DNA of 64,000 nucleotides. Source: Aquificaceae bacterium (GTDB lineage Bacteria; Aquificota; Aquificia; Aquificales; Aquificaceae). The translations under genes and the position numbers were made by a program. Shown one piece after another: positions 1 to 64,000 of the stretch (the first letter of the stretch is position 1; each line of letters begins with the position of its first letter). The stretch spans positions 1 to 64,000 of the forward strand of contig JALWVU010000055.1 of the NCBI GenBank assembly GCA_027079305.1, written 5' to 3'. The notes below the pieces were generated by a model. That model saw nothing but the letters and a program-made list of their open reading frames with translations. It did not search any database and was not told the origin of the DNA.

Positions 1-120
1 TTTTCTTCAAGGTAACCCCCGAGTCCCTTCTGGGGATAGGGGGTAGTAGCTGTGGGTTGAGCCTGAGGACTGTAGAATCTAATCATCTGAACACATTTTG
101 TTCCTGATTTGCAGTTCTCA
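1..120. other. non-coding left edge of the window
   Basis: No gene is visible here. All frames carry stops and nothing resembles the N-terminal part of HsdR, which should precede the ATPase motif that begins near 121. The only structure seen is the GC-rich inverted repeat at 15-44. The stretch is probably intergenic sequence of the integrated element, or the product of the rearrangement that removed the 5' part of hsdR. Confidence 0.5.
15..44. repeat. GC-rich inverted repeat (potential hairpin)
   Basis: ACCCCC at 15-20 can pair with GGGGGT at 39-44. Inside it, TCCC (24-27) can pair with GGGA (33-36) around a 5-nt loop. The two stems are separated by a small internal loop. No T-run follows on the + strand, so it is not an obvious intrinsic terminator. 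Function is unknown; it could be the end of a small mobile element or a structured RNA. Confidence 0.4.
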
Positions 121-2227
121 GGCACCTGGCACACTCAGGGCTCGGGGAAATCCCTTACTATGCTCTTTTATACAAAGAAAGCTCTCAGGGAGCTTGAGAA
201 CCCGCTGATAATCTTTATAACCGAGCAGAAGAGAGCTTGACGAACAGCTTCACGATACCTTCAAGGAGCACATAGGGACCGTAGAGAGAGCAGAGTCGAT
301 AAAGGACCTTAAAGAAAAGCTCGGAGCCAAGAGCGGGGGAGTTCTTTTCGTAACGATACAGAAATTCTCAAAAAGGTTGGAAGAGCTTGTCCCTATAAAC
401 GAAAGGGAAGATGTGATAGTGGTTGCGGATGAAGCCCACAGGAGCCAGTACAGAGAGCTTGCACAGAACCTGAGGATAGTCTTGCCAAGGGTGAGCTTTA
501 TGGGTTTTACCGCTACCCCTATAGAGCTTTCCGACCGTTCAACGACCGCGGTGTTCGGAAGTTACATAAGCATCTACCCTATGGACAAGGCGAGAAGGCA
601 CGGCGTAGTTGTTCCCATAATGTACGAGAGCAGATTATCAAAGCTCCACCTCACCAATGAATTTATAGATGAAGAGTTTGAAGAGCTGGAGGAAGAGACG
701 AGCGATGAACAGAAAAGGAAGCTTTTGAGGAAGCTTGAGAAGATAGTTCTTAGCTCAGAGGATAGGCTAAGGAAAATAGCTCAGGACATAGTGGAGCACT
801 TTAACAAAAGGGACAGGGAGTACAGAGGAAAAGGTCTAATAGCGACCATTACAAGAAGGGTTGCAGTGAAGCTGTATGAGGAAATCAAGAAGATTCCCAA
901 CGCTCCTTCCGTAGAGGTGGTCATATCCGGAAGCAAATCAAGGGATGAAGACATATTCAAACCACACATAAGGAGCAGAAAGGAGCTAAAACGGCTCGAG
1001 AACGATTTTAAAGACTCGACGAAGGACCCTAAGCTTGTAATAGTAGTTGATATGTGGCTTACGGGATTTGACGTTCCACCTTTACACGTTATGTACGTTG
1101 ACAAGCCCATGAAGGGGCACACCCTCTTTCAGGCTATAGCGAGGGTGAACAGGGTTTACCCAGGGAAACCTTCAGGTCTTATTGTTGATTACGTAGGCAT
1201 AACCGATGACCTTGCAAAAGCCCTCAGTATATACGCAAAGGAAGATATTGAGAACACAGTAACCAATATTGAGAAGATAGTTGACGAACTGAAAGAACGC
1301 TATGATATCGTTTCCTCAATACTCAAAGGTGTAAATTTTGATGCAAACAACCAGATAGAATTAATTAAAGCTTATGAGAGACTGATTGAGGATGAGGGGA
1401 AGAAAAGGAACTTCATAAAAAATAGCACTTACCTTAAGAAGCTTTACAGAATAGCTTCTCACCATCCCGAAGCTATAAGGATTAGAGATGAGATCAACTT
1501 TTTCAACAGAGTAAGAAGGATGCTCTTAACTCTTGGTAGGAATGGAGGATCTCGTAGCAGGGAGAAGGAAGAGATAGAAAAAGAATTCCATGAGCTCATA
1601 TCAAAGAGCATAATCGCTGAGGAGCCTATAGACATATTCTCCCTCCTTGGAAAGGAGAGAGGAGAACTGACAATATTTGATGAGGACTTCATAAGAAAGC
1701 TGAGAGAGAGTGAGTACAAGAACTTCGCCATGGATGTGCTGTCCAAGATACTTAGTGACCAGCTGAGGGTATTTACTCAAAGAAACCCCAAAAGATACAA
1801 AGGGCTCGTTGAGAGATTAAAGGAGATTCTTGATAGATACCACAAAAGACTTATGACAAGTGCTCAAATAATTGAGGAGCTTGTAAGACTTACGGAGGAA
1901 CTAAAGAAAATCTATGAAGAAGAAAAGTCATTAAACCTCTCAAGCTTTAGCACACTGATTTACGACTTCTTATCCGAATACATGGAGGACGAAGAAAAAT
2001 TGAAAGACGTATCCTCCACCCTTGAGCAGGAGCTTGAGCCAATAGTTAACTCCCCGGAATGGTATCTAATCCCAGAAAAGTTAGCGAGGGCAAGAAGTAT
2101 AACTAAGAGTGTTTTAAGGGAATCCTTCGGCTACAAAAAGGCAAAAGAAATTTCAGAAGAGCTAATAACTTACCTTAGGCTTTACCATTCCCCAGAGTTA
2201 TCAGAGTACAGGAATTTTAAAATTTAG
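121..2227 (+). pseudogene. hsdR: type I restriction enzyme R subunit (hsdR), 5'-truncated and frameshifted
   Basis: HsdR is the ATP-dependent DNA translocase and nuclease of type I restriction systems. Homology starts at the Walker A region (GTWHTQGSGKSLTM, 121-162) and breaks at a TGA (238-240). It resumes in another frame from about 233 (ELDEQLHDTFKEH), so there is a one-base shift near 229-235. The long second piece keeps motif II (DEAHRS), motif III (GFTATP), motif VI (QAIARVNRVYPG) and a DUF3387-like C-terminus. An isolated open stretch from TTG 377 gives 616 residues. The N-terminal nuclease domain is absent, and no hsdM or hsdS is in view. Base composition is visibly AT-richer than the rest of the window. 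The shift could be real decay or a sequencing error, but the missing N-terminus argues for a dead gene. Confidence 0.85.
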
Positions 2228-2230
2228 GGG

Positions 2231-2279
2231 CCTGCCCTCGCACGGCGGAGGTCGGGGGTTCAAATCCCCTCGTCTCCAC
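2231..2279 (+). other. 3' half of tRNA-Ala(CGC): probable attachment site (att) of the integrated element
   Basis: The stretch folds as the 3' part of a tRNA. It has an anticodon stem CTGCC/GGCGG, loop CTCGCAC with anticodon CGC (2239-2241), variable loop AGGTC, T-arm GGGGG-TTCAAAT-CCCCT, acceptor strand CGTCTCC and discriminator A (2278). The T at position 70 fits the G3:U70 identity pair of tRNA-Ala. No D-arm or 5' acceptor strand precedes it; the hsdR stop codon lies 3 nt upstream. A lone tRNA 3' half next to a decayed restriction gene is the classic product of integration into a tRNA gene. The intact tRNA-Ala should lie to the left, outside the window, on the + strand. Confidence 0.8.
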
Positions 2280-2282
2280 TTT

Positions 2283-2924
2283 TTAAATATCCAAATCGGT
2301 GAACACGATAGCGTCCTTTCTTACCCTTCCCGCAGGGATGTCCGCTCCCTCGAGTAGCTTTTCAAGGGCCTGCCTCTTCTCCTCACCGAGAACCAGGAAG
2401 GCTATCTCGGAAGCGCTGTTTATGTAGCTCAGGCTCATACTTATCCTTTCAAGGCCGTCCGGGGACTTTGAGGTGCAGGCGTTCTCACCGCATAACCTGC
2501 AGGGAACTCCGGGAAATAGGGAAGCTGTGTGCCCGTCCGCGCCCATGCCAAGGAGGATGAAGTCAAGAGATCCCGTTTCCGAAAGGGCGCTTTCAAAATC
2601 CCTGCAGGCCTTTTCGAGGGGAAGCTCCGTCTTTACCCTGTATATCTTTGCTCTCTCACCGAGAGTTTCCCTCAGCATCCTGAAGTTGCTTCTGGGATCT
2701 TCTGGAGGGACGAACCTCTCGTCTGTGGGAAAGATGAGAATTCTGTCCCAGTCTTTTAAAGTTTGGGAAAGCAATCTGTATGTGAGCTTGGGAGTCCTGC
2801 CACCCGCAAGACCGAGCTTGGCAAGTCCTTCAGACCGCAGACGCTCCTCGACGATCCTCTTTATAAACTCCGCCAGCTCCCTGCTCACCTCTTCGGGATT
2901 GTTCCCCTTGACGAGTCTATACAA
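2283..2924 (-). CDS. pgl: 6-phosphogluconolactonase
   Basis: Cytosolic hydrolase converting 6-phosphogluconolactone to 6-phosphogluconate, the second step of the oxidative pentose phosphate pathway. The 213-residue protein shows the family motifs GGRTP (41-45), TDERFVP (67-73) and GMGADGHTASLFP (126-138). The start overlaps the end of zwf by 8 nt, so translation is probably coupled; it is the last gene of the gnd-zwf-pgl operon. An insertion-like stretch with three cysteines (C142, C145, C150) follows the GHTASLFP motif and is unusual; its role is unknown. The stop codon lies only 3 bp from the tRNA-Ala remnant. Confidence 0.95.
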   Translation of the reverse strand: MYRLVKGNNPEEVSRELAEFIKRIVEERLRSEGLAKLGLAGGRTPKLTYRLLSQTLKDWDRILIFPTDERFVPPEDPRSNFRMLRETLGERAKIYRVKTELPLEKACRDFESALSETGSLDFILLGMGADGHTASLFPGVPCRLCGENACTSKSPDGLERISMSLSYINSASEIAFLVLGEEKRQALEKLLEGADIPAGRVRKDAIVFTDLDI

Positions 2925-4284
2925 GGACCCAGCTCCTTCCGTCCTTCTCTATGAACTTCTGAGCCTCTTCAGGGCCGTAGCTACCCGGCTCGTAGAGGTA
3001 AAGGTCCTCCTGTTCTCGCCAGCTTTCTATTATGGGCTGGACTATTTCCCAGGCGAGTTCGGATTCGTCCTCCCTTATGAACAGGGTCTGATCTCCGCTC
3101 ACGATATCCTCCAGCAGGGTCTCGTAGGCTTCCGGAGGCTCACCTATGCTCTCCGCCATGTCCGCCTCCATGGAGCTCTCTACCGTGCAGGCCAGAAGTC
3201 CTGAGGGAGGCATGACCTGAAACTTGAAAACAAGTCTGTTCTTGGGAGCTATCTCGAAGGCGAGCTTGTTCTGCTGGGGCATACACCCCAAGAGCCTTCC
3301 GAAGTTTCCCGGCACCTCCTTAAAAACTATGATCGCCTGAGTTTTCTTCTCCTTGAGCTTCTTCCCGGTTCTCAGATAGAAAGGAACACCCTCCCATCTG
3401 AAGTTTTCTATATAGAGCTTTAGAGCTACGAAGGTCTCTGTAGTGGAGTTCCTTCCCAGCTCCTCCCTGTAGCCTTTATACTGTCCCCTTACCGCGAAGT
3501 CCTTCACCTCGGATACCTTTATCCTTCTTATTGACTCGAGCACCTTTACCTTCTCGTCCCTTATCTCCTCCGCCCCCATAACCGCGGGAGGTTCCATCGC
3601 AAGGAAGGAGAGGATCTGAAGCATGTGATTCTGGACCATGTCCCTTAGGGCTCCCACCCTGTCGTAGTAGGAAACTCTCCCCTCAAGGCCTACGGTTTCC
3701 AGGGCGGATATCTGAACGTTGTCTATAAAATTCTTGTTCCATATCCCCTCGAATATGTAATTGGAGAAGCGGACCGAGAGTATGTTCTGAACCTGGAGCT
3801 TTCCCAGAAAGTGGTCTATCCTGTATATCTCCTCCTCGGTGAAGTATCTTTTGAGCTGGAAGTTCAGTCTCTTCGCGGACTCTAAATCAAAGCCGAAGGG
3901 CTTTTCCACCACTATCTTTCTTGGATTGGTGAAGTTCCTGAGGGTGGGTCCCAGGTGGGTTATAGCGGTCTCAAAGAGATCCGGAGGTAGGGCGAGGTAG
4001 AAGATAAGCTCTACACCTTGCAGGCTCTCAAACTCCTTAATTAGCTTTCTGTAGCTCTCTCTGTCTCTGACATCGAACTCTATGAATTTGAAGGGAACGG
4101 ACAGCTCCTTTGAAAACCTCTCCTCGAACTCTTCTATCTTTCCCTTTTCCCTGCCGAGGGCATATAAACCTACGAGCTTTCCGAGTTTCCCCTTCTTTAC
4201 AAGCCTCTCTATTCCGGGATAGAGCTTCCTTCTGGCCAGATCTCCGGTTCCGCCGAGAATGAAGAAGGCTATTCTTTTATCCAT
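2917..4284 (-). CDS. zwf: glucose-6-phosphate 1-dehydrogenase
   Basis: Oxidises glucose-6-phosphate to 6-phosphogluconolactone with reduction of NADP+. The 455-residue protein has the N-terminal Rossmann motif GGTGDLARRK (11-20), EKPFG (127-131) and the substrate-binding RIDHFLGK (155-162). The length is a little below the usual 480-500. It overlaps gnd by 8 nt at its start and pgl by 8 nt at its end, so it is the middle gene of a tightly coupled operon. Orthology is clear. Confidence 0.96.
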   Translation of the reverse strand: MDKRIAFFILGGTGDLARRKLYPGIERLVKKGKLGKLVGLYALGREKGKIEEFEERFSKELSVPFKFIEFDVRDRESYRKLIKEFESLQGVELIFYLALPPDLFETAITHLGPTLRNFTNPRKIVVEKPFGFDLESAKRLNFQLKRYFTEEEIYRIDHFLGKLQVQNILSVRFSNYIFEGIWNKNFIDNVQISALETVGLEGRVSYYDRVGALRDMVQNHMLQILSFLAMEPPAVMGAEEIRDEKVKVLESIRRIKVSEVKDFAVRGQYKGYREELGRNSTTETFVALKLYIENFRWEGVPFYLRTGKKLKEKKTQAIIVFKEVPGNFGRLLGCMPQQNKLAFEIAPKNRLVFKFQVMPPSGLLACTVESSMEADMAESIGEPPEAYETLLEDIVSGDQTLFIREDESELAWEIVQPIIESWREQEDLYLYEPGSYGPEEAQKFIEKDGRSWVLV

Positions 4285-5182
4285 CCTTCTTCTTTACCTC
4301 GTGTCTCCCGAACTCGTATCTTAGAGCGGACAGGAGTTTATCTCTGAAGGAATCGCTCTGACGGGAGCGGAATCGGTTGAAGAGGGCGTCCGCTATAACC
4401 CAGAGAGGAACGCCAAGCTCCACCGCGGTCTGGACCGTCCACCTTCCCTCCCCCGAGTCCTGAACGAAAGGTTCTATATCCTTCAGATCTCCAAAGTCCT
4501 CAAAGGACCTGTAGGTGAGATCCATGAGCCAGGACCTTATGACACTGCCCTTTGTGTATACTCTGGCCACTTCCTTTAGGTCGAGGTCGTAGTCGGACTC
4601 TCTCATGAGCTCAAAACCCTCCGCTATAGCCTGCATCATCCCGTATTCTATCCCGTTATGGATCATCTTTACGAAGTGGCCCGCCCCGGACCTGCCCATG
4701 TAAGCGTATCCGTCTCCCTCGTAGGCAAGATCCCTGAAAAGGTTCTCTATCTCTTTAAAAACTTCCTCCTCACCCCCGATCATGAGACAGTAGCCCTGCT
4801 CTTCACCCCAGACACCACCGCTGACTCCCACATCGAGGAAGTGAACGCCCATGCGAGAAAGCTCGTTGAACCTGCGGACCGAGTCCTTGTAAAAGGAGTT
4901 TCCCCCGTCTATGACTATGTCCCCTTCCGTAAGGCAGTTCTTAAGCTCCTTAAGAACGTTATCCACCACACCAGCGGGAACCATTATCCAGATAAGCTTT
5001 CTATCCGAGAAGCTTCCGCACAGGAACTCAAGACTTTCAAAGACCTCTATGCCGTCCTTTTCCGCTCTCCTCAAGGATTCCTCGCTTCTGTCGTATCCGA
5101 AGACGGTCCATCCCTTTTTAAGGAGCCTCCTTCCTATGCCGGATCCCATCCTCCCCAGGCCTACTATGCCTATCTCCTTCAT
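4277..5182 (-). CDS. gnd: 6-phosphogluconate dehydrogenase (decarboxylating), short form
   Basis: Oxidatively decarboxylates 6-phosphogluconate to ribulose-5-phosphate. Motifs are GLGRMG (8-13), DGGNSFYKDSVRR, the substrate loop DVGVSGGVWGEEQG and KMIHNGIEYGMMQA. At 301 residues it belongs to the short bacterial class (YqeC/GndA-like, often NAD-preferring), not the 470-residue form, so it is not truncated. I start at ATG 5182 instead of the in-frame TTG 5194, because GGGGG lies 5-9 nt before the ATG and a TATAAT box (5198-5203, minus) puts transcription start at about 5191. First gene of gnd-zwf-pgl. Confidence 0.93.
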   Translation of the reverse strand: MKEIGIVGLGRMGSGIGRRLLKKGWTVFGYDRSEESLRRAEKDGIEVFESLEFLCGSFSDRKLIWIMVPAGVVDNVLKELKNCLTEGDIVIDGGNSFYKDSVRRFNELSRMGVHFLDVGVSGGVWGEEQGYCLMIGGEEEVFKEIENLFRDLAYEGDGYAYMGRSGAGHFVKMIHNGIEYGMMQAIAEGFELMRESDYDLDLKEVARVYTKGSVIRSWLMDLTYRSFEDFGDLKDIEPFVQDSGEGRWTVQTAVELGVPLWVIADALFNRFRSRQSDSFRDKLLSALRYEFGRHEVKKKDG

Positions 5183-5197
5183 AATTTCCCCCAATAA

Positions 5198-5203
5198 ATT
5201 ATA
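5198..5203 (-). promoter_or_regulatory. -10 box for gnd-zwf-pgl
   Basis: TATAAT on the minus strand ends 15 nt before the gnd ATG. It predicts a short leader of about 9 nt that carries the G-rich ribosome-binding site. No convincing -35 element was found. Confidence 0.5.
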
Positions 5204-5212
5204 CGTCTCGTG

Positions 5213-5218
5213 TAAAAT
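5213..5218 (+). promoter_or_regulatory. -10 box 8 nt before the 5227 start (leaderless type)
   Basis: TAAAAT, preceded by TG, followed by 8 nt and then ATG 5227. The predicted transcription start falls within about 2 nt of the start codon. The box sits in the same 44-bp divergent gap as the gnd promoter. Confidence 0.45.
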
Positions 5219-5226
5219 TTATCGCC

Positions 5227-7119
5227 ATGCTGGCTTTCGGAACCATTCTTGCGTTCGTGTTCCTGACCTTCGGGATCGTTCTCGGGGCGGAGTTCTCGTT
5301 TGTAGAACCTAAGAAAGGTAAGTTTTACGTGGACGACTACTTTGACAAACTCGGCCTGCCGGACATAAGGACTGATATGAAGTGTCCCCGCGATGCTGAC
5401 TACTGCCTGATCTACTTCGTAAATCACAGGGGAAGAATCATAGCCGGGCCATACAACACCAAGACTGAGAGTGTAGATATACTTGGAAAGGCCCGCTACA
5501 GGGGCAAGGCCATGGCCTTTGTAGAAAGGATCTACAAGGTGGGGGACAGAAGCTACACTCAGATTTTCCTCTTGTATCACGACGGGACCAAAAAGTTCTT
5601 CAAGGCGGGAATACCGGAAGGTTATGTGGAGGTAAAGCCTCTTTCAAACGGGAACGTGTTCGTGGTTGCCAAGACGCACATCTACGAGCTTTCTCCCGGA
5701 GGTGTCATCTTCAGCATGCCCCTGCCGAGGGAGGTCGAGTATGCGTACATAGGGAACAACCCCTACGGTGCTGTCTCTGCGGTCGCGGTAGGAGGTAACG
5801 ATCTTCTCTTCATAAGCTACGACAGGAAGGCTACAAAGTTTGTGCTGGACCCAAACGCCCTGACTACACGTGGAGACAGGCTGGGAGTTCTGTCCATATA
5901 TCCCGAGACGAAAGATATTTCCTACTCCGCGGTATACAGATACGTCAATCCCTACAATAAAGGCATAGTTCTCTACGAGGTGAACTTCCAGAAGGGAACC
6001 TTCATAAAGGGATTTCTGTTCAACTCTGAGGACAGAAACGTGGGTTTTGATCCTTCCGTGTTCTCCACCAAAAAGGAGGTAGTAGTCTCCGCGAAAAACT
6101 CTACTGAAGATACATATCTTCACTTCGTCGTTCCAAAGAGCAAGGTAGCGGACCTACCGAACGCTGTTCCCCCGCACATAAAGGGCTTTGAGGAGGAGAA
6201 GTACGTAGAGTTCCTCGTGTCCGCCAAGCTCTCACTTCTTACCTGGAACGCCTTCTCTGAGGTCAGAAAGGGAGGCACTACTTACGCCAAGGTAAAATAC
6301 GACCTTAGCAACTCCCTCTTCTACGGAACCTCCTTGGAAGGAAGGATAGGGAACACACAGATAGCCATAACATACTTACAGAACAGGGCGGAGAGAAAAG
6401 GTGGACTGACCGCAAAGACATCCAAGTTTCTGTCCGCGGTGGTGGACCTCCACGGCCTCGTGGGGAAGAGGAACACCCTGAGGATAGGTTACGAGCAGGG
6501 GAAGGTAAACGGCATAGCTGAGTTTTCCGGCACCACCGGAAGCAGGTCCGTCCTCTTCGAGACAGACCTAAAGAGCTACTATGGATACATAATGATGGAG
6601 AGGGGCCTATACTTCGGTCTCGAGTATCTGAACTACAAGATACCTTCCGCGGTAGGGTTCAGCAGAGGCGGAAGCGTTGTTTTTGTAGATTTTGATCCAG
6701 ACTTTACCCTGAACTCTCTCCTTCTTGTTCTCGGATACGATCATGTCAGCTACGCGAAAAGGTACGAAACCAACTTCAACAGCTTCTACTTTGCAGGGAA
6801 CGGAGGTATAGGTCTTGGAAAGGCGGACATCTCTTCGAGTGTTAAAGATCGTGCCAAGGCACTCACGGGAGCTTCCGGTATTCAGACGCCCTTATACATA
6901 GTTCTCAAAGCATACGGAGAGGTAGGATACCTGTATCAGCGTAGGGCAAAGGTTCTCAAGGGCTTCGGGTTCTCCTTTAACTTAGGATACAGGCTGACCT
7001 TCATGTTCGCCGGTGCGGGAAACGACGGAAGCGGATCGGATCCAAACAAGCTCTATTTGGAGTTTAGCAGATACGACCTGCTTCACGGACCCTTTGTCCA
7101 GGCGAACGTGATCTTTTAA
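5227..7119 (+). CDS. probable outer-membrane protein, function unknown
   Basis: I do not recognise a named family. Residues 1-21 look like a Sec signal peptide (hydrophobic core, likely cleavage after LGA). Residues 22 to about 310 are rich in short beta strands and could be a propeller-like periplasmic domain. The C-terminal half alternates aromatic and polar residues with Gly/Tyr turns. It ends in VQANVIF, and a terminal Phe is typical of BAM-inserted beta-barrels. Total length 630. The gene ends 66 bp before the ompA-like gene, with which it may form an envelope unit. The barrel assignment is inference from composition and the C-terminal signature. Confidence 0.75.
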   Translation: MLAFGTILAFVFLTFGIVLGAEFSFVEPKKGKFYVDDYFDKLGLPDIRTDMKCPRDADYCLIYFVNHRGRIIAGPYNTKTESVDILGKARYRGKAMAFVERIYKVGDRSYTQIFLLYHDGTKKFFKAGIPEGYVEVKPLSNGNVFVVAKTHIYELSPGGVIFSMPLPREVEYAYIGNNPYGAVSAVAVGGNDLLFISYDRKATKFVLDPNALTTRGDRLGVLSIYPETKDISYSAVYRYVNPYNKGIVLYEVNFQKGTFIKGFLFNSEDRNVGFDPSVFSTKKEVVVSAKNSTEDTYLHFVVPKSKVADLPNAVPPHIKGFEEEKYVEFLVSAKLSLLTWNAFSEVRKGGTTYAKVKYDLSNSLFYGTSLEGRIGNTQIAITYLQNRAERKGGLTAKTSKFLSAVVDLHGLVGKRNTLRIGYEQGKVNGIAEFSGTTGSRSVLFETDLKSYYGYIMMERGLYFGLEYLNYKIPSAVGFSRGGSVVFVDFDPDFTLNSLLLVLGYDHVSYAKRYETNFNSFYFAGNGGIGLGKADISSSVKDRAKALTGASGIQTPLYIVLKAYGEVGYLYQRRAKVLKGFGFSFNLGYRLTFMFAGAGNDGSGSDPNKLYLEFSRYDLLHGPFVQANVIF

Positions 7120-7160
7120 TTAATGTTTAAATTGGAGCGCTTACGGGCCGTTATAAGTAG

Positions 7161-7166
7161 TATAAT
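7161..7166 (+). promoter_or_regulatory. -10 box upstream of the ompA-like gene
   Basis: TATAAT, 19 nt before ATG 7186. Its position shows that the longer in-frame ORF starting at 7123 is not the real start, since it would span the promoter. Confidence 0.5.
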
Positions 7167-7185
7167 CATGATGGGAGGGAAAAGG

Positions 7186-8232
7186 ATGATAAGGACAGCG
7201 GTAGCTGTGATCTTCTTTGCTCTGTTCGGTCTCGGATTTGCCTTCAGGGTTACCCAGGGAATAGACGAAGCCCAGAGGGCGGTTATAAAGGCCTACCAGG
7301 TGGGTGCAAAGGAGAAGGCTCCTTATCTCTACTCGAAGACAAAAGCCTATAAGGAGGTCTCCGCCATACTCGCCTCAGAGGCGGACGACGTAGGGTCCAA
7401 AGTATTCGCCATAAGAACAATGAACTACGCTTCGAAAGCGATAAGCGCTGCCTTCAGCGGAACCGAGGACTTAACGCCTATATCTGACGTTCCAAAGTTT
7501 GAGGAGGAGAAGGAAAAGGAGTTCCAGATAGTTGACATAAAGGAGATAAGGAACAGGCTCGACTTTCTCAGAAACAACAAGGGTGTTAGGTGTGCTCCCA
7601 AGGAACTCGGTAGGGCGGAAGCCTTCTACGATGCCCTCGTTTACGAGATGAAGAAGGAGGAGCCCAACTCCGCCCTTATACTCAGGTTCTACAACGAGGT
7701 TAGCACGGAGAGTAAGATAGCGGAGAGCAAGCTCAAGGTAGCCATGTCCAACGAGTTCGAATGCTACACGGGAAGGAAGAAGGTAGCTGTCCTGCCTAAA
7801 GAGGAGCAGAAAAAGGAAGAGAAACCTGTAGAGGAGGAGAAGCCCAAGGAGGAAAAGAAGGAACCTAAGATGGTGGAAGAGTATCTCAAAATCACCGCAA
7901 GGATACACTTCGACTTTGACAAGTACAACATAAAGGAGGAGTACATTCCTATACTGAACGAGGTAGTTAAGACTCTTAAGGAAAATCCCTTTGTGAAGGT
8001 CAGGATAGAGGGCTTCACGGACATAATAGGTTCCAAGGAATACAACGAAAAGCTTGCCCTGAAGAGAGCTGAAGCTGTTAAGAAATACCTCGTGGAGCAC
8101 GGGATACCTGAGGAGAAGATAGAGATAGTCGGATTCGGTAAGGAGAGGTTTATAGCCACCAATGAGGATCCCATAGGAAGGCTCACCAACAGGAGGGTGG
8201 AGTTCATAGTTCTCAAGGTCCAGGAGGAGTGA
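7186..8232 (+). CDS. OmpA-family peptidoglycan-binding outer-membrane protein
   Basis: Tethers the outer membrane to peptidoglycan. I chose ATG 7186 because GGGAGGGA lies just upstream and the TATAAT at 7161 precedes it; this gives 348 residues starting MIRTAVAVIFF, a good signal peptide. The middle contains a charged Glu/Lys/Pro linker (about residues 215-245). The C-terminal OmpA domain shows IHFDFDKYNIKEEY, GFTDIIGSKEYNEKLALKRAEAV and GRLTNRRVEF, which include the Asp and Arg that bind diaminopimelate. There is no barrel domain before the linker; that region is helical and of unknown role. Confidence 0.9.
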   Translation: MIRTAVAVIFFALFGLGFAFRVTQGIDEAQRAVIKAYQVGAKEKAPYLYSKTKAYKEVSAILASEADDVGSKVFAIRTMNYASKAISAAFSGTEDLTPISDVPKFEEEKEKEFQIVDIKEIRNRLDFLRNNKGVRCAPKELGRAEAFYDALVYEMKKEEPNSALILRFYNEVSTESKIAESKLKVAMSNEFECYTGRKKVAVLPKEEQKKEEKPVEEEKPKEEKKEPKMVEEYLKITARIHFDFDKYNIKEEYIPILNEVVKTLKENPFVKVRIEGFTDIIGSKEYNEKLALKRAEAVKKYLVEHGIPEEKIEIVGFGKERFIATNEDPIGRLTNRRVEFIVLKVQEE

Positions 8233-8239
8233 TACTTTT

Positions 8240-9379
8240 ATGCCTGATATCCTTATGGGTGTGGGTAAGGCCGGACTGAAGGAGTCCGGCGCCCCAGATC
8301 TCCTGGTAGTTCTCCTCCCTTACCCCTGCGTATCTTCCTTCCTCTTCACGGATAACTACTTTAAGGCGGGCTCGGTGATATACTCCGAAGGTATTGCCAA
8401 AGGCAGGGACAGGTTCAGGGCTTTCGTGATCAACAGCGGAAACGCTAACTGCGGAACCGGTGAAGAGGGTATCACACATGCCAAAATGATGGCTGAGAGG
8501 GTGGCCCAAAACCTCGATCTGAAGCCTGAGGAGGTTCTGGTTTTCTCCACCGGGATAATAGGAAGACCCCTACCCATAGATAGGGTTCTCGGTGCTATAG
8601 ATCAGGCCTGCTCCATAATGGAACCCCTCGACCTGGAGAGAGCTTCTGAGGTCATATCCACCACCGACAGATTCCCCAAGTTCGACTTTCTGAAAAGGGG
8701 AAGTCTTGAGGTCTTCGGATTCGCAAAGGGAGCGGGTATGATAGCGCCTTCTATGGCAACCATGCTCGCATTCGTATTTACCAACGCGGATCTTGACTAC
8801 GAAATCCTGAGAGATATACACAAGAGGGTGGCGGACAGAACCTTCAACTCCATAACGGTGGACGGATGCGAGAGCACCAACGACAGCTTCGGACTCATAT
8901 CCCTTGGGGAAGTAAAGGTGGATCCCAAAGAGGTTGAGGAAGGCGTGTTGGAGGTTTCTGAGACCCTTGCAAAAAGGATAGTGGAGGACGGGGAGGGTGC
9001 TACCAAGATCATAAAGGTCACCGTCAAGAGGGCCACCCTCGAGATGAAGGCGCGTGAGATAGCGAGGACCATAGCCAACTCCCTGCTGGTAAAGACCGCA
9101 GTTTATGGTAGGGATCCCAACTGGGGAAGGATCGCCGCCGCTGTGGGAAGCACCGAGTTCCCGATAGATCCCTTCTCGATGAAGATATATGTCGGGAAGC
9201 ATCTCCTCTACGACGGCAGGCCCCATCCGAGGGCGGAGAAGCTCGCCAAAAGGTATCTGGAGGAGGAGAAGGAGATAGAGATAACTGTGGATCTGGGAGA
9301 GGGCAGAAACTCCTGGACTTACTATTCCTCGGACTTAGGTTATGAGTATATTAAACTGAACGCGGAATACCACACGTGA
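8240..9379 (+). CDS. argJ: glutamate N-acetyltransferase / amino-acid acetyltransferase (bifunctional)
   Basis: Transfers acetyl from N-acetylornithine to glutamate, making ornithine and recycling the acetyl group in arginine synthesis; some members also use acetyl-CoA. The 379-residue precursor carries the self-cleavage motif [15 protein letters not shown] with nucleophile Thr174, so alpha and beta chains are expected. The C-terminal [23 protein letters not shown] block is typical. AGGAGG lies 12 nt before the ATG. argF is present 27 kb away, consistent with arginine genes scattered as usual in this order. Confidence 0.95.
8270..8290 (+). repeat. perfect 8-bp hairpin inside the argJ 5' coding region
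   Basis: GCCGGACT (8270-8277) and AGTCCGGC (8283-8290) are perfectly complementary around a 5-nt loop, codons 11-17 of argJ. It may be coincidental coding sequence or may affect translation. Confidence 0.35.
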
Positions 9380-9387
9380 GGTGGGCT

Positions 9388-10242
9388 ATGAGGGGCCTGC
9401 TTGAGGCTCTGCCTTTCCTGATATTCGTGGCGGTTTTCATAGCTTTCGTGACGGGCGGGAACATATTCAAGCTCTTAGGAGGGATCGGTATGGTTCTCTC
9501 TCCAGTGATCATCCTGGTAATTCTCGGAGTTATATTCCTGATGGCTGCCATAAAGATCATCCCCGAATACGAAAGGGCGGTCGTCTTCCGTTTAGGTAGG
9601 GTGATAGGTGCCAAGGGGCCCGGCCTGATAATCATAATTCCCGTAATCGATAGGATCGTGAGGGTTTCTCTCAGAACTGTAACCCTGGACGTCCCCACCC
9701 AGGACATAATTACGAAGGACAACGTCTCCGTTCAGGTGGACGCGGTCGTCTACTTCAGGGTAGTGGATCCGGTGAAGGCCATAGTGGAGGTGGAGGACTA
9801 CCTCTACGCCACCTCCCAGATAGCCCAGACCACTCTCAGAAGCGTCTGCGGTGAGGCGGAGCTGGACGAGCTCCTTTCAAAAAGAGAGAGGATAAACATA
9901 AAGCTCCAGGAGATCATAGACAGACAGACGGATCCCTGGGGAGTGAAGGTGGTGGCGGTGGAGCTGAAGAAGATAGACCTTCCGGACGATCTCAGAAAGG
10001 CCATAGCCCGTCAGGCGGAAGCTGAAAGGGAGAGGAGGGCCAAGATAATCTCCGCGGAGGCGGAATACCAGGCTGCCCAGAAGCTCTTGGAGGCTGCAAG
10101 GATACTGGCCTCCGAACCAATAGCCATACAGCTCAGATACTTGGAGACCCTCCACACCATAGGTCTCCAGAACGCTAAGATGGTAGTCTTCCCCTTCCCC
10201 TTCGAGTTTATAGAGCTGATGAGGAAGGAGAAAAAGGATTAA
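9388..10242 (+). CDS. slipin / stomatin-like SPFH-domain membrane protein
   Basis: Members of this family form oligomeric membrane scaffolds, often paired with an NfeD protease partner, which is not adjacent here. Two hydrophobic segments (about residues 5-25 and 38-60) precede the SPFH domain ([12 protein letters not shown] through [15 protein letters not shown]). A charged Ala/Glu-rich coiled coil ([13 protein letters not shown]) follows. I use ATG 9388, with GAGGTGG just upstream, over GTG 9376. The 3' end overlaps the stop codon of convergent speD by 4 nt. Confidence 0.9.
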
Positions 10243-10637
10243 ACACTGAGCAGTATACTTCGAAGTTCCTCGGACTGCCTTTCCTCACCTACGAGGCCCC
10301 TTTCGTGAACCTGTTTATCCACCCGCTTAGGCTCGAGGGTGTTGATGATATACTCCATTGCCCTGTAAGCCTTGGAAGGGTCCCCGCAGGTGTAGACGTC
10401 CACGGTGGCGAGGCCGTGTTCCGGCCAGGTATGGATCGAGATGTGGGATTCCGCGAGAAGGACAACTCCCGTTGCCCCGTGGGGTTGGAACTGGTAGTAG
10501 TGAGAGGAGATCTTGGTTAGATCCGCGACCTTTACGGCGGTTTCAAGAAGGTCCCTTACGTCTTCAACGCGGTCGATGCGCTCCGCCTCCACTCCGTAAA
10601 GGTCCGCTAAGATATGCAGTCCGAGGGTCTTTGCCAT
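10239..10637 (-). CDS. speD: S-adenosylmethionine decarboxylase proenzyme
   Basis: Makes decarboxylated SAM, the aminopropyl donor for spermidine and the long or branched polyamines of thermophiles. The 132-residue prokaryotic class 1B form has the processing site [11 protein letters not shown]; cleavage before Ser64 should produce the pyruvoyl cofactor. VDVYTCG is the other signature. Start at ATG 10637, with GGGAGGAC 6-7 nt upstream; a much longer open frame to 11231 exists but is a shadow of rsmD. It is monocistronic and convergent with the slipin gene. Confidence 0.95.
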
Positions 10638-10725
10638 TTTTTGTCCTCCCTTGAGAAGTTTTTGAAAAGCCTGAGAGACATAAAGAAGCTCATCGCTGAG
10701 CACCTCCTTGAGAGCAAATATACAG

Positions 10726-10731
10726 TATAAT
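10726..10731 (+). promoter_or_regulatory. -10 box 8 nt before rsmD (leaderless type)
   Basis: Perfect TATAAT, then 8 nt, then GTG 10740. The predicted transcription start lies 1-2 nt before the start codon. Confidence 0.6.
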
Positions 10732-10739
10732 CTTTTTCC

Positions 10740-11198
10740 GTGAAAAAGACAAGAAGGATCCAGAAGCTCCGGCCCACCTCCTCCCTCGTTAAAAACGCTA
10801 TCTTCAACATACTCGGGGACATAGAGGGACTGCACTTTTTGGACCTCTTTGCGGGAACGGGACAGATAGGTCTCGAGGCGGAACGCAGGGGGGCTGAGGT
10901 TGTCTTTGTGGAAAAAAACCCGAGGTTTGCGGAAGAAATTAAGAAGAGAGCGCGGGGAAAGGTTCGCAGAGGGGATGCGCTCAGGGTCCTGAAAAAGCTC
11001 GACTTCAGGCCTGATATAGTTTTCGCGGATCCTCCCTACGCCTATGGGAGATACAAAGAGCTTATAGAAAGCGTTCTCGAGATCCTCGAGCCTGGTGGCG
11101 TTTTCATACTGGAGCACGACAAGAGGAAGAGCTTCGGTGCTCAGGAGGAGAGGGTTTACGGAGATACGGTCCTGTCCATATGGAGGAAGGAAGAATGA
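10740..11198 (+). CDS. rsmD: 16S rRNA (guanine966-N2)-methyltransferase
   Basis: SAM-dependent methylation of G966 in 16S rRNA. The 152-residue protein has the N-terminal RPTSSLVKNAIFNIL, SAM-binding DLFAGTGQIG (35-44) and catalytic DPPY (97-100), all typical of RsmD. The start is GTG, 8 nt after a perfect TATAAT. The stop overlaps the coaD start (ATGA), the common rsmD-coaD pairing. Confidence 0.93.
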   Translation: MKKTRRIQKLRPTSSLVKNAIFNILGDIEGLHFLDLFAGTGQIGLEAERRGAEVVFVEKNPRFAEEIKKRARGKVRRGDALRVLKKLDFRPDIVFADPPYAYGRYKELIESVLEILEPGGVFILEHDKRKSFGAQEERVYGDTVLSIWRKEE

Positions 11199-11680
11199 AG
11201 AGAGCGGTCTATCCCGGAACCTTCGATCCACCGCACCTCGGGCACTTGGACATAGTGGAGAGGAGTCTGAAGATCTTCGACAGAGTTATCGTGGCGGTCG
11301 CCCGCAACCCGAGAAAACATCTCCTCTTCTCTATAGACGAGAGAGTGGAGATGTTCAAAGAGATGGTGAAGGATCTGGGAGACAGGGTGGAGGTCAGGAG
11401 CTTCGACTCCCTTCTGGTAGAGTTCATGAGAAGGGAGAAGGTGGACATTATAGTGAGGGGTGTCAGGCTCTTTACGGACTTTGAATACGAGCTTCAGATA
11501 GCCCTTACCAACTTCAAGCTGGCGGGGGTGGAAACCGTTTTCATGATGCCCTCCCAGGAGTTCATACACATAAGCTCTACCATAGTCAGGGACGTGGCCT
11601 CCTACTGCGGAGATCTGAGCGGTCTGGTTCATCCCTTTGTGGAGAAAAAGCTAAGGGAGAGGTTCGGGTGTGGTTCCTGA
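11195..11680 (+). CDS. coaD: phosphopantetheine adenylyltransferase
   Basis: Adenylates 4'-phosphopantetheine to dephospho-CoA, the fourth step of coenzyme A synthesis. Motifs are YPGTFDPPHLGH (HxGH at 14-17) and ISSTIVRD near the C-terminus; 161 residues, the normal size. I use ATG 11195, which overlaps the rsmD stop by 4 nt and follows GGAGGAAGG, over the in-frame upstream ATG 11180. Confidence 0.96.
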   Translation: MKRAVYPGTFDPPHLGHLDIVERSLKIFDRVIVAVARNPRKHLLFSIDERVEMFKEMVKDLGDRVEVRSFDSLLVEFMRREKVDIIVRGVRLFTDFEYELQIALTNFKLAGVETVFMMPSQEFIHISSTIVRDVASYCGDLSGLVHPFVEKKLRERFGCGS

Positions 11681-12087
11681 TACTTTTGTTTTCTGCAAGC
11701 CTTCTGTGGGCTGAGGTATTCTGCGTAGAGGATGTAGAGAACAACACCAACGAACCCTACCTCAGCTACAGCCTTCTAAAGGTGGTTGAGGAAGCCATAC
11801 TGGAGAACGGCCACCAGATCTCCTGCGATCGGAAGTCCAAGAAGGTGAAGGTCAGGATAAAGAGGTTTCAGGAGGTTCCCATAGCCTACACCCCCGAGCA
11901 GAGGGTGAGCTCCTACAACCTCTTTCTGAGCGTAGAGCTTGAGGTAAACGGACAGAAGCACTCCTTCAGTTCTTCCGTTCCATACACTTTACCCTACGGT
12001 GGCCTTGGAGACATCCCGAGGAGAAAGGCCATAGACGATCTGCTTGATAAAATATACTTAGAGATACTGAAAACGCTGAGGAGGTAG
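11668..12087 (+). CDS. LptE-like secreted protein (tentative)
   Basis: A 139-residue protein with a signal peptide (MWFLILLFSASLLWA). The pattern of an N-terminal LLKVVEEAI helix, then short strands (RVSSYNLFLSVELEV), then a VPYTLP segment and a C-terminal helix (RKAIDDLLDKIYLEILKTL) resembles LptE/RlpB, which plugs the LptD lipopolysaccharide translocon. No lipobox cysteine is seen, which counts against a classical lipoprotein. GTG start; it overlaps coaD by 13 nt. Treat the LptE call as a hypothesis; it could be an unrelated envelope protein. Confidence 0.6.
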   Translation: MWFLILLFSASLLWAEVFCVEDVENNTNEPYLSYSLLKVVEEAILENGHQISCDRKSKKVKVRIKRFQEVPIAYTPEQRVSSYNLFLSVELEVNGQKHSFSSSVPYTLPYGGLGDIPRRKAIDDLLDKIYLEILKTLRR

Positions 12088-12091
12088 AGGA

Positions 12092-12475
12092 ATGCTCATA
12101 AATGTTGAAACCAGCAAGAGCGTTGAGGAGGTAAGGCAGAAGCTGGAGGAGAAGGCTAAGGAGAAAGGGTTCGGAGTTATGAGCACCCACGAGGTTACCA
12201 AGATACTCGAGAACAAGGGGCACCCCATAAGCTACTCCTGTGTGATAGTGGAGATATGCCAGCCCAGAGCGGCGAGCCAGGTTCTCTCTAAGAACCCTTA
12301 CATATCCACCGCTATGCCCTGCAGGGTCGCTATATTCGAACAGAACGGCAAGACCGTAGTTAGCACCATAGCACCTACCAAAATGCTCGAGATGTATAAC
12401 GAGCCAGAGTTGAAAGATATAGCTCAGGAGATAGAAAACCTTGTTAAGGAGATAATGGAAGAGTCCATCAGATGA
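12092..12475 (+). CDS. DUF302-family protein
   Basis: 127 residues matching the DUF302 fold: VEEVRQKLEEKAKEKGFGVMSTHEV, then VIVEICQPRAASQVLSKNP and PCRVAIFEQNGKTVVSTIAPT. The biochemical role of this family is not established; members occur often in sulfur- and metal-associated contexts of thermophiles. It overlaps ribD by 4 nt (ATGA) and sits in the coaD-ribD operon. No signal peptide, so probably cytosolic. Confidence 0.85.
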   Translation: MLINVETSKSVEEVRQKLEEKAKEKGFGVMSTHEVTKILENKGHPISYSCVIVEICQPRAASQVLSKNPYISTAMPCRVAIFEQNGKTVVSTIAPTKMLEMYNEPELKDIAQEIENLVKEIMEESIR

Positions 12476-13560
12476 ACGATGAGGCCTACATGAACCTGGC
12501 CCTTTCCCTTGCCAGGAGAAGGAAGGGACTGACCCATCCCAACCCTACGGTAGGTTGCGTTATAGTCAAGGACGGAGAGATAGTGGGCCTCGGCTACCAT
12601 GAGAGGGCGGGATATCCCCATGCTGAGGTGATCGCTCTGGAGCAGGCGGGGGAAAGGGCAAAGGGCGCGACCGCCTACATAACCCTCGAGCCCTGCACCC
12701 ACTTCGGCAGAACCCCTCCCTGCACGGATGCTCTCTTAGAGGCGGGCATTAAAAGAGTGGTTATAGCTACCCTCGACAGGAACGAGGTGGTCGGGGGAAA
12801 GGGAGTGGATAAACTGAGAGATGCAGGTGTTGATGTTGATGTGGGAATATGCGAAGAGGAAGCTGCGCTTCTGAACGAGGACTTCTTCACCTACATATCG
12901 AAGGGAAGGCCCTACGTGACCCTTAAACTCGCCCAGACGGTGGACGGAAAGATAGCTACTGTTACCGGAGACAGTAAATGGATAACCTCCGTGCAGAGCA
13001 GAAAGTTCGCCCACAGGCTCAGGAGTGAAGCGTCCGCGGTCCTGGTAGGGATAACGACCGTCCTGAAGGACGACCCCCAGCTGACCATCAGGCACTTCCC
13101 CTTTGAAAGACAGCCCTTAAGGATCGTTATAGATCCAGACCTCGAGATTCCCATCGAATCGAAGCTCGTTCGGGACAGATCCGCTCCCACCCTCGTGGTT
13201 TTCTCTGAAAGAAAACCGGACATTGAGCAGGCTTTAATCGAAGCGGGAGTTCAGCTACTGCATATGGAAGAGATAAACCTAAGTAAGCTTCTTGAGGAGC
13301 TTGCCAGAAGGGAGGTAGTTCATCTGCTTGTAGAGGGAGGGGCTTACACCGTGACGCGCTTCCTCAGAGAGGGCCTCTGGGACAGGCTTGTGATCTTCCA
13401 GTCTCCCAAGATCTTCGGAAGCGGAAAGGGTGTAGATAATCTGGGGATAATGAACGTAGAGGAAGCCTTGAAGATGAGGATAAGGAGGGAGTGGAGGATA
13501 GGTGAGGACAGGGTGTTTGAGTATGTCCCCGTCATGGGAAGTTCGGGGCTGAGGTGGTGA
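12472..13560 (+). CDS. ribD: bifunctional riboflavin deaminase / reductase
   Basis: Deaminates and then reduces the pyrimidine intermediate of riboflavin synthesis. N-terminal cytidine-deaminase-type zinc site HAEVIAL (HAE 50-52) and PCTHFGRTPPC (74-84); C-terminal NADPH-dependent reductase domain (about 145-362) with VTLKLAQTVDGKIAT and the VEGGA motif. 362 residues, the normal fused form. ATGA overlap with the DUF302 gene. Confidence 0.95.
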   Translation: MNDEAYMNLALSLARRRKGLTHPNPTVGCVIVKDGEIVGLGYHERAGYPHAEVIALEQAGERAKGATAYITLEPCTHFGRTPPCTDALLEAGIKRVVIATLDRNEVVGGKGVDKLRDAGVDVDVGICEEEAALLNEDFFTYISKGRPYVTLKLAQTVDGKIATVTGDSKWITSVQSRKFAHRLRSEASAVLVGITTVLKDDPQLTIRHFPFERQPLRIVIDPDLEIPIESKLVRDRSAPTLVVFSERKPDIEQALIEAGVQLLHMEEINLSKLLEELARREVVHLLVEGGAYTVTRFLREGLWDRLVIFQSPKIFGSGKGVDNLGIMNVEEALKMRIRREWRIGEDRVFEYVPVMGSSGLRW

Positions 13561-14240
13561 GGTACTTAATAATCTTTTTCCTACTGTGCTTCCCCGTGCT
13601 ATGTTCGGAGATGGTGATAGATTCAGCAGAGTTCAAGTATGAAGGGATTTCTTATAAAGTTGAGATTAGGTTAGGAGAAGAGGCAAAGATGTACAAACCG
13701 AGGGAAATTTCCTGCTGGAATCCCAACAAAAGTCCAGAAGTAGAGGGCTCCTGCCACATCGTTCTGGTAAAGGGAGGGGAAGAGATCTCTAAGGTGAGCT
13801 TTGAAAACTGCTTCTTTGTGAAGATAAAGGGAAAGTGGAAAACGCCCGTTGAGCCTATGAAAGTTTTCGTAAGTGGTGAAGGATCACCCATAATTCTCTT
13901 CACCCAGTATGGAACGTGTGCGACCAGTGTCAGGATGTTTTTTCTGTGGTTGGATGCAAGGAGTAATAAGCTCAAACCCCTTATACTCACCGCATTCCAC
14001 GGAAGGTGGGAGGGAGAGATCTACGCCCAGAGCGTTGAAGTGATGGAAAAGGAAATATGGATAAGGACATACGATCAATCAGTCGGTAGAAGCTACCTCC
14101 AGTTCTCACAGGTAGAAGAGGGTATTTACTCCCTGACAGGCTATTACACACAGGCGGGAGGCTTTCTTTCGGTGATTGAGGAGATCCTGGAAAAAAAAAC
14201 GCGAGGAAAGCCTATATTAACTCTCTATGAAATGGATTGA
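13554..14240 (+). CDS. hypothetical secreted protein
   Basis: Not recognised. 228 residues with an N-terminal signal peptide (VRYLIIFFLLCFPVLCS; cleavage near residue 18). The mature part contains several cysteines (ISCW, GSCH, ENCFF, GTCATS) that could form disulfides, and many beta strands, and predicts a periplasmic soluble protein. Start is GTG 13554 or GTG 13557, overlapping the ribD end by a few bases. By eye it is more AT-rich than its neighbours, so it may be a later arrival. It overlaps ygfZ by 14 nt. Confidence 0.75.
   Translation: MVRYLIIFFLLCFPVLCSEMVIDSAEFKYEGISYKVEIRLGEEAKMYKPREISCWNPNKSPEVEGSCHIVLVKGGEEISKVSFENCFFVKIKGKWKTPVEPMKVFVSGEGSPIILFTQYGTCATSVRMFFLWLDARSNKLKPLILTAFHGRWEGEIYAQSVEVMEKEIWIRTYDQSVGRSYLQFSQVEEGIYSLTGYYTQAGGFLSVIEEILEKKTRGKPILTLYEMD
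14213..14218 (+). promoter_or_regulatory. -10-like box 8 nt before ygfZ (leaderless type)
   Basis: TATATT inside the end of the preceding gene, 8 nt from ATG 14227. There is no Shine-Dalgarno sequence, so an internal leaderless promoter is plausible. Confidence 0.4.
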
Positions 14241-15144
14241 TCTAAAAAGGTCCAAGATAAAGGTCTTCGGAAAGCCCGCCAAGATCCTGATGAAGGGGAT
14301 GACCGCCCCCGAGGAGCACACCCACTTCCTCCACAGCCTCCTCACCAACAACGTGAAGGCCCTCAGGCCCGGAACCTTCAACTACAACCTCTGGCTCAGG
14401 CAGAACGGCCAGCCCGTGGGGGACTTTTTCGTATACAGAATAGGGGACTACTTTCTGCTCGATACGGAAAAACCTGCGGACGAAGTGATAAAGGAGTTCG
14501 AGAGGCTCAAGCTCTCCCTCAAGGTCTACTTCGAGGACCTCACACCGAGCACTGACCACGTTTTCGTCTTCGGAGAAGGTTCCTCCGAGTTCGTAAAGGA
14601 CGCCTTCGGCGTGTCTCTGGAGAACTTCGAAGTAAAGGAGGCGGGAGGGATCCTTGTGGCCAGGAACCCCCTCAGGCTCAGGATGGAGGGCTACGACCTG
14701 ATGGGGGATCTCTCCGGCCTTCTCGAGAAGCTCTCGGAGGAAGATGAAGTGAGCGAAAAGGAGTTCGAGGACATCAGGATAGAGAGGTGCGTCCCGAGGA
14801 TAGGTAAGGAACTCAGAGAAGGGTTTTCTCCGCTGGAGGCAGGGGTTCTCAGCTACGCCATAGACATGAACAAGGGATGCTACGTGGGACAGGAGGCCAT
14901 AGCGAGGGTCTACTTCAGGGGAAGAACACCGAGGGTTCTCGTCAGGTTCGATCTGGAAGGCGAGATCAAGGAGGGAGCCAAGCTCTACGAGGGGGGAAAG
15001 GCGGTCGGCCTAATCACCTCCGTAAGCTCGGACGGAAAGAAGGCCCTCGGATACGTCCTGAGAAATCTCTACGAGGAGGGCAGGGAGCTTGAGGCGGAGG
15101 GCGGAAAGGCCTACCTGAGGGAGAGCTGTGAGGGAAAAACTTGA
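14227..15144 (+). CDS. ygfZ: YgfZ/GcvT-fold folate-binding protein
   Basis: Homologues use tetrahydrofolate to help maintain certain iron-sulfur enzymes such as MiaB and are related to the glycine-cleavage T protein. The diagnostic KGCYVGQE motif is at 216-223. The N-terminal LHSLLTNNVKALRPG and C-terminal RVLVRFDLEG regions also fit. 305 residues. Overlaps the preceding secreted protein and the following short gene, so probably co-transcribed in part. Confidence 0.9.
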   Translation: MKWIDLKRSKIKVFGKPAKILMKGMTAPEEHTHFLHSLLTNNVKALRPGTFNYNLWLRQNGQPVGDFFVYRIGDYFLLDTEKPADEVIKEFERLKLSLKVYFEDLTPSTDHVFVFGEGSSEFVKDAFGVSLENFEVKEAGGILVARNPLRLRMEGYDLMGDLSGLLEKLSEEDEVSEKEFEDIRIERCVPRIGKELREGFSPLEAGVLSYAIDMNKGCYVGQEAIARVYFRGRTPRVLVRFDLEGEIKEGAKLYEGGKAVGLITSVSSDGKKALGYVLRNLYEEGRELEAEGGKAYLRESCEGKT

Positions 15145-15436
15145 GAAACTGCTGGAAGGTCTGCTCGGGGAAAGGTGCGCTGATCTGATCAGGGAGGAGG
15201 AAGGGGACAAAACCCTCTTCTTCTGCCAGAAAGAGCTGGTGGGGAGCGTGGTGAGGATTGGGGAGGACAAGCTTGCTGGAACGGTATACTCTTACTCCAT
15301 CGGCGACAGCCTTCATAAAGAGTTTCTTGAGCTGGCCCGCGAAGAGCTTGGGGAGAGGATCGAGGAAGAAGGGACAAGGACCTCGAGCGGTGTGGATCAG
15401 AACTTCTACTACACCTATGTTCATGTAAAATTATGA
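15128..15436 (+). CDS. hypothetical protein
   Basis: Unrecognised 102-residue acidic protein without signal or membrane segments. The C-terminal SSGVDQNFYYTYVHVKL is rich in aromatic residues and could be a beta strand. GTG start; overlaps ygfZ by 17 nt and ends 16 nt before the hydrolase gene. Reality is supported by tight operon spacing and codon use like its neighbours. Confidence 0.7.
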   Translation: MREKLEKLLEGLLGERCADLIREEEGDKTLFFCQKELVGSVVRIGEDKLAGTVYSYSIGDSLHKEFLELAREELGERIEEEGTRTSSGVDQNFYYTYVHVKL

Positions 15437-15452
15437 GCAGGAGGGAAAGGAT

Positions 15453-16148
15453 ATGGGAAGGACGGTGGAGTTCGAGGTAGAAGGAGTTAAGGTGAGCGGT
15501 TATCTGGCGGAGCCTGCGCAGAAAGGGCCCGCGGTCATCATCATACACGAGTGGTGGGGCTTAGACTCACCCCTCTCCAACATAAAGGAGCTCACCGACA
15601 GGCTCGCCCAGGAGGGCTTCGTGGCCTTCGCACCCGATTTTTACAAAGGCAAGAGCGCGGACAACCCCGACGACGCGGGAAAGCTGATGACCGAGATGTT
15701 TCAGAGCAGGATGGAGGAAGTGGACGCCATGTTCAAGGCCAGCGTCGAATACCTGAGAAACCTGGACAAGACGGATCCAGTTAAGGTAGGTGTTACGGGC
15801 TTCTGCTGTGGGGGGACCCTATCGATGTACTTCGCCAGCAAGTTTTCCAATCTGATAGACGCGAGCGTTCCCTTCTACGGACTTCCCCAGCTCGCCCCGA
15901 TAGATCCCCACAGTATAAAGGTTCCCATCTTCTTCATAATGGCTGAGAAGGACGAGTTCGTGAACAACGACAGCGTGATAGACATATTCAAGGACGTCTG
16001 GAAGAACGGTGTGGAGGCCCAGGCGAAGGTATATGCGGGAGTGAACCACGCCTTCCTGAACGACAAGAGGCCCGAGGTTTACAACGAGGACGTGGCCCAG
16101 GACGCCTGGAGGCTCGCTGTAGAGTTCTTCAGGAGACACCTGAGCTGA
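15453..16148 (+). CDS. dienelactone hydrolase-family protein
   Basis: Alpha/beta hydrolase of the carboxymethylenebutenolidase family, 231 residues. The family triad is visible: nucleophile Cys in GFCCGG (about 117), Asp in the AEKDEF segment and His in GVNHAFL. HEWWGL near residue 33 is also a family mark. No signal peptide, so cytosolic. Substrate is unknown; dienelactone itself is unlikely in this lifestyle. A strong AGGAGGG lies upstream of the ATG. Confidence 0.9.
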   Translation: MGRTVEFEVEGVKVSGYLAEPAQKGPAVIIIHEWWGLDSPLSNIKELTDRLAQEGFVAFAPDFYKGKSADNPDDAGKLMTEMFQSRMEEVDAMFKASVEYLRNLDKTDPVKVGVTGFCCGGTLSMYFASKFSNLIDASVPFYGLPQLAPIDPHSIKVPIFFIMAEKDEFVNNDSVIDIFKDVWKNGVEAQAKVYAGVNHAFLNDKRPEVYNEDVAQDAWRLAVEFFRRHLS

Positions 16149-16155
16149 TTTCTGA

Positions 16156-16182
16156 TACAATACTTAGCTCTCCGGAGGTAAA
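16156..16182 (+). promoter_or_regulatory. rpmB promoter and leader (shared with rpmE)
   Basis: Extended -10 TGATACAAT followed by ACTTAGCT, then CCGGAGGTAAAG and ATG 16185. The block from the -10 box to the Shine-Dalgarno is nearly identical to the one before rpmE (22625-22652 on the minus strand). Confidence 0.65.
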
Positions 16183-16184
16183 GG

Positions 16185-16391
16185 ATGGCTGCCTGTGAGA
16201 TATGCGGTAAGAGGGTGATGCACGGGAGAAGGGTTACCTTCTCCGCGGAGAGGAACCCCAGACTCTTCAAGCCCAACGTCCACAAGATGAGGGTGAGGCT
16301 CCCAGACGGGACCGTGAAGAGGATATACGTCTGCACCAAGTGCCTCAAGGCCGGGAAGGTGGTCAAGGCGGCCCGTGTTCCCAAGGAGTAG
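16185..16391 (+). CDS. rpmB: 50S ribosomal protein L28 (zinc-ribbon form)
   Basis: 68-residue L28 with two CxxC pairs (CEIC at 4-7 and CTKC near 51-54), so the zinc-binding C+ form. Family landmarks are GKRVMHGRRV and the NVHKMRVRLPDGTVKRIYV strand. It has its own promoter and a strong GGAGGT, and its stop codon is immediately followed by the aroC ATG. Confidence 0.96.
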   Translation: MAACEICGKRVMHGRRVTFSAERNPRLFKPNVHKMRVRLPDGTVKRIYVCTKCLKAGKVVKAARVPKE

Positions 16392-17564
16392 ATGTCCCTC
16401 CGTTTCTTAAGATTCCTGACCGCGGGAGAGTCCCACGGTAGAGGCCTTACCGCCATACTGGAGGGGATCCCCGCCAATCTCGAGCTTAAACCGGAGCACA
16501 TAAACAGGGACCTCGAGAGGAGGCAGAGGGGATACGGGCGCGGGGGGAGGATGAAGATAGAAAAGGACAGGGTCCAGATACTCTCGGGAGTGAGGTTCGG
16601 GAGGACCACAGGCTCCCCCATAACCCTCTGGATAGAGAACAAGGACTGGGAGAACTGGAAGGAGAGGATGTCCCCCGAGGGGGAGCCTTCCGAATCTGTT
16701 GTTCCCTTCACAAGACCCAGGCCCGGACACGCGGACCTCCCGGGGGGGATCAAATACAACCAGAGGGATCTCAGGAACATACTCGAGAGGGCCTCAGCGA
16801 GGGAAACCGCCGCGAGGGTGGCGGTGGGGGCTGTATGCAAGAGGTTCCTCGAAGAGTTCGGAATAAGGATAGGGAGCTACGTGGTCAGCATAGGGGAGTG
16901 CACCTTCCCCATTGAGGAGGAGGATCTGATCAAAAGGCACGAGCTCGCGGAGAGGTCTGAGGTCCGTTTCCCCGATCCCTCAAAGGATGATGAGTTCAAG
17001 AAATACATAGACAGTGTTAGGGAGAAGGGGGAGAGCGCGGGAGGCATCTTCGAGGTATTCGCGGTCGGAGTTCCCCCCGGTCTTGGGAGCCACGTTCAGT
17101 GGGACAGGAGGATAGACGGGAGGATAGCCCAGGCGATGATGAGCATACAGGCCATGAAGGCGGTGGAGATAGGCCTTGGTGTGGAGAGCGCAAAAAGGCT
17201 CGGCTCCCAGGTCCACGACGAGATAGGTTACGATCCCGAAAGAGGTTTTTTCAGATACTCAAACAACCTCGGGGGAACCGAGGGAGGGATAACCAACGGC
17301 ATGCCCATAATCGTTAGGGTGAGCATGAAGCCCATTCCCACCCTCAAGAACCCCCTGAGAAGCGTGGACATAGAGACCAAAGAGGAGCTGAGGGCGGGTA
17401 AGGAGAGGACGGACGTGGTGGCGGTCCCCGCCGCCTCCGTCGTGGGGGAAGCTATGCTCGCCATAGTCCTGGCGGACGCCCTCTTGGAGAAGCTGGGAGG
17501 GGACTTCATGGAGGAGGTAAAGGAGCGCTACAGGTTCTACTTAGAACATATAAGGAGCTTCTGA
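16392..17564 (+). CDS. aroC: chorismate synthase
   Basis: Last step of the shikimate pathway, 5-enolpyruvylshikimate-3-phosphate to chorismate, using reduced flavin. GESHGRGLTAILEGIPANL at the N-terminus, SARETAARVAVGA in the middle and the GGTEGGITNGMPI segment are classic. 390 residues, the usual length. ATG abuts the rpmB stop with no gap, implying translational coupling. Confidence 0.97.
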   Translation: MSLRFLRFLTAGESHGRGLTAILEGIPANLELKPEHINRDLERRQRGYGRGGRMKIEKDRVQILSGVRFGRTTGSPITLWIENKDWENWKERMSPEGEPSESVVPFTRPRPGHADLPGGIKYNQRDLRNILERASARETAARVAVGAVCKRFLEEFGIRIGSYVVSIGECTFPIEEEDLIKRHELAERSEVRFPDPSKDDEFKKYIDSVREKGESAGGIFEVFAVGVPPGLGSHVQWDRRIDGRIAQAMMSIQAMKAVEIGLGVESAKRLGSQVHDEIGYDPERGFFRYSNNLGGTEGGITNGMPIIVRVSMKPIPTLKNPLRSVDIETKEELRAGKERTDVVAVPAASVVGEAMLAIVLADALLEKLGGDFMEEVKERYRFYLEHIRSF

Positions 17565-17565
17565 G

Positions 17566-18312
17566 ATGGACTTTCTCCTCAGGCTCTCGGAGGAGGTGGG
17601 GAAGGCGACCCTGCTGGCCATCCAGGCGGTCTACTTCCTCTTCAGGAAGCCTCCCAAGATAAGGCACTTCGTCAGCCAGTTCACTTACATAGCGGCGGAG
17701 ACTTCCCTCGTTGTCGTGATCACCTCCGCATTCACGGGAGGCGTCATCGCCCTCCAGACTTATTCCACCTTCCACAGGTTCAACGCGGAATACCTGATAG
17801 GGGCGGTCGTGGCCCTTTCGATGGGAAGGGAGCTGGGACCGGTTCTGACCTCCCTCATGGTGGTGGCGAGGGTGGGTTCAGCCATGACCGCGAGCATAGG
17901 GACCATGAGGATAACCCAGCAGATAGACGCCCTCGAGGTGATGGCGGTGAACCCAGTGAGATACCTTGTAACTCCCAGGCTCTTCGCCACCACCTTAGGA
18001 GTTCCCCTACTCACGATACTCTCAAACGTTTCGGGCATATTTGGGGGCTGGTTGGTGGCCACCAAGCTCTTCGGTGTGAACGAATACCTCTACTGGCAGA
18101 AGATGGTGGACCTGACCGAGTTCTTCGACATAGTAGGCGGACTTTACAAGGCCTTCGTCTTCGGTTTCATAATAGCCACGGTGAGCTGTTACTTCGGATA
18201 CTACACGAGCGGTGGAACGGAAGGGGTGGGAAGGGCCACAACCAACTCGGTGGTGACCTCCTCGATGCTCATACTCATATCCGACTACTTCCTCACGGCA
18301 ATAATATTTTAG
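17566..18312 (+). CDS. mlaE: MlaE-type ABC transporter permease
   Basis: Inner-membrane permease of the phospholipid-transport (Mla) ABC system. 248 residues with about five membrane segments, the TSAFTGGVIALQTY motif and MGRELGPVLTSLMVVARVGSAMTA, typical of MlaE/YrbE. The cognate ATPase is not adjacent; a mlaF-like gene lies at 51404-52174. Start 1 nt after the aroC stop. Confidence 0.92.
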   Translation: MDFLLRLSEEVGKATLLAIQAVYFLFRKPPKIRHFVSQFTYIAAETSLVVVITSAFTGGVIALQTYSTFHRFNAEYLIGAVVALSMGRELGPVLTSLMVVARVGSAMTASIGTMRITQQIDALEVMAVNPVRYLVTPRLFATTLGVPLLTILSNVSGIFGGWLVATKLFGVNEYLYWQKMVDLTEFFDIVGGLYKAFVFGFIIATVSCYFGYYTSGGTEGVGRATTNSVVTSSMLILISDYFLTAIIF

Positions 18313-18314
18313 AA

Positions 18315-19223
18315 ATGGACAGGAGCGGTAGCGTAAAGGCCCTCGGGATAAGCCTCTTCCTGATCTTCACCTTCGCCTTTGTGGAGCTCATAGGCGGTTT
18401 CCTCACCAACTCCCTCGCCCTCCTCTCGGACGCGGGGCACATGCTCACCGACAGCGTCTCCCTCTTCATAGCCCTCGTGGCCCAGCTTTTAGTTCAGAGG
18501 GCAAAGGGGAAGAGGATGACCTACGGCCTATACAGGCTCGAGGTCCTCGCCGCCCTCGTGAACGGTGTGTTTCTGATAGGCCTTATAGGATACATAGCCT
18601 ACGAGGCCTTTCAGAGGTTCATAAGGCCTGAGCCCGTTCTCGGTCCCCAGATGCTCCTCATAGCCACGATAGGTCTCTTTATAAACCTGGTGGCGGGCTA
18701 CCTCCTCTTCCGAAGGGCGGGGGAGAACATAAACGTCAAGGCCGCCTTCCTCCACGTGGTGACGGACACACTCGGTTCGGTGGCCGCGATCCTTGCGGGA
18801 CTTGCGGTGACCCTGTGGAAGTTCTATCTGGCGGACCCTATCCTGAGCATAGCCATATCCCTGCTGATACTCCCCGGTGCCTACTCGGTCATAAGGGAGT
18901 CTCTGAATGTTCTCCTGGAACTGGTCCCCTCCGCGATAGACCCCGAGGAGATAGAGGAGGAGATAAGGAATGTCAGAGGCGTTCTGGACGTTCACGATCT
19001 TCATATATGGTCCATAACCGCGGGGAACGTGGTCCTCACAGCCCACGTTGTTGTGAGCGACGTGGAGGCCTGCAACGACATACTGAGGGATGTGGAGGAG
19101 ATAGCGAGGAAATACGGCATAGAGCACACCACCATCCAGATAGAGAGGGAAGGCTACTCCTGTCCACCCTCCTGCCCCCTCCTGAAGGAGGGGAGAGCCT
19201 TCCATCATCACCATGAGCACTGA
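18315..19223 (+). CDS. cation diffusion facilitator (Zn2+/divalent metal exporter)
   Basis: Proton-driven metal exporter of the CDF family (ZitB/CzcD type). Six membrane segments; metal site residues are seen in DAGHMLTD (H42, D46) and HVVTDTLGS. A cytoplasmic domain (about 205-280, VRGVLDVHDLHIWSI) follows. The tail ends in a His-rich stretch (HHHHEH) and contains CPPSCP, which may bind metal. Zinc is the likeliest substrate. Confidence 0.93.
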   Translation: MDRSGSVKALGISLFLIFTFAFVELIGGFLTNSLALLSDAGHMLTDSVSLFIALVAQLLVQRAKGKRMTYGLYRLEVLAALVNGVFLIGLIGYIAYEAFQRFIRPEPVLGPQMLLIATIGLFINLVAGYLLFRRAGENINVKAAFLHVVTDTLGSVAAILAGLAVTLWKFYLADPILSIAISLLILPGAYSVIRESLNVLLELVPSAIDPEEIEEEIRNVRGVLDVHDLHIWSITAGNVVLTAHVVVSDVEACNDILRDVEEIARKYGIEHTTIQIEREGYSCPPSCPLLKEGRAFHHHHEH

Positions 19224-19271
19224 ACTCGGCGAGTTGCATTCACTCTACGTCCGGGGTAAGTTATTAAGGCG

Positions 19272-19676
19272 ATGCTGGAAAGGGCGAGGGGAGTTATAAA
19301 GAAGGTAACCTTGGAGGTAATCTACGAGGTAGTTGAGGAAAGGAGCAAGGAGATACAGGAGAGAATTGAAAAGCTTGAAAACAAGCAGGAGCAGGACTTC
19401 AGGTATCTAAATCAGAGAATAGATCAACTGGGCCAGAAGATAGATGAGCAGGTAGGGCAGGTAAGGCAGGAGATCGGGCAACTGAGACAGGAAATGGGAC
19501 AGGTGAGGCAGGAGATAGGACAGCTCAAGAGCGAGATTTCAAGGCTCGACCAGAAGATAGATGATCAGACAAGTCAAGTAAGGCAGGAGGTGAATCAACT
19601 CCGCCAGGAGATGTTCCAGCTCAACCACAGGATAGATACGGTAATCCAGATGCTTTCGGAGATAATGAGGAAGTGA
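19272..19676 (+). CDS. coiled-coil repeat protein
   Basis: 134 residues, Gln/Glu/Arg-rich, with no named function recognised. After an N-terminal helix, residues 51-122 form tandem 7-residue units of the kind GQVRQEI / GQLRQEM, a near-perfect heptad coiled coil. The underlying DNA shows 21-bp direct repetition. It precedes minCDE by 37 bp but its link to division is only positional. No signal peptide; the hydrophobic VIYEVV near the start is too short for a membrane helix. Confidence 0.75.
   Translation: MLERARGVIKKVTLEVIYEVVEERSKEIQERIEKLENKQEQDFRYLNQRIDQLGQKIDEQVGQVRQEIGQLRQEMGQVRQEIGQLKSEISRLDQKIDDQTSQVRQEVNQLRQEMFQLNHRIDTVIQMLSEIMRK
19422..19637 (+). repeat. 21-bp coding tandem repeats
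   Basis: Successive 21-bp units encode GQVRQEI, GQLRQEM, GQVRQEI, GQLKSEI and related heptads. Several units share a GGxCAGGTxAGGCAGGAGAT-like core. This suggests growth by unequal recombination, and copy number may vary between strains. Confidence 0.6.
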
Positions 19677-19697
19677 AGGGATCCAAGGCTACGGTGA

Positions 19698-19703
19698 TAT
19701 AAT
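19698..19703 (+). promoter_or_regulatory. -10 box 9 nt before minC (leaderless type)
   Basis: Perfect TATAAT followed by 9 nt and GTG 19713, with no Shine-Dalgarno between them. Confidence 0.6.
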
Positions 19704-19712
19704 ATTGAAAGC

Positions 19713-20291
19713 GTGATAGAGATAAGGGGGATAACCCTTCCAGTAATAGCTTTGAGAATAAAGGAAGACGGGGATCTGAACGCACTCAAGGAAGAGATAA
19801 GAAACAGAGTAAAGGGTAAGCTCTTTCAGGGGAGCTACTTCATCATAGAGAACGCGGAGGAGCTGTCGGAGAATATTGTAAGGGAGCTGGAGGAATTTCT
19901 GAGGGAGCTTAACCTCGAGAGCATAAAGAAGGTAGGCCTTAAAGAGAAAAGAGAATCAGAGAAAAAGGACAGGCTCCTGATAGTTGACAAGCCTCTCAGG
20001 TCTGGGCAGAAGGTGGAGCACGGCGGGGACGTTCTCGTTCTGGGTGACGTCAACAAGGATGCTCAGGTGGTAGCTGTGGGTAATATTATTATTATGGGAG
20101 CCCTCAGGGGCATAGCCATAGCGGGTGCCTTGGGGGACGAGAGCGCGGTCGTTGTGGCCCTCAGGATGGAACCCCAGCAGATCAGAATAGGTAAGAAGAT
20201 AGCTATATCTGAGGACTCGGAGAGGGTTTCACCGGGTTATCCGGAAGTAGCCAAGGTTGAGGATGGTATGATAGTTTTAGAGAAGGTATAA
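19713..20291 (+). CDS. minC: septum site-determining protein MinC
   Basis: FtsZ-assembly inhibitor that works with MinD to block polar division. 192 residues, on the short side. N-terminal FtsZ-binding domain (1 to about 80), a linker (KKVGLKEKRES), and a C-terminal beta-helix with GGDVLVLGDVNKDAQVVAVGN and the GALRGIAIAG turn. GTG start. First gene of minC-minD-minE. Confidence 0.93.
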   Translation: MIEIRGITLPVIALRIKEDGDLNALKEEIRNRVKGKLFQGSYFIIENAEELSENIVRELEEFLRELNLESIKKVGLKEKRESEKKDRLLIVDKPLRSGQKVEHGGDVLVLGDVNKDAQVVAVGNIIIMGALRGIAIAGALGDESAVVVALRMEPQQIRIGKKIAISEDSERVSPGYPEVAKVEDGMIVLEKV

Positions 20292-20303
20292 GAGGAGAAA
20301 GTT

Positions 20304-21092
20304 ATGACCGAGGTAATAGTAGTAACCTCTGGAAAGGGAGGCGTAGGAAAGACCACGGTAACCGCCAACCTGGGAGTAGCTCTCGCAAAGCTCGGAAAGA
20401 AGGTCCTTCTCATAGACGCGGACATAGGGCTCAGAAACCTGGACATGATCCTGGGCCTCGAGAACAGGATAGTTTACGACATACTCGACGTCTTAGAGGG
20501 CAGGGTCCCCCCCGAAAAGGCCTACGTTAAGGATAAGAGGGGGTTGAACCTTTACCTGCTTCCCGCAAACCAGACCAAGAACAAGGACGCGGTGAATACG
20601 GAAAAGTGGCTGGAGCTGGTGAAGGATATAAAGTCCAAGGGGGAGTTCGACTACATAATCATAGATTCGCCCGCTGGGATAGAGCAGGGTTTCAAGATAG
20701 CGGTTAGCCCCTCCGACAGGGCCTACATAGTGGTGAACCCGGAGGTTTCCTCCGTCAGGGATGCGGACCGTGTGATCGGTCTTTTGGAGAGCATGGAGAA
20801 GGAGGATTACTGGATAATAATCAACAGGATAAAGTGGAAGATGGTCAAGAGGGGAGAGATGCTCTCGGTGGAGGACATAGAGGACATCCTAAAGGCTCCC
20901 CTGATAGGGATAATACCTGAAGAGGAAAAGCTGGTGGACTTCACCAACAGGGGAGAGCCTATAGTCCTGCATCCTAAATACAACGCTGCCAAGGCGATAG
21001 TGGATCTTGCCAGAAGAACCCTCGGGGAGGAAGTGCCATTTGAGAGATACGGGGAGAAGGAAGGGTTTCTCAGCAGGTTCTTTGGAGGTTAG
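20304..21092 (+). CDS. minD: septum site-determining ATPase MinD
   Basis: Membrane-cycling ParA-type ATPase. Deviant Walker A KGGVGKTT near residue 12, Walker B IIIDSPAG, and a C-terminal amphipathic helix (EKEGFLSRFFGG) that fits the membrane-targeting sequence. 262 residues. 12 nt after minC, with GAGGAG-type Shine-Dalgarno before the ATG. Confidence 0.97.
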   Translation: MTEVIVVTSGKGGVGKTTVTANLGVALAKLGKKVLLIDADIGLRNLDMILGLENRIVYDILDVLEGRVPPEKAYVKDKRGLNLYLLPANQTKNKDAVNTEKWLELVKDIKSKGEFDYIIIDSPAGIEQGFKIAVSPSDRAYIVVNPEVSSVRDADRVIGLLESMEKEDYWIIINRIKWKMVKRGEMLSVEDIEDILKAPLIGIIPEEEKLVDFTNRGEPIVLHPKYNAAKAIVDLARRTLGEEVPFERYGEKEGFLSRFFGG

Positions 21093-21094
21093 GG

Positions 21095-21340
21095 TTGCTG
21101 AACTTGGGGTCTCTTTTTAAGAGAAAGAGCAAGGACGTTGCCAAGCAGAGGTTGATGCTCGTCCTGAGCTACGAGAGGCAGGGTCTACCTCCCAGCATGG
21201 TGGAGAGGCTCAAGGAGGATCTTATCTCTCTATTCTCCAAGTATCCCCAGTTCGATGCTGCAGGAATAGATGTCCTCCTTAAGAAGAACGAGGACAACAG
21301 GGAAGAGCTCTGGATAAGCATACCCTTCAAAGGCTCTTAG
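21095..21340 (+). CDS. minE: cell division topological specificity factor MinE
   Basis: Stimulates the MinD ATPase and drives pole-to-pole oscillation. 81 residues, with an N-terminal amphipathic targeting segment ([10 protein letters not shown]), the anti-MinCD [13 protein letters not shown] region and the dimerisation domain ([15 protein letters not shown]). TTG start right after minD. Its stop codon shares a TTAG tetranucleotide with the convergent prfA stop. Confidence 0.93.
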
Positions 21341-22422
21341 GAGGTTTCCACGAGCTTTAACCTCTCCTCCAGCTCCTTAGCCCTGAGAGCTTCTATTATC
21401 TCATCGAGTTTGCCTTCAAGTATGTCCTGTAGTTTGTAAAGGGTCAGGTTTATCCTGTGGTCCGTTACCCTGCTCTGGGGAAAGTTGTAGGTTCTTATCT
21501 TCTCGCTCCTTTCCCCCGTTCCCACCTGCTCCTTCCTCTCCTTCGCTATCTCTTCCCTCTTTTTCCTCTCGTAGTAGTCTTTGAGCTTGGCGTAAAGAAT
21601 CCGTAGGGCCTTCTGCTTGTTCTGAAATTGGGATCTCTCATCTTGACAGGATACCACTATACCGGTGGGCAGGTGTGTTATTCTAACCGCGGTTTCTGTG
21701 GTGTTTACATACTGTCCTCCCGCACCGGATGCCCTGAAGGTTTCTATCCTCAGATCCTGAGGATTTATCTCCACATCCGTCTCATCTGCCTCTGGAAGGA
21801 CCGCAACCGTTGCGGTGGAGGTGTGTATCCTCCCACCGGACTCGGTCACCGGTATCCTCTGAACCCTGTGGACACCGCTCTCGAACTTGAGCCTCGAGTA
21901 GGCCCCCTCGCCTTCTATCAAGGCTATGACCTCCTTGTAGCCTCCCAAACCTGTTTTATTTGCACTGAGTATGGAAAACTTCCACCCTTTGTCCTCCGCA
22001 TACTTCTGATACATCCTGAGAAGGTCCGCCACGAAGAGGGCCGCCTCCTCTCCCCCCGTTCCGGCTCTTATCTCAAGTATGACGTTTTTAGAATCGTTTG
22101 GATCCTTTGGAACGAGGAGGAACTTTAGCTTTTCTTCAAGCTCTGAAATCTTTCGCTGGAGTTTCTCAACCTCCTCCTGTGCAAGTTCCCTCAGCTCAGG
22201 TTCTGGACTTTTCAGGAGCTCCTTGGCCTCTTTGAGTTCCTTGAGGGCCCTCTTGTATTCCTGATAGGTCTCGTATATCTCCGAAAGTTCCTTGTGTTCT
22301 TTACTCAGCTCTCTGTACTTCTTTATATCCTGAATTACGTCGGGCTTGGATAGATCCTCTTCGAGCTTTCTGTATCTGGTGCTGAGCTTTTCCAGCTTAT
22401 CTACAAGCTCCTTCTTGAGCAT
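21337..22422 (-). CDS. prfA: peptide chain release factor 1
   Basis: Recognises UAA and UAG stops and hydrolyses peptidyl-tRNA. 361 residues with GGQ in [17 protein letters not shown] and RF1-type surroundings ([19 protein letters not shown]). I start at ATG 22422, which overlaps the rpmE stop (TGATG); an in-frame TTG lies 3 nt upstream. Operon rpmE-prfA, a common bacterial arrangement. Confidence 0.96.
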
Positions 22423-22622
22423 CAACCTTCCTTCTTCTCACCGGGTGAGGCTATCTCTAAGAACATGGGCTTGAGCCTCAGTTTCCCGGTGTAGAAGGGA
22501 TGGCACTGGTTACATACCTCCACGTGGACCGTTCCACCCTTGGTGGAGAGCAAAGTAAAGGTGTTCCCGCAACCGCACACGAAGGTGGTGGGCTGGAGTT
22601 CTGGGTGTATTCCCTTCTTCAT
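22422..22622 (-). CDS. rpmE: 50S ribosomal protein L31 (zinc-binding form)
   Basis: 66-residue L31, C+ type: CGCGN near 16-19 and [11 protein letters not shown] near 37-47. MKKGIHPE is the standard N-terminus. Its promoter TATAAT sits right after the rho stop codon, and its leader matches that of rpmB almost base for base. Confidence 0.96.
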
Positions 22623-22624
22623 TC

Positions 22625-22652
22625 CACTTTACCTCCGAAGCTAAGTATTATA
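22625..22652 (-). promoter_or_regulatory. rpmE-prfA promoter and leader (shared with rpmB)
   Basis: On the minus strand: TATAAT (22647-22652), then ACTTAGCT, then CGGAGGTAAAG, then ATG 22622. Compared with the rpmB leader, it lacks 2 nt before the Shine-Dalgarno and has about 3 extra nt after it; the rest is essentially identical. Confidence 0.65.
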
Positions 22653-23939
22653 CTACGCGTTCATCGCTTTTAGGAATTCCCTATTGGTCTTGAAGCGCTT
22701 TAGTTTGTCGAGAAGGAACTCCATCGCTTCTACAGGATCCATGGTGGAGAGGAACTTCCTCAGGACCCACATCCTCTGGAGCTCCCAGTCCTCCACCAGA
22801 AGCTCCTCCTTCCTCGTTCCCGATTTCTCTATGTTTATGGCGGGAAAGACCCTTCTCTCCATGAGTCGCCTGTCCAGATGTATCTCCATGTTTCCAGTTC
22901 CCTTGAACTCCTCGTAGATCACATCGTCCATCCTCGATCCTGTCTCTATCAGGGCGGTAGCTATTATGGTTAGGGATCCTCCTTCTTCGATGTTCCTCGC
23001 CGCTCCGAAGAACTTCTTGGGTCTCTGGAGGGCGGTTGCCTCTATACCTCCGGAGAGAACCCTTCCGGTTGGCGGTGTCACAGCGTTGGAGGCCCTCGCG
23101 AACCTGGTCATGGAGTCAAGAAGTATGACCACATCCTGCTTAAGCTCCACGAGCCTTTTGGCCTTCTCTATGACGAGTTCCGCCACCTGCATGTGCCTTT
23201 CGGGTGGCTCGTCGAAGGTGGAGGCTATAACCTCCGCTCCGTCTCCCACTATCCTCCTCATCTCCGTGACTTCCTCGGGCCTCTCGTCTATGAGGAGTAT
23301 GATCAGATAAACTTCGGGATGGTTATGTATAAGTGCTCTTGAGATCTTCTGTAGGAGGACGGTCTTGCCTGCCTTGGGAGGAGCTACCAGCATACCCCTC
23401 TGTCCTTTACCTATGGGAGCTACAAGGCTTATCACTCTCGTGGAAAGCTCTCTGGGATCGAACTCTAAGTTAAACCTTTCTGTCGGATGGTAAGGTGTAA
23501 GCTTGTCAAAGGTTGGTCTGTTCCTGAGAACTTCCGGATCCGCGGGGAGACCGTTTACCGCCTCCATCTTTATGAGGGCCTTATACTTTTCCCCTTCCTT
23601 TGGAAGCCTTGCAAATCCAACTATGGTGTCTCCGGTCCTAAGACCGAACTTTTTTATCTGGGAAGGGGCTACATAAACATCATCCCAGCTTGGCATGTAG
23701 TTGTTCTGGGCGCTCCTCATAAAACCGTATCCCTCTGGGAGTATCTCGAGGACGCCCTTCACGAAAACGAGCCCTTCGTCCTTAGCCTGTGCGCCGAGGA
23801 TCCTCTCTATAAGCTCGTCCTTCTTCAGACCGGTGGTTCTCTGGAGACCCAGCTCCTTTCCAAGCTTCTGAAGCTCCTGCAGGGTCATTTTCTTTAGCTC
23901 TTCGAGGGTGTAGATCTTTTTCTCTTCCAGTTCCTGCAT
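22653..23939 (-). CDS. rho: transcription termination factor Rho
   Basis: Hexameric RNA-dependent helicase that terminates transcription. 428 residues: N-terminal helical Rho_N (about 8-50), cold-shock RNA-binding domain ([14 protein letters not shown]), and RecA-type ATPase with Walker A APPKAGKT and the R-loop/Q-loop region. Located 13 bp after mnmE, probably in one operon. No inserted domain. Given the absence of intergenic terminators here, Rho is probably central to 3'-end formation. Confidence 0.97.
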
Positions 23940-23952
23940 ACCTTCCTCCTGA

Positions 23953-25302
23953 TTATTTTCCTATGCAAAACCTCGAGAATATACTTCCAAGAACGTCTTC
24001 AGTAGTTATATGCCCCACTATCTCACCCAAGTAATCCGCCGCCTCCCTTATGTCGAGCATGGCTATCTCTGGGCTTATGTCCTCCTTCTCGTATTTATCC
24101 CTAAATCTTTCAAGAACTTCCTTGGACTTCCTGAGAAGCTCCTCGTGCCTGACCGAAACATATACGTTTAATCCTTCTTGGACTACCAAACCAGCTTTTC
24201 TAAGAATTTCTTCTTCAAGGTCTTTTAGTCCGTGTCCTGTAAGGGCGCTAACCTTTATTATAGAATGTCCCTCGAAAATTTCAAGAGGTAGGGGGGCTTC
24301 CCCCAGATCTATCTTGTTGATCACGACTATGGTATCTCTGTCCTTCACCTTCTCGTAGATCTTCAGATCCTCCTCCTTAACGCCCACGGAGCCGTCAAGA
24401 ACGAAGAGAACTACGTCCGCCTCCTCTATCTTCTTCACACTCCTCTCTACGCCTATCTTCTCCACGGGGTCCTTTGCATCCCTTATGCCCGCTGTATCCA
24501 CGAGCACCACGGGTATGCCCTTTATGTTCAGCGTTCCCTCTATGTAATCCCTCGTTGTTCCTTCTATGTCAGTAACTATTGCTCTCTCTTCCCTGAGAAG
24601 GGCGTTGAAGAGGGAAGACTTTCCTACGTTGGGCCTTCCAACTATCGCCAGCCTCATGCCCTCTCTCAGAAACTTCCCTGTTTTTGCGGTCTTGAGGAGC
24701 TGGTCTATACCTTCCAGAATCCTCTCCACCATGCTGAGGACCTGTTCCTTTGTTAAGGTGGGGATGTCCTCCTCGGAAAACTCTATGTCCGCTTCTATGT
24801 AGGCGGAAAGCTCTAAAAGACTTTCTCTTAAGGAGTTTACATACTTACTCAGCTCTCCTTTGAGCTGGCGTATGGAAGCTTTCCTTGCAAGCTCGGTCTT
24901 TGCGGTGATCAACTCCGCGACCGCCTCCGCCTGGGCGAGGTCGAGTTTGCCGTTAAGGAAGGCCCTCTTTGTAAACTCTCCTGGTTCCGCAAGCCTGCAT
25001 CCTGCCTTGAGAAAGAGATCGAGGGCTTTCTTCAGTATCAGAGGATTTCCGTGTAGGGACAGCTCTATCATATCTTCTCCGGTGTAGCTTCTGGGAGCTT
25101 TGTAGTATATGAGGATGCCTTCATCTACTATCTCTTCCTTTTCATCCACAAGGGTTCCAAAGTGGGCAAATCTGGGTTTTATCTGGGACCTCGTCCTGAA
25201 AAACCTCCTGGCTATGTTGAGCACACCTTTGCCGGAAAGCCTTACAACTCCTATGGCGCTTTCTCCAAAGGGGGTTGCTACCGCAACTATGGGATCTTTC
25301 AT
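23953..25302 (-). CDS. mnmE: tRNA uridine-34 modification GTPase MnmE
   Basis: With MnmG it installs the cmnm5 group at U34 of tRNAs reading two-fold codons, including tRNA-Leu(UAA). 449 residues: N-terminal folate-binding dimer domain, G domain inserted in a helical domain with G1 [16 protein letters not shown] (G3) and NKID (G4), and the essential C-terminal CIGK. Starts 29 bp from, and divergent to, tRNA-Leu(UAA). Confidence 0.97.
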
Positions 25303-25315
25303 GGTTGGGCTTAAT

Positions 25316-25326
25316 TAAAATATATT
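25316..25326 (+). promoter_or_regulatory. -10 region of tRNA-Leu
   Basis: Two overlapping candidates: TAAAAT (25316-25321) and TATATT (25321-25326). They predict transcription starts at about 25328 and 25333, that is, at or within about 4 nt of the mature tRNA 5' end. The same AT-rich gap must hold the mnmE promoter. Confidence 0.5.
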
Positions 25327-25331
25327 CTTGC

Positions 25332-25415
25332 GGGGGTATGGCGGAACTGGCAGACGCAGCGGACTTAAAATCCGCGGGCCGTAAGGCCGTCCGGGTTCGA
25401 CTCCCGGTACCCCCA
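25332..25415 (+). tRNA. tRNA-Leu (anticodon UAA)
   Basis: 84-nt class II tRNA. Acceptor GGGGGTA/TACCCCC, D-arm GGCGGAACTGGCAGACGC, anticodon stem GCGGA/TCCGC with loop CTTAAAA (anticodon TAA), long variable arm, and T-arm CCGGG-TTCGACT-CCCGG. Discriminator A; CCA is not encoded. The D-arm and leucine-type variable arm agree with Leu. Followed 10 nt later by trm1. Confidence 0.95.
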
Positions 25416-25425
25416 TGAGAAAAGA

Positions 25426-26601
25426 ATGAAAATAATCCAAGAAGGTAAAGCCAAAATACATGTCCCAGAGATAAGAGAGATAGTCTCCTCGGACATGCCC
25501 GTCTTCTACAACCCTAAGATGAGGGTCAACAGGGACCTCGCTGTCCTGGGTCTCGAGTATCTTTGCAGGAAGCTCGGACGGGAGCTCATGGTGGCGGACC
25601 CACTCTCCGCAAGCGGGATAAGGGCGATAAGGTTCCTGAAGGAGACCTCCTGTGTGGGGAAGGTCTTCGCCAACGACATAAGCGAAAAGGCTGTGGAGAT
25701 AATGAGGGGGAACTTCAGGCTCAATGAGATCCCGGAGGAGAGATACGAGGTTCACAGGGAGGATGCCAACTTCTTTATGAGGAAGAGCTGGGGTTTCGGC
25801 TTCGACTACGTTGACCTGGATCCTTTCGGGACGCCCGTTCCCTTCGTAGAGTCCGTAGCCCTTGGTATGAAAAGGGGAGGTATTCTGAGCCTCACCGCCA
25901 CGGACACCGCACCCCTATCGGGAACATACCCCAAGACCTGCGTAAGGAGATACGGAGCTAAACCTCTGAGAAACGAGTTCAAGCACGAGGTAGGGATAAG
26001 GATTCTCATCAAAAAGGTTATAGAGCTCGCCGCCCAGCACGATATAGCCATGATACCCATCTTTGCCTACTCCCACCTTCACTACTTCAAGCTCTTCTTC
26101 GTAAAAGAGAGGGGTGCAAAGCTCACCAACTCCCTGCTTGATCAGGTGGGATACCTGCTTTACTGCTTTAATTGCATGAACCGCGAAGCGGTCTTCGATC
26201 CTTTAAAGATAAAGGAGCGCTGTCCTCTGTGCGGGACCAGGTTCAGTCTCGGTGGTCCCATGTGGCTCGGCAAGCTCTGGGAGGAGGAGTTCACCGATTT
26301 CCTCTACAGGGAAGCCCATGAGAGGGAGGAGATCTCGAAGGAGACCAAGAGGATCCTCTCCCTGATAAGGCAGGAGTCCGGGCTCCAGACGGTGGGCTTC
26401 TATATGGCCTCCAAGCTAGCGGAGAAGGTGGGGATCCCCCAGCAGCCCCCTATAAAGAAGGTTCTGGAGTTTTATGAGGGTGTGAGGACACACTTTGAGG
26501 GAGACGGCTTCAGGACATCTCTTCCCCACGGGGAGGTTTTAAGGCGGTCTGAGGAGCTTAGGGTTATAATAGAACGGCGTTTGAAAGGAGGGGCGCCATG
26601 A
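25426..26601 (+). CDS. trm1: tRNA (guanine26-N2)-dimethyltransferase Trm1
   Basis: SAM-dependent N2-methylation of G26 in tRNA. Trm1 is mainly archaeal and eukaryotic, but the Aquifex enzyme is known and also acts on G27. 391 residues; VFYNPKMRVNRDL, DPLSASGIRAIRFL (SAM site), DLDPFGTPVPF and a zinc-binding CFNC...CPLC set are present. It begins 10 nt after tRNA-Leu, so it is probably transcribed with it. Ends in an ATGA overlap with the isomerase gene. Confidence 0.95.
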   Translation: MKIIQEGKAKIHVPEIREIVSSDMPVFYNPKMRVNRDLAVLGLEYLCRKLGRELMVADPLSASGIRAIRFLKETSCVGKVFANDISEKAVEIMRGNFRLNEIPEERYEVHREDANFFMRKSWGFGFDYVDLDPFGTPVPFVESVALGMKRGGILSLTATDTAPLSGTYPKTCVRRYGAKPLRNEFKHEVGIRILIKKVIELAAQHDIAMIPIFAYSHLHYFKLFFVKERGAKLTNSLLDQVGYLLYCFNCMNREAVFDPLKIKERCPLCGTRFSLGGPMWLGKLWEEEFTDFLYREAHEREEISKETKRILSLIRQESGLQTVGFYMASKLAEKVGIPQQPPIKKVLEFYEGVRTHFEGDGFRTSLPHGEVLRRSEELRVIIERRLKGGAP

Positions 26602-27557
26602 GTCCTGAGGAGATGCTCAAGAGCTTTCCGGACCAGCTCCAGTGGGAGAAGCTGGACATCGACCGCTCCCTCTACAGGACCATAACCTTCTGCGGTATGG
26701 GGGGCTCCGGTATAGTGGGGGACATAGCCAAGTCCTGGCTCGAACACAGGGGATGTAAAGTTATCTCCCTCTCCTACAGAGGCTACGGCCTTCCCGGATA
26801 CGTGAACGGGGAGGAGCACCTTGTCGTCTGCACCAGCTACAGCGGAAACACGGAGGAGACCATAAGCAACTTCGAGACCGCCATGGAGAGGGGAGCGACC
26901 GTAGTGTGTATAAGCTCGGGCGGTAAGCTGGAGGAGCTCGCCAAGGGTAGCGGTGTTCTCCACCTCAAGATCCCCGGAGGCCTCGCTCCCAGATACGCCC
27001 TCGGGTACATGCTTTCCAAAATCCTTGCCATCCTCGGTATTGATGAGGAAGAGCTCGAGGACGCGAAGGAAAACCTGAAGTCCAACTACGAGGAGATAAA
27101 GAAAAAAGGGGAGGAGATAGCTCAGAGGCTCTACGGATACATTCCGATAATCTACGCCACGCCCCTGACAGAAGCCTGCGCCTTCAGATGGAAGACTCAG
27201 ATAAACGAGAACTCCAAAACGCAGGCCTACTTCGCGGTCCTCCCCGAGATGCACCACAACGAGGTGGTGGGCCTCGACAACGCTGAGATAAGGTCCAAGT
27301 GCGCCTTCGTAGTTATGTTTGATCCCAAGGATCACGACAGGGTCAGGAGAAGGGTGGACATAACGATAAGGCTCCTCAAGGACCTCGGTATAGTCCCCGT
27401 GGCCATAGGCGGGGACGGGAACTCCTACCTGGCGAGGGTCCTGCATCTAATACACGTCGGGGACTGGATGAGCTACTACCTCGCGGGGAAATATGGATTC
27501 GAGCCTCTTCCTGTGAAGACCATAGACTGGATAAAAGGAGAGCTTTCTAAGAGCTGA
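26598..27557 (+). CDS. bifunctional phosphoglucose / phosphomannose isomerase
   Basis: Interconverts fructose-6-phosphate with glucose-6-phosphate and mannose-6-phosphate. 319 residues with two SIS folds; FCGMGGSGIVGDIA, SYSGNTEETIS and PEMHHNEVVG are the PGI/PMI-family marks known from Crenarchaeota and Aquificales. It probably replaces classical Pgi and links gluconeogenesis to the gnd-zwf-pgl pathway and to glmS. Confidence 0.93.
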   Translation: MSPEEMLKSFPDQLQWEKLDIDRSLYRTITFCGMGGSGIVGDIAKSWLEHRGCKVISLSYRGYGLPGYVNGEEHLVVCTSYSGNTEETISNFETAMERGATVVCISSGGKLEELAKGSGVLHLKIPGGLAPRYALGYMLSKILAILGIDEEELEDAKENLKSNYEEIKKKGEEIAQRLYGYIPIIYATPLTEACAFRWKTQINENSKTQAYFAVLPEMHHNEVVGLDNAEIRSKCAFVVMFDPKDHDRVRRRVDITIRLLKDLGIVPVAIGGDGNSYLARVLHLIHVGDWMSYYLAGKYGFEPLPVKTIDWIKGELSKS

Positions 27558-27605
27558 GTTCGGGACATCTTGACTTTGGAATACCTCGTTGGACCTAATT
27601 TCTCC

Positions 27606-27633
27606 TTGACCGAGGTAAGTAAGCACTTATTTT
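27606..27633 (+). promoter_or_regulatory. sigma70-type promoter for the nor operon
   Basis: TTGACC (27606-27611), a 16-nt spacer and TATTTT (27628-27633), then AAGGAGGG (27641-27648) before ATG 27655. It is one of the few units here with a recognisable -35, spacer and true leader. The -35 overlaps a weak TTGAC-N4-GTAAG dyad at 27606-27619 that is too imperfect to call an FNR/DNR site. Confidence 0.5.
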
Positions 27634-27654
27634 AAAAGATAAGGAGGGAGAGCC

Positions 27655-28332
27655 ATGGATTTTAGCTGGCTCGAGATCGTAGTAGCTTCCCTTCTTTTGA
27701 CGCTCGTGGGCGGAACCATCCTAACGAGGGGTCGTAGCTGGCTCGATCCAGTCTTCTGGAAGCGCTTCGCTATAGTGGGATCCCTCGTTATGTTCACCTT
27801 CCTGTGGATACTTACCTTCGACACCATGCGACAGACCGCGATAGGTAAGGGTAGAATCCCCGATCCCACCGTGATAAACAAGAAGATCGGCTACCAGCTC
27901 GATGCGGAGACCGGGAGATACAGGCCCGTGATTCTCGGGGACGAACCGCTCTTCGAAAAGGTATACACACGTGAGGAGGCCATGAGGCTCCTTACGAAGG
28001 GAAAGCTTACCATCCAGAGCAGGAACTGTATGGACTGCCACACACTCCTGGGAAACGGAGCCTACTACGCTCCCGATCTGACGAAAGCCTGGCTCGATCC
28101 CAAGTGGGAGAAGATCATGATCCCCATGACGGGAGCTAAGACCAAGGAGGAGGCTATGGTCAGGTTTCTAATGAATCCCGACAAGTTCGCCACGTGGACG
28201 CGCAGGATGCCCAACCTGCACCTGACGGAGGAAGAGGCTAAGGCGGTGGTCGCCTACCTCAAGTGGATGTCCGCCATAGACACGAACGGCTTCCCCGATC
28301 ACTTCGGGGAGTCCAAGCTTGTTGAGTTTTGA
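27655..28332 (+). CDS. norC: nitric oxide reductase cytochrome c subunit
   Basis: Membrane-anchored cytochrome c that feeds electrons to NorB. The heme site CMDCH is near residue 123, and the axial-Met segment RRMPNLHLTEEEAKAVVAYL is at the C-terminus. At 225 residues it is longer than usual NorC (about 150). It has two predicted membrane helices (about 6-25 and 38-58) and an extra loop before the heme domain. Strong AAGGAGGG ribosome-binding site. First gene of norC-norB-29748. Confidence 0.92.
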   Translation: MDFSWLEIVVASLLLTLVGGTILTRGRSWLDPVFWKRFAIVGSLVMFTFLWILTFDTMRQTAIGKGRIPDPTVINKKIGYQLDAETGRYRPVILGDEPLFEKVYTREEAMRLLTKGKLTIQSRNCMDCHTLLGNGAYYAPDLTKAWLDPKWEKIMIPMTGAKTKEEAMVRFLMNPDKFATWTRRMPNLHLTEEEAKAVVAYLKWMSAIDTNGFPDHFGESKLVEF

Positions 28333-28347
28333 AGGGGAGGTTGTAAC

Positions 28348-29751
28348 ATGAGCAAGCTCTACGAGAGTCAGAAGATAGCCTTACTTTACTTTTCCGTAGC
28401 GATTGTTCTCTTCGGAGCTCAGCTTGTGTTCGGTCTGGTAGCCGCCTACCAGTATATAAATCCAAGCTTTCTATACGAAGTTCTCCCCTTCTCAATAACG
28501 AGGATGCTCCACATAAACGCCATGGTCGTGTGGCTTTTGATGGGCTTCATAGGAGGGATATACTGGCTTCTGCCATACGAAACCGGCAGGGACGTGGTGG
28601 GGGCCAAGCTGGGTAAGCTCGCCTGGTTTCTGCTTACCGCCGCGGTGGGAGTTGTGGTTCTGGTGTATATTTTCAAGCAAATAGGACAGGGGGACTTTTT
28701 TACTCTCTGGTTCATAACTGAAGGGAGGGAGTACATCGAGGCGCCCAGGTGGGCAGACATAGGCATAGTGGCGGTTATGCTCATCATATACTTCAACGTT
28801 GCCGCCACGGTTTTTAAATCGGGAAGGATTACAGGGCTTATGGGTGTTCTCCTGATTGATCTTTTAGCCCTTGCTGGCCTTTATGTCGCAGGTATGTTTT
28901 TTACTCCTAACATAACACACGATCAGTTCTGGTGGTGGTGGGTGGTTCATCTCTGGGTGGAGGCGACCTGGGAGGTTCTCGTGGGTGTTCTTATGGGATG
29001 GGCCCTCATGCACGTTCTGGGAACTCCAAGGAGGATAATAGAGGGCTGGCTCTATCTGGAAGTTCTTTTGGTCTTCGGAACGGGAATTTTGGGTCTGGGA
29101 CACCACTACTACTGGATAGGAACTCCCGAATATTGGTTAGGGATAGGTGGTTTCTTTTCCTCTTTGGAGCCCATTCCTCTCGTGGCCATGATAGTTCATG
29201 CGGTCTACGATGCTGGCGTTCACAAGCTCCAGACCGTAAACAGGCCTGCCCTGTTCTGGATATTCCTACAAGCCTTTGGAAACTTCTTCGGGGCTGGAGT
29301 GTGGGGTTTCATGCACACGCTACCCCAGATAAACCTTTACTCCCACGGAACTCAGATGGCTGCCTCTCACGGACACCTGGCTTTCTTCGGCGCTTACGTG
29401 GCAACGAACATAGTTTTCGTTTATATAATCCTTCAGCACGTGAGAGCTCCCGAGGGCCCGATCCTCGACAGCAGAGCTTGGAGGGTAGCCTACATAGGTA
29501 TGATCCTTTCCATGGTGGGTATGGTGGGTGCCCTTCTCGTGGCGGGCTTTGCCCAGACCTTCTTGGAGAGGGCTGTAGGAGGCGCCACCTGGCAGGACTA
29601 CATAACAGCCCAGATGCATCCATGGGTCAGCGTTCCCTACCTCTGGAGGTTCGGCTTCGGAATTCTCTTCTTCCTCTCCTACCTCGTCTTCCTGTATGAC
29701 ATAGCGACGATAGGCAGGAGGGCACCTTCCGTGGAGGTGAAGCCCGCATGA
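28348..29751 (+). CDS. norB: nitric oxide reductase subunit B (cNOR type)
   Basis: Heme-copper-oxidase-family enzyme reducing 2 NO to N2O. 467 residues with about 12 membrane helices. The NorB signature WWVVHLWVEATWE supplies the first FeB histidine and the characteristic glutamate; GLGHHYYW supplies the two other histidines; SHGHLAFFG holds the heme histidines near the C-terminal side. Pairing with norC argues for the cytochrome-c-dependent form over quinol qNOR, which would carry an N-terminal extension not seen here. Confidence 0.95.
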   Translation: MSKLYESQKIALLYFSVAIVLFGAQLVFGLVAAYQYINPSFLYEVLPFSITRMLHINAMVVWLLMGFIGGIYWLLPYETGRDVVGAKLGKLAWFLLTAAVGVVVLVYIFKQIGQGDFFTLWFITEGREYIEAPRWADIGIVAVMLIIYFNVAATVFKSGRITGLMGVLLIDLLALAGLYVAGMFFTPNITHDQFWWWWVVHLWVEATWEVLVGVLMGWALMHVLGTPRRIIEGWLYLEVLLVFGTGILGLGHHYYWIGTPEYWLGIGGFFSSLEPIPLVAMIVHAVYDAGVHKLQTVNRPALFWIFLQAFGNFFGAGVWGFMHTLPQINLYSHGTQMAASHGHLAFFGAYVATNIVFVYIILQHVRAPEGPILDSRAWRVAYIGMILSMVGMVGALLVAGFAQTFLERAVGGATWQDYITAQMHPWVSVPYLWRFGFGILFFLSYLVFLYDIATIGRRAPSVEVKPA

Positions 29752-30077
29752 GGGATCCCTTCGAGGTCGTTGTCCTTCTGGCCGCTGGTTTTTTCTACGT
29801 TCTCAGCGCGGGAGGCTACGCCTTCTTCTACGCTTACGGAAAGCTTAGGGGTGAAGAGAAGTTCAGATACCTGGCCCTCCTGTTCGCCGGGGTGACCGTA
29901 TACAGTGCCTACCTCATGGTGGCGAGTCCCGTGTTCGACGCCTTCTGGAAGGGTTTTCTGTCCGTTGCCACAGTCGCTTACCTGCTCGTTCCGAAAGGGA
30001 TGTGGTGGGTGGTGGTGAGGGTCCACAGGGCGGAAGAGGAGGAAAAAAGAAGGACCAGGATCAACGGTGATCTCTGA
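29748..30077 (+). CDS. small membrane protein of the nor operon
   Basis: Unrecognised. 109 residues with three predicted membrane helices (about 6-28, 40-59, 66-88) and a basic C-terminal tail. It overlaps norB by 4 nt (ATGA), so it is almost certainly co-translated with it and may be an assembly or accessory subunit of the NO reductase. Its 3' end overlaps the convergent gene by 17 nt. Confidence 0.8.
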   Translation: MRDPFEVVVLLAAGFFYVLSAGGYAFFYAYGKLRGEEKFRYLALLFAGVTVYSAYLMVASPVFDAFWKGFLSVATVAYLLVPKGMWWVVVRVHRAEEEEKRRTRINGDL

Positions 30078-30513
30078 GGGAAAGCACCTCTCCTCTCTTA
30101 GGTCTGTGGTAGAGCATTACGAGCCCGGCGGTTATTATCAGGGGGAATCCGTAGAACCTGTCTCCCATGAGCAGGAGAAGAAATCCGAAAACTCCTATGA
30201 ACTCCGATATGCCGAGGGAGACTATCACCGCTATCCTGTATATCTCGAGCGCCCTTTCCAGTTTCCTCTCTTCCAATGCCTTCCTTATATAGCTCCTCCT
30301 GGCGTAGACCGAGTAGGTTATGGTTCCGAGGCTCAGCAGGTAGAAGAGCGTTCTCATCTTCCCGAGGGTCTCCTCCCCGAAGGAGAAACTCACGTAACTC
30401 TTGAGGAGTATTCCCAGAACTGTGTAAGCGAGGAGGGAGAAGAACATGATGAACCAGATGAGGTTCAGGAGGCTCCAGGTTCTCCCGATCAGCTGGATCT
30501 CCCTCTCATCCAT
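30061..30513 (-). CDS. hypothetical membrane protein
   Basis: Unrecognised 150-residue protein with four predicted membrane helices (about 13-36, 52-69, 90-110, 116-135) and a charged stretch (RKALEERKLERALE) between the second and third. It follows pstB by 5 nt on the same strand, so the two are probably co-transcribed; a role in phosphate uptake is not implied by its sequence. Convergent with the nor operon. Confidence 0.78.
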   Translation of the reverse strand: MDEREIQLIGRTWSLLNLIWFIMFFSLLAYTVLGILLKSYVSFSFGEETLGKMRTLFYLLSLGTITYSVYARRSYIRKALEERKLERALEIYRIAVIVSLGISEFIGVFGFLLLLMGDRFYGFPLIITAGLVMLYHRPKRGEVLSLRDHR

Positions 30514-30518
30514 GGGAT

Positions 30519-31292
30519 CTATCCGAACCTTCCCGTTATGTAGTCCTCGGTGAGCTTCTCGTCCGGTTTGGTGAATATCTTCTCTGTGGGGCCGAACTCC
30601 ACGAGCTTCCCCATATACATGAAGGCTGTGTAGTCGGATATCCTCGCCGCCTGCTGCATGTTGTGGGTGACGATGATTATGGTCAGCCTGCTCTTTAGCT
30701 CAACGATCAGGTCCTCTATCTTGGCGGTGGATATGGGATCGAGAGCGGAGGTGGGCTCGTCGAATAGGAGGACCTCGGGTTCGGGGGCTATGGCCCTCGC
30801 TATGCAGAGCCTCTGCTGCTGGCCTCCCGAGAGGGAGTAGGCGTTCTCGTGGAGTCTGTCCTTCACCTCATCCCAGAGGGCCGCCCCCCTGAGGGCCTGC
30901 TCCACCTTCTCGTCGAGAAGGCTCTTCTTCTTAATTCCCTTGAGCCTCAGCCCGTAGGCCACGTTCTCGTATATGGACTTGGGGAAGGGGTTGGGCTTCT
31001 GGAAGACCATGCCTATCCGCATCCTGATCATTATGGGATCCACGTCCCTTCCGACTATGTTTATCCCGTCTGGGTGGAGGACTATCTGGCCCTCGTATCT
31101 GTTTCCCGGATAAAGATCGTGCATTCTGTTGAAGCACCTGAGGAGCGTCGTCTTACCGCATCCGGAGGGGCCTATTATGGCGGTGACCTTCTTCTCGTAG
31201 ACCTTCAGATTTATGTCCCTGAGGGCGTGGACGCGACCGTAGTAAAAGTTAAGATCCTTTACCTCTATCTTTAGAGGGGCGTCGCTGTTCAT
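30519..31292 (-). CDS. pstB: phosphate ABC transporter ATP-binding protein
   Basis: 257 residues: Walker [11 protein letters not shown]-loop, signature LSGGQQQRL, Walker [14 protein letters not shown], and the PstB-specific CFNRMHDL and [12 protein letters not shown]. Energises high-affinity phosphate import. pstS, pstC, pstA and phoU are not in the window, so the gene is detached from its transporter. TATAAT on the minus strand at 31307-31312 and a GAGAAAAG before the ATG. Confidence 0.95.
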
Positions 31293-31306
31293 CTTTTCTC
31301 AAGAGT

Positions 31307-31312
31307 ATTATA
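31307..31312 (-). promoter_or_regulatory. -10 box of pstB
   Basis: TATAAT on the minus strand, 14 nt from ATG 31292. The predicted leader is about 7-8 nt. It shares a 57-bp divergent gap with the pgk promoter. Confidence 0.5.
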
Positions 31313-31335
31313 AGGGTAAGCTGATGCGCTTATGG

Positions 31336-31341
31336 TAGAAT
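31336..31341 (+). promoter_or_regulatory. -10 box 8 nt before pgk (leaderless type)
   Basis: TAGAAT, 8 nt, then ATG 31350, with no Shine-Dalgarno. Confidence 0.5.
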
Positions 31342-31349
31342 TTTAAGCC

Positions 31350-32540
31350 ATGCACCGCAAGAAGACCTTGAGGGACACAGAGGTCAAAGGTAAAAAGGTC
31401 CTCGTCAGGGTCGACTTCAACGTTCCCATAGACGAGCAGGGAAACATAGTGGACGACACGAGGATAAGGGCTTCCCTCCCGACGGTCGAGTATCTGATGG
31501 ACGCGAGGGCTAAAACGATACTGATGTCCCACCTGGGAAGGCCGAAGGGAAGGGATCCTAAGTATTCCCTGGCCCCAGTAGCCAAGAGGCTCTCCCGCCT
31601 TCTGGATGTGGAAGTCAAGCTCGCTCCCGATTGTGTGGGAGAAGAAGTAAAGGGTATGGTCGAGAGCCTCGGAGAGGGGGAGATCCTCCTTCTTGAAAAC
31701 CTGCGCTTCCACGAGGGGGAGACGAAGGGAGAGGAAGGTTTCGCCAGAGAGCTGGCCAGTCTGGGAGAGGTTTATGTGAGCGATGCCTTCGGGACCTGCC
31801 ACAGGAAGCACGCCTCCGTCTACCTCGTTCCCAAGTTTCTCAAGCCGGCGGTGATGGGATTCCTCTTAGAGAAAGAGATCAACTACTTCGAGAAGGCGAT
31901 GATAAGCCCCCAGAGACCTGTGGTGGCTATCCTCGGGGGTGCCAAGGTGTCCACCAAGCTGGGGATAATAAAGAACCTCCTCAAGAGGGTAGACAAGCTC
32001 TTCATCGGCGGGGCCATGGCCTTTACCTTCATAAAAGCTATGGGATACAGGGTAGGAAGCTCCCTTGTTGAGGAGGATCTGATCCCTACCGCCCTCGACA
32101 TACTGGATATAGCTAAGAAGCTTGACGTCAAACTCTACCTGCCTGTGGATTTTGTAATAGGCCAGGAGATCTCAGACAACACGCCCACCAGAGTAGTTCC
32201 CTGGCAGGAGATACCCGACGGCTGGAAAGGACTCGATATAGGCCCCGTGTCCATCGAGCTACTGAGGGAAATCCTATCTGACGCCCAGACGATAATATGG
32301 AACGGCCCTATGGGTGTCTTCGAGCTCGACAGGTTTAAGAACGGAACTTTTGAGACCGCCAAGATGATAGCTCAGTCTCCTGCCCTCACCATAGCGGGAG
32401 GAGGGGATACCGATCACGCCATACACAGGGCGGGTGTATACAACGCTATAGACTTCGTATCCACCGGAGGCGGGGCGTTCCTTGAACTACTCGAAGGGAA
32501 CACCCTTCCCTGCCTCGAGGTTCTCGACGATAGGGAGTGA
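31350..32540 (+). CDS. pgk: phosphoglycerate kinase
   Basis: Interconverts 3-phosphoglycerate and 1,3-bisphosphoglycerate; in an autotroph it mainly runs in the gluconeogenic direction. 396 residues with KKVLVRVDFNVP, MSHLGRPKG, the hinge region and the C-terminal IAGGGDTDHAIHRAG motif. Head of a unit with the IMPase-like, universal stress and TPR genes. Confidence 0.97.
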   Translation: MHRKKTLRDTEVKGKKVLVRVDFNVPIDEQGNIVDDTRIRASLPTVEYLMDARAKTILMSHLGRPKGRDPKYSLAPVAKRLSRLLDVEVKLAPDCVGEEVKGMVESLGEGEILLLENLRFHEGETKGEEGFARELASLGEVYVSDAFGTCHRKHASVYLVPKFLKPAVMGFLLEKEINYFEKAMISPQRPVVAILGGAKVSTKLGIIKNLLKRVDKLFIGGAMAFTFIKAMGYRVGSSLVEEDLIPTALDILDIAKKLDVKLYLPVDFVIGQEISDNTPTRVVPWQEIPDGWKGLDIGPVSIELLREILSDAQTIIWNGPMGVFELDRFKNGTFETAKMIAQSPALTIAGGGDTDHAIHRAGVYNAIDFVSTGGGAFLELLEGNTLPCLEVLDDRE

Positions 32541-32542
32541 GC

Positions 32543-33319
32543 ATGGAGCTTGAGGAGTTTCTCACAGCTGCAAAGGAGGCAGCCCTTATAGGGGGCATAG
32601 TTCTTAAGGAGAATTTCAGAAAGGTGAAAGACGAGAACATAGAGGAGAAGGCTGAGAAGGACTTTGTCAGCTACGTGGACAAGACCTCGGAGGAGAGGAT
32701 AAGGGACTTCCTCTCGAGGAAGTTTCCCGACCACAGGATAGTGGGTGAGGAGGAGGGGGGTGAGGAGGATGGAGACTTCGTCTGGCACATAGACCCCCTC
32801 GACGGGACCAAGAATTACATAGCGGGGTTTCCCATATTCGGTGTCTCGGTTGCCCTATCCTACAGGAAAGAGCCCGTTGTTGGAGCGGTATACCTGCCCT
32901 ACTTCGACGATCTATACTGGGCAGGAAAGGGGATGGGAGCCTTCAAAAACGGCAGATCTATAAAGGTGAGCGGAACTTCTGAGGCCAAGTATTCGGTGGT
33001 AGCCTACGGCTTTCCTTCGAGGGCGGTTAGGGATCTCGATACATACTGGCGTATATTCAAGGAGATCTTCGATAGGGTGGCCGCTATGAGGAGGCCGGGT
33101 GCCGCGGCGGTGGACCTGTGCTTTCTCGCGGAAGGAATTTTCGAGGGCCTGATAGAGTTCGAGCTCCACCCATGGGATATCAACGCCGGAGTTGTTATAT
33201 TAAAGGAGGCGGGGGGAAGCTTTAAGATCATGGAGAAGGGTAGGAAGAGGGACATTATCGCCTCCAACGGGAGGATACAGGAATTCCTTGAGGAGGTAGT
33301 AGGGAGGTTCCTGGATTGA
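32543..33319 (+). CDS. inositol monophosphatase-family phosphatase
   Basis: Mg2+-dependent sugar-phosphate phosphatase. Motifs GEEEGG, HIDPLDGTKNYIAGFP (metal ligands) and WDINAGVVILKEAGG are all present. 258 residues from ATG 32543; an in-frame GTG at 32537 overlaps the pgk stop. In thermophiles such enzymes can act on inositol phosphate or fructose-1,6-bisphosphate; next to pgk, a gluconeogenic FBPase role is an attractive but unproven guess. Confidence 0.9.
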   Translation: MELEEFLTAAKEAALIGGIVLKENFRKVKDENIEEKAEKDFVSYVDKTSEERIRDFLSRKFPDHRIVGEEEGGEEDGDFVWHIDPLDGTKNYIAGFPIFGVSVALSYRKEPVVGAVYLPYFDDLYWAGKGMGAFKNGRSIKVSGTSEAKYSVVAYGFPSRAVRDLDTYWRIFKEIFDRVAAMRRPGAAAVDLCFLAEGIFEGLIEFELHPWDINAGVVILKEAGGSFKIMEKGRKRDIIASNGRIQEFLEEVVGRFLD

Positions 33320-34203
33320 AGGTTCTCGTCCCGGTGGACTTTTCCGAGATAACCAACGCTGTTCTAAGGACGGTTAAAACCATAGTTGAAGCTCACGGGG
33401 GTGAGATCGTCCTCTTTCATACGGTATCCCCCGCAATATACATACCTTACCCCGAGAGCCTAAGCGTGGACGTAATAGACCTCAACATACTTCAGGAGAT
33501 AGAGGAGACAAAGAAGAAAGAGGCGGAAGAGAAGCTGAAAGGTCTTCTGGACTTTCTAAAGCCTCTCAAGGCGAGGTTCGTGGTGGACGTCGGAGATCCG
33601 AGGGATCTCATACTCGAGATGGAAGAGAAGGAAGATCCTGATCTGGTGGTCATAGGTAGCCACAAGAAGGGTCTCATAGAGAAGATCCTGATAGGCTCAA
33701 CCGCTGAAAAGGTGGTAAAGCACAGCACGAAACCGGTTCTGGTGATAAAGGGATCCGAACCCACGTTCAGAAAGAAGGTCCTCTTAGCCTACGACTTCTC
33801 CAAGACCGCGGAGAGGACCGTTGAGTTTGCCCTCAGCTTCCTAAAACCCTTCCAGGTGGAGATCAAGATCCTGCACATAGACGAGCCCATAGACCTTCCC
33901 CTCGTGGAGAGGATAGGAAAAGCCCTCTACGAGAAATACAGGGAGGAGAAGAAAAAGTATCTGGACAAGATCAAGGATAAGTTCGAAGAGGCGGGATTCA
34001 AGGTCTCCTCCGAGTTTGCGAGTGGAAGGGACCCCGCGGAGGAGATAGTGGATCACGTTCAGAAGGATAAGGACATAGAGCTTGTGATAATGGGAAGCAA
34101 AGGGCTGTCCGGTCTGAAGAGGATACTGCTTGGGAGCACCTCCACGGAGGTCTTCAGGAAGGTGGAGATCCCCATACTCATTTACAAGGAAGGTAAGAGC
34201 TGA
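33316..34203 (+). CDS. tandem universal stress protein (two UspA domains)
   Basis: 295 residues made of two Usp domains (about 1-145 and 150-295). Each keeps the ATP-binding G-2x-G-9x-G(S/T) pattern: GSHKKGLIEKILIGSTAEKV and GSKGLSGLKRILLGSTSTEV. Cytosolic; function in the organism is unknown. TTG start overlapping the preceding stop (TTGA); stop overlaps the next ATG by 1 nt. Confidence 0.92.
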   Translation: MKVLVPVDFSEITNAVLRTVKTIVEAHGGEIVLFHTVSPAIYIPYPESLSVDVIDLNILQEIEETKKKEAEEKLKGLLDFLKPLKARFVVDVGDPRDLILEMEEKEDPDLVVIGSHKKGLIEKILIGSTAEKVVKHSTKPVLVIKGSEPTFRKKVLLAYDFSKTAERTVEFALSFLKPFQVEIKILHIDEPIDLPLVERIGKALYEKYREEKKKYLDKIKDKFEEAGFKVSSEFASGRDPAEEIVDHVQKDKDIELVIMGSKGLSGLKRILLGSTSTEVFRKVEIPILIYKEGKS

Positions 34204-35843
34204 TGGGAAGACTCATTCTTCTGATGCTCCTTGTTGTGGGACTTGCCAGAGCCAACTACTACTTCGACTACCTTATGTGCAGGTATCTGTCCGACAGACC
34301 CAGGGACGCTGAGCTTTACTGCCTTCAGGCTCTTGAGGAAAAGCCTACTCCGTCCCTCTATCTGGACACGATACGCTTGGAGATGTCCCTTAGGAAGGTG
34401 AGCGACGCCCTCAGGCTGGCGAAGGAGTATCTGAGAAAGTATCCGAACAAGGTAGAACCCTACATAGCCCTCTACAGCATTTACAGGCTCAAAAACGAAA
34501 GGGCAAAGGCCCTTCACATACTTGAGAAGGCCTACAGAAGGTTTCCAAAGAACAGGGAAATACTTATATTCCTCGCGGACGAGTATATAAAGTCCAACCG
34601 AAGGGACAAGGCTAAGGAGGTGATAAGAAGGTTTGCGGAGCTGAGTCCCAACAATCCGTTCCCCTACTATCTCCTCGGACAGCTGTATCTGAGCGAGGGA
34701 AAAGTAGATAAAGCGATAGAGTTCTTCCAGAAGGCTTTGGAGATCAAGGGGAACTTCGAGGCTGCCTTCGTGACACTCGGAAAGATATACGAGGGAAGGA
34801 AGGAGTTCTCCGAGGCGGAGAACCTTTACAGGGACATTCTCAAGAGGGATCCCAACAACAGGGTGGCCCTGGAAAAGCTCGCTCAGCTTTACATGGCGAC
34901 CGGCAGGATAGAGGAGGCAAGGGAAGCATACGAAAAGCTCACCAAACTCTTCCCGGATAACTACCAGTATAAGCATCAGTATGCCCTCACGCTACTCCAG
35001 TCGGGCAGGTTTGAGGAGGCTAAGGAGATACTGGAGGAGCTTTACAGATCGCATCCGGAGGACCTTAACCTCACCTACTCCTACGCCCTCTCTCTCGAAC
35101 TTACGGGCGAACTGGAGAGAGCTAGGGAGCTTTACGAAAAGTTGAGGAAGCTGATACCCAAGAACGAGAGGATAATGGAGAGGCTCGTGAACGTTTACCT
35201 CTCCCTGAAGAATTACGACAAGGCGAGGGAGCTCGTGGAAGAGGGCCTGAAGATAAATCCTGCGAACGTAAAGTTCCTACTGCTGAAGGCCAACCTCCTT
35301 ATGGATCAAAAGAGATACGAGGAAGCTTTAAAGGTTTTGGACAGAGCCTCCTCCATAAACCCGAGGGAGTACAGGATATACTTCCTCAAGGCCATAGTTC
35401 TCGACCAGCTGGGAAAGATAGTGGAGGCGGAGCGCAACCTCAGAAAAGCTATGGAGCTCAATCCTGAGGATCCTGACCTATACAATCACCTGGGATACTC
35501 CCTGCTCCTCTGGTATGGGAGCGCCAGGGTGGAGGAGGCGGAAAAGCTCATAAGGAAGGCCCTGCTGGAGGATCCCGACAACCCCGCCTACATAGACAGC
35601 ATGGGCTGGGTCTACTACCTCAAAGGGGACTACGAGAAGGCCATCCAGTATCTCCTGGACTCCCTCAGAAGGGCTTACGACGATCCCGTGGTGAACGAGC
35701 ACGTAGGGGACGTTCTCTTAAAGATGGGCTTTAAGGAGGAGGCCAAGAGATATTACGAGTCCGCCCTGGAGCTCTTGGAAAAGGGCAAGGAGGGGGAGAA
35801 GGGCCAGAGGGAGCGCATTCTTGAAAAGCTCAGGAACCTGTAA
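34203..35843 (+). CDS. tetratricopeptide-repeat protein, secreted or membrane-anchored
   Basis: 546 residues with an N-terminal signal (MGRLILLMLLVVGLARA) and about a dozen 34-residue TPR units, for example EPYIALYSIYRLKNERAKAL and YYLLGQLYLSEGKVDKAIEF. A probable periplasmic scaffold for protein-protein contacts; the partner is unknown. Its start shares one base with the universal stress gene stop. It ends just before the argF promoter. Confidence 0.9.
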   Translation: MGRLILLMLLVVGLARANYYFDYLMCRYLSDRPRDAELYCLQALEEKPTPSLYLDTIRLEMSLRKVSDALRLAKEYLRKYPNKVEPYIALYSIYRLKNERAKALHILEKAYRRFPKNREILIFLADEYIKSNRRDKAKEVIRRFAELSPNNPFPYYLLGQLYLSEGKVDKAIEFFQKALEIKGNFEAAFVTLGKIYEGRKEFSEAENLYRDILKRDPNNRVALEKLAQLYMATGRIEEAREAYEKLTKLFPDNYQYKHQYALTLLQSGRFEEAKEILEELYRSHPEDLNLTYSYALSLELTGELERARELYEKLRKLIPKNERIMERLVNVYLSLKNYDKARELVEEGLKINPANVKFLLLKANLLMDQKRYEEALKVLDRASSINPREYRIYFLKAIVLDQLGKIVEAERNLRKAMELNPEDPDLYNHLGYSLLLWYGSARVEEAEKLIRKALLEDPDNPAYIDSMGWVYYLKGDYEKAIQYLLDSLRRAYDDPVVNEHVGDVLLKMGFKEEAKRYYESALELLEKGKEGEKGQRERILEKLRNL

Positions 35844-35849
35844 GATAAT
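35844..35849 (+). promoter_or_regulatory. -10 box 6 nt before argF (leaderless type)
   Basis: GATAAT begins immediately after the TPR stop codon, followed by 6 nt and ATG 35856. Confidence 0.5.
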
Positions 35850-35855
35850 AGTTTC

Positions 35856-36776
35856 ATGAAGCGAGACTTCATAGATCTCTGGAACCTCGATCCCGAGGAA
35901 GCTTGGTATGTAGTCAGGAAAACCGGGAAGGTCAAGGGGGGAGAGGAGGACCTGAAAGGTGTCCTCGAGGGTAAGACGATAGCCCTGATATTCACCAAGC
36001 CCTCCACCAGAACGAGGGTTTCCTTCGAGGTGGGAATAAACCAGATGGGGGGTAACGCGGTATTCCTTCAGGAGAGCCAGCTCCAGCTTTCGAGAGGAGA
36101 GGACGTCAAAGACACCGCCAGAACCCTGTCCAGATACGTAAGCGGAGCGATCGTGAGGAACCACTCCCACACCTGGCTCGAGGAGTTCGCCAAGTGGGCC
36201 TCTATCCCGGTCATAAACGCCCTCACCGACAAGTCGCACCCCTGCCAGGTTCTCAGCGATGTCTTCACCCTCTACGAGAGGTTCGGCGACGAGATAAAGA
36301 ACATCAAGATAGCCTACGTGGGGGACGGGAACAACGTCTGCAACACCTGGCTCGTGGGGGCAGGGCTCTTCGGGCTCAACCTCTTCGTGGCCACCCCCGA
36401 GGACTATGGACCAGACAGCTACTATCTCCAGGCGGGCCTGGATCTCTCCAACTTCACCGGCGGAAACGTTTATCTCACAACCAACCCCGTGGAAGCGGTA
36501 AGGGACGCCCACGTGGTCTACACGGACGTGTGGGTGAGCATGGGGGACGAGGAGAGGGAGGAGAAGCTGGAACTTCTCAGGCCCTTTCAGATCAACGAAG
36601 AGCTCCTCTCACACGCGAGGGACGACGTTCTGGTCATGCACTGCCTCCCCGCCAAGAAGGGGCAGGAGATAACGGAGGAGGTCTTCGAGAGGTTTGCGGA
36701 CTTCATCTTCACCCAGGCGGAGAACAGGCTTCACACCCAGAAAGCCCTTTTAGAGTTCCTCTTCACTCAACGGTGA
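35856..36776 (+). CDS. argF: ornithine carbamoyltransferase
   Basis: Makes citrulline from ornithine and carbamoyl phosphate. 306 residues with the carbamoyl-phosphate site STRTRVSFE, HPCQVLSD, and ornithine-binding VMHCLPAKKG. Convergent with glmS, and the two 3' ends overlap by 14 nt. Confidence 0.96.
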   Translation: MKRDFIDLWNLDPEEAWYVVRKTGKVKGGEEDLKGVLEGKTIALIFTKPSTRTRVSFEVGINQMGGNAVFLQESQLQLSRGEDVKDTARTLSRYVSGAIVRNHSHTWLEEFAKWASIPVINALTDKSHPCQVLSDVFTLYERFGDEIKNIKIAYVGDGNNVCNTWLVGAGLFGLNLFVATPEDYGPDSYYLQAGLDLSNFTGGNVYLTTNPVEAVRDAHVVYTDVWVSMGDEEREEKLELLRPFQINEELLSHARDDVLVMHCLPAKKGQEITEEVFERFADFIFTQAENRLHTQKALLEFLFTQR

Positions 36777-38541
36777 CCGTCTTGGCCAGGTTCCTGGGCT
36801 GGTCCACGTCGAGGCCGAGTTTGCTGGCTATGTGGTAGGCAAGGAGCTGTAGAGGAACCGCGGTCAGGAAGGGTGAGAAGTCCTCCTCCACGGGAGGAAC
36901 TGGGAGGAAGTCCTCCGAGAGCTTCTCAAGCTTCTCGTCTCCCTTAAAGCCTACCGAGATAACCTTACCCTTGCGCGTTCTGACCTCCTCCACGTTGGAG
37001 ATGGTCTTCTCGTATACCCTGTCCTGAGGAGCCACGACGACGACGGGCATCCTCTCGTCTATGAGGGCTATGGGACCGTGCTTCATCTCACCCGCTGGAT
37101 AACCCTCCGCATGTATGTAGGATATCTCCTTGAGCTTCAGGGCCCCCTCGAGGGCTATCGGGTAGCTCAGGTATCTTCCCAGATAGAGAAAGTCCTTAAC
37201 CTTCATATACTTCTGAGCGACCTTCTCCACTATTTCCGCCTCTTCAAGCGTTTTCTCTATCAGAGAGGGGATCTTCAGAAGCTCCTCAAGAAATCTCTCC
37301 TTCTGGGGGTGCTCCGAGATCGAGAGGAAGTAAAGGGCAGCCAGCTGGGCGAGGAAGGTCTTTGTGGCGGCGACCCCTATCTCCGGACCCGCATGGGTGT
37401 GGAGGGTGAAGTCCGACTCCCTGTCTATGGAGCTACCCACCACGTTCACGACCGCGAGGGTGTAGGCTCCCCTTTCTCTTGCGTAGTTAACCGCGAACTT
37501 GGTGTCTATGGTCTCCCCCGACTGGGAGACACCTATAACGAGGTCCTTATCTGATACGGGAGAGTCCGAATACCTGAACTCGGAGGCGTAGACCACCTCC
37601 ACGGGGACCTGGGCGTATTTCTCTATCCAGAACTTTCCTATCAGACCCGCATGGTAGGAGGTCCCGCAGGCTATTATGAGAACCCTCCTGAAGCTCTTCA
37701 GACTGAAGGGAAGCTCTTCACCTGAGGATATAAGCCCCCTTATCGTATCTCCAACCGCCTTGGGCTGTTCGTATATCTCCTTGAGCATGAAGTGCTTGAA
37801 GCCCGCCTTCTCAGCGGAGATTATGTCCCAGGGGACTACCGTTATCTCCCTCGTGAGGGGTGTTCCGCCAAAATCGTAGAGGTTTACTCCCTCGGGGGTT
37901 ATGTCCGCGACCTCCCCGTCGCTGAGGGCTATGACCCTCCTCGTGTAGGGAAGTATGGCGGGTATGTCTGAGGCGAGGAAGTTCTCCCCTTCCCCCACAC
38001 CCACCACGAGGGGGCTCCCCTGCTTCACGCCCACTATACGATCGGGTTCATGGACCGTGATAACCGCGAAGGCGAAGGCGCCCCTGAGTTTCCTGACCGT
38101 CTCTAAGACCGCCTCTAAGAGGTCCCCCCTGTAGCTCCTGGCCACCAGGTGGGCTATCACCTCCGTGTCCGTTCCCGATCTGAACCTCACTCCTTCGCTC
38201 TCCAGCCCCCTCCTCAGCTCTAAGTAGTTCTCCACTATCCCGTTGTGGACGACTGCGAACTCCCCCTTCTCATCGGTGTGGGGATGGGCGTTCTGGGTGG
38301 AGGGTTCTCCGTGGGTGGCCCAGCGGGTGTGTCCTATGCCTGTTCTGGCTTTGTAGGGCTTTCCCCAGAGGCTCCTGACCAGCTCCCTTATCTTCCCCAC
38401 CCTCTTCTCCACTATGAGCTTCCCGTCCTCTATAAGCGCCACCCCTGCGGAGTCGTATCCCCTGTATTCGAGCCTCTCCAGCCCACCCAGGAGGAGGGGA
38501 AGGGCCTCTTCCTTACCTGTGTAGCCTATGATCCCGCACAT
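36763..38541 (-). CDS. glmS: glutamine-fructose-6-phosphate aminotransferase
   Basis: Makes glucosamine-6-phosphate for peptidoglycan and lipopolysaccharide. 592 residues: N-terminal glutaminase starting CGIIGYTG (Cys2 nucleophile after Met removal) and two SIS domains (CGTSYHAGLIGKFW and SQSGETIDT). Ends in KTVTVE. There is no leader for a glmS ribozyme: the -10 box lies 6 nt before the ATG. Confidence 0.97.
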   Translation of the reverse strand: MCGIIGYTGKEEALPLLLGGLERLEYRGYDSAGVALIEDGKLIVEKRVGKIRELVRSLWGKPYKARTGIGHTRWATHGEPSTQNAHPHTDEKGEFAVVHNGIVENYLELRRGLESEGVRFRSGTDTEVIAHLVARSYRGDLLEAVLETVRKLRGAFAFAVITVHEPDRIVGVKQGSPLVVGVGEGENFLASDIPAILPYTRRVIALSDGEVADITPEGVNLYDFGGTPLTREITVVPWDIISAEKAGFKHFMLKEIYEQPKAVGDTIRGLISSGEELPFSLKSFRRVLIIACGTSYHAGLIGKFWIEKYAQVPVEVVYASEFRYSDSPVSDKDLVIGVSQSGETIDTKFAVNYARERGAYTLAVVNVVGSSIDRESDFTLHTHAGPEIGVAATKTFLAQLAALYFLSISEHPQKERFLEELLKIPSLIEKTLEEAEIVEKVAQKYMKVKDFLYLGRYLSYPIALEGALKLKEISYIHAEGYPAGEMKHGPIALIDERMPVVVVAPQDRVYEKTISNVEEVRTRKGKVISVGFKGDEKLEKLSEDFLPVPPVEEDFSPFLTAVPLQLLAYHIASKLGLDVDQPRNLAKTVTVE

Positions 38542-38547
38542 GACTCT

Positions 38548-38553
38548 ATTCTA
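38548..38553 (-). promoter_or_regulatory. -10 box 6 nt before glmS (leaderless type)
   Basis: TAGAAT on the minus strand, then 6 nt, then ATG 38541. It is packed against the oppositely oriented gatA box in a 28-bp gap. Confidence 0.55.
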
Positions 38554-38557
38554 CCGC

Positions 38558-38563
38558 TAAAAT
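38558..38563 (+). promoter_or_regulatory. -10 box 6 nt before gatA (leaderless type)
   Basis: TAAAAT, then 6 nt, then ATG 38570. Back-to-back with the glmS box; any -35 must lie inside the opposite gene. Confidence 0.55.
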
Positions 38564-38569
38564 ATAAGC

Positions 38570-40012
38570 ATGCTTTGGAAGAAGGGCATAGCGGAGATCC
38601 GCGATCTGATCCGTAAAAAGGAGATCAAGCCCTCGGAGGTGGTAGAGTCTTTTTACGAACGTTTTTCCCAGACCGAGGACAAGGTAAAGGCCTACATAAC
38701 GCCCCTTTACGAAAAGGCTCTCGATGAGGCCAGGAAACTTGACGGAAAAGTTTCGAACGCCCCCCTCTTCGGGGTCCCTTTGGCGATAAAGGACAACATA
38801 GTTATAAAGGGTGAGAAAACCACCTGCGCCTCGAAGATACTTGAGAACTTCGTCTCTCCCTACGACGCGACGGTGATAGAGAGGCTCAAGAAGGCCGGGG
38901 CTTTGTTTTTAGGCAAGACCAACATGGACGAGTTCGCCATGGGCTCTTCAACGGAGCACTCCGCCTTCTTCCCCACCAGAAATCCCTGGGATCTGGAGAG
39001 GGTTCCCGGAGGATCCTCGGGAGGTTCCGCGGCAACTGTGGCGGTGGGATCAGCTCCCGCCTCTTTGGGCTCGGACACAGGAGGGTCCATAAGACAGCCC
39101 GCCAGCTTCTGCGGTGTTATAGGGATAAAGCCCACCTACGGGAGGGTGTCCAGATACGGCCTCGTGGCCTTCGCCTCCTCCCTCGATCAGATAGGGGTGT
39201 TCGCCAGGAGGACCGAGGACGTGGCCCTGCTCCTCGAGGTTATCAGCGGATACGACGAGAGGGACTCCACCTCCTCAAGGATTCCCGCCCCCAGATACTC
39301 GGAGGAGATGAGAAAGGATCCTAAAGGCCTCAGGGTGGGGCTTCCGAGGGAGTTTTTCGAGTTCGATCTACAGAAGGAAGTTAAGGAGATCTTTGAGAAA
39401 TTCATAAAAGAGCTTGAGAATATAGGCTGTGAAATCAGGGAGGTGAGCCTCCCCCACGTGAAGTATGCAATACCCGCCTACTATATAATAGCCCCCTCCG
39501 AGGCCTCCTCGAACCTCGCCCGATACGACGGCGTCAGATACGGATATAGGGCTGAGGAGTATCAGGACCTGTTGGATATGTATTCCAAGACGAGGGACGA
39601 GGGTTTCGGTCCAGAGGTCAAGAGGAGGATAATGCTCGGGACCTTTGCCCTCTCCGCTGGATACTACGACGCTTACTATCTGAAGGCCCAGAAGGTCAGA
39701 AAGCTGATATACGAAGACTTCATGAAGGCCTTTGGAGAAGTGGATCTGATCGCAGGACCCACCACGCCCACCCTTCCCTTCAGGCTCGGGGAGAGGCTCG
39801 AGAATCCCATAGAGATGTATCTCTCTGACGTCCTGACCGTTCCTGTGAACCTGGCGGGCTTGCCGGGTATCTCCGTCCCCATAGGCTGGGCGGGAAACCT
39901 CCCGGTCGGAGGACAGCTCATCGGAAAGCCCTGGGACGAGACGACCCTCCTTAAGGTGTCCTACGCCTGGGAGCAGGTCTTCAGGCACTACGAGAGATAC
40001 CCCGAATTATGA
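38570..40012 (+). CDS. gatA: Asp/Glu-tRNA amidotransferase subunit A
   Basis: Amidase subunit of GatCAB, which converts Glu-tRNA(Gln) and Asp-tRNA(Asn) to Gln/Asn-tRNA. 480 residues with the amidase signature PGGSSGGSAATVAVGSAPASLGSD-type region (catalytic Ser-Ser-Lys triad; the Lys is in PLAIKDN). gatB and gatC are not adjacent, as is usual in this order. Overlaps tsaB by 4 nt (ATGA). Confidence 0.96.
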   Translation: MLWKKGIAEIRDLIRKKEIKPSEVVESFYERFSQTEDKVKAYITPLYEKALDEARKLDGKVSNAPLFGVPLAIKDNIVIKGEKTTCASKILENFVSPYDATVIERLKKAGALFLGKTNMDEFAMGSSTEHSAFFPTRNPWDLERVPGGSSGGSAATVAVGSAPASLGSDTGGSIRQPASFCGVIGIKPTYGRVSRYGLVAFASSLDQIGVFARRTEDVALLLEVISGYDERDSTSSRIPAPRYSEEMRKDPKGLRVGLPREFFEFDLQKEVKEIFEKFIKELENIGCEIREVSLPHVKYAIPAYYIIAPSEASSNLARYDGVRYGYRAEEYQDLLDMYSKTRDEGFGPEVKRRIMLGTFALSAGYYDAYYLKAQKVRKLIYEDFMKAFGEVDLIAGPTTPTLPFRLGERLENPIEMYLSDVLTVPVNLAGLPGISVPIGWAGNLPVGGQLIGKPWDETTLLKVSYAWEQVFRHYERYPEL

Positions 40013-40599
40013 GAATATTCTCCCTCGACACCTCCTTCTCCTTCTTCAACTTCTCCGTAATAGAGGACGGGGAGGTGAGGCTCCTCCACTACCTGGACTC
40101 TTCCCGGAAGACCCTCGAAAACCTTCCTAAGGTCCTTTCGGATCAGGGTATAGATCTGAGTGGGTTCGACGCCTTTGCGGTATCTGTTGGAGTTGGGTAT
40201 CTGACATCCCTCAGGATAGGCGTTACCTTCATGAAGACTACCGCCTACCTCTTCAAGAAGCCCATAGTTTCCTTCGAGAACCTCTACCTCCTTGGCAGGT
40301 TCACGCCCGCTCCCTATCCGAGGGTCCCTTTCCTTAAGGTGAGCACCAACATATTTTACAGGGTGTTCGAGGAGGGGACATATTCTAAGGTTAGACTTCA
40401 TAGAGGTGAAGAAGTGAAAGGATACGGTGTGAGTCTGGAGAAGTTCAGGGATGTAGAGTTTTTGAAGGGGGCTTTCTACCACCCCCTCTTTCCCTTCTCA
40501 GCCTATGGAGGAATTTACGCCTGTGAGTTCCTGAAGGAGAATCCGGAGGGCGAGAACATCTTCCGGATAGAGCCCCTCTACCTGAAGCCTCCCGTCTAA
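40009..40599 (+). CDS. tsaB: tRNA threonylcarbamoyladenosine biosynthesis protein TsaB
   Basis: Partner of TsaD in making t6A37 of ANN-decoding tRNAs. 196 residues of the ASKHA fold: LDTSFSFFNFSVIEDG at the N-terminus and the TsaB-type VSVGVGYLTSLRIGVTFMKT. Couples to gatA by ATGA. Its stop shares a CTAA tetranucleotide with the small convergent gene. Confidence 0.88.
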   Translation: MRIFSLDTSFSFFNFSVIEDGEVRLLHYLDSSRKTLENLPKVLSDQGIDLSGFDAFAVSVGVGYLTSLRIGVTFMKTTAYLFKKPIVSFENLYLLGRFTPAPYPRVPFLKVSTNIFYRVFEEGTYSKVRLHRGEEVKGYGVSLEKFRDVEFLKGAFYHPLFPFSAYGGIYACEFLKENPEGENIFRIEPLYLKPPV

Positions 40600-40751
40600 G
40601 TTATCTCCTCGGGCTCGTCGAACTTCTCGTGTTTAACCCCTTCGGGAGCGGGAGGCTCGGTCTTGGTGAAGAGGAGTGTGAAGCAGAATAGGTTCAGGCC
40701 TAAGATAAGTCCCCAGGAGAGAACCATAAAAAGGAAGGCGTCCCCGTCCAT
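40596..40751 (-). CDS. 51-residue single-span membrane microprotein in the crcB operon
   Basis: Found by translating the gap on the minus strand. It starts at ATG 40751, reads MDGDAFLFMVLSWGLILGLN onward, and ends at TAG 40596-40598. Residues about 5-30 form one hydrophobic helix containing a Cys, followed by an acidic, Pro-rich cytosolic-looking tail (TEPPAPEGVKHEKFDEPEEIT). It lies 4 nt after a DUF190 gene and has a GAAGG just upstream, so it is the last gene of DUF190-crcB-DUF190. No family recognised. Too short for many gene callers. Confidence 0.72.
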   Translation of the reverse strand: MDGDAFLFMVLSWGLILGLNLFCFTLLFTKTEPPAPEGVKHEKFDEPEEIT

Positions 40752-40755
40752 GCCT

Positions 40756-41079
40756 TCAATTGTATCTTATAACCTTAACCCTTTCCAGAGTTATTAGACC
40801 GCTCTTCACGACATCCTTCAGGTCCTCGAGAATACCTCTTATCTTCTCCTCGCAGTCTACCACCTCCACAACTATGGGAAGGTCGGAGGGGAGCTTCAAC
40901 AGACTCTGCTCGTGCAGAACGGAGGACTTTCCGTATCCCAATATGCCCCTGAACACGGTCACCCCTGCTATTCCTCTCTCCCTGCAGAACTCGGTTATAA
41001 ACTTGTAAAGGGGCTTCCCTTCATGTCTGTCGTCCTCGCCTATAAATATCCTAAGAAGGATAGCCTCCTCACACCTCAC
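40756..41079 (-). CDS. DUF190-family protein (copy 2)
   Basis: 107-residue small alpha/beta protein of COG1993/DUF190, a ferredoxin-like fold related in shape to PII-type trimers. Family marks are LLRIFIGEDDRHEGKPLY, GITVFRGILGYG-like (GVTVFRGILGYGKSS) and DLPIVVEVVD. GTG start overlapping the crcB stop (GTGA). Paralogue of the gene at 41441. DUF190 genes recur beside crcB in bacteria, so a fluoride-related role is likely, but the mechanism is unknown. Confidence 0.88.
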   Translation of the reverse strand: MRCEEAILLRIFIGEDDRHEGKPLYKFITEFCRERGIAGVTVFRGILGYGKSSVLHEQSLLKLPSDLPIVVEVVDCEEKIRGILEDLKDVVKSGLITLERVKVIRYN

Positions 41080-41450
41080 AGTAACCTCCCCAGGTTGTAG
41101 CCGAGCATCGTCATAGTTATCCCGATCAGGTTAGTTCCTGCAACGTAAAGGAGGAACTTGACTCCCTCGCCGTTGAACAGAAGATTGAAGCTCTCGTAGG
41201 AAAAGGTGGAAAAGGTGGTAAGCCCTCCGAGAAGACCCGTAATCAGGAGCGCCCTGACCTCCGGGGATACAGTCAATCTCTCCACCAGGTAGGAGAAGGC
41301 GAAACCTATGAGGAAGGCTCCCATCAGGTTCACCACCATAGTTCCCATTGGAAAGTCTATCCCCGCCTTATTCTGAACAAACTTGGATATCAGATACCTG
41401 AGGAGGGATCCTATCGCACCACCTATAGCTACAGCTAAGGCTACCCCCAT
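41076..41450 (-). CDS. crcB: fluoride ion channel CrcB/Fluc
   Basis: Dual-topology dimeric fluoride channel. 124 residues with four membrane helices, the N-terminal GGAIGSLLRYLISK motif, GTMVVNLMGAFLIG with the conserved Asn, and GLLGGLTTFSTFSYES (Phe box and central Na+ site). A single complete subunit. Overlaps both flanking DUF190 genes. Confidence 0.95.
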   Translation of the reverse strand: MGVALAVAIGGAIGSLLRYLISKFVQNKAGIDFPMGTMVVNLMGAFLIGFAFSYLVERLTVSPEVRALLITGLLGGLTTFSTFSYESFNLLFNGEGVKFLLYVAGTNLIGITMTMLGYNLGRLL

Positions 41451-41746
41451 ACTTCCGCACTCTCCATGGTTATCAGTCCGCTACTCAAAAGCTCTTTCAG
41501 ATTCTCTATAACACCGAGCGCCTTTTCCTCCTCTTCCACGAACTCCACCACTACGGGCAGGTCGTAAGAGAGGGCTTCTATGCCCTCGTAATACATTTTT
41601 CCGGTGGTTCCGTATCCGAGTATAGCTTTAAGGACCGTAGCTCCCCTCACTCCCTTCTTCCTGAGTTCTTCAACTATCACCCTGTAGAGGGGCTTTCCCT
41701 CTATCTCCTCGCTCTCCTTGAGGAATATCCTGACGAGGACGTGCAT
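41441..41746 (-). CDS. DUF190-family protein (copy 1)
   Basis: 101 residues: VRIFLKESEEIEGKPLYRVIV, RGATVLKAILGYGTTGKMY and DLPVVVEFVEEEEK mark the family. First gene of the crcB operon. A TAAAAT box lies 6 nt before its ATG, so there is no room for a fluoride riboswitch. Similar to copy 2 throughout, suggesting an old tandem duplication around crcB. Confidence 0.9.
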   Translation of the reverse strand: MHVLVRIFLKESEEIEGKPLYRVIVEELRKKGVRGATVLKAILGYGTTGKMYYEGIEALSYDLPVVVEFVEEEEKALGVIENLKELLSSGLITMESAEVWG

Positions 41747-41752
41747 CTTGAT

Positions 41753-41758
41753 ATTTTA
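41753..41758 (-). promoter_or_regulatory. -10 box 6 nt before the crcB operon (leaderless type)
   Basis: TAAAAT on the minus strand, 6 nt, then ATG 41746. No Shine-Dalgarno and no fluoride-riboswitch sequence upstream. Confidence 0.5.
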
Positions 41759-41846
41759 ACCATCCCTGTGAAAACTGATCTAATCCATGAAAGATGCGTG
41801 GAAGAGTTTGTATTATTGTCCGATAATTTAATGGGGGGTTATAGGG

Positions 41847-42752
41847 ATGAAGATACTCAGCCTGATGCTCTCTCTTCTGATAGGAGTCTCCCTGGGCCAG
41901 GAGGTTATAAAGGCTCACATAGGAGCGGTCAGGGATGTGGATCTGGCCGGTAAGTTCTTCGTCACCTGCGGGGACGACGGTTACATAAGGGTTTGGAATC
42001 TGAGGGGAAAGAAGATCCTTGAGATAAAGAGCCACCCGGGTCAGGTTCTCTCCGTGGCCATAAACAGGAGGGGCTTCATAGCTTCCTCCGGGGACGACAG
42101 GACCATAAAGATATGGAGGCTCCCCTTCGGGAAGCTGGTAAGGACCCTGAGAGGTCATCAGGAGTATGTTAGGGCCCTGGCTTTTTCCAGATTTGGAGAC
42201 AAGCTCGCTTCCGGAGATGATATGTGGGAAATCCGTGTTTGGGACTCTACCGAGTGGAGGCTCCTGCGCAGGCTAAAGGGCCATACGGGATGGATCTACT
42301 CGGTCGCCTTCTCTCCCAAGGGGGATATCTTCGCCTCCGCCAGCAAGGACGCCACGGTCAGGATATGGCACATGGACGGAAGATCAAAGGTTCTTAAGGG
42401 CCACAAGGATTACGTTTACGATCTCTCCTTCTCCCCCGACGGAAGGAGGCTCGTCTCGGTGGGAAACGACGGCTATGTTATAGTCTGGGACGTGGCAGGC
42501 GGTAAGATGGTAAAGAGATTCAAGGCCCACGAGGGAGCGGTCTACACGGTCCACTACTCCCCCAGAGGGGACATGATAGCCACGGGAGGCTTCGACGGGA
42601 CCGTGAAGCTCTGGAGCACGAGGAACTGGCGGGTGCTCGCCATACTCAAAGGGCACAAGGGCATAGTCACCAGGCTCAGGTTCTCTCCGAACGGGAGGAG
42701 GCTCGTCTCCGGCGACGACAGGGGATGGGTGATAATATGGAACGTTAGATGA
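41847..42752 (+). CDS. secreted WD40-repeat protein
   Basis: 301 residues with a signal peptide ([17 protein letters not shown]) and seven WD40-type blades. Repeating units end in motifs such as [32 protein letters not shown] and GTVKLWST. It should form one closed propeller in the periplasm; the binding partner is unknown. GGGGGG and TATAGGG before the ATG serve as a weak ribosome-binding site. Overlaps dtd by 4 nt (ATGA). Confidence 0.9.
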
Positions 42753-43195
42753 GGGCGGTAGTCCAGAGGGTCGAGGAGTCCCACGTTAAGGTAAACGGAA
42801 AGGTAGTCGGCAAGATAGGCAGAGGTCTGAACGTCCTTCTGGGAGTAAAGAAGGGAGACACCGAGGAGGATGCGAAAAAGCTGGTAGACAAGATCTCCAA
42901 GCTCAGGATCTTCGAGGACGAGAGGGGGAAGTTCCAGCACTCCCTGCTGGACATAAAGGGGGAGGTCCTGATAATCTCCCAGTTCACTCTCTATGCGAAC
43001 ATTAAAAAGGGGAGGAGGCCCAGCTTCGAGCTGGCGGAGGAGCCGAGGAAGGCGGAGGAGCTCTACAACAGGTTCGTGGAGCTATTCAGGGAGACGGGAC
43101 TAAAGGTGGAGACGGGTGTATTCGGGGCCATGATGGACGTCCACATAAGGAACTGGGGACCAGTAACCATAGTTCTGGATTCGGAGGAGCTGTAG
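42749..43195 (+). CDS. dtd: D-aminoacyl-tRNA deacylase
   Basis: Removes D-amino acids (and Gly from tRNA-Ala) mischarged on tRNAs. 148 residues with ISQFTLYA and the [11 protein letters not shown] form of the NxGPVT motif that builds the active site across the dimer. ATGA coupling to the WD40 gene. Confidence 0.95.
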
Positions 43196-43221
43196 GCTAT
43201 CTTATTATCTGGAGGGAGAAG

Positions 43222-45139
<1,918 letters not shown>

Positions 45140-45143
45140 GAGG

Positions 45144-45635
45144 ATGCGGTTCAGGGAGACGGACCTTCCTGGGGTAGGGAAGAGATACACGCTCGAGCTC
45201 GAGGACGGAGGTGAGCTCACGCTCATAATCCACAACACGGGCAGGAGGGAGCTCTACATAATCGAGGAGGACGAGGAGGAACCCACCTGCGTCATTTCCC
45301 TCACCGAGGACGAGGCCAAGGAGCTGGGCTTCCTTCTGGCGGGAACCACCTACCAGCCCGTCGCTCCTGAGAGGATGGAGCTGATAATGAAGGAGATGGT
45401 GATGGAGTGGGTGAAGGTGGGGGAGAGGTCCCAGCTCGTCGGAAAGACCATAGCCCAGGCCCAGATAAGGAAGAAGACGGGAGCCTCCATAGTAGCCATA
45501 ATCAGGGGTGAGGACATGCTCGTCAACCCCGATCCCAGCACCACCGATATAAAATCTGGTGACATCCTCGTTGTTGCGGGCACCAGACAGCAGATAAAGA
45601 ACTTCCTCGAATACTGCGGGGACTGCTCTACCTGA
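45144..45635 (+). CDS. KhtT-like RCK-C regulatory subunit of a K+/H+ antiporter
   Basis: 163 residues. N-terminal domain (1 to about 65, RETDLPGVGKRYTLEL, then the DGGELTLIIHNTGRRELY strand) as in KhtT/YhaT, and a C-terminal TrkA-C domain (about 85-163, SQLVGKTIAQAQIRKKTGASIVAI). It is a ligand-sensing gate for the antiporter encoded immediately downstream. In Bacillus KhtT binds c-di-AMP; whether this one does is unknown. Confidence 0.88.
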   Translation: MRFRETDLPGVGKRYTLELEDGGELTLIIHNTGRRELYIIEEDEEEPTCVISLTEDEAKELGFLLAGTTYQPVAPERMELIMKEMVMEWVKVGERSQLVGKTIAQAQIRKKTGASIVAIIRGEDMLVNPDPSTTDIKSGDILVVAGTRQQIKNFLEYCGDCST

Positions 45636-45638
45636 GCG

Positions 45639-46856
45639 ATGGAGCACTCTCTGACCTTCCTCCAGATAAACGCCCTCTTCATACTGATGTTCCTTACAGC
45701 CTACTTTCTCAGGAAGGTAAACATCCCTCCTATAATCTCCTTCCTTCTGATAGGTTTTGTATCCAAGTTCTGGATCCCACACGAGAGCACCCAGCTGATA
45801 GAGCTCTTCAAGGAGGCTGGGATAATCCTCCTCTTCTTCTTCATAGGCCTCGAATATTCCTTCGAGAGACTCAAGAACATGGTCTCCATCTGGAAGCCTG
45901 GGCTGGCGGATTTCCTTTTCAACTTCGTCCCTATCTTCCTGCTTGCCCGATTCTTTGGCTTCGATCTGGTCACCTCCCTGCTCATAGCGGGGGTCTTCTA
46001 CCCCTCGAGCACCTCCATAGTGGCCAAGCTGTTGATGGACTTCAAGCGTCTCGCCTCCCCCGAGGCGGAGCTTCTCATAGGGATACTCATCTTCGAGGAT
46101 CTGGTCTCCATAATACTCCTCTCCGTTTTGATACCCGTGGTCGAGTTCGGGAGCCTTGAGCCCAAGACCCTGCCCGTTAGCCTTCTCAAGATACTCGTTG
46201 TCCTGATTATCTTCTACCTGCTCCACAGGTTCCTCGTTCCACGCATCCAGCTCTGGCTCGACAGGGCCTCGGAGGAGGAGAGCTTTGTCTTCTTCCTGCT
46301 CGGCTTCACCATGGTGGTGGGCGTATCCTTTAAGGACCTCGGCCTTTCGGAAGCTCTCGGGGCCTTCCTCCTGGGGGTTTTGGTTCCGGAGACGAGGGTT
46401 ATGGAGAACATAGAGCACCACCTCTCCGCTCTTAAGGAGCTATCCATAGGTGTGTTCTTCTTCTTCTTTGCCTACGAGAGTGAGCTGACGGTTCCAGAGA
46501 ACCTCCAGTTCGTCCTGCTCCTTATCCTTCTTGGAGTTCTTCTTAAGGTTATCTCCACCTATGTGGCCGCTTACCTCTACGGCATGAAGAGGAAGGCCAG
46601 GCTCAGGACCTCCCTCTCCTTCGTCCCGAGGGGTGAGTTTTCCGTGATCATAGCCTCCCTCGAGCCCACGGTTAAGCTGATCTCCATACCTTTCATCCTC
46701 TCCACCGCCCTGATAGGTAGTTTCCTTTTCGTGCTCGCTCCAAAGGTTGCGGATCTCATCTATCCTCCCAAGAAGAAGAGGAAGAGGAGAGCTCGGAGAG
46801 AGCTTTCTCCAGCTCAAGTCGTTTCTCCTCCAGATCGTCCTCCTCGCGAACGATGA
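45639..46856 (+). CDS. CPA2-family K+(Na+)/H+ antiporter, KhtU-like
   Basis: 405 residues with about 12 membrane helices. IGFVSKFWIPHES and FFFIGLEYSFERL in the N-terminal half, and SEALGAFLLGVLVPETRV and FVPRGEFSVIIA later, fit CPA2 exchangers. It lacks the C-terminal RCK seen in KefB/C; the separate khtT-like subunit supplies it. Very basic C-terminal tail (KKKRKRRARRE). Its 3' end overlaps the opposite DUF374 gene by 101 bp, so one of the two tails may be longer than in relatives. Confidence 0.9.
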   Translation: MEHSLTFLQINALFILMFLTAYFLRKVNIPPIISFLLIGFVSKFWIPHESTQLIELFKEAGIILLFFFIGLEYSFERLKNMVSIWKPGLADFLFNFVPIFLLARFFGFDLVTSLLIAGVFYPSSTSIVAKLLMDFKRLASPEAELLIGILIFEDLVSIILLSVLIPVVEFGSLEPKTLPVSLLKILVVLIIFYLLHRFLVPRIQLWLDRASEEESFVFFLLGFTMVVGVSFKDLGLSEALGAFLLGVLVPETRVMENIEHHLSALKELSIGVFFFFFAYESELTVPENLQFVLLLILLGVLLKVISTYVAAYLYGMKRKARLRTSLSFVPRGEFSVIIASLEPTVKLISIPFILSTALIGSFLFVLAPKVADLIYPPKKKRKRRARRELSPAQVVSPPDRPPRER

Positions 46857-47403
46857 TCTCCTCCCCTATCAGGGCCTCAGCCCTCGTGAAGGGAAGAGGG
46901 ACCATCAGTCTGTCCCAGGTCTTCAGAGCCTTGTATCTTTCCAATCTGACCGCCGCGGGGACTATGGGTGCACCCGTCTTCTGGGCGAGGAAGATAACTC
47001 CCTTCTGAACCTTGTAGGCCGGCCCCTTCGGACCGTCCACGGTTATGGCTACGTTGTGTCCCTCCCTTAGGGCCCTTATGAGTTGAATGGCGCTCCTCCT
47101 TCCTCCCTTGTCCACCCTCCCCTCCTCGGTTGATCCTCTGACCACCCTGTAGCCCAAACCTTCCGCTATCCTCGCCGCTATCTCTCCGTCCTCCGATCTG
47201 CTCGCTATAGTGTATATGCCCCTGTCCATACCGAACAGGGTCAGAGCTAAGGCGTGGCCGTGCCAGAGGGCGTATATCTTTCCTCTGTCCTTGGAAAATT
47301 CGTATCTTTTCCTCCACCTTATAGTTCTTCCCAGTATCCTTACCAGGAGAACTATCAGCGGAGTTAGCGCAAGGGCAAGTCTGAACTTAATTTTTCTCCG
47401 CAT
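46756..47403 (-). CDS. DUF374-family lysophospholipid acyltransferase-like protein
   Basis: 215 residues from ATG 47403; an upstream extension to 47520 is open but a TAATAT -10 box 7 nt before the ATG argues against it. N-terminal hydrophobic anchor (LALALTPLIVLLVRIL), ALWHGHALAL, DGPKGPAYKVQKGVIFLA and TGAPIVPAAV mark the DUF374 branch of the PlsC superfamily, thought to act in lipid A or membrane-lipid acylation. The Ser-rich C-terminus (LSSSSSSWEDR) lies in the antiporter overlap. Confidence 0.87.
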   Translation of the reverse strand: MRRKIKFRLALALTPLIVLLVRILGRTIRWRKRYEFSKDRGKIYALWHGHALALTLFGMDRGIYTIASRSEDGEIAARIAEGLGYRVVRGSTEEGRVDKGGRRSAIQLIRALREGHNVAITVDGPKGPAYKVQKGVIFLAQKTGAPIVPAAVRLERYKALKTWDRLMVPLPFTRAEALIGEEIIVREEDDLEEKRLELEKALSELSSSSSSWEDR

Positions 47404-47410
47404 CCGTATG

Positions 47411-47416
47411 ATATTA
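47411..47416 (-). promoter_or_regulatory. -10-like box 7 nt before the DUF374 gene (leaderless type)
   Basis: TAATAT on the minus strand, 7 nt, then ATG 47403. The overlapping TATTAT (47412-47417) on the + strand may serve the small gene at 47444. Confidence 0.4.
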
Positions 47417-47443
47417 TTACTAAAAACCTTCGTGAGGTGGGTT

Positions 47444-47692
47444 ATGGAAGAGCAGTATGTAGCGGTTCCCTTCAGCCTGGTGGGTTTTTTCGTCACCAAC
47501 AGGTCCGTGGAGGAAAGCATAAGGAGCGATATAACTCCGGAAGAGCTTGAGAAGCTCCAGGACCTGATAGCGAAGCTTCTGTTCAGAGAGGGTGTACGTG
47601 TGGCTATCTATCCCTACGTGGTCCCACCCGAGCAGGCCGGGGACGCTGTTAACGAGCTTGAAAACCTCATCTTCGGAGAGGACGAGGAGTAA
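47444..47692 (+). CDS. hypothetical small protein upstream of dapB
   Basis: Unrecognised 82-residue acidic protein starting at ATG 47444, with GAGGTGG just before it. An in-frame extension to 47210 lies inside the DUF374 gene and is rejected. Contains a predicted strand (YVAVPFSLVGFFV) and a helix (PEELEKLQDLIAKLLFR). Its TAA shares the last A with the dapB ATG, so the two are co-translated. Confidence 0.78.
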   Translation: MEEQYVAVPFSLVGFFVTNRSVEESIRSDITPEELEKLQDLIAKLLFREGVRVAIYPYVVPPEQAGDAVNELENLIFGEDEE

Positions 47693-48486
47693 TGACGAAG
47701 GTGGTTGTCTGCGGTGCTCTCGGCAGGATGGGAAGGAGGATAATAGAGCTCTCTCTTCAGGATCCTGAGGTAGAGGTGGTGGGAGGTGTCGAGCATCCAG
47801 ATTGTATACCTTCCCTGGATCTCGGGGAGGCGCTCGGAAAGGAAGAGCTGAAGGGAAAACCCCTCACCAGCAGGCTCGAGGAGCTACTTCCCTCCTGTGA
47901 TGTGGTTGTGGAGTTCTCCAACAACACTACCGCGGCGGTAGGGCACGCCAAGCTCGCCACCCTCGACGGAAAGGGTGTGGTTATAGGAACGACGGGCTTC
48001 ACCGATCAGGAGGTTAAGGAGATAGAGGAGGCTTCCAAAAACGCGCCCGTTCTCCTTTCCCCCAACATGAGCCTGGGGGTTAACCTCTTATTCAAACTGG
48101 TGGAGCTTGCCGCGAAAGTCCTCAGGGACAAGAACTTCGATATGGAGATAGTGGAGATCCACCACAGGTTTAAAAAAGACGCCCCGAGCGGAACAGCTGT
48201 CAAGCTGGCCAGCATACTCAAGGAGAGCGCGGGGCTCGAGAGAGTGGTTCACGGAAGGGAGGGAGAGGCACCGAGAAAAGAGGGGGATCTCGGCGTCTTT
48301 GCGGTCAGAGGCGGGGACGTGGTGGGGGACCACACCGTTTACTTCCTCGGCTTCGGAGAGAGGCTGGAGCTGACCCACAGGGCGAGCTCGAGGGACACCT
48401 TCGCCAAAGGTGCGGTGGAAGCCGCCAAGTGGATAAAGGGTAAGAAACCGGGCATGTATTCCATGTTCGACGTTCTCGATCTATGA
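47692..48486 (+). CDS. dapB: 4-hydroxy-tetrahydrodipicolinate reductase
   Basis: NAD(P)H-dependent step of lysine and diaminopimelate synthesis. 264 residues: CGALGRMGRRI, GTTGFTDQEV, SPNMSLGVN and the signature EIHHRFKKDAPSGTA. Ends in ATGA overlap with mutS2. Confidence 0.96.
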   Translation: MTKVVVCGALGRMGRRIIELSLQDPEVEVVGGVEHPDCIPSLDLGEALGKEELKGKPLTSRLEELLPSCDVVVEFSNNTTAAVGHAKLATLDGKGVVIGTTGFTDQEVKEIEEASKNAPVLLSPNMSLGVNLLFKLVELAAKVLRDKNFDMEIVEIHHRFKKDAPSGTAVKLASILKESAGLERVVHGREGEAPRKEGDLGVFAVRGGDVVGDHTVYFLGFGERLELTHRASSRDTFAKGAVEAAKWIKGKKPGMYSMFDVLDL

Positions 48487-50756
48487 GGGAAGAGGACCTC
48501 AGGAAGTTAGAGTTCGACAAGATAATCTCCAGGCTCAAAGAGTTCGTTCACTCCCCAGCAACGGAAGAACTGCTGGATACACTTAAACCTTCCACAGACA
48601 GGGAGGAGATACTATCTCTTATAGAACTCTTCAGAGCCTTAAGGGATATAGATCTGAAGCTCTACAGGTTCGAGGACATAAGGGAGCTCCTGGAGAGATC
48701 CAGGATAGAGGGGGCTGTCCTGAGCGTGGAGGAGCTTCTTTCTGTCTTGAGCGTTCTGAAGCTCATAAGGGAGGTGAGGAAGGTCATCGGAAGGGAGGCG
48801 GAAAGTAAGCCTCCCCTCAGGAGGCTCTCAAGAAGGCTACACCTCTTCTCCTCCTTAGAGAACCTTATAGAGGCGAGCATAGACAGGAGGGGGTTCGTCA
48901 AGGACGAGGCGAGCGAGGAGCTCTTCAGGGTTAGGAGGAGCATAAGGGGGGTGGAGAAGGAGATAATGGAAAGGCTCGAAAATCTCCTCAGAAGGCCGGA
49001 CGCGGAGAAGATCTTCTCGGACAGGATAATCACTATAAGGAACAACAGATACGTGGTTCCTGTAAAAAGCTCCCAGGTAAAGAAAATATTCGGAATAGTC
49101 CACGGAACCTCCTCCTCCGGATACACCACCTACGTGGAGCCTCAGTTCGTTATAGAGTTGAACAACAAGCTTACCGAGCTTAAGGCGGAGGAAGAGGAAG
49201 AGGTAAGGAAGGTCCTTAGAAGGATCACCTCTTACGTAGGGGACTTCTCTAAAAAGATACTGGAAAGCTTTGAGGTTCTGGTGGAGGTGGACCTGCTTCA
49301 GGCCAAGAGGAGACTCGCTGAAACCTACGGAGGTGATTTCCCTAAGTTGGGGGATCACGTTGAGCTGAGGAAGGTGAAGCATCCCCTTCTTGCCCTGATA
49401 AATCCAGAAACGGTTCCCGTGGATATAGTTCTCAAAGAAAGGAAGGGCCTTATTCTAACCGGACCTAACACCGGGGGAAAAACGGTAGCCCTGAAGACAC
49501 TCGGTCTCGTATCCCTTATGGTCCAGAGCGGTATTCCGGTCCCCGTAGGTGAGGGGAGCGTCCTAAAGGTTTTCAAAAAGGTGTTTGTGGACGTTGGAGA
49601 CGAGCAGAGCATAGAGCAGAACCTCTCCACCTTTTCCTCCCATATGACGAACATCGCCCAGTTCCTCCCGGAGACGGATGAGACTACCCTTGTCCTCTTG
49701 GACGAGCTCGGAGCCGGGACGGATCCCGTGGAAGGTTCGGCCTTGGGAATAGGTATTCTCGAGTATCTTAGGAAGAGGAAAGCCTGGATCTTTGCCAACA
49801 CCCACCACACACCTATAAAGGTCTATGCGGTTAACTCGGACTACTTCGTTCCCGCAAGCGTTCTCTTCGACAGGGAAACCCTCAGACCCCTCTACAGGAT
49901 AGCCTACAACACGGTGGGGGAGAGCATGGCCTTCGAGGTGGCGGGTAGGTGCGGTATACCGGAAGAGGTTCTGGAGATCGCGCGAAGGAATGTGGGGGAC
50001 CTCGGAAAGGAGTACATGAGTGCCATGGAGAAGCTGGCGGACTACACGAGGGAGTATGAGGAAAAACTCCTCCAGCTTGAGAAACTCAAGGAGGAACTCC
50101 AGAAGGAGAAGGAAAGATACGAACAGCTCTACAGGGAATACATGGAATTCAAAAGGAAGAGCTGGAAGGAGGCTTACAAAGAGGCCAAAAACTACCTCAG
50201 GAAGCTCATGGAGGAGGGGAAGGAGGTTCTGAAGAACCTGAGAACGGAGGAAGATCTTGAAAGTTTTATAAGGGAACAGGAAAAACAGCTTGAGCTTTTC
50301 TCTCCCAGAGAAGACAGAGAGCAGGTGAACACCGGAGATAGCGTGGAGTTCATGGGAAAGAGGGGCAAGGTCCTTCAGATAAAGGAGGGGAAGGCCTACG
50401 TGGCTTTGGAAGGGATGAAAATCTGGGTGGACCTGGGAGCCCTAAAACGTATAAAAGAGGAAAAGAGGGAGGAGGTAAGAACGACTCCGAGGGGGACAAT
50501 TTCGAAGCACGAGATAAATCTCATAGGCATGGACGCCAACACAGCCCTTATAGAGCTGGAGAAGTTCATAGAGGAGGCCCACGCCTCGGGCCTCAGGAGC
50601 GTGAAGATAATCCACGGTATAGGAAAGGGCGTCCTCAAGAGGGTGGTCCACGAGTTTTTATCCAAATCCGAGAAGATAAAGTTTTACAGGGAGGCCTACC
50701 CGAGGGAGGGAGGCTCGGGCGTTACCATCGCCTTCCTGAGGGGAGCGGAGGACTGA
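48483..50756 (+). CDS. mutS2: MutS2-family ATPase with Smr domain
   Basis: 757 residues: helical lever and clamp region, ATPase with Walker A GPNTGGKT (about 325) and ABC-type signature region, long coiled coil (about 515-600), and C-terminal Smr domain (about 680-757) with HGIGKGVL. MutS2 acts in recombination control and ribosome collision rescue, not in mismatch repair. The usual LDLRG segment at the Smr start reads NLIGMD here, a deviation that may affect nuclease activity. Confidence 0.95.
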   Translation: MREEDLRKLEFDKIISRLKEFVHSPATEELLDTLKPSTDREEILSLIELFRALRDIDLKLYRFEDIRELLERSRIEGAVLSVEELLSVLSVLKLIREVRKVIGREAESKPPLRRLSRRLHLFSSLENLIEASIDRRGFVKDEASEELFRVRRSIRGVEKEIMERLENLLRRPDAEKIFSDRIITIRNNRYVVPVKSSQVKKIFGIVHGTSSSGYTTYVEPQFVIELNNKLTELKAEEEEEVRKVLRRITSYVGDFSKKILESFEVLVEVDLLQAKRRLAETYGGDFPKLGDHVELRKVKHPLLALINPETVPVDIVLKERKGLILTGPNTGGKTVALKTLGLVSLMVQSGIPVPVGEGSVLKVFKKVFVDVGDEQSIEQNLSTFSSHMTNIAQFLPETDETTLVLLDELGAGTDPVEGSALGIGILEYLRKRKAWIFANTHHTPIKVYAVNSDYFVPASVLFDRETLRPLYRIAYNTVGESMAFEVAGRCGIPEEVLEIARRNVGDLGKEYMSAMEKLADYTREYEEKLLQLEKLKEELQKEKERYEQLYREYMEFKRKSWKEAYKEAKNYLRKLMEEGKEVLKNLRTEEDLESFIREQEKQLELFSPREDREQVNTGDSVEFMGKRGKVLQIKEGKAYVALEGMKIWVDLGALKRIKEEKREEVRTTPRGTISKHEINLIGMDANTALIELEKFIEEAHASGLRSVKIIHGIGKGVLKRVVHEFLSKSEKIKFYREAYPREGGSGVTIAFLRGAED

Positions 50757-50762
50757 TATATT
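50757..50762 (+). promoter_or_regulatory. -10-like box 6 nt before the MBL gene (leaderless type)
   Basis: TATATT right after the mutS2 stop, 6 nt, then ATG 50769. Confidence 0.45.
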
Positions 50763-50768
50763 TATCTC

Positions 50769-51407
50769 ATGGGTATGATGCTCGAGATCCTTCCGGTCGG
50801 ACCTCTCTCGGTGAACTGCTCCATACTTGCGGACGAGAGAACGGGGAAGGCTGTGATAATAGATCCTGGGGCTGACGCGGAGAGGATAATAGAGGTAGCC
50901 AAGGAGTTCGATGTGATCTGCATTCTCAACACCCACGGACACATAGACCACGTGGGTCAGGTGGGAAGGATAAAGGAGTTCTTCAAGGTTCCCTTCTACC
51001 TTCACCCAGAGGACGTATACCTAATAGAGGACGAGATATGGCCTGGATTTGGAAGCTACATAAGGGCGGTCCCCTGCCCTCCACCCGACGAGCACCTGGA
51101 GGACGGCATGTCCATAAAAGTGGGGGATCTAAAGATCAGGGTCATCCACACGCCAGGGCACACTCCCGGCCTCTGCTGTTTCTACATAGAGGAGGAAGGA
51201 GTTCTGATAGCTGGAGATTTACTCTTTAAAGGGAGCGTGGGCAGGTGGGACCTGCCCGGGGGAGATCCCGAAAAGCTCAAGAAGTCCCTCGAGAGGATCT
51301 TCAGCGAGCTTCCGGACGATACGGTTGTGGTCTGCGGGCACTACGAGGAGACCACCATAGGCTACGAGAGGAAGTTCAACCCCTACCTCCACGGAGGACT
51401 GCTGTGA
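50769..51407 (+). CDS. metallo-beta-lactamase-fold hydrolase (glyoxalase II-like)
   Basis: 212 residues with the metal site THGHIDH, HTPGHTPG (second His) and GDLLFKGSVGR, of the YcbL/glyoxalase II-like branch. It probably hydrolyses a thioester such as S-lactoyl compounds; the substrate is not certain. Start ATG 50769 (alternatives at codons 3 and 4). Overlaps mlaF by 4 nt (GTGA). Confidence 0.9.
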   Translation: MGMMLEILPVGPLSVNCSILADERTGKAVIIDPGADAERIIEVAKEFDVICILNTHGHIDHVGQVGRIKEFFKVPFYLHPEDVYLIEDEIWPGFGSYIRAVPCPPPDEHLEDGMSIKVGDLKIRVIHTPGHTPGLCCFYIEEEGVLIAGDLLFKGSVGRWDLPGGDPEKLKKSLERIFSELPDDTVVVCGHYEETTIGYERKFNPYLHGGLL

Positions 51408-52174
51408 GCGAGGCGGTCGTCAGAGTCGAGAACCTCTACAAGGAGATAGAAGGGAGGAAAATTCTGAAGGGTGTCTCCTTCGAGGTCAGGGAGCGGGAGA
51501 TCTTTTCCATAATCGGAGGGAGCGGTAGCGGAAAGACCTCCATCACCAAGCACATAATAGGCCTCTGGAAGCCCACATCGGGAAAGGTTTACGTATTCGG
51601 GAGGGACGTCAGCACCCTCTCTCAGGCGGAGATGGACGAGCTGAGAAAGAACATAGGCTACGTCTTCCAGGAGGGGGCTCTCTTCGACAGCCTCAGGGTG
51701 TGGGAAAACGTGGGCTTTTACTTCCTGGAGCACACCAACATGAGCGGAAAGGAGATAAGGGAGATCGCCTTAGAGAAGCTCAGGCTCGTGGATCTGGACG
51801 AGGATGTTCTCGACCTTATGCCCTCTGAGCTCTCGGGAGGGATGAGGAAGAGGGTGTCCATAGCGAGGGCGATAGCGACCAATCCCAGGCTCATAATCTA
51901 CGACGAGCCCACCTCCGGACTCGATCCCATAACGAGCAGGGTAATAGACAAGCTCATCCTCCAGCTGAGGGAGAGGACGGGAACCACCGCCATAGTTGTC
52001 ACCCACGACATGATCTCCGCCTTTACCATCTCCGACAGACTCTTGGTCCTGAGGAAGGGGGAGGTGGTGGCCTCAGGAAGGCCCGAGGAGGTGATAAACT
52101 CTACAGATCCGTTCGTTCAGGAGTTCATAGGTAGCATGAAGGAGTGTCTACTCCACCAGAACAGGGTCTCTTGA
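51404..52174 (+). CDS. mlaF: MlaF-type ABC transporter ATPase
   Basis: 256 residues from GTG 51404, which overlaps the MBL stop. Walker A GGSGSGKTS, signature ELSGGMRKRVSIARA, Walker B LIIYDEPTSGLDP and an H-loop TH. The SGGMRKR form is typical of MlaF/YrbF phospholipid transporters. The mlaE permease is at 17566. No mlaD follows; the convergent cfa gene overlaps its last 27 nt. Confidence 0.9.
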   Translation: MSEAVVRVENLYKEIEGRKILKGVSFEVREREIFSIIGGSGSGKTSITKHIIGLWKPTSGKVYVFGRDVSTLSQAEMDELRKNIGYVFQEGALFDSLRVWENVGFYFLEHTNMSGKEIREIALEKLRLVDLDEDVLDLMPSELSGGMRKRVSIARAIATNPRLIIYDEPTSGLDPITSRVIDKLILQLRERTGTTAIVVTHDMISAFTISDRLLVLRKGEVVASGRPEEVINSTDPFVQEFIGSMKECLLHQNRVS

Positions 52175-53359
52175 GATGTTCCTCCTCATCACCGGATAGT
52201 CGTTCTTCACACCCTTAGAGAGGAGAAACTGGAAGAGATGGTTGCTCCCCGTATAGAAGGAGACTGCGGAGGATACCAGGTATAGATCCCACATCCTCAC
52301 GAACTCCTCTCCATACATCTCCCTGATGGTGTCCACCTTCTCCCAGAAGCGCCTCCTCCACTCCTTGAGCGTCCTGTAGTAGTGGGGCCTCCAGTCGTCC
52401 AGATCTATCAGACAGAAGTCAAGACCTTCAAAGGCACAGAGGACCTCCGCTATGCCGGGCAAGTATCCCCCGGGGAATATGTATTTCCTTATCCACCTGC
52501 TCTGGGGACCTGGGTGGACCTTTCCTATGGTGTGTAGAAGGAAAAGCCCTTCCTCCTCCATGACCGAGCTGATCGTCCTGAAGAAGGCCCTGTAATGTTC
52601 CCTCCCCACGTGCTCAAACATACCCACCGAGACCACCTTGTTGAACCTCTTCCCCAGCTTGGGAAGATCCGCGTAGTGCATCAGGTATACTTCTACTTTC
52701 CCTTCCAGACCTCTCCTCCTTATCTCCTCCTTAACGTGTCTGTATTGGTTCTCCGAAAGGGTTATCCCCACGCTGTAAGCTCCGTATTCCTGGGAAGCCT
52801 CCAGAATTATAGATCCCCACCCGCATCCTACATCTAAGAGCCTGTCTCCCTCCTGAAGCAGTAGCTTCTCGAAGATGATCCTCCTCTTCTCCCTCTGGGC
52901 CTCCTCTAAGCTCGCATCCGGAGAGGGGAAGAAGGCGCAGGAGTATGTCATCGACTCATCGAGCCATAGCCTGTAGAATTCATCCCCCAGATCGTAGTGG
53001 TGCTGGACGTTCTTCTTCTCCTTAACTTTGTTTATAACGCTGAAGGTGTTTGCTACACGGAAGAGGAAGGCGGAGAACCCCTTGCTTCCTTCGAGCTCGT
53101 TTATATACCTGCTACCTGCCACGAGCAGTCTCTCGAGATCCCCATGAACCTCTATCTCACCCCTCATGTATCCCTCTCCAAAACCCATCTCAAGGTCCCT
53201 TATAGTCCTCTTCAGAGCGTCCCATGTCCTGAAAAGAACTCTGTGATCCACCCTCTCTTCTGGGATCTCTCTCCCGTCTGGAAGCGTTATACCTATTGTT
53301 TCATCGCTTTTAGAGTTTATCTCCTCCAGGATCTTCCTTATGACCTTCTCCCTCAGCAT
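52148..53359 (-). CDS. cfa: cyclopropane-fatty-acyl-phospholipid synthase family
   Basis: SAM-dependent methyltransferase that modifies the double bond of membrane phospholipid acyl chains. 403 residues: N-terminal lipid-binding domain, SAM site LLDVGCGWGSI, FEHVGREHY and the C-terminal HYYRTLKEWRRRF segment typical of CFA synthases. AGGAGG before the ATG. Chain type (cyclopropane or branched) cannot be told from sequence. Confidence 0.92.
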   Translation of the reverse strand: MLREKVIRKILEEINSKSDETIGITLPDGREIPEERVDHRVLFRTWDALKRTIRDLEMGFGEGYMRGEIEVHGDLERLLVAGSRYINELEGSKGFSAFLFRVANTFSVINKVKEKKNVQHHYDLGDEFYRLWLDESMTYSCAFFPSPDASLEEAQREKRRIIFEKLLLQEGDRLLDVGCGWGSIILEASQEYGAYSVGITLSENQYRHVKEEIRRRGLEGKVEVYLMHYADLPKLGKRFNKVVSVGMFEHVGREHYRAFFRTISSVMEEEGLFLLHTIGKVHPGPQSRWIRKYIFPGGYLPGIAEVLCAFEGLDFCLIDLDDWRPHYYRTLKEWRRRFWEKVDTIREMYGEEFVRMWDLYLVSSAVSFYTGSNHLFQFLLSKGVKNDYPVMRRNISRDPVLVE

Positions 53360-53381
53360 GATAGCCCCTCCTGGTAGGAAA

Positions 53382-53389
53382 ATTATAAT
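53382..53389. promoter_or_regulatory. palindromic bidirectional -10 element between cfa and the kinase gene
   Basis: ATTATAAT reads TATAAT on the + strand (53384-53389) and TATAAT on the minus strand (53382-53387). The + copy lies 12 nt from ATG 53402; the minus copy lies 22 nt from the cfa ATG 53359. The two could not be engaged at the same time. Confidence 0.5.
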
Positions 53390-53401
53390 CCCGTGAGGTT
53401 C

Positions 53402-53971
53402 ATGGACTTTAAGAGGGAGGTTGAGAACATTGAGAAGCTCGCGGAAGGATGGAGGGGAGTGATATACACAGGCGACTGGAAAGGGCGGAAGGTTTCCATA
53501 AAGGTGGCCAAAACACCCGAGGTGGTAGAGGCTATTCAGAAGGAGGCGAGGATACTTAAAGAACTTAAAGGACTTGAGGGCTTTCCCCAGCTACTTGAAA
53601 AGGGAGAAGACTTCTTCGTATACGAGTTTATAGAAGGAACCCCTTACGGGGAGCTGGAGCTGGATACGGAGAAAGATAAGGAGATACTGCGCAAAGTTCT
53701 TGAAGCGGCCTACCTACTCGACAGGATGGGTATAAAGAGGGACGAGTTTTCCAAAATAGACAAGAACGTTCTCGTTGGAAAAAATGGGGAAGTTTACATA
53801 CTTGACTTTGAGAGAGGAGCTTTTAAGAAGAGGCCTTCCAATCTGACTCAGTTCCTCCAACTCCTTGTCAGAAAGGGGTTCCTCGATCTCGAGGAGGCGA
53901 AGGATCTTGGCAGAAGATACTCCAAGGATATGGGAGGAGTCTTTAAGGAGGTTCTGGAGAGGTTAAAATAA
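53402..53971 (+). CDS. predicted protein kinase-like protein (COG2112 type)
   Basis: 189 residues of a compact kinase fold: a conserved Lys in VSIKVAK (34), Glu in KEARIL (48), hinge FFVYEFIEG, an RDEFSKIDKNVLV catalytic-loop region and a DFERG metal-binding segment (135-139) in place of DFG. Resembles the short kinases mostly found in archaea. I use ATG 53402 because GTG 53393 lies only 3 nt after the -10 box. It is the first gene before murB-ddl-ftsQAZ. Substrate is unknown; it could be a pseudokinase. Confidence 0.72.
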   Translation: MDFKREVENIEKLAEGWRGVIYTGDWKGRKVSIKVAKTPEVVEAIQKEARILKELKGLEGFPQLLEKGEDFFVYEFIEGTPYGELELDTEKDKEILRKVLEAAYLLDRMGIKRDEFSKIDKNVLVGKNGEVYILDFERGAFKKRPSNLTQFLQLLVRKGFLDLEEAKDLGRRYSKDMGGVFKEVLERLK

Positions 53972-53972
53972 A

Positions 53973-54863
53973 GTGGTGGAGCTTGTTCAGGGCTTTGACC
54001 TCTCGAGGCTGACCAGTATAAGGATAGGGGGAAGGGCCAGATACCTCGCCCTACCGGAGAGCCTGGAGGATCTTTACAGAGTTACACTCATCAGCAGAGA
54101 GAAGGACATCCCCCTTTTCTTACTCGGCGGGGGGTCGAACACCATATTCGGGGATGTGAACGGTGTCGTTGTCAGCCTGTCAAAGATCAGGGGTATTAAA
54201 GTCTGGGAGGAAAAGGGACACATATTCGTTGAAGCCCTTGCAGGAACACCTCTGAAGGAGATAACAAGTCTCGCTCTCAGGGAAAACTTGGAGGGAATAT
54301 ACAGACTCCTCGGGTTCCCCGCTACGGTTGGCGGTGCGGTGGCCATGAACGCGGGAGCCTTCGGTGTGGAAATAAAGGACTTCCTTCAGGAGATCACCTA
54401 CATGGACTGGTTCGGAGAAGTTCATAAGATCAGCGCACGGGAGTTGGATTTCTCCTACAGGAAGTCTCCTTTTCCGAAAGAAGGTGTGGTTATCTCATGC
54501 CTTTTTAAGTTGAGAAGGAGTAGCAGTCCTGTTGCTGAAGACTACGGAAGAATCAGAGATTTGAGAAAAAGGACACAGCCGATAAACCTTCCCACGAGCG
54601 GTTCCACCTTCAAGAATCCCCTTCCTAAGAGGGCAGGAGAGCTTCTGGAAAAGGTGGGTATGAAAGGTTTCAGGTTGGGCGATGTGGCCTTCTCCGAGAA
54701 GCACTCCAACTTCCTGGTTAATTCGGGAAGGGGAACTATAGAGGAGGTGAGGAAACTGCTGGAAGAAGCTAAGAGGAGGGTTTACGAAGAGTTCGGGATA
54801 AAGCTCGAGGAGGAGGTTAGGCTGGTTGAGGATAGTGGTTCTGATGGGTGGAAGGTCCTCTGA
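53973..54863 (+). CDS. murB: UDP-N-acetylenolpyruvoylglucosamine reductase
   Basis: Flavoenzyme completing UDP-MurNAc synthesis. 296 residues with TSIRIGGRA, the FAD-binding GGGSNTIFGD and GFPATVGGAVAMNAGAFG, and the catalytic SGSTFKNP serine. GTG start 1 nt after the kinase stop. Overlaps ddl by 38 nt. Confidence 0.96.
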   Translation: MVELVQGFDLSRLTSIRIGGRARYLALPESLEDLYRVTLISREKDIPLFLLGGGSNTIFGDVNGVVVSLSKIRGIKVWEEKGHIFVEALAGTPLKEITSLALRENLEGIYRLLGFPATVGGAVAMNAGAFGVEIKDFLQEITYMDWFGEVHKISARELDFSYRKSPFPKEGVVISCLFKLRRSSSPVAEDYGRIRDLRKRTQPINLPTSGSTFKNPLPKRAGELLEKVGMKGFRLGDVAFSEKHSNFLVNSGRGTIEEVRKLLEEAKRRVYEEFGIKLEEEVRLVEDSGSDGWKVL

Positions 54864-55695
54864 GAGGGAGATCTCCCTCAAAACTGGGGAGGCGGTCTCG
54901 AAGGCCCTAAGGGAGATGGGGCATGAAGTGATCGAGTTTGACCTCACAGAGGACCTCGCCTGCAAACTTCTTGAAGTGAAGCCTGATAAAGTGTTCATAG
55001 CTCTTCACGGCCCCTACGGGGAGGACGGGAGAATTCAGGGCCTTCTGGACATACTGGGGATCCCTTATACCGGCACGGGTGTTCTTGGGAGCGCCCTCGC
55101 GATGGATAAGGACATAACCAAGAGACTGCTCAGATCCGAGGGTATACCCACTCCGGACTGGGTGTGTGTGAGAAAGGGGGATCCCATTCCCGGGTGGGAT
55201 AGCTACCCTGCTGTGGTCAAGCCCGCGGATCAAGGCTCGAGCGTGGGGCTGAGCGTGGTAGACAGCCGGAAGGAGCTTGAGGAATCCGTTAAAGAACTCT
55301 TCCAAATTACCGAAAAGGTTCTCATAGAGTCCTTTGTGGAAGGTCGGGACATGACCGTGGGCGTGCTTAAGGGGAAGCCTCTCCCCGTGATAGAGATAAG
55401 GCCCAAGAAGGGCATATACGACTACGAGAGCAAGTATACGAAAGGAGCAACCGACTACGTGTTCTTAGAGGACGAAGACTTATCGAAAGAACTTCAGGAG
55501 ATAGCCCTCAAGGTTCACAGGCTCTTAGAGCTAAAAGATATGTCCCGGGTAGACTTCAGAGTCGATGAAGAGGGCAAACCCTACGTTCTGGAGGTGAACA
55601 CCATACCCGGGATGACCGAGCTGAGCTTACTACCTATGGCCTGCAAGAAAGCGGGAATGGACTTTAAGGAGATGCTGTCTATAATACTAAGTTAG
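54826..55695 (+). CDS. ddl: D-alanine-D-alanine ligase
   Basis: ATP-grasp ligase making the D-Ala-D-Ala terminus of peptidoglycan precursors. 289 residues: MGGRSSEREISLKTG, HGPYGEDG, VKPADQGSSVGLS and the metal-binding DFRVDEEGKPYVLEVNTIPGMT. TTG start inside the end of murB. Confidence 0.95.
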   Translation: MRIVVLMGGRSSEREISLKTGEAVSKALREMGHEVIEFDLTEDLACKLLEVKPDKVFIALHGPYGEDGRIQGLLDILGIPYTGTGVLGSALAMDKDITKRLLRSEGIPTPDWVCVRKGDPIPGWDSYPAVVKPADQGSSVGLSVVDSRKELEESVKELFQITEKVLIESFVEGRDMTVGVLKGKPLPVIEIRPKKGIYDYESKYTKGATDYVFLEDEDLSKELQEIALKVHRLLELKDMSRVDFRVDEEGKPYVLEVNTIPGMTELSLLPMACKKAGMDFKEMLSIILS

Positions 55696-55709
55696 CCCTG
55701 GAGGATGCT

Positions 55710-56417
55710 GTGAAAAAAAAACCTTCGAGGGGAAATAGAGCGGGGAGGCTCTTCTCACTGCTTCTCTTCTCTTCCTGGATAGGTTTTATGGCTGTGGCGA
55801 GCTTCTTTTTGCCCTCCTTCCTCGGCCAGCTTCCCCTCTTTCAGATAAAGCAGGTGGAGATAGACGGCAACTACAGGATACCCTTTGAGTATATAAGGGA
55901 CGTGGTTGTAGATCTTAACGGCAATCTTATGAGTCTGAGAAGCTCCGAGCTGAAGAAACTTCTGAACGCAAAGTTTGAAAACAGAGTTAAGAAAGTAGAC
56001 TTAAAGAAGAGGTTCACCAGTAAAGGCATAGTGCTGGAGGTTCGCATAGAAGAGAGGGTTCCGGTGGCAAAGCTCAAGCTCGGCAGGAGCTACAGGCTTC
56101 TGGATAAAGAGGGCGTGATCTTCAAGCCAATTGGAGATGAAGGCAAGGATCTTGTGGAGGTTAAAGCCTACGACAAGGGTATTTTGAGCAAATCTTTTCC
56201 AAGGCTTTACGATGAAGTTTTGAGCCTTGGTCTTCCTGTTGAGAAGATAATAGTCAGGAGGGACAAAATTATTCTTGAATTTAAGAGGAAAAAAGTAATT
56301 CTCCCACCTCTCGAGTTTTTATCCGATAATGTATCCGAGCGTCTTCTTATGATTTATAATTTTCCTCAGGAAAAAGTTGATTTGAGGTTCGACAGATTTA
56401 TCTTAGTAAGAAATTAG
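55710..56417 (+). CDS. ftsQ: cell division protein FtsQ
   Basis: Bitopic membrane protein linking FtsA/FtsZ and septal synthesis. 235 residues: basic N-terminus, one membrane helix (about 16-40), POTRA domain with IKQVEIDGNYRIPFEYI, and the FtsQ domain (IEERVPVAKLKL, YRLLDKEGVIF). GTG start. The last 140 bp are AT-rich. Confidence 0.9.
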   Translation: MKKKPSRGNRAGRLFSLLLFSSWIGFMAVASFFLPSFLGQLPLFQIKQVEIDGNYRIPFEYIRDVVVDLNGNLMSLRSSELKKLLNAKFENRVKKVDLKKRFTSKGIVLEVRIEERVPVAKLKLGRSYRLLDKEGVIFKPIGDEGKDLVEVKAYDKGILSKSFPRLYDEVLSLGLPVEKIIVRRDKIILEFKRKKVILPPLEFLSDNVSERLLMIYNFPQEKVDLRFDRFILVRN

Positions 56418-56424
56418 AGGTGGT

Positions 56425-57672
56425 ATGAGAACGGTTGCTTCTATAGATATAGGAACAGAAAAGATAGTCGCTCTCATAGGGGAGGTGGACTCCTACGGTG
56501 ACATCCATATAATAGGCGTAGGTGAGACCAAGTCCAGGGGTATAGACAAGGGAACTATAACGAGGCTCGGAGTTGCCGCCAGAGCGATAGCCACCGCGGT
56601 AAGGGAAGCGGAGGAGATGTCCGGCCAGAAAGTCTCCGAGGTTGTGATAAACATATCCGGCAGGGGGCTCAGAAGCCAGAACGAGTTAGGCTCTACGAGC
56701 GTCTCCCCGAGTCCTGTAGAGGTGGCGGAAGAACACATAAAGCGTCTTATCGACATGAGCATAGCGAAAGGTAAGGAGGATGGGTTCGAGATAATCCACG
56801 CCATACCCCGAAAATACACCCTCGACGATCAGGAGGGGATAGAGGATCCGGTGGGACTCATAGGCTCCAAACTCACGGCTCAGGTTCACATCGTCAAGAT
56901 AAGCGCCAGCTCCAGTATGAATCTGGAGAAAGCTGTAACTTCTGCGGGATTTGAGCCTGTCTCCAAGGTGGTCAGCGCCCTCGCCTCCGCCAAGGCGGTT
57001 CTTAAAGAGGAGGAGAAGGAGGATGGTGTCCTGCTCATAGATATGGGTGCTGGATTGACCGACTTCGTCCTCTTCCTCGAAGGTCATCCGGTCGTAACAG
57101 GCTCGGTGCCCTATGCGGGAAGCGTGATAACCAAGGACATCAGCAGTTTCATGAAGGTAGATCAGGAGGAGGCTGAGAGGATAAAGAAGGAGGAGGGAGT
57201 GGCTCTCGTGGATCTCGTCAAAGAGGAGGAGGTCTTCAAGATAAAGCCGAGGGGAGAGACGAGGGAACTAACCATAGAGAAGTTCAAACTGGCGGAGGTC
57301 ATTCAGGTCAGGCTTGAGGAGATAATGGAAAAGGTGATAGCTTACATAGAAGAGGCTGGCTTTAAGCTGGACATGGCCAACGCTGGTGTTGTCATAACCG
57401 GAGGGTGCGCGAATCTAAAGGGAATAAAGGAGTTTCTGGAAAGATTTACGGACCTTCCCGCAAGGGTCGGTGTTCCTACTGGTCTTATAGGTCTCAAGGA
57501 GAAGATAGAGGATCCCAAATACGCTACCGCGGTTGGACTTCTCAAGTTCAGCGTTCTGCCGGAAGGTGCTGTGTCCGAGAAAAAACACGCGGTTTCCCAC
57601 AACAACAGTAAACCCATAAGTATTAGATATATCATGGAGAAGCTAAAGGAGTTCTTCAGGGAAATTCTATAG
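56425..57672 (+). CDS. ftsA: cell division protein FtsA
   Basis: Actin-like membrane tether for FtsZ. 415 residues: ASIDIGTEKIVALIGE, 1C domain, LLIDMGAGLTDFVLF and VVITGGCANLKGI phosphate loops, and a C-terminal amphipathic helix (MEKLKEFFREIL). GAGGTGG ribosome-binding site; 11 nt before ftsZ. Confidence 0.96.
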   Translation: MRTVASIDIGTEKIVALIGEVDSYGDIHIIGVGETKSRGIDKGTITRLGVAARAIATAVREAEEMSGQKVSEVVINISGRGLRSQNELGSTSVSPSPVEVAEEHIKRLIDMSIAKGKEDGFEIIHAIPRKYTLDDQEGIEDPVGLIGSKLTAQVHIVKISASSSMNLEKAVTSAGFEPVSKVVSALASAKAVLKEEEKEDGVLLIDMGAGLTDFVLFLEGHPVVTGSVPYAGSVITKDISSFMKVDQEEAERIKKEEGVALVDLVKEEEVFKIKPRGETRELTIEKFKLAEVIQVRLEEIMEKVIAYIEEAGFKLDMANAGVVITGGCANLKGIKEFLERFTDLPARVGVPTGLIGLKEKIEDPKYATAVGLLKFSVLPEGAVSEKKHAVSHNNSKPISIRYIMEKLKEFFREIL

Positions 57673-57683
57673 GAGGGACGGCC

Positions 57684-58787
57684 ATGGAAATTCAGGGGAC
57701 TTTGAACCCCACCAGGATCAAAGTGATAGGTGTGGGTGGTGGTGGTTGTAACGCTGTGAACAGGATGTTCCTTGACGGAATAGAAGACGTTGAGATATAC
57801 GCGGTAAACACGGACGTTCAGCACCTCGGCTCTCTCTCTGTTCCACACAAGATACAGATAGGTGAGAAGGTTACCAGAGGTCTGGGTGCAGGTGCAAGGC
57901 CTGAGGTGGGAGAGCAGGCTGCTCTCGAGGACGTGGACAAGATAAAGGAGATCCTTAAAGACACGGACATGCTCTTCTTAGCTGTGGGCCTTGGAGGCGG
58001 AACAGGGACGGGAGCAGCACCCGTAATAGCCCAAACCGCCAGGGATATGGGGATACTCACCGTTGCAGTGGCAACCCTTCCCTTCAACTTCGAGGGCCCT
58101 CGCAGGATGAAGGTAGCCCTTGAGGGCCTTGAGAAACTCAAAGACAGCGTGGATACCTATATAGTTATACATAACCAGAAGCTACAGGAGATAGGAAACA
58201 AGGTTCTCACCGTTAAGGACGCCTTTAAGGAGGTTGACAGCGTTCTCTCTAAGGCGGTCAGAGGTATAACGAACATAATATCCACCTCCGCCATGATAAA
58301 CGTTGACTTTGCGGATGTAAGGACCGTGATGGAAGAGGGAGGGCTTGCTCTCATAGGTATGGGTGAGGGAAGAGGTGAAGGTAAGATAGACGTGGCGGTC
58401 GAGCAGGCCATAACAAGCCCGCTCCTGGAGGGCAACTCCATAGAAGGTGCGAAGAGACTGCTCGTTACCCTCTGGGTTTCCGAGGACGTTCCCTTCAACG
58501 AGGTAGAGCAAGCGATAAACACAATCATGGAGAGGGCCCACAACGAGCCTCTTATAATCTTCGGTGCCGTCCTCGAAGAGGGAGCGGACAACTTCCTCAG
58601 GGTGGCGGTTGTTGCAACGGACTTTGATAAGACAGAGACCGCAAGGGAAGAGGAAGATAACCTGTTCAGGATAATAAAGAGAGAACCTCAGAACCTCAAA
58701 AAAGCCGTTCCAGAGGAGGGTGGCATAAACCCCGTAGAGCCCGAGGAGGAGATACCCGCCATACTCAGAAGGAAGAGAAAGATATAG
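57684..58787 (+). CDS. ftsZ: cell division protein FtsZ
   Basis: Tubulin-like GTPase that forms the Z-ring. 367 residues: IKVIGVGGGGCNAVN, tubulin signature GGGTGTGAAPV, T7 loop VNVDF-like (INVDFADVRTVM), linker, and C-terminal peptide EIPAILRRKRK that binds FtsA and MinC. GGAGGG before the ATG. Very close to Aquifex FtsZ, which anchors the taxonomic call. Confidence 0.98.
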   Translation: MEIQGTLNPTRIKVIGVGGGGCNAVNRMFLDGIEDVEIYAVNTDVQHLGSLSVPHKIQIGEKVTRGLGAGARPEVGEQAALEDVDKIKEILKDTDMLFLAVGLGGGTGTGAAPVIAQTARDMGILTVAVATLPFNFEGPRRMKVALEGLEKLKDSVDTYIVIHNQKLQEIGNKVLTVKDAFKEVDSVLSKAVRGITNIISTSAMINVDFADVRTVMEEGGLALIGMGEGRGEGKIDVAVEQAITSPLLEGNSIEGAKRLLVTLWVSEDVPFNEVEQAINTIMERAHNEPLIIFGAVLEEGADNFLRVAVVATDFDKTETAREEEDNLFRIIKREPQNLKKAVPEEGGINPVEPEEEIPAILRRKRKI

Positions 58788-58790
58788 TCC

Positions 58791-59053
58791 ATGAGGCCTA
58801 TAAACCCTAAAAAGAGCAGATCTTTTTCCTTCCTTCTGGGTCTCATCTACGGATACAGGACCGCGGACATGGAGCTGAAGATCCTTTCTATGAAGGAGTT
58901 TTCCGAGGATCTTCATCCGGACTTTGACATCTATTACCTGGACAGGAAGAGCGACAGGGTCAGCAAGAACGAGCCCATAGAGAACCCCACCCACATAGTC
59001 GCTCTCAAGGAGGACTTTGAAGCCAAGAAGGTCAGGATCTATATTTATAAGGC

Positions 59054-59057
<4 letters not shown>
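58791..59057 (+). CDS. hypothetical protein after ftsZ
   Basis: Unrecognised 88-residue protein. Basic N-terminus (RPINPKKSRSF), then a mixed alpha/beta stretch with DFDIYYLDRKS and KKVRIYIYKA strands. Starts 3 nt after ftsZ and overlaps hslO by 4 nt (ATGA), so it is translated as part of the division operon. No signal or membrane segment. Confidence 0.78.
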
Positions 59058-62823
<3,766 letters not shown>

Positions 62824-62837
<14 letters not shown>

Positions 62838-63834
62838 GAAACCGGACGTCGTTTTCGTAAAAGAGCTTTATGTTATCTATACCAAAGAGCAACATGGCGA
62901 GCCTCTCCACCCCCATGCCGAAGGCAAAACCCTGGTATAGGTCTGTATCTATACCGCAGGCTTCCAGAACGTTGGGATGAACCATGCCACATCCCATAAC
63001 CTCGAGCCATCCTGTATCCTTGCACACTCTACATCCTTCCTGATGGCATATCACACAACCTATGTCCACTTCCGCGGAAGGCTCCGTAAAGGGAAAGTAG
63101 GAGGTTCTGAATCTGACGGGCAGATCCGTCTGAAAGAACTCCCTCAGAAACTCCTGGATAACGTATTTCATATGCTTGAAGTTAGCCTGTTCGTTTACAA
63201 CGAGTCCTTCTACCTGATGGAACATGGGTGAGTGAGTGGGATCGTCATCTCTCCTGTAGACCTTACCGGGAGCTATCATCTGAATGGGAGGCTTCTGCTT
63301 CAACATAGTTCTTATCTGAACAGGGGATGTGTGGGTTCTGAGAAGATATCCGGGTTTATTTACATAAAAGGTGTCCTGCATATCCCTGGCGGGATGATCC
63401 GGGGGTATATTGAGTTTGTCGAAGTTGTACTCCTCGAGCTCTACCTCAGGCCCTTCTTCAACGGAAAAGCCCATACCTCTGAATATGTTCACTATCCTCT
63501 TGAGAGTTATGGTTATCGGATGAAGGCTTCCCGCAGTTCCCCTTACGGGAACCGTTAGATCCATCCATTCTTTGGAAAGCTTCTCCTCCAGCTCTCTCCT
63601 CTTAAGTTCCTCTTCCTTCTTTTGAATTATGTCCTCAACGAACTCTTTTAGCTCGTTTACCTTTCTACCGAACTCCTTCCTTTCTTCAGGTGGGATATCC
63701 TTTATTCGCTTTAGAGCGGAGCTGACCAGACCTTTCTTACCCAGATACTTTGAACGGACGTTCTGAAGCTCTTGCAGGCTATTTGCTGAGTTTACATCCT
63801 TTAGAGCTTCTTCCCTTATATCTTCAAGGTTCAT
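62824..63834 (-). CDS. pheS: phenylalanyl-tRNA synthetase alpha subunit
   Basis: 336 residues: N-terminal coiled coil that binds tRNA (about 1-85), then class II catalytic core with motif 2 FRTSYFPFTEPSAEVD, and GFAFGMGVERLAMLLFGI (motif 3). ENDVRFLRQF is the family C-terminus. A CxxC-x3-CxxC-like cluster (CVICHQEGCRVC) is present, as in many thermophile PheS. One-base overlap with rplT (TAATG). Confidence 0.96.
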
Positions 63835-64000
63835 TACAGGGCGGACTTTGCCTTTTCGACCACCTGGGCGAAGGCTTCTGGATCTCTCACAGCCATGTCC
63901 GCGAGGATCTTCCTGTCAAGCTCTATACCGGCTTTCTTTAGCCCGTTTATAAACCTGCTGTAGGACAGCCCGTAGGGCCTGACAGCCGCGTTTATCCTCG
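63834..64000 (-). CDS. rplT: 50S ribosomal protein L20, C-terminal part (runs off the window)
   Basis: Only the last 54 codons are in view: [20 protein letters not shown], then [20 protein letters not shown] and [14 protein letters not shown]. This is the L20 C-terminal domain. The order rplT-pheS matches the common infC-rpmI-rplT-pheST block. The 5' part lies beyond 64000. Confidence 0.95.

What the first reader, a model, noticed from the sequence alone, without database searches (positions are those of the whole stretch)
25303..25426. tRNA-Leu(UAA) with almost no 5' leader, 10 nt before trm1 and divergent from mnmE
The predicted start is at or within about 4 nt of the mature tRNA 5' end, so little or no RNase P processing would be needed. 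Aquificales are known for the minimal protein-only RNase P (HARP). The same transcript continues into trm1, a tRNA methyltransferase, so a tRNA-mRNA dicistron cut at the tRNA 3' end would create the trm1 mRNA 5' end. MnmE, which modifies U34 of exactly this tRNA class, starts 29 bp away on the other strand.
Basis: partly seen in the sequence, partly recalled or inferred. Interest (0 to 1): 0.55.

Follow-up and report, generated by a model that had tools for sequence, protein, structure and literature searches.

The report
Base before tRNAs tracks RNase P
The short-leader tRNA gene itself is ordinary for its bacterial family, but checking it showed that the sampled relatives using an RNA-free enzyme to trim tRNAs usually have an A just before the cut, where those using the RNA enzyme mostly have a T, which suggests that swapping an enzyme rewrote its cutting sites across whole genomes.

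Summary
The sequence facts hold: tRNA-Leu(UAA) at 25332-25415, 10 nt before trm1, 29 bp from divergent mnmE. The genome has HARP (protein-only RNase P) and no RF00010 match. The leader is predicted, not measured: the best -10, TAAAAT, top-scoring in 8 of 15 orthologous loci, implies 3-4 nt. This is not special: in this genome tRNA -10 boxes lie a median 11 nt upstream. Across genomes, leader length does not separate the two enzyme types.

Testing the HARP idea gave a sharper result. In 9 HARP genomes (two families) the base before the tRNA is A in 225 of 254 tRNAs (76-100% per genome); in 8 RNase-P-RNA genomes it is A in 48 of 240 and T in 144. The signal is confined to -1, holds in tRNA tandems and with every common discriminator base. 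In tRNA-His it sits at -2 (A in 9 of 9, T in 6 of 6). Best reading: HARP substrates carry a cleavage-site A, as reported for plant PRORP. The window's tRNA-Leu is an exception (C-1).

The parts
25332..25415 (+). tRNA-Leu(UAA), 84 nt, CCA not encoded, discriminator A73, A26, G27
   Evidence: ARAGORN; Rfam covariance-model match; position check
25316..25321 (+). Predicted -10 hexamer TAAAAT, 10 nt before tRNA G1 (predicted leader 3-4 nt)
   Evidence: best -10 score in the 60 nt upstream; same hexamer and spacing top-scoring in 8 of 15 orthologous loci
25321..25326 (+). Alternative -10 hexamer TATATT, 5 nt before G1 (would give a leaderless or truncated start)
   Evidence: second score; present at distance 5 in 6 of 15 orthologous loci
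25319..25324 (-). Candidate mnmE -10 (TATATT on the minus strand), 16 nt before the mnmE ATG; overlaps the tRNA -10 elements, so the two divergent promoters may share one AT-rich core
   Evidence: minus-strand scan
25331..25331 (+). Base -1 of tRNA-Leu(UAA): C, one of 7 non-A cases among 43 non-His tRNAs of this genome
25426..26601 (+). trm1, tRNA (G26/G27) dimethyltransferase, 391 aa, starts 10 nt after the tRNA
   Evidence: ORF; Pfam PF02005 7.6e-129; tRNA-Leu upstream of trm1 in 15 of the 30 trm1 loci
23953..25302 (-). mnmE, tRNA U34 modification GTPase, divergent, 29 bp from the tRNA
   Evidence: ORF; Pfam MnmE_helical and TrmE_N

Best explanation
The locus is a normal Aquificaceae tRNA gene with its own promoter, a predicted 3-4 nt leader and a protein gene directly behind it; the primary transcript is most likely a tRNA-Leu-trm1 dicistron opened at the tRNA 3' end, while HARP still removes the short leader. 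[quoted passage not shown] Mechanism proposed: HARP measures from the tRNA elbow but holds the cleavage-site nucleotides only loosely, so an A at -1 sets the register or speeds cleavage; after HARP replaced the ribozyme in the ancestor of families f1 and f3, selection changed -1 from U to A across the tRNA set. Shown here: the sequence bias, its position, its place at -2 in tRNA-His, and its match with the enzyme type. Inferred: that HARP itself prefers A, the single replacement, the transcription start, and the processing of the dicistron.
For: HARP and RNase P RNA are complementary in the phylum: HARP over the cut-off in 56 of 108 genomes, 50 of f1 and 6 of f3; RF00010 in 49 of 108, in f2, f4 and f5 only (scored with stricter filters); no genome has both over the cut-offs, 3 have neither. 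Base -1 is A in 225 of 254 tRNAs of 9 HARP genomes (76-100% each) against 48 of 240 (12-31%) in 8 RNA-enzyme genomes, where T is 144 of 240 (first count, with two double entries). No overlap between the 9 and the 8 genomes. Information is 1.15 bits at -1 and 0.01-0.10 at -2 to -10 in HARP genomes, with local A background 0.30. Not a promoter effect: tRNAs within 40 nt of an upstream tRNA show 38 of 44 A against 16 of 83. Not avoidance of pairing with N73: with U73, 53 of 57 are A. tRNA-His, which keeps a coded G-1 and is cut one base earlier (recalled), has A at -2 in 9 of 9 HARP genomes and T in the 6 of 8 other genomes whose tRNA-His was in the sample. Literature: A-1 gives the fastest cleavage by human mitochondrial RNase P and a similar gain for AtPRORP3, A. 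thaliana nuclear tRNAs mostly have A-1, and many bacteria and archaea have U-1 (PMC12630138 section 18); PbHARP shows some miscleavage at the neighbouring upstream site (PMC9051087 passages).
Against: f1 and f3 may share one HARP acquisition, so the bias could be one historical event; the counts are not independent trials. Hydrogenobacter HARP (Hth1307) cleaved non-native pre-tRNAs, among them a yeast pre-tRNA-Phe carrying the native -1 and +1 bases, about 60-fold more slowly than the native one (PMC10652100 section 8), so A-1 is not sufficient. No HARP kinetics with -1 variants were found. 29 of 254 tRNAs do without A-1, including the tRNA-Leu of this window (C-1); tRNA-Asp and tRNA-Gln are non-A in 5 of 8 each. 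In human mitochondria U-1 is commoner than A-1 although the protein-only enzyme is faster on A-1. No transcription start was measured. In 12 of the 17 genomes only part of the tRNAs was sampled.
Confidence: 0.66

Rival explanations
1. The A-1 pattern is lineage history without function: after loss of the ribozyme, for which U-1 is common, the position drifted once in the f1+f3 ancestor and was inherited.
For: f1 and f3 may represent a single transition; HARP over the cut-off was found in no other family of the phylum.
Against: Relaxed drift would go towards background (A 0.30, T 0.30), not 89% A. The state is kept across eight genera and most isoacceptors, and in tRNA-His it sits at -2.
Confidence: 0.15
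2. tRNA-Leu(UAA) here is truly leaderless: TATATT is the -10, RNA polymerase starts at G1, HARP is not needed for this tRNA, and therefore -1 is free to be C.
For: TATATT scores almost as well as TAAAAT (7.3 against 7.57). Base -1 is C or T in all 8 orthologous loci with TAAAAT as top hexamer at distance 10, 6 of which also have TATATT at distance 5, and A in the other 7 (Fisher P 1.6e-4 without correction for relatedness).
Against: 2 of the 8 non-A loci lack TATATT at distance 5, and one locus has TATAAT at distance 10 with A-1. Over the sampled HARP genomes small -10 distance does not go with non-A: at distance 9-10, 25 of 26 are A; at 8 or less, 11 of 12.
Confidence: 0.15
3. A-1 is a transcription signal (initiating purine or discriminator element), not a processing signal.
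For: -10 boxes are close to the tRNAs in f1 (median 11-13 nt in 6 of 7 f1 genomes) and bacterial transcripts often start with A (recalled).
Against: tRNAs inside tandems have the same A (38 of 44). The fraction of A does not fall or rise with -10 distance (0.83-0.96 over the distance bins). In tRNA-His the A is one base further out.
Confidence: 0.04

Closest known systems
HARP (homolog of Aquifex RNase P; PIN_5, PF08745; TIGR03875)
   Same: The genome carries one (TIGR03875 4.4e-71; PF08745 8.7e-71; solved relatives 8ssf, 7f3e, 7og5 and others); no RF00010 match; beside an RNA ligase gene, a neighbourhood described for many HARP genomes (PMC12153264 passages).
   Different: An A-1 preference of its substrates was not found in the HARP passages that I could search.
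Eukaryotic PRORP substrates with A-1
   Same: A at -1 raises the rate for human mtRNase P (2.4-fold over C-1) and AtPRORP3 (about 3-fold), and A. thaliana nuclear tRNAs mostly have A-1 (PMC12630138 section 18).
   Different: PRORP and HARP belong to distinct PIN subgroups and protein-only RNase P evolved twice (starts of the abstracts of PMC8266387 and PMC10941002 as listed); in the human mitochondrial genome U-1 is commoner than A-1.
U-1 and the A248 contact in bacterial RNase P RNA
   Same: The 8 RNase-P-RNA genomes of the phylum show U-1 in 144 of 240 (60%), like E. coli (about 40% of pre-tRNAs not U, PMC10465520 passages).
   Different: HARP genomes have T at -1 in 19 of 254.
Leaderless tRNAs of Nanoarchaeum equitans (no RNase P)
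   Same: tRNA promoter placed close to the tRNA 5' end (recalled for Nanoarchaeum).
   Different: Aquificaceae have HARP, tRNA tandems, and -10 boxes that mostly place the start some nt upstream; the HARP review makes the same point for Aquifex (PMC10941002 section 14).

Membership tests
Leaderless tRNA genes (Nanoarchaeum type) | Start at G1 for all tRNAs and no RNase P in the genome | tested here: not met
   HARP present; tandem tRNAs 7 and 16 nt behind another tRNA; -10 distance median 11 nt
Leaderless tRNA genes (Nanoarchaeum type) | Start at G1 for tRNA-Leu(UAA) | tested here: inconclusive
   Two overlapping -10 candidates, TAAAAT favoured; no 5'-end data
HARP-only genome | HARP over the curated cut-off | tested here: met
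   PF08745
HARP-only genome | No RNase P RNA or rnpA | tested here: inconclusive
   RF00010 gives no match in G000, and all 49 matches among 108 genomes of the phylum lie in f2, f4 and f5; other RNase P RNA models and rnpA were not searched
tRNA-mRNA dicistron | Protein gene directly behind the tRNA with little room for a promoter | tested here: met
   10 nt gap; gap of 8-12 nt in 11 of 15 orthologous loci, 320-325 nt with another ORF in 3, not measured in 1
tRNA-mRNA dicistron | One transcript, cut at the tRNA 3' end | not testable with these tools
   needs RT-PCR or RNA-seq; RNase Z was not searched
[quoted passage not shown]
   tRNA-Leu(UAA) of the window has C-1; 36 of the other 42 non-His tRNAs of this genome have A-1

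The most novel reading that the evidence does not exclude
Protein-only RNase P imposes A at the cleavage-site nucleotide, and it did so twice: eukaryotic PRORP with plant nuclear tRNAs, and HARP with Aquificota tRNAs. When HARP replaced the ribozyme, the -1 base of almost every tRNA gene was rewritten from U to A, so the enzyme type can be read from the DNA alone, and tRNAs that keep a non-A -1, such as this tRNA-Leu, are candidates for transcripts that bypass RNase P.
Probability: 0.5. Interest if true: 0.78.

Novelty: new variant of a known kind. Interest (0 to 1): 0.6.

Why it matters
How HARP, a 23-kDa PIN nuclease, chooses its cut is open; the papers I saw test elbow binding, leader length, acceptor-stem length and CCA. 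A -1 signature seen in nine genomes is a direct, cheap prediction for kinetics. It also gives an example of enzyme replacement leaving a base-level mark on the tRNA genes of a genome, and a way to ask from sequence which RNase P does the work in organisms that carry both kinds, such as HARP-bearing archaea.

Tried and rejected
Leaderless tRNA as a special feature of this gene: rejected as a general claim because short leaders are common in this genome and tandem tRNAs need cutting. Leader length as a HARP trait: rejected; the two f3 genomes and the g10 genome, all with HARP, have median distances of 15-19 nt, overlapping the RNA-enzyme genomes, and the genome-level test gives P = 0.08 although the pooled test gives 2e-9. 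A-1 as promoter effect, as avoidance of N73 pairing, or as composition: rejected. Non-A -1 as a marker of very short leaders in general: not seen; it holds only among the tRNA-Leu(UAA) orthologues. Trm1 acting on G26 of the tRNA before it: rejected, the base is A26. The generic sigma-70 scan found nothing, so all -10 statements rest on a recalled hexamer weight matrix. Two tRNAs (one in G035, one in G080) were entered twice as far as those calls covered their genomes; the -1 counts are corrected, the others carry them. Rows left out of the -1 counts: the 15 tRNA-His (9 and 6), reported on their own. Only tRNAs lying in fetched loci were used: nearly all of G000, G001, G035, G080 and G109, part of the other 12 genomes. 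In one search two tRNAs with too little upstream sequence were set apart (1 of 2 A). The downstream-ORF count used tRNAs with at least 260 nt of downstream sequence, only 2 of them from G000.

Full report
What is there. ARAGORN places one tRNA in the window, tRNA-Leu with anticodon TAA, at 25332-25415; the Rfam tRNA model agrees. The 29 bp between it and the mnmE start codon read GGTTGGGCTTAATTAAAATATATTCTTGC, and 10 nt (TGAGAAAAGA) lie between A73 and the trm1 start. Pfam names trm1 and mnmE clearly. The window is the start of contig C55 of a 2.01 Mb genome in a family with 64 held genomes. Of 23 public loci with a related Trm1, 22 are labelled Aquificaceae, Aquificota or Aquifex and one Nanoarchaeota.

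The leader. No start site can be measured here. Two overlapping -10 hexamers are possible: TAAAAT, 10 nt before G1, and TATATT, 5 nt before G1. In the 15 trm1 loci that carry the tRNA upstream, TAAAAT at distance 10 is the best hexamer in 8, six of which also have TATATT at distance 5; of the other seven, six have their best hexamer 9-14 nt away and one is ambiguous. TAAAAT is therefore the more likely box, giving a leader of 3-4 nt with the usual 6-7 nt from box to start (recalled rule). On the minus strand a TATATT 16 nt before the mnmE codon overlaps these boxes, so the two genes may share one AT-rich core.

Is it special? No. In this genome the best -10 lies 8-16 nt before the tRNA in 33 of 41 first-in-unit tRNAs, against 18% in dinucleotide shuffles; the median is 11 nt. 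Five of the six other sampled f1 genomes have similar medians (11-13 nt), but the g10 genome and the two f3 genomes have 15-19 nt and the RNase-P-RNA genomes 14-17.5 nt, so leader length overlaps between enzyme types. Protein genes directly behind tRNAs are also common: 88 of 212 in HARP genomes and 49 of 242 in the others. tRNA-Leu(UAA) stands upstream of trm1 in 15 of the 30 trm1 loci, 14 of genus g1 and one of g2; three of the g1 loci have a 65-aa ORF in between, which has no Pfam match (one of the three scanned). The other 15 loci show no tRNA-Leu there; in one of them (L078) the 5' part of trm1 is missing.

The enzyme. HARP was found over the cut-off in 63 of 64 family genomes. In the phylum, HARP over the cut-off occurs in 56 of 108 genomes (50 of f1, 6 of f3) and RF00010 in 49 of 108 (f2, f4 and f5 only); none has both and 3 have neither, G055 of f1 and G083 of f2 among them. 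The RF00010 search over many genomes used stricter filters that can lose weak matches. This agrees with published work on Aquificales (PMC4227106 section 25; PMC10941002 section 14). In this genome HARP overlaps a convergent RNA ligase gene.

The -1 base. While comparing leaders I saw that the last base before the tRNA differs between enzyme types. I compared 9 HARP genomes (f1: one each of g1, g2, g3, g4, g6, g9, g10; f3: two of g22) with 8 RNase-P-RNA genomes (f2: four; f4: one; f5: three). tRNA ends were set by ARAGORN and then fixed by acceptor-stem and T-loop geometry; in the five genomes where this could be checked, 210 of 210 rows (two of them double entries) agreed with the covariance model. 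After removing the two double entries, A stands at -1 in 225 of 254 tRNAs of HARP genomes and in 48 of 240 of the others, where T has 144. The lowest HARP genome has 76% A, the highest of the others 31%. In HARP genomes the relative information is 1.15 bits at -1 and 0.01-0.10 bits at -2 to -10 (before that correction).

Controls. tRNAs that follow another tRNA within 40 nt, and so hardly have a promoter of their own at that spot, show the same (38 of 44 against 16 of 83). With U73, where A-1 could pair, A-1 is still 53 of 57. The A fraction is 0.83-0.96 in every -10 distance bin. tRNA-His has a coded G at -1 that stays on the mature tRNA (recalled); there -2 is A in 9 of 9 HARP genomes and T in 6 of 6 others, two of the eight others having no tRNA-His in the sample. 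So the A follows the bond that is cut, not the tRNA body and not the promoter.

Reading. The simplest account is that HARP works better, or more exactly, on a substrate with A before the scissile bond, and that the tRNA genes adapted when HARP took over from the ribozyme, for which U-1 is common. Eukaryotic PRORP, a separate invention, shows the same taste: A-1 is cleaved fastest by human mtRNase P, with a similar gain for AtPRORP3, and A. thaliana nuclear tRNAs mostly have A-1; human mitochondrial tRNAs, however, have U-1 more often than A-1 (PMC12630138 section 18). Against a strong claim: f1 and f3 may go back to one event, and Hth1307 cleaved foreign pre-tRNAs, one of them with the native -1 and +1 bases, about 60-fold more slowly than its native substrate (PMC10652100 section 8), so A-1 is at most one determinant. 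I found no statement on A-1 in HARP substrates in the passages or sections seen of PMC8266387, PMC9051087, PMC10652100, PMC10941002, PMC8405995 and PMC12153264, nor a paper on it in the listings. These papers were searched by words, not read whole, and the first HARP paper and the AtPRORP3 paper are not held, so it may be in print.

Back to the window. tRNA-Leu(UAA) is one of 7 non-A cases among 43 here: C-1. Among its 15 orthologous loci, C or T goes with the TAAAAT-distance-10 promoter in 8 of 8 and A with other promoters in 7 of 7. I leave it as a testable minor reading.

Verdict. The reported feature is real and ordinary. The -1 signature that came out of checking it is, as far as I could search, a new correlate of protein-only RNase P in bacteria and makes HARP substrate choice directly testable.

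Noticed in passing
L052:406-1503 (+) and 1474-2070 (-): HARP of this genome overlaps, tail to tail, a gene for an RNA ligase (RNA_ligase and Ligase Pab1020 C-terminal region in Pfam), matching the HARP-ligase linkage reported in PMC12153264 (passages).
   Followed up: partly
L058, L059, L060, between tRNA-Leu and trm1: A 65-aa ORF with hydrophobic stretches sits 10 nt behind the tRNA and before trm1 in three g1 genomes; the L058 copy has no Pfam match.
   Followed up: partly
window 25316-25326: Candidate -10 elements of tRNA-Leu (+) and mnmE (-) overlap in a 29-bp divergent intergenic region, a possible bidirectional promoter.
   Followed up: no
G000, G035, G001 and G109 tRNAs: CCA is encoded in 20 of 44 (G000) and 10 of 43 (G035) tRNAs but in 32 of 41 (G001) and 42 of 43 (G109); CCA slows one HARP about 10-fold in vitro (PMC10652100 section 8), so the order of 5' and 3' processing may differ between these genomes.
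   Followed up: no
RNase-P-RNA genomes, position -2: Position -2 is mostly G or A in the RNase-P-RNA genomes (0.40 and 0.35; 0.30 bits) but carries almost no information in HARP genomes (0.04 bits).
   Followed up: no
L109: A contig labelled Nanoarchaeota encodes a Trm1 41% identical to that of the window.
   Followed up: no
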